Assembly: GCA_013153605.1 (NCBI GenBank)
Contig: JAADED010000082.1
Coordinates: forward strand, 1 to 36,022
Direction: 5' to 3'
Length of the DNA stretch: 36,022 nucleotides
Origin: Chlorobiota bacterium
Lineage (GTDB): Bacteria; Bacteroidota; Bacteroidia; Flavobacteriales; Flavobacteriaceae
Part shown: piece after piece, positions 1 through 36,022 of the stretch
Layout: each line of letters starts with the position of its first letter
Numbering within the stretch: position 1 is the first letter of the stretch
Program-made: the position numbers and the translations under genes
Notes under the pieces: generated by a model
Seen by the model: only the letters and a program-made list of their open reading frames with translations
What the model was told of the DNA's origin: nothing
The model's database searches: none

Positions 1-34
1 CGATTGATCGCGTTTAAAACGATTTGATATTTGG

Positions 35-75
35 ACATGTCATGCCGAAGAAAGCGAAGCGGCGAGGCATCTCGA
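35..75. repeat. REP-like palindromic repeat fragment
   Basis: The segment carries a GTCATGCCGA start and a GCGAGGCATCTCG end (core GAGGCAT at 64-70). Related cores recur at 203-209 in the same orientation and at 422-428 (ATTCCTC) and 471-477 (ATGCCTC) in the opposite one. Dispersed intergenic repeats of this general form (GTCAT..CGA..GCGAAGCGAGGAATCTC) are common in Bacteroidota genomes from memory. Whether this copy belongs to such a family needs a genome-wide search. Confidence 0.5.
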
Positions 76-80
76 TTTTG

Positions 81-192
81 AGTGAAATAGTAAAAGAGTG
101 AAGGAGTGGAGGAGTGAGAGAGTGAAGGAGTGAATTAGTGAAAGAGTGAAGGAGTGAGAGAGTGAAGGAGTGAAGGAGTGTTTTAGTGAATG
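81..192. repeat. 8-bp tandem repeat array, about 14 units (AGTGAAGG)
   Basis: Fourteen consecutive 8-bp units start with AGTG (one has AGTA); the commonest form is AGTGAAGG. The last four bases vary (AAGG, GAGG, GAGG-like, AATT, AAAG, GAGAG-type, TTTT), while the AGTG phase never slips. The reverse strand reads CCTTCACT. Such an array can change length by slippage. No function is evident; it is not CRISPR because there are no spacers. Confidence 0.85.
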
Positions 193-262
193 GTAGCGCC
201 GGGAGGCATCGCGGCGCGAAAATATTAACGGGTAATGTAAAAACGCCCGACACGGGCGGGAT

Positions 263-304
263 CAATGAATAATGAACAATGAATAATGAACAATAAACAA
301 TGAT
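263..304. repeat. 7-bp tandem repeat array, about 6 units (YAATGAA)
   Basis: Units alternate CAATGAA and TAATGAA (263, 270, 277, 284), then decay to CAATAAA and CAATGAT. The alternation also makes a 14-bp period. It lies 70 bp after the end of the 8-bp array and has a different unit, so it is a separate array. Confidence 0.75.
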
Positions 305-363
305 TGATTATTTTTGAGGTAGAAGTGCGATGCGTCGCGCGGATAATGTAGGCGTCAAGGTAG

Positions 364-384
364 AGACGCGATTTTATCGCGTCT
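364..384. repeat. Hairpin with 9-bp perfect stem
   Basis: AGACGCGAT (364-372) pairs perfectly with ATCGCGTCT (376-384) around a TTT loop. No T-tract follows, so it is a poor intrinsic terminator for either strand. The form is that of dispersed palindromic repeats with a GAGACGCGAT arm, which I recall as frequent in Bacteroidota and cyanobacteria; this is not verified here. Confidence 0.65.
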
Positions 385-402
385 AACGAAAAGACCTAAG
401 AT

Positions 403-485
403 GATGAAATGAAGAGACCCGATTCCTCGCGGCTAAAGAATGGCCCGAAGGGATGAAATGGAAAGACGAAATGCCTCACGGCGTG
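403..485. repeat. Two diverged direct repeats, about 33 bp each
   Basis: A copy starting at 403 (GATGAAATG, then AGAGAC and ATTCCTCGCGGC) is echoed 49 bp later at 452 (GATGAAATG, then AAAGAC and ATGCCTCACGGC). Both contain the inverted GAGGCAT-type core. This looks like an old tandem duplication of a REP-like element. Confidence 0.5.
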
Positions 486-509
486 GAATATAGAAAATCC
501 TTGCGGTAA

Positions 510-533
510 AGTCAAAGTCCAAGTCCAAGTTAA
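510..533. repeat. 6-bp tandem repeat array, 4 units (AGTCMA)
   Basis: Units are AGTCAA, AGTCCA, AGTCCA and AGTTAA, ending 12 bp before the radC start codon. The array probably occupies the untranslated leader or promoter of radC, so a change in unit number could alter radC expression. That consequence is inference. Confidence 0.6.
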
Positions 534-545
534 AGTAATCAAACT

Positions 546-1214
546 ATGTCCATCAAAAACTGGCATGAAGACGAGCGGCCGAGGGAAAAATTAATGAAAC
601 ACGGAGCGCGGGCCTTGTCCGTGGCCGAATTGATTGCCATTCTATTGGGCTCGGGAACCAAAGAAAAGTCGGCGGTGGATGTGGCGCGAGAATTATTGCA
701 AAGTGTGGATTACGATTTATCCCGGCTCGAACATATGAATCCCGATCGTTTGCGCCAATTTAAAGGGATCGGTCCCGCCAGGGCGGTCTTGCTCAACGCC
801 GTTTTCGAGCTGGGAAGGCGACGGGCCGTACAATCGGCTTCGGGCATCAAAAAAATAAGTAGCGCCGCCGATGTGGACGCCTTGCTTCGGCCCATGTTGG
901 CGCATTTGCCTCACGAAGAATTTTGGGTGGTGTTCCTTCGAAAAAATCAACTTTTGGGCACCGAACGCATCAGCACGGGAGGGCTGGATTTTTCGGCCGT
1001 GGACATGCGCCTGTTTTGGAAGCGGGTATTGGACCGAAACGCCACGGGCATCATTCTGGTGCATAACCATCCCTCGGGCAACACTTCTCCCAGCCGCGAC
1101 GATATAGCCCTCACCCGCCGCATACGCGATGCCGCCCGCCTCTTGCAAGTGGAATTTCTCGACCATATTATTATCACTCCGCACGAGTATCAATCCATTC
1201 TCCCTTATTTGTAA
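546..1214 (+). CDS. radC: RadC family protein (UPF0758, JAB/MPN domain)
   Basis: The 222-residue product has the usual RadC layout. An N-terminal helix-hairpin-helix-type part covers about residues 1-90 (FKGIGPARA near 73). A JAB/MPN metal-binding domain covers about 100-222. The metal motif is intact: H173-N-H175-P, then S183 and D186, in the HNHPSG..PSRDD form typical of the family. Despite its name, RadC has no established DNA repair activity in bacteria, and its biochemical role remains unknown. The ATG at 546 fits the normal RadC N-terminus (..NWHEDERPREKL). The full length and chromosomal-type sequence argue against a mobile-element copy. The next gene starts 3 bp after the stop, so the two are probably cotranscribed. 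Confidence 0.93.
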   Translation: MSIKNWHEDERPREKLMKHGARALSVAELIAILLGSGTKEKSAVDVARELLQSVDYDLSRLEHMNPDRLRQFKGIGPARAVLLNAVFELGRRRAVQSASGIKKISSAADVDALLRPMLAHLPHEEFWVVFLRKNQLLGTERISTGGLDFSAVDMRLFWKRVLDRNATGIILVHNHPSGNTSPSRDDIALTRRIRDAARLLQVEFLDHIIITPHEYQSILPYL

Positions 1215-1217
1215 ACC

Positions 1218-1751
1218 ATGAAAAAGATTCTTCCTGTTCTCTTTCTGTTTTGGGGAATCATTTTCGGATGCCACCGCTCCTCCCCCACCCTTCGCCGGGA
1301 TTTTTCGCCGCAAGAAAAGGTCCTTTTGGACCGCGCCCGCAGGCTGATGAACCGCGCTTATTTCGCCACCTTGGTTACTCTTAAACAGGACATCCCTCGT
1401 GCGCGGGTGATGGAACCCTTTGCGCCCGACAGCACGTGGGTGATTTGGATGGGCACCAACCGCCTGTCGCGAAAGGTAAAAGAAATCGAACGAAACCCTA
1501 CGGCCGTGCTTCATTATTTCGACCGCGGAGCCCCGGGATACGTCACCCTGTACGGACGCGCCTATATCGTGGAGGATCCCCTCTTGCGCGACAGCATATG
1601 GCGCCCCGCCTGGGCGGCTTTTTATCCCGACAAGAGCCGATATGTACTCATCCGCTTCGAAACCGACAGTTTGGAGCTGATCGATGCGGGGGCGGGATTG
1701 CCGGGCGACAGCCTCACTTGGAAACCCTACGGAGTGGTTATTCGGCGATAA
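1218..1751 (+). CDS. Lipoprotein with pyridoxamine 5'-phosphate oxidase-like fold
   Basis: The 177-residue protein starts with Lys-Lys, a hydrophobic stretch and a lipobox ending IFGC, so Cys18 is the likely lipidated residue. The remainder resembles the FMN-binding split-barrel family. Indicators are RLMNRAYFATLVTL near the start, PRARVMEPFAPD, the segment WVIWMGTNRLSRKVKEIERNPTAVLHYFD, and YVTLYGRAYIVED. Cytoplasmic relatives bind flavin or haem-like cofactors. Here the signal peptide places the domain on the periplasmic side of a membrane, which is unusual. The substrate is unknown. The gene follows radC by 3 bp and converges on sfsA with a gap of 3 bp. The fold assignment is fairly secure; cofactor binding is inferred. 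Confidence 0.75.
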   Translation: MKKILPVLFLFWGIIFGCHRSSPTLRRDFSPQEKVLLDRARRLMNRAYFATLVTLKQDIPRARVMEPFAPDSTWVIWMGTNRLSRKVKEIERNPTAVLHYFDRGAPGYVTLYGRAYIVEDPLLRDSIWRPAWAAFYPDKSRYVLIRFETDSLELIDAGAGLPGDSLTWKPYGVVIRR

Positions 1752-1754
1752 AAT

Positions 1755-2450
1755 TTATAATTCCACCGGTAACAAGTCGGCCAAGGAGGCCCCTTGGGCG
1801 GTGTATCGGGTACGGAAAGGGTAGATTTCCACTCCCCGGCTCACGGCTTCTTTCAGCATATCCGCATAAGCGGGATCGATCTCACGGGCCGGCGCAAAAA
1901 AGGATGCTTCGGGCCGGGCGACCACAAACACCATGGCGGCACGATCGCCCCCTTCCACCGCCCGGATGAGTTCTTCCAAATGCTTGCGGCCTCGCGCGGT
2001 GGGGGCATCGGGAAAGAGAGCATACGGGCCTTCGCGGTAAGTAACGTTTTTGATTTCCACCCACATCCGTTCCTCCTCGTTTTCCAGCAACAGGTCGAAG
2101 CGGCTGCCACCGAATTTCACTTCGGCCCGCACCCGGTCGAAGGCCATAAAAGGGGCAAGCAACTTTTGCTTGATCGCTTCATATACCAATTTATTGGGCA
2201 CCGAAGTATTCACTCCCACCCAATGACCGTCCAGGTAAATGCTTTCCCAGGTATAGCGCGTTTTTCGAGCCGGATTGTCGGATTTCGACAAATAAACGGG
2301 CGCCCCCGGCACCAGGCATGATTTGAGGCTTCCCGTATTGGTGCAATGGGCGGTCACAATGCGGCCGTCATCCAATTCCACATCCACCAAAAACCGCTTA
2401 TACCGGCGGATGAGCTTGCCCCGTATCAGCGACCCTTTATACACGTACAT
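1755..2450 (-). CDS. sfsA: SfsA family protein (sugar fermentation stimulation homologue)
   Basis: The 231-residue product matches the full SfsA family length. It has an N-terminal OB-like part (..GKLIRRYKRFLVDVELDDG) with the TNTGSLKSCLVPG motif, then a nuclease-like core with VEIKNVTY and the signature FPDAPTARGRKHLEEL. E. coli SfsA was named for an effect on maltose metabolism and binds DNA; its true biochemical activity is not settled. The gene overlaps the end of gldG by 14 bp, so it is probably translated from the gldF-gldG transcript. Its 3' end nearly touches the oppositely oriented lipoprotein gene. Confidence 0.92.
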   Translation of the reverse strand: MYVYKGSLIRGKLIRRYKRFLVDVELDDGRIVTAHCTNTGSLKSCLVPGAPVYLSKSDNPARKTRYTWESIYLDGHWVGVNTSVPNKLVYEAIKQKLLAPFMAFDRVRAEVKFGGSRFDLLLENEEERMWVEIKNVTYREGPYALFPDAPTARGRKHLEELIRAVEGGDRAAMVFVVARPEASFFAPAREIDPAYADMLKEAVSRGVEIYPFRTRYTAQGASLADLLPVEL

Positions 2451-4098
2451 AACGGGTATATTTTCGACGGCGCCACCAAATGGCCATGCCGAACATGAGC
2501 AGGAGAATCACCAAAGGTGCCGCTACATTGAACAACCGCCAGAAACGGGCTTGCGCCACCGCCCGATTTTTGTCAATCAAGCTTAAACGAACGGTTTTGT
2601 TCTTTAGCAAAATCAATCCTTCCTTATCGGTCAGGTAATGCACCGCATTGAGCAAGAAGGTTTTGTTATCATATTGAATCCCGGTCCATTTGTCGAGACC
2701 CAACGGAAGCGGACGGCCGTTATCCAAATCGTTTTTGATAATATCGCCGTCGGCCACCACCAGGATTTTAGTCTCGGCCGATTCTTTAAAAGGGACGTTC
2801 GCCGGTTTTACGCGCCCCTTGAATGCGGACGTAAAGGTGCCTTCCACCAATACCCCCAGGTTTTGAGGCCCTTTGTTATACTCTCGCGGATCGGGCTCGC
2901 GGGCAATGTCTTCGAAATTGATTTCGGCGGGCACGCCCACCAAATCGGTGTGGGGCGAGCTGCGCAAAACGATGGTTTTCTTCAAGGGATTTTTTAGGGT
3001 ATCCAATACGCTCACGAAGTCCAGCTTTACTTCGGCCGTATTTTTACCGATGGGGTGTTCCTGGTTGGGCCTTACCAGGGGCGAAAATACCCACGGAAAT
3101 TCCAACAACTGGGGATTGCCTTCGACTTCGCCCACTTGGATGGTGACGGGGGCGGCGATCAAATCTTTGACCAACACGGGCTTGGGACGCACGCCGTAGA
3201 AAAAGAGAAGGTCCTCCAAATCCAATTCGGCATTGAGGGCGTAGGTGCGGTAGCGGTAAAAAAGGGTGTCTTTATGAGCTTTGACGGGGTCGAACAGCAA
3301 CATCATGGACCCGCCGCTCATCAAAAATTGGTCGATGGCAAATTTGTCGAGACGCGAAAATTTTTCGGTGGGTCCCGCTATCAAAATCATGTCGTAGGAT
3401 TGCAATTCGCGGATGGTTCGTTCGGGCGCGGTTTCCAGGCTGTCCAACGTAAAGGGGGCCAGCCGGTAGAAATCCCTCAAAGTCATCAAAAAATCGGCGA
3501 TATATATATCGGGCCATTCGCCGTTGCCCTTCAGGACCGCAATGGCGGGTTTGTGTTTGCGGGTCACCTTGCGCAAGTTGTAAGCAAAAGCGTATTCCAG
3601 ATTTTCAATGCTCCGGTTGATTTGTTCTTCAACGGGCACACCCGGCAAACTCACAATCAGCGGGACGGTAATCGAGGTGTCGCCGTAAAATATTTCGGCC
3701 CAAGGAAAAATACGGATTTGCGACAGGCGATTGCCCTTTTGGACACTGATTTCGGCCGGTCGCATGCCCTTGCGAATCAGGCGGGCGGTAAAATCGTCGC
3801 CCTCTTCTTCGGGATTCACGGTTTCGAACCGAATGCGGCGATTGAGTCGATGGAACTCTTCCAACAATCCCAAAGTTTCGTTTTGCAATTTTTTGAAATA
3901 CGAAGGAAATTCTCCTTCCAGATACACTTTAACCACCGTTTCTTCGGGTACCGATTGAACCAATTTCCGGGTGGCGGATGCCAACGTAAAGCGCTTGTCG
4001 GAAGTCAAATCCCACCTTAAACCGGGAAGCAATACCGACAATCCGATCAATACCGCACCAATCAGGACAAACCCATTTAATGCGCGCCTTTTTTTCAT
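2437..4098 (-). CDS. gldG: Gliding-motility ABC transporter auxiliary protein GldG
   Basis: The 553-residue protein has one N-terminal membrane segment (about 8-27), a large extracytoplasmic part and a second membrane segment near the C-terminus (about 522-543), followed by a basic tail. This is the GldG pattern of the ABC-type auxiliary family. Recognisable blocks are LRWDLTSDKRFTLA near 30, RIRFETVNPEEE, and SYDMILIAGPTEKFS followed by DQFLMSGGSMMLLFDPV. GldG works with the permease GldF and the ATPase GldA. These were described in Flavobacterium johnsoniae gliding, though gldFG are dispensable in some gliding species. It overlaps gldF by 4 bp and sfsA by 14 bp. No gldA is present in this window, so the ATPase must be encoded elsewhere. 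Confidence 0.92.
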   Translation of the reverse strand: MKKRRALNGFVLIGAVLIGLSVLLPGLRWDLTSDKRFTLASATRKLVQSVPEETVVKVYLEGEFPSYFKKLQNETLGLLEEFHRLNRRIRFETVNPEEEGDDFTARLIRKGMRPAEISVQKGNRLSQIRIFPWAEIFYGDTSITVPLIVSLPGVPVEEQINRSIENLEYAFAYNLRKVTRKHKPAIAVLKGNGEWPDIYIADFLMTLRDFYRLAPFTLDSLETAPERTIRELQSYDMILIAGPTEKFSRLDKFAIDQFLMSGGSMMLLFDPVKAHKDTLFYRYRTYALNAELDLEDLLFFYGVRPKPVLVKDLIAAPVTIQVGEVEGNPQLLEFPWVFSPLVRPNQEHPIGKNTAEVKLDFVSVLDTLKNPLKKTIVLRSSPHTDLVGVPAEINFEDIAREPDPREYNKGPQNLGVLVEGTFTSAFKGRVKPANVPFKESAETKILVVADGDIIKNDLDNGRPLPLGLDKWTGIQYDNKTFLLNAVHYLTDKEGLILLKNKTVRLSLIDKNRAVAQARFWRLFNVAAPLVILLLMFGMAIWWRRRKYTRYVRV

Positions 4099-4826
4099 CC
4101 CTTACGTTTTTGGACCGCATACACCGCCAATCCCAAAAATAAAAACGTCCATCCCAAAAAATAAAGGATATCGTTCCAGTAAATCAGCCCTTTGACAAAA
4201 TGGCGATACCGGGCGTAAAGGGAAAGATTTTGGACCAAATAATCCCATTTGCCCAACAAATTGAAACTTCCCAATCCGTAAGCGCCGTAGAAGAGGAGAA
4301 AATTCAGAAAAACTCCGCCCAAATATGCCGCCATTTGGTTGGACGTGAGGGACGACACCCACACTCCCGCCGCCGCAAATACGGCTGCCAACAATTTAAG
4401 ACCCGTCATACCGGCACTTACCATACCGAAATCGGGTCCCTGGCCTGGAACGGCCAACTTCTTGATGCTGAAATAATAAACGACGGCAGGAATTAACAGA
4501 ATCAACACCGAAAACCATACGGCCAAAAATTTGCCCGCCACCACCTGCCATTCTCTGACGGGCTTGGTCAATAGGATTTCAATGGTGCCCGAACGGTATT
4601 CTTCGGCCAAACTTCGCATGCTGACGGCCGGAATCAAAAAAATGAACAACCACGGTACCAATTCGAAAAAGGGAGTCAGCTCGGCCAATCCCGAATATAA
4701 AATATTGTAATTCCCCTCCATCAACCATAAAAACAGGGCCGTGATCAACCAAAACACCACTCCCACCACCAGCCCGGTTTTGGAGGCGATAAATGCCAGG
4801 AAATCTTTCTTAAACACTTGCCACAT
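4095..4826 (-). CDS. gldF: Gliding-motility ABC transporter permease GldF
   Basis: The 243-residue integral membrane protein has about six hydrophobic segments and the ABC-2 permease layout. Typical blocks are FLIPAVSMRSLAEEYRSGTIEILLTKPV (about 60-87), found across this permease family, and WQVVAGKF. It would form the membrane channel of the GldA/GldF/GldG transporter, whose substrate is not established. It is the first gene of the gldF-gldG-sfsA operon. The 105-bp gap to the divergent gene at 4932 must contain its promoter. On the minus strand, TAATTTCG (4853-4846) is one base from the TAnnTTTG consensus, but no convincing upstream TTG is present. Confidence 0.92.
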   Translation of the reverse strand: MWQVFKKDFLAFIASKTGLVVGVVFWLITALFLWLMEGNYNILYSGLAELTPFFELVPWLFIFLIPAVSMRSLAEEYRSGTIEILLTKPVREWQVVAGKFLAVWFSVLILLIPAVVYYFSIKKLAVPGQGPDFGMVSAGMTGLKLLAAVFAAAGVWVSSLTSNQMAAYLGGVFLNFLLFYGAYGLGSFNLLGKWDYLVQNLSLYARYRHFVKGLIYWNDILYFLGWTFLFLGLAVYAVQKRKG

Positions 4827-4882
4827 GGTGCGGAGGTATTCCTTGCGAAATTAAGAAAAACCCGGGATTTGAGCCCGCCCGC

Positions 4883-4912
4883 TTGACATGGCTCTTTATT
4901 TTTCCTAACTTG
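4883..4912 (+). promoter_or_regulatory. Possible promoter of the TonB-domain lipoprotein gene
   Basis: TTGACA at 4883 is followed after TTG-N20 by TAACTTGT at 4906-4913, a partial match to the Bacteroidota -7 element TAnnTTTG. Spacing and position (start codon at 4932) fit, but the -7 match is imperfect. Confidence 0.35.
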
Positions 4913-4931
4913 TTAAAAAATTAAAATTGCC

Positions 4932-5474
4932 ATGCGATATCATTTTCTACCTACCCTTTATCGAAAAGGAATCATTCGAATTCTTGCTTTCGCTTTTCTG
5001 TTGCAACTCACGGGATGCGGGAGCGGAGGCCATCTTTTTCGTCACCGGGAGCGCGAACGGGTACGTACCAAATCGGAGCGAATGGAGCAACAGGCCTTTC
5101 GTGACCGCCAACGTGTTCATAAAACGGTGGATGTTATGCCCTTGTATCCGGGATGCGAAAACAAAACCCAAAGCCGCGAGGAGGCCCGTAAATGTCTGAA
5201 TCGCCGGTTGGGACGCTATCTATACCGCAATTTGGAAAGGGAAATTTTCATGAAATACTTGGAACCCGGCGACGATATGCGCATCAAAATCAGCTTTGTG
5301 GTGGACAAGAAAGGCAAAATCCGTCGCATACGTACCGACAGTCCGTACAAAGACGTGGACAAGGAGATCAAACGCGTGCTCAAACAAGTGCCCCAAATGA
5401 AGCCCGCCACGCGCAAAGGAAAACCCGTGCGCATCCGTTTCCTCCTCCCGTTGCGATTCAAAATGGAAGAATAA
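4932..5474 (+). CDS. Lipoprotein with TonB C-terminal-like domain
   Basis: The 180-residue protein has a basic start and a hydrophobic stretch ending in the lipobox LTGC, making Cys29 the likely lipid anchor. A charged, Arg/Glu-rich linker (about 35-65) follows. The block VDVMPLYPGCENKTQSREEARKC is a PxxPGCE signature often seen in flavobacterial TonB-like proteins. A TonB C-terminal-type domain covers about 75-180 (VVDKKGKIRRIRTDSP..DKEIKRVLKQVPQMKPATRKGKPVRI). There is no Pro-rich periplasm-spanning linker and no ExbB-contacting membrane helix. It is therefore unlikely to energise receptors like classical TonB and may be a structural or scaffold lipoprotein. An alternative ATG in another frame at 4927 does not preserve these features. 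Confidence 0.78.
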   Translation: MRYHFLPTLYRKGIIRILAFAFLLQLTGCGSGGHLFRHRERERVRTKSERMEQQAFRDRQRVHKTVDVMPLYPGCENKTQSREEARKCLNRRLGRYLYRNLEREIFMKYLEPGDDMRIKISFVVDKKGKIRRIRTDSPYKDVDKEIKRVLKQVPQMKPATRKGKPVRIRFLLPLRFKMEE

Positions 5475-5493
5475 CGCCCTTTTGCGGCGTCCG

Positions 5494-5524
5494 TTTGAAG
5501 GGGAGAAAAAATTTGGTATTTTGC
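5494..5524 (+). promoter_or_regulatory. Possible promoter of the START-like gene
   Basis: TTTG at 5494-5497 lies 19 bases before TATTTTG (5517-5523), one base short of the TAnnTTTG element. The start codon follows at 5555. The 80-bp gap after the previous gene is the only space for a promoter. Confidence 0.4.
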
Positions 5525-5554
5525 GACAAAATAAAAAAGCACAAACGCAAGGGT

Positions 5555-5944
5555 ATGGCGGGAAAAAACAAGTATGAATTCGAATTTATCGTGAATGCCT
5601 CTCCGGCAATGATTTATCAGTTCCTCACCTCGGCATCGGGCCTCGCACAGTGGTTTGCCGACGACGTGGTGTACAAAGGAGGGCATTACGTATTTATCTG
5701 GGACGATACCAAAGAAAGGGCCAAGCTGACCAAAAACCGCAAAAACGAGCGCGTCCGATTTCAATGGTTGGACGAAGACGGAAACGAAACCGAATATTAT
5801 ACCGAATTTCGCATCAGCGTGGACGACCTGACCAAAGACGTATCCCTCACCGTCATCGATTTTATGGAAGACGAAGAAGACGAAGCCTACATGCTGTGGG
5901 AGAACCAAATCGAGGACCTCAAACACATTTTGGGAGTCCATTGA
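5555..5944 (+). CDS. START-like / AHSA1-family domain protein
   Basis: The 129-residue product is a single SRPBCC-type domain: FEFIVNASPAMIYQFLTSASGLAQWFADDV at the start, a central WDDTKERAKL..RVRFQW segment, and a C-terminal helix with LWENQIEDLKHILG. Bacteroidota commonly carry one conserved protein of this length annotated as START-like; its ligand is unknown. The frame stays open upstream, but the ATG at 5555 begins the conserved domain and lies at the right distance from the promoter-like motif. It converges on the GH3 fusion gene with a 39-bp gap. Confidence 0.88.
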   Translation: MAGKNKYEFEFIVNASPAMIYQFLTSASGLAQWFADDVVYKGGHYVFIWDDTKERAKLTKNRKNERVRFQWLDEDGNETEYYTEFRISVDDLTKDVSLTVIDFMEDEEDEAYMLWENQIEDLKHILGVH

Positions 5945-5983
5945 GGGAATTCTCCCCTCCACCGGCCTATCGCGCCGAACCCG

Positions 5984-8900
5984 TCAGCGGGATTTGACGC
6001 CCTCTTTTTTCTTTTCTTTCTTATCGTTCGTATTTTTATTTTTCGTTTTGTGATTCTTATCGGCCTCCCAAGGATAGGGAATGCCTTTGACTTTATATTG
6101 GTCGCGGTAATCGTGTTTGGGATTTTTCAGAGCCAAGTAAACGGCCCGTTGCACTTCGCTTCGAATATTCAATTCGTACAAAAGGCGGTTGTTCATGGAA
6201 GGATAGGTACGGTTTGACAGGAACACATACACGATTTGCTCTTCGGGATCGGCCCATACCATGGTGCCCGTAAAACCCTGATGGCCGTAGCTCGACGGCG
6301 ATATTTCCTCAAAGGTAGGGCCGGGTTGTCCTTTAAATTGGGGTTTGTCCCATCCCAATCCCCGACGCACCGAATCCCGCGCATAATGTCGTTTGGTAAA
6401 CACTTCCACGGTAGTGTCCGAAATATAGCGGCGCCCGCCGTAATAGCCTTTTTGGAGAAACATTTGCATCATTTTGGCCAAATCTTCGGCATTACCGAAC
6501 AAACCCGCATTGCCGTTCACCCCGTTTAACATGGCCGCGCCCATGTCATGCACGAATCCGCGTAATTCCTCGTGCCTCCAATAATTGTCGATTTCGGTGG
6601 GCACGATTTTCTCGGGCGGAAATTTTTTCCAGGCATTATAAGTGAGCGACCGGGCTCCCATGGGTTTGTAAAAAATCGAATCGGCCAGGACGTCAATGTC
6701 CGTACCCAGATTTTCGAGCAAATACTTCTTCCACAAATAAAAGAACAATCCGCTGTATTTGTATTCCTTTTTCTTGCGAAGCGGCGACTCCTTGATTTTT
6801 TGCCAGATGGTATCGGGATATGAATCAATGAGGTATAGGTTTCGGGATACGCGAATGGTATATCCCGGCTCGGGCTTGCGCCGGTAATATTGAGGGAGGA
6901 GGCGTCCTTTTTTGTCCATGGTGCTCAGGTAAAAGGGAATCCAGGGCTTGAGCCGCGCATAATGGGAGAGCACTTCACGCAAGATGAGCGAATCTTTGTT
7001 GCTTCCTTTCAGGTACGGCAACATATCGCCCAAGCGGTCGTCGAGTCCGAAAGCCCCTTGGTCATAGAGGTGCATCATGGTGGCGGTGGCGGCCAATACT
7101 TTGGTGACCGATGCCACGTCGAACACGTCGTCGGGATACAGGGGCTCGCGGGTGTCGTAGGTTTTGTGCCCGTATGCTTGGTGAAAAAAGATGCGTCCGT
7201 TGCGGGCGGCCAATACCACCGCTCCCGGTGCCGCCATAGTGTCGAGCATCAATTGCATGACGGAATCCACCTTGCGCAATTTGGCGGCATCCACACCCAC
7301 TTGTCCCGGCAAGCCGTAAGCCAGCCGTCCCAAGGGGCGGGTCCGAATACCATGATTGACGGGGTATTTGCGGTTTACCGTCACGGGCAATTGCCCTTCG
7401 AACGGGAGGGCGCCAAAAATCTGTTGGGGTACGATTTTTTGCGTAAAGGCATTGTTTTGATATGCCACAATCACCGCCCGGCCGGGAAGCTCTTCGTCAA
7501 AATCCCGCAATGCATAGGGTGAAGTGAATACCGCCAACACCATGGGTTTCCGCTCCCCGATTTTTCGAATGAGTTCCCGCTCGCGCGCATCGATACGATA
7601 AGGCTTCCAGGGATTGGAAGTGTTTTTCATCACCCCCACGATTACGTAATCGTATGCATCCAACCGGGCCAGGTCTTTTTCGGACTCGATGCGAATCCTT
7701 TCTACCGGGGCATATTTATTTAAATAGGTATAAAAGAGGGAATCCTGTTCTTTTTCCTCGCCGAAGGCCACGTATGCCGCCGGCCGGCTCACATCCGCCC
7801 GGGGGAGAAAATCTCCTTCGTTTTTAATCAAAGTAACGGCCTTTTCGTAGGCCTCTTGGACCAGGAGGGTGTCTTCTTCCGTACTGATGAGGCGGATATT
7901 ATCCGCTGGGCGGGGTTTGTAATCGAAGAGGCCGGCCCACATTTTGGCACGTAGGATTTTTTTGACCGATTCCTCCAGCATCTCGTCGGTTATGATGCCT
8001 TTGCGGTAAGCTTCTTTGAAATATGCAAAGCTTTTGTCGGGATCGGCGGAAAAAAGGATGATGTCGTTACCCGCCAAAAAGGCCATGAGGTCCGCCTGTT
8101 CGGGAGTGGTATAATCGGCCACGCCCTTCATGACCATGGCGTCGGTAAGCACCAGGCCTCGAAAGCCCAATTTGGTTTTCAAAAGGTCGCGAATGATGCG
8201 GGGCGAGAGAGTGGAAGGCACTCCCCGATAATCGAGCGAAGGAATGCGCAAGTGGGCCACCATCACCCCGGTGAGTCCCCGGGGAATCAAATATTTGTAG
8301 GGATAAAGCTCCACCGAGTCGATCCGGGCGGAATCAAACAGGACGGAAGGCAAGGTCTTATGCGAATCTTGAGAGGTATCGCCGTGGCCGGGATAATGCT
8401 TGGCCGTGGTGAGCAATCCCCGGTCTTGCAAGCCCTTCATCATCATGTACCCCTTGCGGGCCACGTTGTATTTGTCCTCGCCGAAGGAGCGGTTGCCTAT
8501 AATGGGATTGGCGGGATTGGTATTGATGTCCACCACGGGCGAATAATTCATGGAATAACCCAAGGCTTGCAATTGCTCGCCGATGCGGGTGCCGATGCGG
8601 TAGATGAGGGAATCGTCGCGTACGGCTCCCAAAGTCATAAACCAGGGATAAGGCAATACCGAATCCAAACGCATGGCCAGACCCCATTCGGCGTCGATGG
8701 CCAAAATCACCGGAATGCGGGAACGGGATTGGATGTAATTGTTCATCTTCAAATGGTCGGAGGGATGACCTTTGAGATACCCCATACCGCCCATATGGAG
8801 GTCGCGAATATAGTGATCGACCAATTTTTTGTTTTCCTCCGTAAATTCCGAAGGAATGCGCATCATAAACAACTGGCCGATTTTTTCGTCCAACGACATG

Positions 8901-9022
8901 CCGCGGTAAAGCCTGTCCACCATGGCTTCGGACAAGGAATCGATGTAAAAGGGATCGGGCTGCTGGGCGCGTAATCCTGCCGCCACCCACAATACGAGCA
9001 TTCCGGCAATCCATCGTTTCAT
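5984..9022 (-). CDS. Exported GH3 beta-N-acetylglucosaminidase / serine hydrolase fusion
   Basis: The 1012-residue protein starts with a Sec signal peptide ending GLRAQ and has two enzymes in one chain. Residues about 30-360 form a NagZ-like glycoside hydrolase 3 domain, with KHYPGHGDTSQDSH near 207-222 and a probable nucleophile Asp294 in LTDAMVMKG. A GH3-type C-terminal subdomain follows (about 380-560). Residues about 585-970 form a beta-lactamase/penicillin-binding-type serine hydrolase with S638-V-T-K641 and a YSG triplet where class C enzymes have YxN. The last 25 residues are Lys/Asn-rich. NagZ enzymes release N-acetylglucosamine from muropeptides, so a role in peptidoglycan turnover in the periplasm is likely. 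This fusion is known in Bacteroidota. A weak promoter match (TACCTTTC, 9076-9069) precedes it; read-through from the flippase gene 63 bp upstream is also possible. Confidence 0.92.
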   Translation of the reverse strand: MKRWIAGMLVLWVAAGLRAQQPDPFYIDSLSEAMVDRLYRGMSLDEKIGQLFMMRIPSEFTEENKKLVDHYIRDLHMGGMGYLKGHPSDHLKMNNYIQSRSRIPVILAIDAEWGLAMRLDSVLPYPWFMTLGAVRDDSLIYRIGTRIGEQLQALGYSMNYSPVVDINTNPANPIIGNRSFGEDKYNVARKGYMMMKGLQDRGLLTTAKHYPGHGDTSQDSHKTLPSVLFDSARIDSVELYPYKYLIPRGLTGVMVAHLRIPSLDYRGVPSTLSPRIIRDLLKTKLGFRGLVLTDAMVMKGVADYTTPEQADLMAFLAGNDIILFSADPDKSFAYFKEAYRKGIITDEMLEESVKKILRAKMWAGLFDYKPRPADNIRLISTEEDTLLVQEAYEKAVTLIKNEGDFLPRADVSRPAAYVAFGEEKEQDSLFYTYLNKYAPVERIRIESEKDLARLDAYDYVIVGVMKNTSNPWKPYRIDARERELIRKIGERKPMVLAVFTSPYALRDFDEELPGRAVIVAYQNNAFTQKIVPQQIFGALPFEGQLPVTVNRKYPVNHGIRTRPLGRLAYGLPGQVGVDAAKLRKVDSVMQLMLDTMAAPGAVVLAARNGRIFFHQAYGHKTYDTREPLYPDDVFDVASVTKVLAATATMMHLYDQGAFGLDDRLGDMLPYLKGSNKDSLILREVLSHYARLKPWIPFYLSTMDKKGRLLPQYYRRKPEPGYTIRVSRNLYLIDSYPDTIWQKIKESPLRKKKEYKYSGLFFYLWKKYLLENLGTDIDVLADSIFYKPMGARSLTYNAWKKFPPEKIVPTEIDNYWRHEELRGFVHDMGAAMLNGVNGNAGLFGNAEDLAKMMQMFLQKGYYGGRRYISDTTVEVFTKRHYARDSVRRGLGWDKPQFKGQPGPTFEEISPSSYGHQGFTGTMVWADPEEQIVYVFLSNRTYPSMNNRLLYELNIRSEVQRAVYLALKNPKHDYRDQYKVKGIPYPWEADKNHKTKNKNTNDKKEKKKEGVKSR

Positions 9023-9085
9023 GGCTCCCGTTTTAGCCCCGAATTTACGGAATCTTTTTGTTTTAGAAGAAAGGTAAATTTTGGA

Positions 9086-10417
9086 TTAATTGGAAGAATT
9101 AATAAAATTACTATTTTTTAATTCCGGCAAAAAATAAACCCCCATCACCCCCAAATAATACGCATTGGCCGCCACGTATGCCGCCATGACGCCTTCAAGG
9201 CCGCGGAGGGGGACCCAATGGGCCGACAAAAGGTAATACAGGCCCCAGTAGGATAGTTCGGCGAACAGGTATTTGTTCACCATGGCCTTGACCCACATGC
9301 GGTAAGCCAACAGAAGGGAAATCAATCGAACCGCATCCCCGGCAATTTGCCATCCGTACAAGGCGTTGACGGGCTCATATTCGGGCGAGAAGATGAAAAG
9401 GGTCAATGTCTCGCGAAAAATCCATACACCCAAAAGGCCCGCGGCCACCAGAGGGTAGAATTTAAAAAGCATTTCCTTGAGTTCCGCCTTCCAGGACCGC
9501 CCGTTTCGGCGCGACAGACGGGGAAAATAATACATATTGAATACCGGGGTGATGAACATAAAATAAAAGGCCGATACCTTTCGAACCGCATCCCAATAGC
9601 CGGCATGAACGATGCCCGAATCCCCGTAATGGCGAATAATTAAATTTCGCAATCCGATGGTGGCCAAGGGGATAACCACCGCCGTCACACCGGCCATCCA
9701 AATAAAAGGAATCAACCGCCGGAAATAGGCGCTCCGCTTGCGGGATTCGGCTCCGTTGCCCAGAGGAATCCATAACAGCTTGCGAATATCGGCACCGGCA
9801 CCGGCCAATATAAGCACCAGCGTCACCACCGGCACAAAAGCCACGGCCGTTAACGCCCCCTGCATTCCCGTATGGCGCACCAAAATCCAGGTGAGAACCA
9901 TTCCCGCAAAAGCGGCGGCACCCGTAAGGCGGGCTACCGTTTTGTAGCGCTGAAACCCCTGAAGCACCGCCAGCAAAATCAATTGAAGGGCATAAAGGGG
10001 GATCAGAAGGGCGGTAATATAAATGAGGACCAAATAATCTTTTCCCGGAAACAATAATTCGTTGATGGCGGGAGCGGCGGCCATTACCAAAACCATTAAT
10101 ACTACCGCCACGGCCAAAATCAGGCGATAGGTGGCTGCCAGAAAGCGGATCAGGCGTTTGAGCCGGTGTTGATAAAAGGCAGCATACCGGATGACGGCCT
10201 CGTTCATGCCCACCGTGGAAATTCCTTGAACCGCTTGGACGAAATTTTTCATTTGTTCGGTCAGGGCGGTCCCCGCGGGACCCAAATACACCACGATGAT
10301 TTTGTTGGTCAAATAGGCGAATATTACCCGCACCACCACCGCCGCCCCGTTGAAGAGGCTTACTTTCCACACCGTGGCGGGTCGGAAGAAATGTCGTATG
10401 CCGTGTTTAGAAGGCAT
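9086..10417 (-). CDS. Wzx-type oligosaccharide flippase / polysaccharide biosynthesis protein
   Basis: The 443-residue protein is hydrophobic throughout, with about 12 membrane segments, and matches the MOP-superfamily O-antigen translocase type. N-terminal blocks VWKVSLFNGAAVVVRVIFAYLTNKIIVVYLGPAG and ..GISTVGMNEAVIRYAA are characteristic of that branch. It should flip a lipid-linked glycan across the inner membrane. Its start overlaps the 3' end of the aminotransferase gene by 11 bp, which indicates translational coupling. No glycosyltransferase or polymerase lies in the window, so the substrate cannot be deduced. It is the last gene of the birA-led operon. Confidence 0.9.
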   Translation of the reverse strand: MPSKHGIRHFFRPATVWKVSLFNGAAVVVRVIFAYLTNKIIVVYLGPAGTALTEQMKNFVQAVQGISTVGMNEAVIRYAAFYQHRLKRLIRFLAATYRLILAVAVVLMVLVMAAAPAINELLFPGKDYLVLIYITALLIPLYALQLILLAVLQGFQRYKTVARLTGAAAFAGMVLTWILVRHTGMQGALTAVAFVPVVTLVLILAGAGADIRKLLWIPLGNGAESRKRSAYFRRLIPFIWMAGVTAVVIPLATIGLRNLIIRHYGDSGIVHAGYWDAVRKVSAFYFMFITPVFNMYYFPRLSRRNGRSWKAELKEMLFKFYPLVAAGLLGVWIFRETLTLFIFSPEYEPVNALYGWQIAGDAVRLISLLLAYRMWVKAMVNKYLFAELSYWGLYYLLSAHWVPLRGLEGVMAAYVAANAYYLGVMGVYFLPELKNSNFINSSN

Positions 10418-11516
10418 TAACGGCCGATATGACGGTTTCCACTTCTTCGTCCGACATCAAGGGATCGGCCGGAAGGCTGAGGATTTCCCGAGCGATTCGT
10501 TCGGTAACGGGAAATTCGCCTTCCAATATCCCTTGCAAAGCTTGCTGGCGGTGGGGCGGCACCGGATAGTGAATCAACGTGGCGATGCCTTTATCCGCCA
10601 GATAGGCACGCAGGGCATCCCGCCGGGGCGAACATATGACGAATTGGTGATACACATGGCTTCCGTCACCCTCAAAAGGCGGAATCCTTACCAGCGGATG
10701 CCGGATTCCTTCGGCATAGCGGCGGGCGATAGCCACTCGCCGGGCGTTGAGCCGGTCCAAATCGGGAAGTTTCTCGGAGAGAAAAGCCGCTTGCAAGGCG
10801 TCGAGGCGGGCGTTGGTGCCGGGATAGCGGCTGTTGTAGCGTTCCTCTTGCCCGTAATGGCGGAGAACGGCCACCAGGCGGGCCAGCTCTTCGTCATCGG
10901 TGGTGACGGCCCCTCCGTCGCCGAGGGCGCCCAAATTTTTGGTGGGATAAAAGCTCCACGCCGTGGCGTGAGCGCGGGCAATACCGTCTCCTTTTCGGAT
11001 GGCGCCATGGGCTTGGGCGGCATCGTCCAGGAGGAGCAATCCGTGGCGGCGCGCCAGCCGGGCCAAAGCCTCCATGGGGGCGCGCCGCCCGTATAAATGC
11101 ACGGGAATAATTACCCGGGTCCGCGAAGTCAGCACCCGCTCCACCGCCTCGGGATGCATGTTCAAGTCGGGCTCCGGCTCCACGGCCACCGGCTTCAAAC
11201 CCGCACGCACCACTGGAAGAATGGTGGCCACATACGTATGGGCGGGTACCACCGCCTCATCGCCTTCCCTCACCTTGCCCGAGAGCTTCCAGGCTTCCAA
11301 CACCAATTGAAGAGCCGAAAATCCCGAAGCCGTACCTACCGCAAAGGAATAGCCGCTGTAATCGGCCCATCGGCGTTCGAATTCCTCCACCGCTTCGCCC
11401 AAAATCAATCTTCCGCCGCGCACCAAGGCGTCGAGCCGGCGATGAAATGCCGGCAAATATCGGGAGTTGAGGCGGTTAAGGTCCAAGAAAGGAATCATGG
11501 GGTCCTTTTCATTCAT
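10407..11516 (-). CDS. DegT/DnrJ/EryC1/StrS family sugar aminotransferase
   Basis: The 369-residue PLP-dependent enzyme carries the family block SFYPTKNLGALGDGGAV, with the cofactor-binding Lys193. Other typical segments are PVHLYGRRAPM, LLDDAAQAHGA and NARLDALQAAFL. Relatives transaminate nucleotide-linked keto-sugars to amino sugars for surface glycans. Similarity in form to the Fuc3N-type enzymes (FdtB-like) suggests a dTDP-3-amino-deoxyhexose, but this is inference. The ATG at 11516 directly abuts the acyltransferase stop codon. An internal Met at 11498 (MIPFLDL) matches the usual DegT N-terminus and is an equally good start. It overlaps the flippase gene by 11 bp. Confidence 0.92.
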   Translation of the reverse strand: MNEKDPMIPFLDLNRLNSRYLPAFHRRLDALVRGGRLILGEAVEEFERRWADYSGYSFAVGTASGFSALQLVLEAWKLSGKVREGDEAVVPAHTYVATILPVVRAGLKPVAVEPEPDLNMHPEAVERVLTSRTRVIIPVHLYGRRAPMEALARLARRHGLLLLDDAAQAHGAIRKGDGIARAHATAWSFYPTKNLGALGDGGAVTTDDEELARLVAVLRHYGQEERYNSRYPGTNARLDALQAAFLSEKLPDLDRLNARRVAIARRYAEGIRHPLVRIPPFEGDGSHVYHQFVICSPRRDALRAYLADKGIATLIHYPVPPHRQQALQGILEGEFPVTERIAREILSLPADPLMSDEEVETVISAVNAF

Positions 11517-12458
11517 TCAAACGCGGAATTCCCATTCATATTGCGGCACCGGCACGGCGCCAAACGAATATTTCCAATAGGCCAACGTCTCATGAAGCCC
11601 CTCTTCCCGGCAAGCGGTACCCAAACTGACATACGGCGTCCGGGGGTAAAATGCTTTGATTAATTCCCATACCAATTTGTCCACCGCACCGCGGCCGTTT
11701 CCCGCCAAATCGGGACGGGCCGAAAGATATTGAAAATGCCGGGCATGCCGATAGGCATATACCACCGCTCCCGCCAAAATTTCATTTTTATATTGATAAA
11801 GAAAAAGCCGGATATTTTCCGGAAAACGGGAAGCCAACAGCCGGATTTCATCCAAGGTATGGACGGGTTTGGCCCCGTGGCGCTCATTCAGATTGCTTTC
11901 CAAAATATTCCAAAATTTTTCCCAATTTTTCGAAGGCACCACTTCGCCGCGCGGCGCCCGTTCGATGCTTCTTCGCCTGTCTTTGTTTAACAAAGTTTCG
12001 GGGTCCGTCCGCGTATCGATGATCCAAAACCATCTGGTACGCACCGCCCGGCCGAACCGGGAATAAACAAGCCGTTTCATATCCCCGCTTCTTCCCGAAA
12101 AAAAAGGCGGTATGTCCGTCAGCCGAATCCGTTTTGCCCCTTGTCGGCGATAAAAATCCAATACCGATTCCCATAATCGGAACATCCTTTCGGGCGCATA
12201 CCGGCGCGTAAGCAACCAGCCGCCGAAGGTCAATCCCCGGTGGGCAAACACGGTGTCATCCTCGCGATGGGCGGGCACCAATCCCGCCAATTTGCCTCCG
12301 TCATATACAAGTATGCTTGCATCGCGAAAGCGATCGCGGTGATAGTCCATATAGTCCCGCGTGAGGATAAAGGGAGATTCGGGCGAATGATCCACCGCCG
12401 CATCCCATTCCGGTTTGAATGAAGCATCGTAAGGTATAACTCTCGGTCTCAAACCCAT
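11517..12458 (-). CDS. FemAB/BioF2-like GNAT acyltransferase
   Basis: The 313-residue protein has the double-GNAT pattern of FemAB/BioF2-like acyltransferases. The N-terminal half contains SPFILTRDYMDYHRDRF and LVYDGGKLAGLVPAHRE. The C-terminal half contains FLYQYKNEILAGAVVYAYRHARHFQYLSA followed by VDKLVWELIKAFYP and LGTACREEGLHETLAYWKYSFGA. No signal peptide is present, so it is cytoplasmic. Neighbouring aminotransferase and flippase genes suggest that it N-acylates an amino sugar or decorates a lipid-linked glycan; aminoacyl transfer is also possible. Its start lies inside the end of birA (10-bp overlap) and its stop abuts the aminotransferase start. Confidence 0.75.
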   Translation of the reverse strand: MGLRPRVIPYDASFKPEWDAAVDHSPESPFILTRDYMDYHRDRFRDASILVYDGGKLAGLVPAHREDDTVFAHRGLTFGGWLLTRRYAPERMFRLWESVLDFYRRQGAKRIRLTDIPPFFSGRSGDMKRLVYSRFGRAVRTRWFWIIDTRTDPETLLNKDRRRSIERAPRGEVVPSKNWEKFWNILESNLNERHGAKPVHTLDEIRLLASRFPENIRLFLYQYKNEILAGAVVYAYRHARHFQYLSARPDLAGNGRGAVDKLVWELIKAFYPRTPYVSLGTACREEGLHETLAYWKYSFGAVPVPQYEWEFRV

Positions 12459-13174
12459 GGCTTCACTTCACGCATCGGAAAGGTCTCCTCGGATCCGTCG
12501 TCATGCCGGAAGAGCAGTCGTTCTCCCCTAATGCGGATCATTTTTCCGGGCAAGCATCTTTTGTCGAACAACAACCCCTTTTTCGGTCCGGGGGTGTCCC
12601 ACAGCCGTGCGAAAGCGTCCATTACGGTTTCGGCCGCGGCACGGCTCCACCGCCGGTAAGCCTCCACAATCCTGAAAATCCATGTGTCGGGAAGGGTATG
12701 ACGCCCGGTTTCCTTTAATACGGAGGTGGCTTCCAATCCCGGAAATTCCTCCTGGTTCACATTCAACCCGATGCCGGTCACGGCGTAACGGATGCGTCCG
12801 TGGCGCACCGCCGATTCCACCAATATGCCCGCCGCCTTTCGGCCGCCGATCAAAATATCGTTTGGAAATTTCACCGCCGCATTCATCCCTTCGCCCCGCA
12901 ACACGCTTGCCACCGCCACCGGAGCCAATAACTTGAGACGGTCGGCTTCGTCCCCGCCAAAGGGCGGATACCACACAAAGGAAAACAAAGCGTTCTTTCC
13001 TCTTTCGCTTTGCCACCGGCGCCCGCGGGTCCCGTGTCCCCGGGTTTGGTAGTCGGCCGCAACGACCGACCATTCCGGCACCCTGACATTACGGCGCATC
13101 AAAGCCTTCATTTCCGTTTGAGTGGAGGAAATGGTATCGAATTTGCATACGAAAAATAATTTTTCCGCTTGCAT
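12449..13174 (-). CDS. birA: Biotin--[acetyl-CoA-carboxylase] ligase (class I, no HTH)
   Basis: With the ATG at 13174 the product has 241 residues. It contains the biotinyl-AMP loop T44-RGHGTRGRRW54 and the catalytic-lysine region K102-F-PND with GGRKAAGILVE following, then the short C-terminal SH3-like domain. There is no N-terminal helix-turn-helix, so it is a monofunctional ligase that biotinylates the carboxyl-carrier protein and does not act as a repressor. The frame remains open far upstream, but that extension would run antisense into rsfS and lacks family similarity. A second candidate ATG lies at 13189, five codons upstream. It heads a tightly overlapping operon with acyltransferase, aminotransferase and flippase genes. 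Confidence 0.92.
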   Translation of the reverse strand: MQAEKLFFVCKFDTISSTQTEMKALMRRNVRVPEWSVVAADYQTRGHGTRGRRWQSERGKNALFSFVWYPPFGGDEADRLKLLAPVAVASVLRGEGMNAAVKFPNDILIGGRKAAGILVESAVRHGRIRYAVTGIGLNVNQEEFPGLEATSVLKETGRHTLPDTWIFRIVEAYRRWSRAAAETVMDAFARLWDTPGPKKGLLFDKRCLPGKMIRIRGERLLFRHDDGSEETFPMREVKPWV

Positions 13175-13204
13175 GTCGGGCGGGAGCATAAGAAATTTTT
13201 CATG

Positions 13205-13212
13205 TAAATTTG
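13205..13212 (+). promoter_or_regulatory. Promoter -7 element for rsfS
   Basis: TAAATTTG is an exact match to the Bacteroidota -7 element TAnnTTTG, 13 bases upstream of the rsfS ATG. No TTG is well placed for a -33 element, so the match is only partial. On the opposite strand, TATCTTTA (13226-13219) is one base off the same element and could serve birA, giving a compact divergent promoter region. Confidence 0.45.
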
Positions 13213-13225
13213 TAAATGTAAAGAT

Positions 13226-13621
13226 ATGAATAATAAAATTGACCGGTTGCCTGTGAAAGACAAAGTGTTGAAGGAAATCGTCAAAAGCATTGACGATAAG
13301 AAAGGTAACGATACGGTGGTCATCGATTTGCGCAAGTTTGACAACGTGATAGCCGATTATTTCGTCATTACCGATGCCACCAGCCATACCCAGGTCAAAG
13401 CCATTTCGGATCATATCCGTGAGCAATTGCGCGACCGTTTGCGCAAGAAACCCTGGGGAGTGGAAGGCGAAGAAAATGCCGATTGGATTCTGTTGGACTA
13501 CGGAGACGTGATCGTCCACGTATTTCGCCGCCCCGTACGCGAATATTACGATCTGGAAGGTTTGTGGGGCGATGCCGACATGTGGCGCCCCGGCGAGAAC
13601 GAATCCGAAAACGCCGGATAA
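13226..13621 (+). CDS. rsfS: Ribosomal silencing factor RsfS
   Basis: The 131-residue protein is the RsfS/Iojap type. It has FDNVIADYFVITDATSHTQVKAISDHI, the block WILLDYGDVIVHVF, and the near-invariant REYYDLEGLWGDA end. RsfS binds ribosomal protein L14 and blocks subunit joining in starvation. The C-terminal extension after LWGDA is short and charged. It is the first gene of the rsfS-ftsH-LUD-cdsA-psd run, and the gap to ftsH is 37 bp. Confidence 0.95.
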   Translation: MNNKIDRLPVKDKVLKEIVKSIDDKKGNDTVVIDLRKFDNVIADYFVITDATSHTQVKAISDHIREQLRDRLRKKPWGVEGEENADWILLDYGDVIVHVFRRPVREYYDLEGLWGDADMWRPGENESENAG

Positions 13622-13658
13622 GCCCCGGTTCTATTTCATGTTAAATCATTAAAGGGAC

Positions 13659-15758
13659 ATGCAAAATTCCAAGAACAATAACCGTCAAAATAAATCCGCT
13701 CAAAAACCCGAATCCGGGGGTAACGGAAAATTCGGGCTTTATATGTTTTACGCCCTGATGATCTTCGGGCTGTCCATGCTGTTTTTCAGCAAGGGCTCGG
13801 GATCGCACAGGGAAATTACCATCGACCGCTTTTTCGACCTCCTCCACAAGGGCAAGGTCAAAGAAGTGGTGATCCGCAACAAACGGGTGGCCGAAGTGTA
13901 CCTTACCGACGAAGCCCGCAAGGAAGCGCCTTTTAAAGATTTGCCGGGCGGTTCCGGTTTGTTTGCCACCGCCCAACCCCAGTACGTGTTCGAAATCGGC
14001 GATTTGCAATTGTTCGAACAAAAGTTGGAAGAAGCCAAAAAGCAAGGGATTGATTTCACCTACAAATTCAAAACCGAATCGGACGTATTCATGAATTTGA
14101 TGATCAATCTCTTGCCGTGGGTAATCCTCATCGGGTTATGGTTCTTTTTGATGAAACGCATGTCGGCGGGAGCCGGCGGCGGAGGGGGAATGCGCATTTT
14201 TAACATCGGCAAATCCAAAGCCGAGCTGTACGACAAGGACCGCAAACCCGACGTGAGCTTCAAAGACGTGGCGGGGTTGGAAGAGGCCAAACAGGAAGTG
14301 AAAGAAATCGTGGATTTTCTCAAAAATCCCGAAAAATACACCCGCTTGGGCGGCAAAATTCCCAAAGGCGTCCTTTTGGTAGGTCCGCCGGGAACGGGAA
14401 AAACCCTTTTGGCCAAAGCGGTGGCCGGCGAGGCCAACGTGCCTTTCTTCTCCATGTCGGGATCGGATTTTGTGGAAATGTTCGTGGGCGTAGGGGCCTC
14501 AAGGGTGCGCGACCTCTTTAAACGGGCCAAAGAAAAGGCGCCTTCCATCATCTTTATCGACGAAATCGATGCCATCGGCCGGGCGCGGAGCAAGCAAAAT
14601 TTCACCGGAGCCAACGACGAACGCGAAAATACGCTCAACCAGCTCCTCACCGAAATGGACGGATTCGGAAGCAACGACAACGTGATCGTGATCGGCGCCA
14701 CCAACCGCGTGGACGTGCTGGACAAAGCTCTGTTACGTGCCGGCCGGTTCGACCGCCAAATTTTCGTGGACTTGCCCGACCTCAACGAGCGCAAAGCCAT
14801 TTTTAAAGTTCACATGAAGCCCCTCAAACTGGCCGACGACGTGGACGTGGATTTCCTGGCCCGCCAAACGCCGGGATTCTCGGGTGCCGACATTGCCAAC
14901 GTGTGTAACGAAGCCGCCCTGATTGCCGCCCGCAAAGACAAAGACAAGGTGGACAAACAGGACTTCATGGATGCCATCGACCGCATCATCGGCGGACTGG
15001 AAAAGAAAAACAAAGTGATCAAACCCAGAGAGAAAAAACGGGTGGCCCATCACGAGGCGGGACACGCTTTGGCCAGCTGGTTCCTCGAACATGCATCTCC
15101 CCTGGTCAAGGTTACCATCGTACCGCGAGGACAATCGCTGGGTGCGGCATGGTACTTGCCCGAAGAACGGGTATTGGTGGAACCCGAACAAATGTTGGAC
15201 GAAATGGCGGCCCTCCTGGCGGGACGGGCGGCCGAAGAAATCATATTCGGCAACGTGTCCACCGGCGCCCTCAACGACTTGGAACGGGTGACCAAACAGG
15301 CACGGGCCATGGTGACGGTGTACGGCCTCAACGATAAAATCGGGCATATCACCTTCTACGATTCCACCGGCCAGGAATGGCAATTCAGCAAACCATACAG
15401 CGAAAAAACGGCCGAACTCATCGACGAAGAAATCAAAAAACTGGTGGACCTCCAATACGACCGGGTCAAAAAGCTGTTGCTCGAACATAAGGACGAACTG
15501 ATCAAACTGGCCCAACGGCTGTTGGAGAAAGAGGTGCTTTTCAAAGAAGATTTGGAAGAAATTTTGGGACCCCGCCCGTTCGGCTCTTCCGAAGATGAAA
15601 GCGGCGGCTCCGCATCCGAAGGAGAAAGCAAAACCGAAGACAAAGGCGGAGAAGTCGATGAAAACCGGGAGACACAGAAAGATGAATCGGGGAGTGAAGC
15701 GAATGAAAAGGAAAATAAAGAAAAACCTTCTCCTTCCGCCGAAGGAGATAAATCGTAA
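13659..15758 (+). CDS. ftsH: ATP-dependent zinc metalloprotease FtsH
   Basis: The 699-residue membrane protease has two N-terminal membrane segments (about 25-43 and 146-166) flanking a periplasmic part. The AAA+ module carries Walker A GPPGTGKT (about 241-248), Walker [12 protein letters not shown] (about 297-307) and the second region of homology ending LLRAGRFDR. The zinc site is HEAGH at 465-469. FtsH degrades misassembled membrane proteins and short-lived regulators. Residues after about 637 form a 60-residue Glu/Ser/Lys-rich low-complexity tail, longer and more acidic than in many FtsH proteins. The LUD-domain gene follows after 2 bp. Confidence 0.97.
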
Positions 15759-15760
15759 AT

Positions 15761-16318
15761 ATGTCTTTTTGGGATAAAATATTCGGCCATTCCGACCGGG
15801 AACATTCGGGAGACGAACCCCGGGAACCCGTTCCCGCCACTCCGGAAGAAAGGTTTGTCAAAAAGTTTACGGACAACAAAGGCAAATTCCTTCTGGCAAG
15901 ATCGGAAGAGGACATCCGCCGCCACTTGGCCGACATCCTCCGCCACGAAGGCGCCGCCGGCTATTGGGCTCCGGCCGATGACGTGCGGTCCGCCCTTCTC
16001 AAGGACCTTCCCCGGTCCGGAGATCCCCAACCTCCGCCCGGCCACATTTTTACGGGCTTCGCCCGTTATCTGATCGAGAAAGACGGCGGTATCCTTTTCA
16101 CTTCTTACGAAACGGGAGAATTCCGCCTTATCGATTTGCCCGATACCATGGTATTTATCGCCACCCCCGACCGTCTGATTCCGGATAAGGAAACCGCCAT
16201 GGAAAACATCAACCGCAACATGCGCAACGCCTACCCCTCCCACATCCATTCCATCCACCGGTTTTCGGACGAAAAAAACGAGTTTTCCAAAAACGTATAT
16301 TTGATTTTGTACGTATGA
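15761..16318 (+). CDS. LUD (LutC/YkgG-like) domain protein
   Basis: The 185-residue cytoplasmic protein matches the LUD domain: FTGFARYLIEKDGGILFTSYETGEFRLIDLPDTMVFIA, then a C-terminal IHRFSDEKNEFSKNVYLILYV. LutC-type proteins take part in lactate oxidation with LutA and LutB, but neither of these is nearby. Here the gene sits between ftsH (2-bp gap) and cdsA (4-bp overlap), an arrangement that I recall as common in Bacteroidota. Its real role is therefore unknown and need not involve lactate. Confidence 0.8.
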   Translation: MSFWDKIFGHSDREHSGDEPREPVPATPEERFVKKFTDNKGKFLLARSEEDIRRHLADILRHEGAAGYWAPADDVRSALLKDLPRSGDPQPPPGHIFTGFARYLIEKDGGILFTSYETGEFRLIDLPDTMVFIATPDRLIPDKETAMENINRNMRNAYPSHIHSIHRFSDEKNEFSKNVYLILYV

Positions 16319-17154
16319 AAGAATTGCTCACGCGCTCTCTCAGCGGATTGGTATATGTCGGCCTGATCGTGGCCGCCCTGACGGCATCCCAAAATTGGCT
16401 GTGGGGTACCTTGCTGTTTTCGGTTTTCCTGTTCGTCACCGCATGGGAACTGGCCGGCCTTCTCGGCATCGACCGGAAATTTTTCTTGGCCTATCTCGGC
16501 ATCTATTGGCTGGCATCCACCGCCTTACTGGTTTATTTGGTTTTTGCCGGCACCTACGGATTGATGCTCTACTCGTCCGTCCTTAAATTTACCGCCGTAT
16601 TTTGGCTGGCATACATAGGCCTTACCCTCTGGCTGGTTTTCCGCCGCGACCTCAAAACCCTGTGGGGCATGATCTATTTGGCCCTCCCCTACACCGTGAC
16701 CCTCTTGCTGTTGATGTGGGAACCGCGGCTGGTGCTTTTTCTTTTCATCATCCTTTGGCTCAACGATACCTTCGCCTATCTGTCGGGACGCTTTGCCGGG
16801 CGGCATAAATTGGCGCCTTCCGTTTCTCCCAAAAAAACGTGGGAAGGCCTCATCGGCGGTATTCTGGCGGTATTATTGGTCGTGTACATGGCCGTCAAAA
16901 CGGGTTGGATTCATCGGGTGTTCGATTTTATTCCCTCCCGCCCCGACATCACCTTCTGGATATTGCTGGTGCTTACGGCCTTGGCCGGGGTGGCGGGCGA
17001 TCTGTTGGAATCCGCCCTCAAACGGCGCGCGGGAGTCAAAGATGCGGGAAACATCATTCCGGGCCACGGCGGATTGCTCGATCGACTCGACAGTTATCTG
17101 GTTGCGGTTGTGATTTTTTTCCTGTATATTACGTGGATGTATAGACAATTTTGA
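16315..17154 (+). CDS. cdsA: Phosphatidate cytidylyltransferase
   Basis: The 279-residue integral membrane protein has about eight hydrophobic segments. It carries the full CDP-diglyceride synthetase signature near the C-terminus (about 232-259): SALKRRAGVKDAGNIIPGHG and then GLLDRLDS. KKTWEGLIGG occurs about 50 residues earlier. It makes CDP-diacylglycerol, the precursor of all phospholipids. The start overlaps the LUD gene by 4 bp and the stop shares one base with the psd start (TGATG), so psd is probably translationally coupled and lipid-head-group synthesis is coordinated. Confidence 0.96.
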   Translation: MKELLTRSLSGLVYVGLIVAALTASQNWLWGTLLFSVFLFVTAWELAGLLGIDRKFFLAYLGIYWLASTALLVYLVFAGTYGLMLYSSVLKFTAVFWLAYIGLTLWLVFRRDLKTLWGMIYLALPYTVTLLLLMWEPRLVLFLFIILWLNDTFAYLSGRFAGRHKLAPSVSPKKTWEGLIGGILAVLLVVYMAVKTGWIHRVFDFIPSRPDITFWILLVLTALAGVAGDLLESALKRRAGVKDAGNIIPGHGGLLDRLDSYLVAVVIFFLYITWMYRQF

Positions 17155-17876
17155 TGAAGATTTCGAAATTACATAAAGAAGGGTACCGCATCATCCTTTG
17201 GTCGTTTCTCATGGTGTTGGGGATCAACCTGGCCGTGGACGCACTGATTCCCTACAAATGGATCCAATGGACGGTGCTTTTCGTGAGCGTGCTGTTGTTT
17301 TTGATGATCGTTTATTTTTTCCGTTTTCCCGAGCGCCGGGCCGAAGGGTTGCCCAACGAAGTGGTGGCTCCCGTGGACGGCGTGGTGGTTGTGGTGGAAG
17401 AAGTGTTCGAACCCGAATTTTTCAAAGATAAACGGTTACAAATTTCCATTTTTATGTCGCCATTCAACGTGCACTCCATCCGCTATCCGGTGGACGGAAA
17501 GGTGATTTACAGCCGCTATTACAAAGGCAAACATTTGGTAGCTTATCATCCCAAAAGCTCCGAGCTGAACGAGCGCACCACGGTGGTGATCGACAATCCT
17601 TTGATCGGGCCGGTCATGTACCGCCAAGTGGCGGGCATCATAGCGCGGCGGATCGTGAATTACGCCAAAGTGGGCATGGAAGTGAAAAAAGGCGAAGATG
17701 CGGGATTTATCAAATTCGGCTCGCGAGTGGACGTATTCCTCCCCCCCGATACGGAGGTGTACGTGGTAATCGGCGACAAAACGCGGGGAGGCGAAACCGT
17801 ATTGGGCAAGGTGCCCGTGAAAAAACCGTCCGCTTCGGTACCCGAGAAAGAAACCGCCGAAACATCCGAATCTTAA
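17154..17876 (+). CDS. psd: Phosphatidylserine decarboxylase (short Psd type)
   Basis: The 240-residue proenzyme has two membrane segments near the N-terminus (about 12-30 and 36-58). Its catalytic part contains VVAPVDGVVVVVEEV and ISIFMSPFNVHSIRYPVDG, and the self-cleavage site is G189-S190 in KFGSRVDV. Cleavage there would leave a pyruvoyl group on the alpha chain. The enzyme decarboxylates phosphatidylserine to phosphatidylethanolamine. I chose the ATG at 17154 over the TTG three bases upstream, since ATG overlaps the cdsA stop as TGATG. The last 25 residues are Lys/Glu/Thr-rich and dispensable-looking. Confidence 0.95.
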   Translation: MKISKLHKEGYRIILWSFLMVLGINLAVDALIPYKWIQWTVLFVSVLLFLMIVYFFRFPERRAEGLPNEVVAPVDGVVVVVEEVFEPEFFKDKRLQISIFMSPFNVHSIRYPVDGKVIYSRYYKGKHLVAYHPKSSELNERTTVVIDNPLIGPVMYRQVAGIIARRIVNYAKVGMEVKKGEDAGFIKFGSRVDVFLPPDTEVYVVIGDKTRGGETVLGKVPVKKPSASVPEKETAETSES

Positions 17877-17888
17877 AATTCCTCATAT

Positions 17889-18737
17889 ATGCGCTGGAAA
17901 GGACGAGCCCAAAGCCGAAACGTGGAAGACCGGCGCCGCGGAGGCGCCAAAGTCGTAGGCGGAGGATTGGGCGTGGGTGCCATCCTCTTTTTTATTGCCT
18001 ACACTCTCCTTACGGGCGAACCGCCCACCGACATGATGCGGCAAATACCGGGAGCCGCGTCCCAATCCACCACCGTCACCACGACGGAAAACGACGAATT
18101 GGCCGAATTCACCAAAGTGGTGCTCAAAGATACCGAAGACGTGTGGCATCAAATATTCGAAGAAGAATTGGGCGCCCGCTACCGCGAACCCGTCCTGGTA
18201 TTGTATTCGGGAAGTACGATGGCGGGATGCGGATTCGCCTCGGCGGCCATGGGACCCTTTTATTGCCCGGCGGACGAAAAAATTTACATCGACCTGGATT
18301 TCTTCCGCGATCTTCGCCGCAAATTCGGCGTGTCGGGAGATTTCGCCATGGCCTACATTATCGCCCACGAAGTGGGACACCACGTGCAAAAACTCCTGGG
18401 CATCACGGATGCGGTCCAAAAACGACGGCCTTACCTGAGCAAAAAAGATTACAACAAGCTGTCGGTCCGCATGGAGCTCCAAGCCGATTACCTGGCCGGC
18501 GTATGGGCCCGGCGGGTGGAAAAAATGAAACACGTATTGGACGAAAACGATATCGAAGAAGCCGTACGGGCGGCCGCCGCCGTGGGCGACGATTATTTGC
18601 AAAAGAAATATACCGGTCGTGTGGTACCCGACGCCTTTACGCACGGCACTTCCGAACAACGGGTGCGCTGGTTTCTCAAAGGTTTTAAAAACGGCACCTT
18701 GCGCGGAGGCGATACCTTCTCGGCCGATCAACTTTAA
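17889..18737 (+). CDS. Membrane-anchored neutral zinc metallopeptidase (YpfJ/KPN_02809 type)
   Basis: The 282-residue protein has a basic N-terminus rich in Arg (MRWKGRAQSRNVEDRRRGG), one membrane helix (about 20-41) and an extracytoplasmic peptidase part. The zinc motif is H160-E-V-G-H164 in AYIIAHEVGHHVQ. Further family blocks are YSGSTMAGCGFASAAMGPFYCPADEKIYIDLDFF and MELQADYLAGVWA, the latter giving the third zinc ligand region. The substrate is unknown. It follows psd by 12 bp and ends the operon. The 119 bp downstream contain the grpE promoter. Confidence 0.9.
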   Translation: MRWKGRAQSRNVEDRRRGGAKVVGGGLGVGAILFFIAYTLLTGEPPTDMMRQIPGAASQSTTVTTTENDELAEFTKVVLKDTEDVWHQIFEEELGARYREPVLVLYSGSTMAGCGFASAAMGPFYCPADEKIYIDLDFFRDLRRKFGVSGDFAMAYIIAHEVGHHVQKLLGITDAVQKRRPYLSKKDYNKLSVRMELQADYLAGVWARRVEKMKHVLDENDIEEAVRAAAAVGDDYLQKKYTGRVVPDAFTHGTSEQRVRWFLKGFKNGTLRGGDTFSADQL

Positions 18738-18788
18738 AAAGAAAAACTCGCAGGGACTTCGCCTCGAAAAATTCCCGGCGCCGCGGGC

Positions 18789-18801
18789 TGACAACTTGTC
18801 A
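18789..18801. promoter_or_regulatory. Perfect inverted repeat over the grpE -33 element (candidate operator)
   Basis: TGACAACTTGTCA is a perfect 6+1+6 palindrome. It contains the TTG (18796-18798) that would be the -33 element of the grpE promoter. It is not CIRCE, whose arms are TTAGCACTC and GAGTGCTAA. Binding by a heat-shock regulator is inferred only from its position. Confidence 0.5.
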
Positions 18802-18838
18802 CCGGACTTTCGAATGGCAATAATTTTGAATATTTTTG
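18796..18838 (+). promoter_or_regulatory. Promoter of the grpE-dnaJ operon
   Basis: Two exact TAnnTTTG elements occur in tandem: TAATTTTG at 18821-18828 and TATTTTTG at 18831-18838. A TTG at 18796-18798 lies 22 bases before the first. The grpE ATG is at 18857, giving a short leader. Confidence 0.6.
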
Positions 18839-18856
18839 GTCAAAATCCGTGTACCG

Positions 18857-19402
18857 ATGAAAAAAGACAAAAAACAACCGGAAAAAGAACAACAACAAAT
18901 GGAGCATCAGGAAGAAAAACAAGATAAACCCCAACATACCGCAGAGGAATTGATGGAACAAAAACAACAACTGGAAGAAGAATTGCAAGCGGAAAAAGAC
19001 CGGTACATTCGTTTGTACGCCGAATTCGATAATTACAAAAAGCGCACCCAGCGCGAAAAAATGGATTTGATCGAAACCGCGTCGGAAGATGTGGTCAAAG
19101 CGTTGCTTCCCATTTTGGACGATTTCGAACGGGCATTGACCGAACTCAAAAAATCGGGTAACGCCGAAGTGCTCAAGGGAGTGGAATTGATTTACGAAAA
19201 ATTGCGCAAAACCCTTATGGATAAAGGGTTGGCCGAAATCGAAGTCAAACACGGGGACGAATTCAACCCCGACATCCACGAAGCCGTAGCCCAAATTCCC
19301 GGCGACAAAAAACAATCGGGAAAAATCCACGAAGTGATCGAAAAGGGCTACAAAATGGGCAAAAAAATCATTCGTTACCCCAAGGTGATTACCATCCAAT
19401 AA
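18857..19402 (+). CDS. grpE: Nucleotide exchange factor GrpE
   Basis: The 181-residue product begins with a Lys/Glu/Gln-rich, strongly charged region (about 1-60). A coiled coil (EELMEQKQQLEEELQAEKDRYIRLYAEFDNYKKRTQRE) and the beta-domain follow. The GrpE signature VLKGVELIYEKLRKTLMDKGL and the end GYKMGKKIIRYPKV are clear. GrpE drives ADP release from DnaK. I chose the ATG at 18857, since the in-frame upstream start at 18836 lies inside the promoter element. dnaJ follows after 87 bp; dnaK itself is not in the window. Confidence 0.96.
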   Translation: MKKDKKQPEKEQQQMEHQEEKQDKPQHTAEELMEQKQQLEEELQAEKDRYIRLYAEFDNYKKRTQREKMDLIETASEDVVKALLPILDDFERALTELKKSGNAEVLKGVELIYEKLRKTLMDKGLAEIEVKHGDEFNPDIHEAVAQIPGDKKQSGKIHEVIEKGYKMGKKIIRYPKVITIQ

Positions 19403-19489
19403 CTTCGCATCCAATATTTTACAAATTGGCGTAATTTTTGCTGTTACGGGCATGAATTACGCCTTTCGTTTTAAAAAAGACTTGATTGC

Positions 19490-20614
19490 ATGGGAAAAGA
19501 TTATTACGCCATATTGGGCGTGCCGCGCAATGCCACTCAGGAAGAAATCAAAAGGGCCTACCGCAAATTAGCCATCAAATATCATCCCGACCGTAATCCC
19601 GGCGATAAGGAAGCCGAGGAGAAATTCAAAGAAGCGGCCGAAGCCTACGAAGTATTGGGCGACCCCGAAAAACGGGCCCGCTACGACCGATTGGGAGATG
19701 CCGCCTTTACGGGAGGCGGAGGACCTCATCACTACGAAGACATACAGGACATCTTCCGACACTTCGGCGATATCTTCAACGATATTTTCGGCGAAGGATT
19801 CGGCGGATTCGGATCGTGGTCGGGATACGGCACGCGCCGCGCCCCGCGCGTCAAGGGGACGGACTTGCGAGTCAAACTTAAAATCGGATTGGACGACATC
19901 GTCCACGGCGGCCAACGAAAAATCAAAGTCAAACGAAAAGTGCGGGCGCCGGAAACGGTGTATCAAACCTGTCCCAAATGCCACGGAAGCGGTAAAGTGA
20001 CCCGCGTCACCCACACCATTTTCGGACCGGCCGAAATGCGAAGCACTTGTAACATGTGCGGCGGAACCGGATACGTAACCGCCTACGCTCCGCCCGGAGC
20101 CGACGAAAACGGCTTGATTTGGACCGAAGAGATCGTCACGGTCAAAATACCCAAAGGGGTTCGCGAGGACGTCCAGCTCAAAGTGGCTCAAAAAGGGCAC
20201 GACGCCCCTTCACCCAACGGTAAACCCGGCGATTTGTTGGTGACCTTCGAAGAACACATTCCGCCCGACTACGCCATCGACGGACTGGATTTGCACAAAC
20301 AATTGGACCTTTCGCTTCCCGAAGCCGTATTGGGCACCTCCAAATTGGTGGAAACGCCCCACGGCAAAATCAAACTCAATTTGGAAGGGCCGGTGGAACC
20401 GGGCAAAATCCTTCGCATTCGCGGCAAAGGAATTCCCGAGCTCAACACCGAGCGATACGGCGATTTGTTTATCCACGTGAACGTGCATATGCCCAAAAAA
20501 CTGTCGGAAGAAGACATCCGATATTTCCGCTCCAAATTGGAGGATAAAAATTTCCAACCCAAAAAAGCCAAACAAAAAACATTTTTCCAAAAAATCCACG
20601 ATTTATTTTCATAA
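19490..20614 (+). CDS. dnaJ: Chaperone DnaJ with reduced zinc-binding domain
   Basis: The 374-residue protein has an N-terminal J domain with H32-P-D34, a Gly/Phe-rich linker (about 75-115), a zinc region and the C-terminal substrate-binding domains. Only two CxxCxGxG motifs are present, C161-PKCHGSG and C187-NMCGGTG, where most bacterial DnaJ proteins have four. Two motifs give four cysteines, enough for one zinc ion. From memory, flavobacterial DnaJ proteins share this reduced form, so it is probably lineage-typical and not damage. DnaJ delivers clients to DnaK and stimulates its ATPase. The response-regulator gene follows after 23 bp. Confidence 0.95.
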
Positions 20615-20637
20615 CTTACCTATAAAATTGCCGAACT

Positions 20638-21798
20638 ATGCCTAAAATTTTAGTCATTGAAGACGAAGAAGTTATCCAAAGGGTACTCAAAAAAATCCTG
20701 GAAGCCGAAAATTACGAAGTGGATGCCGCCTACGACGGGGTGGAAGGCATTAAAAAAATCAAGGAGAACGATTACGACGTGGTGCTTTGCGACATAAAAA
20801 TGCCCAAAAAAGACGGGCTCGAAGTATTGGAAGAAGCCAAGAAAATCAAACCCGACCTTCCGTTTGTAATGATTTCGGGCCACGGCGATTTGCCCACGGC
20901 GGTGGAAAGCATGCGCAAAGGCGCCTACGATTACATCGAAAAACCGCCCGATTTGAACCGCCTGTTGACCAGCTTGCGCAATGCGCAACAAATGAGCACC
21001 TTGGTCAAGGAAAATACCCGGCTGAAAAAGAAAATCAGCAAAAAATATCAAATGATCGGCGAGTCGGAAGCGCTCAAAAAAGTCAAAGACATTATCGAGA
21101 AAGTGGCGCCCACCGATTCGCGCGTCCTCATCATGGGCGACAACGGAACGGGTAAAGAACTGGTAGCCCGATGGATACACGAAAAGAGCAAACGGGCCAA
21201 AAAGCCGTTTGTGGAAGTTAACTGCGCGGCCATTCCCTCCGAATTGATCGAGAGCGAGTTGTTCGGGCACGTGAAAGGGTCGTTTACGGGGGCTTATAAA
21301 GACAAAAAAGGAAAATTCGAACTGGCCGACGGAGGCACCCTCTTTTTGGACGAAATCGGCGACATGAGCCTTTCGGCCCAATCCAAAGTATTGCGGGCAT
21401 TGCAAGAAAATAAAATCAGCCGGGTGGGAAGCGACAAAGACATCAAAGTGGACGTGCGCATTATTGCGGCCACCAACAAGGATTTGAAAGAGGAAATCAA
21501 AAAAGGTAACTTCCGCGAAGACCTCTACCACCGCCTGGCGGTCATCGTGATCAAAGTGCCGTCCCTTGACGAGCGCAAGGAAGACATCCCCCTGTTGGTG
21601 AAGCATTTCGCCAAACAAATCGCCGAAGAGCAAAACATGAAGCCCAAAAAATTCACCGACGCCGCCATCAAAAAATTGCAATCTTATTCTTGGTCGGGAA
21701 ACATCCGGGAATTGCGCAACGTGGTGGAACGGCTCATGATTTTGGGCGGTGACGAAATCACCGAAGAAGACGTGATCAACTTCTCGGCCAAAAATTAA
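20638..21798 (+). CDS. Sigma-54 activator-type response regulator without HTH domain
   Basis: The 386-residue protein has a receiver domain (about 1-120) with phospho-acceptor Asp52 in VVLCDIKMP. The sigma-54 AAA+ domain (about 138-375) has Walker A G167-DNGTGKE, the sigma-contact loop G214-SFTGA (usual form GAFTGA) and Walker B GGTLFLDE (232-239). The chain ends at the AAA+ lid (GNIRELRNVVERLMILGG..), with no Fis-type DNA-binding domain. From memory, a conserved flavobacterial regulator has the same length and end, so this is a family trait and not a frameshift. Without DNA binding it may activate RpoN promoters from solution. The cognate kinase is not nearby. porQ follows after 4 bp. Confidence 0.9.
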   Translation: MPKILVIEDEEVIQRVLKKILEAENYEVDAAYDGVEGIKKIKENDYDVVLCDIKMPKKDGLEVLEEAKKIKPDLPFVMISGHGDLPTAVESMRKGAYDYIEKPPDLNRLLTSLRNAQQMSTLVKENTRLKKKISKKYQMIGESEALKKVKDIIEKVAPTDSRVLIMGDNGTGKELVARWIHEKSKRAKKPFVEVNCAAIPSELIESELFGHVKGSFTGAYKDKKGKFELADGGTLFLDEIGDMSLSAQSKVLRALQENKISRVGSDKDIKVDVRIIAATNKDLKEEIKKGNFREDLYHRLAVIVIKVPSLDERKEDIPLLVKHFAKQIAEEQNMKPKKFTDAAIKKLQSYSWSGNIRELRNVVERLMILGGDEITEEDVINFSAKN

Positions 21799-21802
21799 GA
21801 CT

Positions 21803-22840
21803 ATGCACGGTCGCGCCGCCCTTATTTTCCGGCTTTTAGTGCTTCTGACCCTCACGGGCGGAATGGCGCAAACAGGCGGCACGGCGGTGTACCGGTTTCT
21901 CAGCCTCAGCCCCTCGCCCATCCAAACGGCATTGGGCGGCAAACAATTTACGGATATTCCTTACGACATTCTCCAAAACTTCTCCAACCCCGCCCTGGTG
22001 GACGCCTCCCAATCCGGGAGGATCGGACTCAATTATACCGCTTATATCACCGACATCAATTACGGCCAGCTGGGGTATGTATGGAAAATTCCCGGCGCGG
22101 GAGCCGTGTTTACGGGCGTGACATATTTAAATTACGGCAAATTCACCGCCGCCAACGAAAGCGGCGACATCACGGGCACGTTTACCGCCTCGGAAACGGC
22201 TTTTCAAATCGGCTACGGCCGTAGGCTAAAGGCGCATTGGTATGCGGGAGTGACCCTCAAATGGATTTATTCGCAACTGGAACGCTTTCGTTCTCACGGG
22301 GTAGCCGCCGATTTGGCCTTGCGGTATGCGGGCGAATTTACCGACGCCGTCCTTTTGGTGCGCAATGCGGGATTTCAACTCACCACCTACAACGGCACGC
22401 GCGAACCATTGCCCTTCGAAATCGCCCTCAGTTATGCCCGATTATTGGAACATGCCCCCTTGCGTCTTTACGTTACATGGGAAAATTTGCAAAAACCGCT
22501 GATCGCCTTCCCCAATCCCGCGCGGGCCCAAATCGACCCCGACGGAAACGTTCGGGAAGAAAACATCCGCTTTTACCACCACATCTTCCGCCACCTCATT
22601 ACGGGAGTGGAATTTTTTCCCCGCAAACGGTTCCGCCTTCGTACGGGATTCAACTTCCGACGGGCCGCCGAATTGGGCCTTAAAGACGTGAATTTCTCCT
22701 CTGGCCTGGCTTTCGGATTCGGTTTGAGGCTCAACAAATTTTCAGTGGATTACGGCTACGGCCAATACCATTTTGCGGGCAACGCCCACCATTTGGGCAT
22801 CCATATTTTCTTAAACCCGGCCGACCATGAAAAAGATTAA
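21803..22840 (+). CDS. porQ: Type IX secretion system protein PorQ
   Basis: The 345-residue protein has a signal peptide (cleavage likely after GGMAQ) and a beta-barrel-like sequence rich in aromatic-ended strands. The N-terminal block YRFLSLSPSPIQTALGGKQFTDIPYDI and then QNFSNPALVD is characteristic of PorQ. The C-terminus HHLGIHIFLNP resembles an outer-membrane barrel end. In Porphyromonas gingivalis PorQ belongs to the PorU-PorV-PorQ-PorZ attachment complex, which processes and anchors secreted proteins at the cell surface. No C-terminal sorting domain is seen. It starts 4 bp after the response-regulator gene and overlaps cmk by 14 bp. Confidence 0.88.
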   Translation: MHGRAALIFRLLVLLTLTGGMAQTGGTAVYRFLSLSPSPIQTALGGKQFTDIPYDILQNFSNPALVDASQSGRIGLNYTAYITDINYGQLGYVWKIPGAGAVFTGVTYLNYGKFTAANESGDITGTFTASETAFQIGYGRRLKAHWYAGVTLKWIYSQLERFRSHGVAADLALRYAGEFTDAVLLVRNAGFQLTTYNGTREPLPFEIALSYARLLEHAPLRLYVTWENLQKPLIAFPNPARAQIDPDGNVREENIRFYHHIFRHLITGVEFFPRKRFRLRTGFNFRRAAELGLKDVNFSSGLAFGFGLRLNKFSVDYGYGQYHFAGNAHHLGIHIFLNPADHEKD

Positions 22841-23513
22841 TATCGCCATAGACGGACATTCATCCACCGGAAAGGGCACTTTGGCCAAAGCCTTGGCCCG
22901 CGAATTGGGCTACGTGTATATCGACACGGGCGCCATGTACCGGGCCGTAACCCTTTACGCCTTGCGCCGGGGATGGATCACGGACAGCGGAGTGGACCGG
23001 GACGCCCTACTCCGTCATTTGGACGACATCCGCATCGAATTTCGCCACAATCCCGCTACGGGCCGCTCGGAAACAATCCTCAATGGCGAAAACGTGGAAG
23101 AAGCCATCCGCGACATGCGCGTATCGGCCCACGTAAGCCGTATTGCCGCCATTCCCGAGGTGAGGCGCAAGCTGGTATCGCTTCAGCAAGCCATTGCCGC
23201 CCGCAAAGGGGTGGTAATGGACGGCCGCGATATTGGCACGGTGGTCATGCCCGACGCGGAATTGAAAATCTTTATGACCGCCCGGCCCGACATTCGCGCC
23301 CGACGCCGCTACAACGAACTGATTGCCAAAGGACGCCCGGCCGATTACGAGGAGGTATATCGAAACCTGGTGGAACGCGACCGGCTGGATTCCACCCGCG
23401 AAGCCTCTCCCCTGGTCCAAGCCCCCGACGCCCGACTTTTGGACAATTCGGACCTGACGCCCGAACAACAATTGGAGGTGGCCCTTAAGTGGGTCAAAGA
23501 ACTTACCCCTTAA
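22827..23513 (+). CDS. cmk: Cytidylate kinase
   Basis: The 228-residue enzyme has the P-loop G10-HSSTGKGT and the family blocks YVYIDTGAMYRAVTLYALRRG, VVMDGRDIGTVVMPDAELKIFMTA and DRLDSTREASPLVQAPDARLLDNSD. It phosphorylates CMP and dCMP. Its start lies in the end of porQ (14-bp overlap), so it depends on the porQ transcript. Its 3' end overlaps the convergent PAP2 gene by 11 bp. Confidence 0.96.
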   Translation: MKKINIAIDGHSSTGKGTLAKALARELGYVYIDTGAMYRAVTLYALRRGWITDSGVDRDALLRHLDDIRIEFRHNPATGRSETILNGENVEEAIRDMRVSAHVSRIAAIPEVRRKLVSLQQAIAARKGVVMDGRDIGTVVMPDAELKIFMTARPDIRARRRYNELIAKGRPADYEEVYRNLVERDRLDSTREASPLVQAPDARLLDNSDLTPEQQLEVALKWVKELTP

Positions 23514-24054
23514 TGCGGGGCAATACTTTTTCTCTGACCAAATAGCCCGTGAAGAATCCCAAAACAATCCCTTCGATCGTACCCGCCAACACGTCGCTCG
23601 GGTAATGCACGCCGACGTAAATACGGCTGTAGGCCAAAAGGGCGGCCCACCCGAACCAAATAGCCACCGCCCACCGGGGTCGGCGCAACACAGCGGCCAA
23701 ATAGGAAGCCAAAAGAAAAGAATTGGCGGCATGGCCCGAAAAAAAGGAATATTGGGCGGGACATTTTAAGATGCGAAGGGTTTGTTGCAAAGCCTCCACT
23801 TGGCACGGCCGCGGACGGGCGGTCACATGCTTTAGCCAATTGATAAATTGATCGTTGAAGGTGAGAAGAATCACAAATATCGTGAGAGCCGTCAATCCGC
23901 GCCGCCATCCCAGGCGCCAAATCACATAGGCCCCGGTGAGGAGGTAAAACCACCACCAAAAATGCTGGTCGGTGACGGTCATCCAAAAGGCGTCCCACCG
24001 CTCGGAGCCCAAGCGGTTGAGATAAATCAAAAGCCTTTCGTCGAGCCCGCCCAT
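23503..24054 (-). CDS. PAP2-family membrane phosphatase
   Basis: The 183-residue membrane protein has the three PAP2 motifs. These are K75-x6-R82-P83 (KHVTARPRP), FSGH at 105-108 (the usual PSGH with Phe for Pro), and S143-R-x5-H150-x3-D154. About five or six hydrophobic segments are visible. Such enzymes dephosphorylate lipid phosphates such as phosphatidate or undecaprenyl pyrophosphate; the actual substrate is not determinable. The start ATG shares one base with the tatA stop (TAATG on the minus strand), so the pair is translationally coupled. Confidence 0.92.
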   Translation of the reverse strand: MGGLDERLLIYLNRLGSERWDAFWMTVTDQHFWWWFYLLTGAYVIWRLGWRRGLTALTIFVILLTFNDQFINWLKHVTARPRPCQVEALQQTLRILKCPAQYSFFSGHAANSFLLASYLAAVLRRPRWAVAIWFGWAALLAYSRIYVGVHYPSDVLAGTIEGIVLGFFTGYLVREKVLPRIKG

Positions 24055-24365
24055 TATTGGCGTTTAACCGGCCCTTTGAAGGACTTCAGCTTATCGCCCA
24101 AGTCGTCGAGGGAATCGTCCACGCGGGTGAGTTTACCCAACTCCTCGAATTCTTTTTTGATACCCTCTCCCAATTTCTTACCCTCTTGCCAAGCTTCGTC
24201 GCTTTCTTTCATGATTTCGTTCTTCACGTTATGGGTGGCGTCGCGCAACATACGGATGCCCCGCCCCAAATTACGGGCGATTTCGGGGATTTTTTCCGGT
24301 CCGAAAATCAAAAGAATGACCAGAAAAACCACGATCAATTCGGGTGTACCTATAAAGAGAAGCAT
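24054..24365 (-). CDS. tatA: Twin-arginine translocase subunit TatA/TatE type
   Basis: The 103-residue protein has a short N-terminal membrane helix (about 7-20), the hinge motif F21-GPEKIPE28, an amphipathic helix (IARNLGRGIRMLRDATHNVKNEI) and a charged tail. This is the TatA/B architecture, which forms the pore for folded twin-arginine substrates. I chose the ATG at 24365 because it puts the membrane helix at the N-terminus; an upstream TTG at 24386 would add seven residues and overlap the promoter. No tatC is in the window. Confidence 0.93.
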   Translation of the reverse strand: MLLFIGTPELIVVFLVILLIFGPEKIPEIARNLGRGIRMLRDATHNVKNEIMKESDEAWQEGKKLGEGIKKEFEELGKLTRVDDSLDDLGDKLKSFKGPVKRQ

Positions 24366-24383
24366 CGGGCGAGGGCTTTCATG

Positions 24384-24414
24384 CAAAGGTACGTATTCGG
24401 CTTCGAAAACCCAA
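24384..24414 (-). promoter_or_regulatory. Promoter of tatA-PAP2
   Basis: On the minus strand, TTG (24414-24412) is followed after 20 bases by TACCTTTG (24391-24384). This is an exact match to TTG-N20-TAnnTTTG and the best promoter match in the window. The tatA ATG lies 18 bases downstream. The promoter sits in the 54-bp gap after the receptor gene, so tatA need not depend on riboswitch-controlled transcription. Confidence 0.75.
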
Positions 24415-24419
24415 GGGGC

Positions 24420-26774
24420 TCAGAAAATCAGCTTGATTCCCGCCATAAAATGCCGTTCCGCCTGGGGATAATAGTACGGCGTATCGCCCCACATATAGCC
24501 GTTGGCCGCATATTTGGCATCGAAAAGATTGTACACGTGCAATGCCACGGACCCGCGTACCGGCCGGTCGGGGCGGCCGAAAGCATATCGGATTCCTCCG
24601 TCCACCCGCGTATATGCCGGCAAAAGCGACTCGGGAATATTGCGGTTGTCCATATACTGGTCGCCCACATGCTTGGCCGAAACGAATGCCGCCCATCCCT
24701 TGCGGGGTTTCCATGTAAATTTGGCGCCGGCCACAATACCGGGCGAATAGGCAATCACCGTATTGCCGTAATGCCGTAACGTATCCCCGTCGAAGGCCGT
24801 ATAATCGATGTTGCGGTTGCGGCTGAGGGTAAAGAACAGGCGCCCTTCCCATTGGGGTGCCGTCCGTACCACCTGTTGTTCCCATCCGGCCCGGTAGGAA
24901 CGCCCCACGTTTTCGCGCACGGGATTGCCCACCTCGTCCAAGCGACCCGAATAGACCAGCTGGTCGAGGTAATACATATAATATAAATTGGTTTTGGCAA
25001 GCCATTGACCGGAGCGCCATTCCCATCCGGCTTCCAGGTCGTAGAGAGTTTCGGGGCGGGGTTTCACGGGATTTTCCACGTAATCGGTGCGGTTGGGCTC
25101 CCTGTGGGTGCGCGCCGCATACACGTAAGCTTGCCAATGAGTGTCGTTCTTATAAAACACCCCGATTTTGGGATTGACGAAGAAGAGCTTGTCGGTCAAA
25201 TCGATTTTTTCGTCGGGATCGAAGGTGCGCTCGGGATTATGCACGATGCGGTAGTCGATGGCGCGAATTTGAATATCCGTAAAGAGGCGCCACCGCTCGT
25301 CGGCCCGGTAAGTATGGCGCACAAAGAAATTGAATTCGTCTTTGATTCCGCGGTTTTCGTAGTAGCGATGTCGGATTTCCGTATTGTCGGCAAAGCGGGC
25401 CCAAATCACTTCGCCGTAATGCAATCCGTCGTATCGATTGACTCCCAATCCGGCGGTCCAATCCATGCCCCCGCTTCGGATAAAGAGGTTAAACACCCCT
25501 CCGCCGAAATGATTGTCCAGCCACTTGCGGCGAATCAAATCGGTATGATCCACCACCGCGGTTCCCAACCGAACGGGTTGCATGCCGTATTTGTCGAAGG
25601 GTTGATCCTGTTTGTATTGCTCGTAATAGCCGTAGCCCCGTACGTAAAAGGCCGCCAGCTTGGCCCGGACGCCCGCTCCCAGTCGGCGGCTCAAGTGAAG
25701 CTGGTAATGCTTTTGGGTATAATCGTCCACTTCATTGTCATAGAAGCGTACGATGCGGCCCAAGGAATCGTAGATGGCGCCCGCATAATTGAAAGTGGGA
25801 TCGGTTTCGAAAGTTTCCTTGTCCACTCCGTACCATGCCTGGTAGGTGCGTTCGTGGCCGGCAAAATGGATCAGGTGAAGTTGTGTGCGTGACCATTTGC
25901 GTGAAGCCGCGGCATAATAGGATTTCATGTCCGCGAATGCGCGGTCGATATATCCGTCCGAATAAATTTTGGACCCCCGCAACAGGAATGCCCATCCCGA
26001 GGGGGTGCGCCCCGTGTTGGCCTTAAAACTCAGTCTCGAGGTATTGAACGAGCCGGCGGCCGCTTCCATTCCGGCCCATGCCGTATCGGCCGGAAGGAGG
26101 GTTTGCAAATGAATGTTGGCTCCGAATGCGCCGGTTCCGTAGGTGGAAGTGCCCACTCCCCGCTGGAGCTCGATGCTTGCCACGGTGGAGGCGAAATCGG
26201 GAATGTCCACCCAATATACGGCTTGGCTTTCCGGGTCGTTGAGAGGAATACCGTTAAGAGTTACGTTGATTTGACGGGGCCCGATTCCGCGAATGCGCAA
26301 GCCGGTATATCCCACCCCGTGTCCGGGATCCGAAAAGCTGACCACCGAAGGCAATTCGTCCAGCAAAAAGGGGATGTCTTTGGCCGTATATTTTTCTTCC
26401 AAGGCCCGGCGACCCAGGGTGTCATGCGTAACGGGTGTTTCCTCTCCCGCTCGCGTGGCGGTTATCACCACTTCGCGGAGCGATTCCTGTCGCTCGGGAC
26501 GTAAAACCAATGTCACGGAGCCTCGCAATCGGATCCGCGCGCGGGCATAAAATCCGTCTTTGCGGGCTTCCACGGTGTAAACGCCTTCGGGCAACCGAAA
26601 CTCGGCCGTACCGTCCGGGCCGGTGATTTTTTCGAGGCCCGCTTCGCGAACGCTCACCCGGAATCCTTCGGGCGATGTTTCAGCCGTTTCAATGCGAACT
26701 TTAAGCACATAGGTTTGAGCCCCGGCTCCCCATGCGAGCCAGGCCGTAAGAATGGCGGTTAAAAGATGTTTCAT
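24420..26774 (-). CDS. TonB-dependent receptor under TPP riboswitch control (predicted thiamin transporter)
   Basis: The 784-residue outer-membrane protein has a signal peptide ending GAGAQ, then a carboxypeptidase-regulatory-like beta-sandwich (about 20-95). The segment ESLREVVITATRAGE is the likely TonB box region. The plug domain (about 115-225) contains LRIRGIGPRQINVTLNGIPLND and GVGTSTYGTGAFGANI. A 22-strand-type barrel ends in MAGIKLIF with a terminal Phe. I chose the ATG at 26774 because it begins the signal peptide; an upstream start at 26825 would lie inside the riboswitch. The TPP riboswitch directly upstream indicates uptake of thiamin or a precursor, as predicted and shown for TPP-regulated receptors in other Bacteroidota. 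No pnuT or thiamin kinase gene follows. Confidence 0.9.
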   Translation of the reverse strand: MKHLLTAILTAWLAWGAGAQTYVLKVRIETAETSPEGFRVSVREAGLEKITGPDGTAEFRLPEGVYTVEARKDGFYARARIRLRGSVTLVLRPERQESLREVVITATRAGEETPVTHDTLGRRALEEKYTAKDIPFLLDELPSVVSFSDPGHGVGYTGLRIRGIGPRQINVTLNGIPLNDPESQAVYWVDIPDFASTVASIELQRGVGTSTYGTGAFGANIHLQTLLPADTAWAGMEAAAGSFNTSRLSFKANTGRTPSGWAFLLRGSKIYSDGYIDRAFADMKSYYAAASRKWSRTQLHLIHFAGHERTYQAWYGVDKETFETDPTFNYAGAIYDSLGRIVRFYDNEVDDYTQKHYQLHLSRRLGAGVRAKLAAFYVRGYGYYEQYKQDQPFDKYGMQPVRLGTAVVDHTDLIRRKWLDNHFGGGVFNLFIRSGGMDWTAGLGVNRYDGLHYGEVIWARFADNTEIRHRYYENRGIKDEFNFFVRHTYRADERWRLFTDIQIRAIDYRIVHNPERTFDPDEKIDLTDKLFFVNPKIGVFYKNDTHWQAYVYAARTHREPNRTDYVENPVKPRPETLYDLEAGWEWRSGQWLAKTNLYYMYYLDQLVYSGRLDEVGNPVRENVGRSYRAGWEQQVVRTAPQWEGRLFFTLSRNRNIDYTAFDGDTLRHYGNTVIAYSPGIVAGAKFTWKPRKGWAAFVSAKHVGDQYMDNRNIPESLLPAYTRVDGGIRYAFGRPDRPVRGSVALHVYNLFDAKYAANGYMWGDTPYYYPQAERHFMAGIKLIF

Positions 26775-26809
26775 AAACCCCGTTTTGCGAAGGGTGTGTG
26801 AGACGTACT

Positions 26810-26885
26810 TTTCCCTTGGCGGCATTACCCGCCCAGGTTCAAAGGGTATGATCTCAGCCCGTGGTATTAGGGCACCCCCTTCAGG
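26810..26885 (-). promoter_or_regulatory. TPP (thiamin pyrophosphate) riboswitch
   Basis: Read on the minus strand, the segment contains the conserved TPP-aptamer elements in order. These are GGGGTGCC (26878-26871), CTGAGA (26857-26852), ACCCTTTGAACCTG (26847-26834), GGGTAATGCC (26830-26821) and AAGGGA (26817-26812). GCCC and GGGC flank a TAATACCAC loop as the P2/P3-type stem. The closing P1 stem is not obvious by eye. The receptor ATG lies 36 bases after the last element, so control of translation initiation is plausible; no T-tract terminator is visible in the gap. Confidence 0.95.
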
Positions 26886-26894
26886 TTAGCGCGA

Positions 26895-26925
26895 CAAAGA
26901 TAGGTAATTTCAGATTTTCTCGAAA
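26895..26925 (-). promoter_or_regulatory. Promoter of the TPP-riboswitch transcript
   Basis: On the minus strand, TATCTTTG (26902-26895) matches TAnnTTTG exactly. TTT at 26925-26923 lies 20 bases before it, a partial -33 match. Transcription would begin just before the riboswitch, so the aptamer would be at the 5' end of the message. Confidence 0.55.
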
Positions 26926-27344
26926 TACAATTTACCCTCGTAGCCTTCGAATTCTTCCTCTACATAAAAATGGTCGGGATCTTGGAAGTGAAGTTCTTTT
27001 TCCATGTCTTCGGGCGGTTGCGACGTGTTGTATTCTTCGATGTAGAAATAAAATTTGTCGTCGTGATATTCCCAACGGCCGCGATAATGCAAATGCAACA
27101 CGCAATCCCCGTTATTGTAAATGGTGTAATACTTGCTTTCGGCCCGCCCGTTGCTGTCGAACAACATATAGGACTGGCGGTGGCAATCGGTAAGGTCGTA
27201 TTCGATTCCGTAAATGGTGACCCGTTCCAATCGCCATTCGCCCACGATATATTCGGGCCGGCTTTGGATTTCCACGTCATGCTTTTTACATCCGCCCAAA
27301 GCCGTCCACACCAGGGCCACGATCAATATGTATGTCTTTTTCAC
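26910..27344 (-). CDS. Small lipoprotein, lipocalin-like, function unknown
   Basis: The 144-residue product has a signal peptide with lipobox LGGC, Cys19 being the probable lipid anchor, followed by Lys-Lys. The mature part is acidic and rich in aromatic residues. It includes EYIVGEWRLERVTIYG near the start, where a GxW motif as in lipocalin-like Bacteroidota lipoproteins is visible, and several short beta-strand-like segments (YRGRWEYHDDKFYFYIEEYN, YEGKLYFEKI). I do not recognise a specific family. The start is GTG at 27344, chosen because it begins the signal peptide. The gene lies between the TPP-riboswitch promoter and the divergent ybaB gene, and its 3' end comes within 10 bp of that promoter. 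Confidence 0.72.
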   Translation of the reverse strand: MKKTYILIVALVWTALGGCKKHDVEIQSRPEYIVGEWRLERVTIYGIEYDLTDCHRQSYMLFDSNGRAESKYYTIYNNGDCVLHLHYRGRWEYHDDKFYFYIEEYNTSQPPEDMEKELHFQDPDHFYVEEEFEGYEGKLYFEKI

Positions 27345-27419
27345 CGGCGTTTCTTTTAAAAATTATCAAGCACAAAAACCGTACCAATCTCTCGAAAAAC
27401 GGATTTGTCGCGAAATTGC

Positions 27420-27427
27420 TATTTTTG
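27420..27427 (+). promoter_or_regulatory. Promoter -7 element for ybaB
   Basis: TATTTTTG matches TAnnTTTG exactly and lies 17 bases before the ATG at 27445. No TTG is present about 20 bases upstream, so only half of the promoter is recognisable. Confidence 0.45.
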
Positions 27428-27444
27428 GAGCAAATTTCAAAATA

Positions 27445-27768
27445 ATGTTTGGAGATTTATTTAACATCAAAGAAAAAATCGAAAAAGCCAAGCAAGAAGT
27501 GCTCGACACGCGCCGGCGCTTGGATTCGGTATATGTGGAGAAAATTTCGCCTTGCGGAGCCGTGCGGGTCAAGGTGACGGCCAACAAACAGGTGGAAGAG
27601 ATTCAACTTTCGGACAATATCCCCGAAGATCGCGAAGCGCTTTCGCAAATATTAAAGGAGACTTTAAACCGGGCTTTGGAGGAAGCCGGCCGCATCCAGG
27701 AAAAGGAACTGAAGGATGCCTTTATGAAACACATGCCTTCGTTGCCGGGATTGGACGGATTGCTTTGA
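27445..27768 (+). CDS. ybaB: YbaB/EbfC family nucleoid-associated protein
   Basis: The 107-residue product has the YbaB pattern: an N-terminal helix (FNIKEKIEKAKQEVLDTRRRLDSVYVE), a central three-strand sheet (CGAVRVKVTANKQVEEIQLSD) and a C-terminal helix region ending FMKHMPSLPGLDGLL. Family members form dimers that bind DNA without strong sequence specificity. The frame is open upstream of 27445, but the ATG there begins the conserved domain and follows the promoter element. The commonly neighbouring recR and dnaX are absent here. ruvA follows after 53 bp. Confidence 0.9.
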   Translation: MFGDLFNIKEKIEKAKQEVLDTRRRLDSVYVEKISPCGAVRVKVTANKQVEEIQLSDNIPEDREALSQILKETLNRALEEAGRIQEKELKDAFMKHMPSLPGLDGLL

Positions 27769-27801
27769 TTTGATTTTAACGATTGTTTTTGGTTAACTTT
27801 A
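27769..27801 (+). promoter_or_regulatory. Possible promoter of ruvA-sprA
   Basis: TTTG at 27769-27772 is separated by 21 bases from TAACTTTA (27794-27801), one base from the TAnnTTTG consensus. It lies entirely within the gap after ybaB, 20 bases before the ruvA ATG. Confidence 0.45.
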
Positions 27802-27821
27802 CACCCCTTTAACCGGGCACC

Positions 27822-28430
27822 ATGTACGAATATATCGAAGGCCGGTTGGCGGAACTTACGCCCGTGCACGCCGTGGTTGATCCGGGCGGAATCGGCTATT
27901 TGCTCCGTATTTCCATGCACACCTACGAACAATTGCAAGGCAAGGAAAGGGTACGGCTATATACGGAACTCATCGTGCGGGAAGACGGCTTTTTTCTCTT
28001 CGGATTTGCCGACAAAGAGGAGCGTGAACTTTTTCGCCTGTTGATTTCGGTAAGCGGCGTGGGCAGTGCATCGGCCATGCTCATTCTCTCGGCCATGGAT
28101 CCGGCGCGGGTGCGAGAAGCCATCATCGGCGAAGACGTCCAGTTGCTCAAATCGGTGAAAGGAATCGGACCCAAAACCGCCAAACGTCTTATTGTGGAAC
28201 TCAAAGACAAACTCCTGAAAGCCGGACCCGCCGAAACCGTAACTCCCGTGTCGGGTGCGTCTCCCGCCTCCGGTGATGCCATCGCCGCCCTCGAAGCCTT
28301 GGGTTATCCTCCCAAAACGGCCGTGCCCCTGGTCCGAAAAATCATCGCCGAAAATCCCGATTTAACGGTGGAACAAATAATAAAGCAAGCCCTGAATCGT
28401 TTGATAAAGGACAAATGCAAAACATGTTAA
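27822..28430 (+). CDS. ruvA: Holliday junction branch migration protein RuvA
   Basis: The 202-residue protein has the three RuvA parts. An OB-fold (about 1-64) starts MYEYIEGRLAEL. The double helix-hairpin-helix region has LLISVSGVGSASAMLIL and VKGIGPKTAKRLIVELKDKL. A flexible linker (VTPVSGASPASG) leads to the C-terminal RuvB-binding domain (ALEALGYPPKTA..). RuvA clamps four-way junctions and loads RuvB. Its stop codon lies 8 bp before the preferred sprA start. A ruvA-sprA pairing is frequent in Flavobacteriia as far as I recall. Confidence 0.96.
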   Translation: MYEYIEGRLAELTPVHAVVDPGGIGYLLRISMHTYEQLQGKERVRLYTELIVREDGFFLFGFADKEERELFRLLISVSGVGSASAMLILSAMDPARVREAIIGEDVQLLKSVKGIGPKTAKRLIVELKDKLLKAGPAETVTPVSGASPASGDAIAALEALGYPPKTAVPLVRKIIAENPDLTVEQIIKQALNRLIKDKCKTC

Positions 28431-28438
28431 CCGGAGGC

Positions 28439-31400
28439 ATGAAAAAAGCGGGGCTCCTATTGATTTTTCTGTGGGCCGCCTACGCCTACGCCCAACAAGA
28501 CACTACGACCGTCGCCCAAGATACGGCCGTGACTCCGCTAAAAACCCGTTTTCCGGACGCCCCCTCGGTCAAATTGATTTACGAATACGACCCCGAAAAA
28601 AACCTGTACATCAAAAAATATAAAGTCGGGGATTACGACGTGGGTTATCCCGCCGTGCTCACTCCCCGCGAATATTTCGCCCTTCTTCAACGGGAACAAA
28701 TCAACAAAAATTTTAAAGAAACCAACGACGCCATCGCGGGCAAGGACCAGGAAAAACAAAAAGACCTGTTGCCCCAATTTTATGTGAACAGCAAGTTTTT
28801 CGAAAGCCTGTTCGGGGGCAACAATATCGTGATCGAACCCAGGGGAACGTTCGAATTGGACTTGGGCGTACGTTACACGCGACGCGACAATCCCGCCATT
28901 CCGGTGCGCAACCGCACCAACTTCACCCCCGACCTCAACCAACGCATCAGCATGGGTTTGACCGGCCGCATCGGCAAGCGGTTGAACCTCAACCTCAACT
29001 ACGACACCCAGTCCATGTTTCAATTCAACAACCAGGTCAAATTGGATTTCAACCTGGACGAAGATGCCATCCTTCAAAAAATCGAGGTGGGCAACGTGAA
29101 TATGCAAACGGCCAACAGCCTCCTCACGGGGCCTCAAAACCTTATGGGCCTTAAAACGGTGATGAAATTCGGCAATACGGAAATCACCCTGGTGGGTGCC
29201 GAACAAAAATCCTCCATGCAAATCATCAACGCTCGGGGCGGCGAAGTGCTGGAAGATTTCGAAAAAGACATTCTCGGCTACGACGATAACCGCCACTTTT
29301 TCCTGGCCCAATATTTCCGCGACCGCTACGACCAAGCCCTCGAACGTTATCCTTACATCAACTCCCAAGTGCGTATTACGCGGGTGGAGGTATGGATTAC
29401 CAACCGCAATTCCAATCCCGATAACGTGCGCAACATTGTGGCCATTCAGGATTTGGGCGAAAGTTACCGCATCGGCCTGGACAATCCGCCGCCCGGATAT
29501 ATTGTGCGTCCCGGCGCATTGCCCGACAATAACGTAAACCTGATGAATCCCGAAGCCATTGGGACCCCCGGTTCGCTCTTAAATCCCAATATTCGGCAAA
29601 TCGCCACCGTGGATGCGGGATTCAGCGGCATTACGCCCGTCAACGGCAAGGATTACGTGGCTTTGGAAAATGCGGTCAAGCTCGACAGCACCCAATATAC
29701 CCTATATCCCAAACTCGGTTACATCAGCCTCCGGCGCAAACTCAACCCCGACGAGGTATTGGCGGTGGCTTTCGAATACAGCGTGGGCGGAAAAGTGTAT
29801 AAAGTGGGCGAATTCACCGACGACGGCATCGTGTATCCCCAAACGCTGGTGGTCAAACTTCTCAAAAGCAACATTGTCGACACCCGCGAGCCGGCGTGGG
29901 ACTTAATGATGAAAAACATTTACGCCCTCAATGCCTACGGCATTTCGCAAGAAGATTTCATGATGCACATCCTCTATGCCGACCCCACGCCGTTGAACTA
30001 CATCAACCCCGTAGGCTCCACCCCTTTACCGCCGGCGGTGAAGGATAAAATTCTGTTGCATGTCTTTCACATGGACGAGCTCAACACCTCCTTGGATCCG
30101 CAACCGGGCGGGGACGGCTTTTTCGATTTTATTCCCGGCATCACGGTGGACCCCCAAAACGCCCTGATCAAATTCACCACGGTGGAACCTTTCGGTCGCT
30201 ACCTGTTCGAAAAATTGAGGTTGGACCCCGGCGAATCCTACGACGATCCCCATACCTGGAATGCCAACCAGGCCAAATATGTATTTAAGGAATTGTACAC
30301 CCTCTCCCCTTCGCAAGCCCGGCAATTTCCCGAAAAAAACAAATTCCTCCTCAAAGGAAAATATAAATCCTCCATGGGCGGAGGCATCAATATCGGAGGT
30401 TTTAATATCCCCCGCGGGTCGGTACACGTAACCGCCGGCGGACGCGAACTGGTGGAAGGAGTGGATTATGTGGTCAACTATCAGGCCGGACGGGTGGAAA
30501 TCATCAACCCCGCGCTCAAAGCTTCCAACGTGCCCATCCAAGTGCGGGTGGAACAAAGCGACCTGTTTCAGCAAAGCACCAAAATCTTTACGGGAATCGA
30601 CATTCAACACCGGTTTAACGAAAATTTCACCGTCGGCGCCACTTATTTGAAGCTCAAAGAAAAACCCATTACTTGGAAAGCCGATTACGGCTACGAGCCG
30701 CTCAACAACGCCCTCATGGGCATGAACGGTAATTTCAGCACCTCTTTGAATTTCCTCACCAAATGGGTGAACTATCTTCCTTACGTCAAAACGGATGCCG
30801 AAAGCCGGTTGACATTGCGTTCGGAAATGGCTTATCTCAAACCCGGCCTGGCCGAGGTTTCGGATATTGCGGGCGAGAGTGCCAGCTTGATCGAAGATTT
30901 CGAAAGCGCTCAATCGCAAGTGGACCTTACCCTTCCCTACCCCTGGAAATTGTCGCCCACGCCCGCCCGTTTTCCCGAAAGCCGGCTGATCGACAATTGG
31001 GAATACGGCAAAAACAGGGCGAAACTGGCCTGGTATTTTATCGACCCCGTTTTTTATTCGAACAATCCTCCGCCGGGCATCGACAATCAGGAAATTTCCA
31101 AAGACGAAAACCGTCCGGTGCGCATCGACGAGCTGTTCGACCGCGATATCCAGGCGGGCACCTATAATTTGACCAACACTCTGAACCTCGCCTATTTCCC
31201 CGACGAACGGGGGCCTTACAACTACGACACCCGCGTCGATCCCGCCACGGGCAAGCTCCTTCATCCCGAACAACGATGGGCGGGAATTTTCCGGCCCATG
31301 ACCATTACGGATTTCGAACAGGCCAACGTCCAATACATCACCTTTTGGGTGATGGATCCCTTCTACAACAACCCCGTTCCCCAAACGGGCGGAAAGTTAT

Positions 31401-34400
31401 ACATCAATTTGGGTTACATTAAAGAAGATATCCTCTATGACGGCCGCAAGCAATACGAAAACGGCCTTCCCGGCGACGGCGGAACGGCCAATACCGTGTT
31501 TACCGCATGGGGAAAAGTGCCCGTCAACCAGAGCCTCACATACGCTTTTAGCGACGACCCGGCCGAACGGGCCAATCAGGATGTGGGTCTGGACGGCCTC
31601 CGCAACGACGAAGAACAAACCCATTTCGCCTCGTTCCTCAACGCCTTGCCGCCCGCGGTGCGTACGACCCTCACCGGCGACCCTTCGGGCGACGATTTCG
31701 TCCATTACCTCGACGCCCAGGGCGGGATCGTGGAACGCTACAAAAATTTCAATAACACCCAGGGCAATACACCCGTATCCACAAACAATGCCAATGCGGG
31801 CGAAACCTACCCCGACACCGAAGACATCGACCGGGATCAAACCATGAACACCATCGACGCTTATTTCGAATACGAAATTCCCATACGTCCCGGTCTCACC
31901 CTTTCGGATCCTTACGTGAAAGACATCAAGGAAACCACCTACACCGACGCCACCCGCCGACAGAGAACGGCCCGCTGGATTCAATTCAAAGTGCCGATCA
32001 CGGAATTTACGTCCCGATACGGCAACATCAACGATTTCCGCTCCATCAAATTCATGCGCCTGTATTTGACGGGCTTCGACCGGCCGGTGGTTTTGCGCTT
32101 CGCCACCTTGGATCTGGTGCGTAGCGATTGGCGCGTCTATCAACAAACGTTGGATCCCAACGATCCCAACCCTTCGGACGATCCCACCACGGTGGAAGTT
32201 ACCTCGGTGAGCAGTGAGGAAAATCAAACCCGTACGGGAGTGCAATACGTGAGCCCGCCCGGCATCGTGCGAGAAGAAATTTACCAAAACAATCAGCTCA
32301 TCCGGCAAAACGAACAGGCCCTGTCGATTCGCGTATGCGATTTGGAACCCAAAGACGCCCGAGGTGCTTTCAAATATGTGGCGGTGGACATGCGCCAATT
32401 CAAAAATCTGAAAATGTTCATCCATGCCGAAAGCATTCCGGGCCAACCTCCATTGGCCGACGGCGACATGGAAGCCTTCCTCCGTTTCGGCACGGATTTG
32501 TCGCAAAACTTTTATGAAATTCGCTTACCGCTCAAAATCACCTCGCCCGGCACCTCCGACCCCGAAGAGGTATGGCCGGTGGAAAACCGCATGGAACTCA
32601 GGCTGGAGCTCCTCCAAAAACTCAAACTCGACCTGATTCGCAACCGAAGGGCCAATCCGGCGGACCTGATTTTGGTGGACGAAGCCCAACTGGATCCCGC
32701 CGCGGCGGGACGGCCCAACCGCCTCACCATAGGAATTAAGGGAAACCCCGATTTTTCGGACGTGCGCGTGATCATGGTGGGCGTACGCAACCGGACTTCT
32801 TCCCTCATTTGCGGCGAAGCCTGGTTCAACGAATTGCGCCTTACGGAGATGAAAAACGAAGGGGGCTGGGCCACCCAGGGAAGCGCCGATCTCACCCTTG
32901 CCGACCTGGCCACCTTCAACTTTGCCGGCGGTCTGGCCACCAGCGGATTCGGACCCCTCGAACAAGGACCGCTCGGCCGATCGGTGGAAAACAAATACCA
33001 TTATACGTTCAATTCGGCCCTGAACGTGGGCAAATTCCTACCGCCGAAGTGGAATCTCACCATTCCGGTCAATTACACGGTTACCAAACAATTCATCCGC
33101 CCCGAATACGACCCCGTCCATCGCGACATCCTGTTGGACGACAGGCTGGCCGCGGCCCAAACGCCGCAAGAACGGGACAGCATCCTCAACGTGGCGCGCG
33201 ACATCCAATCCTACAAAAGCATCGCCCTGGTGGGCGTCAAAAAGAATTACCCCAACCGCACCTCGGGAACCGGCGCCAATCAAGAAGTGAAAAAACATTT
33301 TTACGACATCGAAAACTTTACTTTCGATTTTACCTACACCCAAGCGGATCACACCAATTACGAAGTGGAAATGAACCGCATGCAAACGGTGCAAACGGGA
33401 TTCGTGTATTCCTACAACATCCCTTCCAAACCTTTTCAGCCGTTGAGCAAGGTCAAAGCCAAATGGCTCAACAAAAAATATTTAAGGTTTATCAAGGATT
33501 TTAATTTCAACCTGTTGCCCTCGGCCGTGACTTTCCGCACCCATATCGACCGGCGATTCACCAATTTCCGCGTGCGCCAAATCATCGATTACGGATTGGA
33601 TTTTCCGCCCATGCAAAGCCGGGATTATAAAGTGAACGCCGATTACTCCATCAATTATTCGCCTTTTCGGTCCATGAACATTACTTTGACGGGCAACGCC
33701 TTCCGCACGGTAAAAAATTACTTCAATCCCGACGGCACCTTGCGGTACGACGCCACCGTGTGGGACGGATTTTTCCATCCCGGCGATCCCTACATCATGC
33801 AACAGGGTTTTAATTTGACTTACAAATTCCCGTTTGACAAATTCCCGCTCATTAATTTCATTTCGGCCAATTACAATTACAACGGCTCTTTCCAATGGCA
33901 ACGGCGACCCGAAGTGATGGCCGACGTGGACGGATACGACCTGGGCAATACCATTCAGAATGCCAATACCCAACAAATCACGGGAACGGTGGATTTGAAA
34001 AAAATCTACGATTTCACGGGCCTGACGTATTGGGAAAACAAATGGTCGGGCAAGAAAGTGCGTCCTCGCAAATCCAAAACACGGAAAAAAAGCCGGACCA
34101 AAAAAGGACGTGCGCAAACTTCCAAAGAAACGGAAAAGGCGGAAAAAAGCGAAAAAGAAACCGAAACCAAAGAGAAGGAAAAAGAAAAAGGATTGCCCGG
34201 TCTGGCGGCGCGTAACAATGAGAAGGAAAAACGGGGCGGTTCCGCCCAAAAAACGACGGGTCGCAAAGTGTATTTCAACCCCACCAAAGCCCACAAGGCG
34301 GTGGCCTCGGTGCTTCACGTCTTCACCTCGGTCAAACGCATCCGCTTCCAATACAAACAAACCAACGGATTGCTCATTCCGGGGTATCTCCCTTCCACGG

Positions 34401-35629
34401 GGTATTTGGGAACGCTCAATCCCGACATTCCTTTTGTATTGGGTTGGACCGAACCCGAAGTCCGTTATGAACTGGCCCGCAAGGGATGGCTTACCGAATA
34501 TCCGGGCTTGAACGAAGCCTTTATGCAAAACTTCCAGGAGCAGTGGAATTTCTCCACCAATTTCCAACCCGTTAAAAACCTGAAAATCGACGTGCGGGCC
34601 ACACGCCAATATGCCAAAAATTATTCGGAAACGTTCCGGGTATCCAATCGCACATACCAACCCTTGGTGCCCACGCTGGAAGGCCATTTTGCCGTCAGTT
34701 GGCTTATGCTCAAAACCGCCAACGAACCGTTCGACCCCGACAACAGCCCGGCCATCGAACGTATGCGCCGCAATTCTTATGTGATCGCCTCCCGCCTGGC
34801 GGCCGCCCGCGGACTGCCGGTACCTTCCGCCGGGTATCCCGACGGGTACGGATTTTTCCAAACCGACGTGCTGGTGCTCTCCTTTATTTCGGCCTTTACC
34901 ATGCGCGATCCGGGTAAAATCCCTCTCACGCCTTTTGCCAACGTACCCGTACCCAACTGGAAAATCAAATACACGGGACTGAGCCGGACCGAATTGTTCC
35001 GCAAACATTTCAAACGCTTCAGTCTCGAGCATGCCTATCAATCGGATTTGACGGTCAACCGGTTCCGCAACAATTTGGAATTTTTCCAAGACCCCCAAGC
35101 CCGCGATATTACAGGGAATTATTACGGCCAACTCAGTTTCGGCGACATTATCATGACCGAACAATTCAACCCTCTGGTGCGGGTCCAAATGGAAATGAAA
35201 AACAATCTCCAATTGGACGTGGCTCTCAAAAAGGACCGCCTGGTGGGGCTGAACACCGAAAATTATACGCTCACCCATATTTCGGGCAAAGAAGTGGTGG
35301 TGGGTTTGGGTTATCGCATTAAGGACGTGTATCTTCCCCTCCGCCTGGGAGGCAACAGCTACGAATTCCGTTCGGATTTGATCGTAAAAGCCGATTTTTC
35401 GTACCGCAAAAACCTCAACGTGATTTACGGCTTCTTGCAAACCAACTCCCAGCCCGTCAGCGGCAAATACATTTACAATTTCCGCTTCTCGGCCGATTAC
35501 GCTTTTTCCAAAAACCTTTCGGCCATCCTGTTTTACGAGCACAATTATTCGCGCTTTGCGGTGTCCACCTCCTATCCGCTGACCAGCATCCGCGCCGGAT
35601 TTACTTTCAAATATACCTTCGGCAACTGA
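28439..35629 (+). CDS. sprA: SprA, outer-membrane translocon of the type IX secretion system
   Basis: The 2396-residue protein matches the giant size of SprA/Sov, the 36-strand outer-membrane channel through which type IX cargo passes. It is needed for gliding adhesin delivery. A signal peptide ends AYAYAQQ. Blocks near the start (VKLIYEYDPEKNLYIKKYKVGDY, YPAVLTPREYF) and LPLKI..VWPVENRMELRLELL near residues 1363-1398 are typical. An acidic, Ca-site-like stretch (DVGLDGLRNDEEQ, then DTEDIDRDQTMNTIDAYFEYE) lies at about 1050-1145. A Lys/Glu/Arg-rich low-complexity insert covers about 1870-1942. I chose the ATG at 28439 because it begins the signal peptide; an upstream ATG at 28415 lies within ruvA. 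GGAGG precedes the start by only one base. Confidence 0.96.
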   Translation: MKKAGLLLIFLWAAYAYAQQDTTTVAQDTAVTPLKTRFPDAPSVKLIYEYDPEKNLYIKKYKVGDYDVGYPAVLTPREYFALLQREQINKNFKETNDAIAGKDQEKQKDLLPQFYVNSKFFESLFGGNNIVIEPRGTFELDLGVRYTRRDNPAIPVRNRTNFTPDLNQRISMGLTGRIGKRLNLNLNYDTQSMFQFNNQVKLDFNLDEDAILQKIEVGNVNMQTANSLLTGPQNLMGLKTVMKFGNTEITLVGAEQKSSMQIINARGGEVLEDFEKDILGYDDNRHFFLAQYFRDRYDQALERYPYINSQVRITRVEVWITNRNSNPDNVRNIVAIQDLGESYRIGLDNPPPGYIVRPGALPDNNVNLMNPEAIGTPGSLLNPNIRQIATVDAGFSGITPVNGKDYVALENAVKLDSTQYTLYPKLGYISLRRKLNPDEVLAVAFEYSVGGKVYKVGEFTDDGIVYPQTLVVKLLKSNIVDTREPAWDLMMKNIYALNAYGISQEDFMMHILYADPTPLNYINPVGSTPLPPAVKDKILLHVFHMDELNTSLDPQPGGDGFFDFIPGITVDPQNALIKFTTVEPFGRYLFEKLRLDPGESYDDPHTWNANQAKYVFKELYTLSPSQARQFPEKNKFLLKGKYKSSMGGGINIGGFNIPRGSVHVTAGGRELVEGVDYVVNYQAGRVEIINPALKASNVPIQVRVEQSDLFQQSTKIFTGIDIQHRFNENFTVGATYLKLKEKPITWKADYGYEPLNNALMGMNGNFSTSLNFLTKWVNYLPYVKTDAESRLTLRSEMAYLKPGLAEVSDIAGESASLIEDFESAQSQVDLTLPYPWKLSPTPARFPESRLIDNWEYGKNRAKLAWYFIDPVFYSNNPPPGIDNQEISKDENRPVRIDELFDRDIQAGTYNLTNTLNLAYFPDERGPYNYDTRVDPATGKLLHPEQRWAGIFRPMTITDFEQANVQYITFWVMDPFYNNPVPQTGGKLYINLGYIKEDILYDGRKQYENGLPGDGGTANTVFTAWGKVPVNQSLTYAFSDDPAERANQDVGLDGLRNDEEQTHFASFLNALPPAVRTTLTGDPSGDDFVHYLDAQGGIVERYKNFNNTQGNTPVSTNNANAGETYPDTEDIDRDQTMNTIDAYFEYEIPIRPGLTLSDPYVKDIKETTYTDATRRQRTARWIQFKVPITEFTSRYGNINDFRSIKFMRLYLTGFDRPVVLRFATLDLVRSDWRVYQQTLDPNDPNPSDDPTTVEVTSVSSEENQTRTGVQYVSPPGIVREEIYQNNQLIRQNEQALSIRVCDLEPKDARGAFKYVAVDMRQFKNLKMFIHAESIPGQPPLADGDMEAFLRFGTDLSQNFYEIRLPLKITSPGTSDPEEVWPVENRMELRLELLQKLKLDLIRNRRANPADLILVDEAQLDPAAAGRPNRLTIGIKGNPDFSDVRVIMVGVRNRTSSLICGEAWFNELRLTEMKNEGGWATQGSADLTLADLATFNFAGGLATSGFGPLEQGPLGRSVENKYHYTFNSALNVGKFLPPKWNLTIPVNYTVTKQFIRPEYDPVHRDILLDDRLAAAQTPQERDSILNVARDIQSYKSIALVGVKKNYPNRTSGTGANQEVKKHFYDIENFTFDFTYTQADHTNYEVEMNRMQTVQTGFVYSYNIPSKPFQPLSKVKAKWLNKKYLRFIKDFNFNLLPSAVTFRTHIDRRFTNFRVRQIIDYGLDFPPMQSRDYKVNADYSINYSPFRSMNITLTGNAFRTVKNYFNPDGTLRYDATVWDGFFHPGDPYIMQQGFNLTYKFPFDKFPLINFISANYNYNGSFQWQRRPEVMADVDGYDLGNTIQNANTQQITGTVDLKKIYDFTGLTYWENKWSGKKVRPRKSKTRKKSRTKKGRAQTSKETEKAEKSEKETETKEKEKEKGLPGLAARNNEKEKRGGSAQKTTGRKVYFNPTKAHKAVASVLHVFTSVKRIRFQYKQTNGLLIPGYLPSTGYLGTLNPDIPFVLGWTEPEVRYELARKGWLTEYPGLNEAFMQNFQEQWNFSTNFQPVKNLKIDVRATRQYAKNYSETFRVSNRTYQPLVPTLEGHFAVSWLMLKTANEPFDPDNSPAIERMRRNSYVIASRLAAARGLPVPSAGYPDGYGFFQTDVLVLSFISAFTMRDPGKIPLTPFANVPVPNWKIKYTGLSRTELFRKHFKRFSLEHAYQSDLTVNRFRNNLEFFQDPQARDITGNYYGQLSFGDIIMTEQFNPLVRVQMEMKNNLQLDVALKKDRLVGLNTENYTLTHISGKEVVVGLGYRIKDVYLPLRLGGNSYEFRSDLIVKADFSYRKNLNVIYGFLQTNSQPVSGKYIYNFRFSADYAFSKNLSAILFYEHNYSRFAVSTSYPLTSIRAGFTFKYTFGN

Positions 35630-35674
35630 GGCGGGTCGCGATCTTTTTCTTATTTTGCCTTCAAACCCCCATGT

Positions 35675-36022
35675 ATGCGCCTAATTGGCCGATTTGATGC
35701 GTCCTTGGCCCGGTTTTTTCTATTGACGTTTCTGTCGGGCGCGCTCACAAGTTGCGGCTTGATGCAACCGCTCGGCCGCTACCGGATGACCATGGCGGTT
35801 TTGGACAGCAGCCATGCCATGCGTCCCGTAAATGCTTCGGAACCCCATATTCACATCAACCGCGCCCGACCGCACAATATCGTGGGCGGAAGCATACTCG
35901 ACAACGTGTACCATTCCGATGACGGCGGCCGCACCTGGCACCACCGGCGGCTGGAATCGCCTTTCGGCGTGTACGGCGATCCGGTAATCGTATCCGACCC
36001 GGGAGGGAGCATCTACTACTTT
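35675..36022 (+). CDS. Lipoprotein with Asp-box (BNR/sialidase-like) motif, 3' end outside window
   Basis: The 116 residues present begin with Arg residues and a hydrophobic stretch ending in lipobox LTSC (Cys27). The mature region contains S81-DDGGRTW88, an Asp-box as found in BNR-repeat beta-propellers, preceded by VGGSILDNVYH. The EPHIHINRARPHNIVGGS and FGVYGDPVIV patterns fit exo-alpha-sialidase-like or glycosyl-hydrolase-like propeller lipoproteins in Bacteroidota. Asp-boxes also occur in non-enzymatic propellers, so activity cannot be claimed without the catalytic Arg triad. The ATG at 35671 runs into an early stop; the one at 35675 begins the signal peptide. The open frame continues to the last base. 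Confidence 0.75.
   Translation, partial: MRLIGRFDASLARFFLLTFLSGALTSCGLMQPLGRYRMTMAVLDSSHAMRPVNASEPHIHINRARPHNIVGGSILDNVYHSDDGGRTWHHRRLESPFGVYGDPVIVSDPGGSIYYF

Follow-up and report, generated by a model that had tools for sequence, protein, structure and literature searches.

The TPP riboswitch (RF00059, the THI element) belongs to the most widespread classes of riboswitch, and textbooks list the need for the diphosphate among its features. With bases numbered as in E. coli thiM, here and throughout, G60, C77 and G78 coordinate the metal holding the pyrophosphate, and of these only G78 contacts the pyrophosphate directly (PMC3764141); switching of the E. coli thiM element itself requires recognition of the phosphate or pyrophosphate (PMC4112796). 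The arrangement of the TonB-dependent receptor OMthi in gut Bacteroidetes has been described, and OMthi of B. thetaiotaomicron (BT2390) supports thiamin use (PMC5613172). The BT2390 mRNA does not respond to thiamin while the biosynthetic operon does (PMC5613172), which fits control of the receptor at translation. PMC7366714 cites a 2019 preprint on TPP riboswitches of Bacteroides that act at the transcriptional or translational level. In two clusters from Flavobacteriales, omr1 had already been noted close to a TPP riboswitch (PMC10881298).

The stretch of DNA analysed here, called the window, comprises 36,022 nt of contig JAADED010000082.1 (assembly GCA_013153605.1, Chlorobiota bacterium), and its closest named relatives are metagenome-assembled Flavobacteriales. 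The preliminary description of the window proposed a thiamin uptake gene standing alone, i.e., a TonB-dependent receptor controlled by a TPP riboswitch. The features of the locus, in the direction of transcription, are as follows.

26895..26902, minus strand: promoter -7 element TATCTTTG (TAnnTTTG), recognised by its motif and its conserved spacing to the aptamer
26795..26890, minus strand: TPP-type aptamer, variant form (RF00059, 45.1 bits, E 8.5e-8, gathering score 54.3)
26877..26883, minus strand: TGAAGGG, aptamer 5' strand (P1/P2 side), partner of the downstream box (sequence, folding)
26844..26857, minus strand: intact pyrimidine sensor, with the CTGAGA T-loop at 26852-26857 and the ACCC strand of P2 at 26844-26847
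26814..26837, minus strand: P4-P5, CCT-G-GGCGG-GTAATG-CCGCC-A-AGG, with J4/5 and J5/4 zipped into a helix and CC (26818-26819) replacing C77-G78 (match alignment, covariation)
26788..26794, minus strand: anti-aptamer box CCCTTCG, complement of the aptamer 5' strand (ligand-free pairing probability 0.96)
26777..26795, minus strand: possible start-codon-sequestering hairpin ACCC (26792-26795)/GGGT (26777-26780), an alternative to the anti-aptamer pairing (sequence)
24420..26774, minus strand: TonB-dependent receptor of the OMthi/Omr1 group, 784 aa (ORF list, profile search, homologues, tree)
24054..24386, minus strand: tatA, a neighbour outside the system
23503..24054, minus strand: PAP2-family phosphatase, a neighbour outside the system

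The receptor reading frame as listed spans 24420..26825 on the minus strand, and its ATG at 26825 sits within the aptamer; the start is likely the ATG at 26774, from which the protein begins MKHLLTAILTAWLAWGAGAQ..., resembling a signal peptide. The plug domain is recognised (PF07715, E 1.9e-12) and a siderophore-type barrel model is matched partially; among NCBIfam models it comes closest to general ones for siderophore and B12 receptors, far under their cut-offs, and a search of PDB sequences gave no match at E 0.001. In the receptor tree the protein groups with homologues that head receptor-pnuT-TPK operons carrying a TPP riboswitch, such as those of G343 and G351, which have the canonical element and fall within the tree. 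The assignment to thiamin-type TonB receptors thus holds, and by analogy the protein would be an OMthi/Omr1-type transporter of a thiamin compound.

The locus shares with Bacteroides OMthi/Omr1 and its pnuT-tnr3 genes the homologous receptor and the TPP-type element, and departs from that operon in what follows the receptor: tatA and the PAP2 phosphatase, as had been stated, with neither pnuT nor TPK behind them. A -7-type motif, TACCTTTG, lies near the tatA start (24384-24391, minus strand). The description of the receptor as an isolated regulon member does not hold as stated, since this is the usual layout in the order, where partner genes rarely follow the receptor. In the order, unlike in Bacteroides, PnuC and a NadR-like kinase are encoded upstream or elsewhere, TPK is mostly absent, ThiL is kept, and the aptamer has the variant form; many relatives carry Thiamine_BP (PF01910), PnuC and a NadR-like AAA_28 kinase upstream of the aptamer, and in G024 the receptor, PnuC and TPK are consecutive behind a canonical aptamer. 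The Thiamine_BP, PnuC and AAA_28 kinase genes form a conserved cluster (L238:1474-2880, with equivalents in L239-L241 and L249), which often follows 4'-phosphopantetheinyl-transferase-like and PcrB-like genes; L250 has a fusion of the kinase with DUF4301. Elsewhere in the window, 28415-35629 holds an intact SprA-type gliding/type IX secretion gene (2404 aa, PF14349).

The RF00059 match spans the full length of the aptamer, and its 45.1 bits lie under the gathering score of 54.3, so that scanning the window with default settings gives no hit. In the 119 relatives, RF00059 matches and receptor orthologues were searched for independently, and a match was found 20-420 nt upstream, on the same strand, for 104 of the 106 receptor orthologues in the order, which rules out a chance match. 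As 88 of these 104 elements also fall below the gathering score, the low score is a trait of the group and not a defect of a single sequence; the median is 43.7 bits for receptor-linked elements vs 69 bits for TPP matches (>30 bits) lacking such a link. Judged solely by the covariance threshold named in the preliminary description, the element would fail. A -7 element just before the aptamer had also been reported, and TATCTTTG is indeed there; the motif in itself is no rarer in the window than by chance (16 occurrences vs 20 expected), but its placement is conserved, TAnnTT(T/C)G standing 10-20 nt 5' of the aptamer GGGG in 86 of 93 relatives' leaders. TPP-like aptamers with no close same-strand gene downstream occur as well (L178:301-401, L179:3336-3430 and L176:3238-3330; 43-48 bits); they are followed by a terminator-like hairpin of the GTTCCCTTTG-TTTTTT type and point towards the 3' end of a gene on the opposite strand; in L178 and L179 that gene, or one nearby, is prfB-like. 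They are possibly stand-alone sRNAs.

The claim that all hallmark TPP motifs are present is correct for the motif order, the CUGAGA T-loop, P2, P4, P5, L5 and the location within a thiamin-gene leader, and incorrect for the pyrophosphate sensor, where C77-G78 is replaced. The pyrimidine sensor (T-loop U39-A43 with P2/P3) is complete, with CTGAGA and the helices GGGG/ACCC and GCCC/GGGC. The canonical P4-P5 reads ACCUG-AU-CUGG-[AUAAUG]-CCAG-CGU-AGGG and that of the window ACCUG-GGCGG-[GUAAUG]-CCGCC-A-AGGG; in place of C77-G78, J5/4 has bases that pair with J4/5. The same replacement is seen in 97 of the 104 receptor-linked copies of the order (92 of the 104 parsed by script and 12 by eye), the seven copies keeping C77-G78 being those of G024, G030, G085, G096, G101, G105 and G111. 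High-scoring elements before other genes of the same genomes carry C-G in 24 of 24 cases, one of them as U-G (G039, UGU), and pnuC-linked aptamers likewise retain C-G. Outside the order, C-G is kept in nearly all receptor-linked aptamers inspected; G125 is clearly zipped, and a few metagenome-assembled genomes, e.g., L273, look so.

The replacement behaves as a helix. Pairing holds for 98.2% of cells across 21 distinct 26-nt segments, all five P5 pairs are altered on both sides, and the covariation amounts to 0.52 vs 0.145 in shuffled alignments (0/500 shuffles). Because the zipped positions covary in this way, bases that are near-invariant in the TPP class vary freely here provided that they pair. 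The variant retains G60, U59/A80, the pyrimidine sensor and L5, so the contact bases are changed while the scaffold is held by compensatory changes, as in variants of altered ligand. A mere deletion of C77-G78 was considered and revised, since some Bacteroidales have a 3-bp P5 and yet keep C-G; the variant is better described as one in which bases able to pair have taken the place of the J bases, leaving one layer fewer than with a 4-bp P5. The loci L144 and L145 of genus g99 end in CCGCGA and are ambiguous between both forms. TPP-type aptamers devoid of C77-G78 also stand right before the start codon of divergent TonB receptors of about 680 aa, family f6 (L180:3513-3601 and L181:291-379).

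On the receptor tree, which is a quick one with long branches and only three in-order canonical rows, about five changes between the canonical and zipped forms are seen, at least four of them forced by well-supported branches; a single origin is thus unsupported, and the zipped form has probably evolved repeatedly. The receptor behind the zipped aptamer of G125 (L203:287-381) falls among receptors of another family that have canonical aptamers, and the origin of this zipped aptamer is likely independent.

The copy in the window is the lowest-scoring of its genus (45 vs 55-61 bits) and differs from those of congeners in three respects: P1 is missing, with no complementarity in the window as against 3-4 bp in congeners, a fifth G is present, and the sequestering arm ATGCGAAG is absent. 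An assembly or sequence error is ruled out for P4-P5, which congeners share.

Downstream of the aptamer, all nine members of the genus to which the window belongs have CCCTTCG or a close variant shortly 5' of the start codon, complementing the aptamer 5' strand CGAAGGG or TGAAGGG. In the ligand-free fold of the window leader this box is on the aptamer strand with a probability of 0.96, P2 has 0.00, and the start codon is mostly open. In most congeners the box (as CTTCGCA) has an alternative pairing partner, TGCGAAG, an arm that overlaps the start codon (ATGCGAAG); eight T follow this arm in several of them. Transcription termination is possible in some congeners. In the window, where the TGCGAAG arm is lacking, GGGT at 26777-26780, directly 5' of the ATG, may take its place. 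Elsewhere in the order the box is in a hairpin loop, e.g., GAATAA-TTACCCCTTT-TTATTC, with many compensated alternative stems. Such a hairpin with a C-rich loop is found in 60 of 85 receptor leaders vs 6.9 expected, in one of 24 other TPP leaders, and, outside the order, in 9 of 29 leaders vs 2.9 expected. The complementarity of the bases flanking the box to the aptamer of the same leader is 185 vs 162 after permutation (0/2000); these are stronger tests of the box than the best-helix test against the aptamer strand, which gave 18.8 vs 15.2 shuffled with 17% of shuffles equally high. The element would work as an OFF switch, with the start codon as its point of action.

As to the pathway, family searches of the window genome found ThiL, which is present in 117 of the 119 relatives, and found no ThiC, no ThiE above the cut-off, no TPK (PF04263) and no PnuC (PF04973). 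Among the 119 relatives TPK occurs in 14 and PnuC in 112, the eight congeners all being among the latter, and the absence of PnuC from the window genome may thus be an assembly gap. The inner-membrane partner that was expected elsewhere was not found in the assembly, nor was TPK, and no second TPP-like element turned up in the 1.62-Mb, 96% complete genome (RF00059, E up to 10). With ThiC and ThiE absent and ThiL present, only an intact thiamin compound would be usable, which makes the earlier suggestion of a precursor as substrate unlikely. The NadR-like kinase of the relatives would then make TMP, and ThiL would make TPP; nicotinamide riboside is a possible alternative substrate of PnuC and the kinase. 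The variant does not track the loss of TPK, as TPK occurs together with the variant in one genus, g93, and is lacking from several genomes with canonical aptamers. Since the variant arose at least about four times and some genomes carrying it have TPK, the content of pathway genes points to no single ligand.

From the computed variant aptamer, its link to the receptor, the covariation of the zipped loop and the conserved box, we infer a ligand, a direction of switching and a receptor substrate, and arrive at the following reading, with a probability of roughly 0.6: the locus encodes an OMthi/Omr1 receptor under a variant aptamer that senses a form of thiamin without the diphosphate (thiamin or TMP) and acts as an OFF switch at the start codon. 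The aptamer would keep its pyrimidine-reading half and L5 while the internal loop that reads the pyrophosphate is zipped into a helix, and would therefore probably recognise thiamin or TMP without relying on the diphosphate. When no ligand is present, TGAAGGG of the aptamer would pair with CCCTTCG before the start codon, leaving the start open; with ligand bound, the aptamer would hold TGAAGGG, and the freed CCC would pair beside the start codon and stop translation. An extension of this reading to the whole order, in which a TPP-scaffold riboswitch for thiamin or TMP was zipped several times independently, uses a hairpin loop competing for the P2 strand, and accompanies a NadR-like kinase and ThiL in place of TPK, is put forward tentatively, at somewhat under even odds.

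The changed pocket could still bind TPP, the usual end-product signal, and the retention of G60, U59/A80 and the pyrimidine sensor, together with the canonical aptamers of receptors outside the order, would suit a functional TPP sensor in which a differently arranged metal lets the zipped helix bind the diphosphate, perhaps more weakly, with repression only at high TPP. Against this stands the fact that the two most conserved bases of J5/4, including the pyrophosphate-touching G78 (PMC3764141), vary freely as covarying pairs, and that the other TPP elements of the same genomes retain C77-G78; we regard such a sensor as unlikely, if worth keeping in mind. Decay of a TPP riboswitch into a remnant without ligand control, kept in the window genome for constitutive expression, would account for the lowest score of the genus, the missing P1 and the extra G, and is nonetheless improbable: the window copy still has an intact pyrimidine sensor, L5 and P5, its anti-aptamer box is retained and forms pairs in the fold, and the strongly compensated structure is conserved across the order.

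It is very improbable that the receptor imports another substrate (a siderophore, cobalamin or nicotinamide riboside) and that its link to the aptamer is incidental. General siderophore and B12 receptors are its best NCBIfam models, albeit far under cut-off, and PnuC with a NadR-like kinase would also suit nicotinamide riboside; however, a TPP-type element precedes 104 of the 106 orthologues, Thiamine_BP belongs to the cluster of the relatives, homologues share operons with TPK, and OMthi of B. thetaiotaomicron supports thiamin use (PMC5613172).

Set beside known riboswitches, the element differs from RF00059 in the replaced C77-G78, the zipped loop, the weak or absent P1 and the scores of 88 of 104 receptor-linked copies below the Rfam cut-off. 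It resembles the altered-specificity variants of the FMN and guanidine-IV classes in joining a known scaffold to changed ligand-contact bases and to one type of gene; a literature search of open papers found no TPP-class variant of such a kind. With the HMP-PP riboswitch (thiS motif, PMC6478431) it has in common a ligand of the thiamin pathway other than TPP, here a putative one, but the structures are unrelated, that of the window being built on the TPP scaffold.

If the preferred reading of a variant aptamer sensing thiamin or TMP is true, this would be a naturally occurring change of riboswitch ligand, for which the canonical copies in those genomes serve as controls; the variant occurs order-wide and is tied to the receptor, not to biosynthesis genes. 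Many marine flavobacteria depend on external B1, and since the Rfam threshold misses most of the variant elements, flavobacterial B1 uptake is probably under-annotated. The upstream Thiamine_BP, PnuC and NadR-like kinase genes, along with the near-universal ThiL and the rare TPK, offer a testable route from the imported vitamin to TPP.
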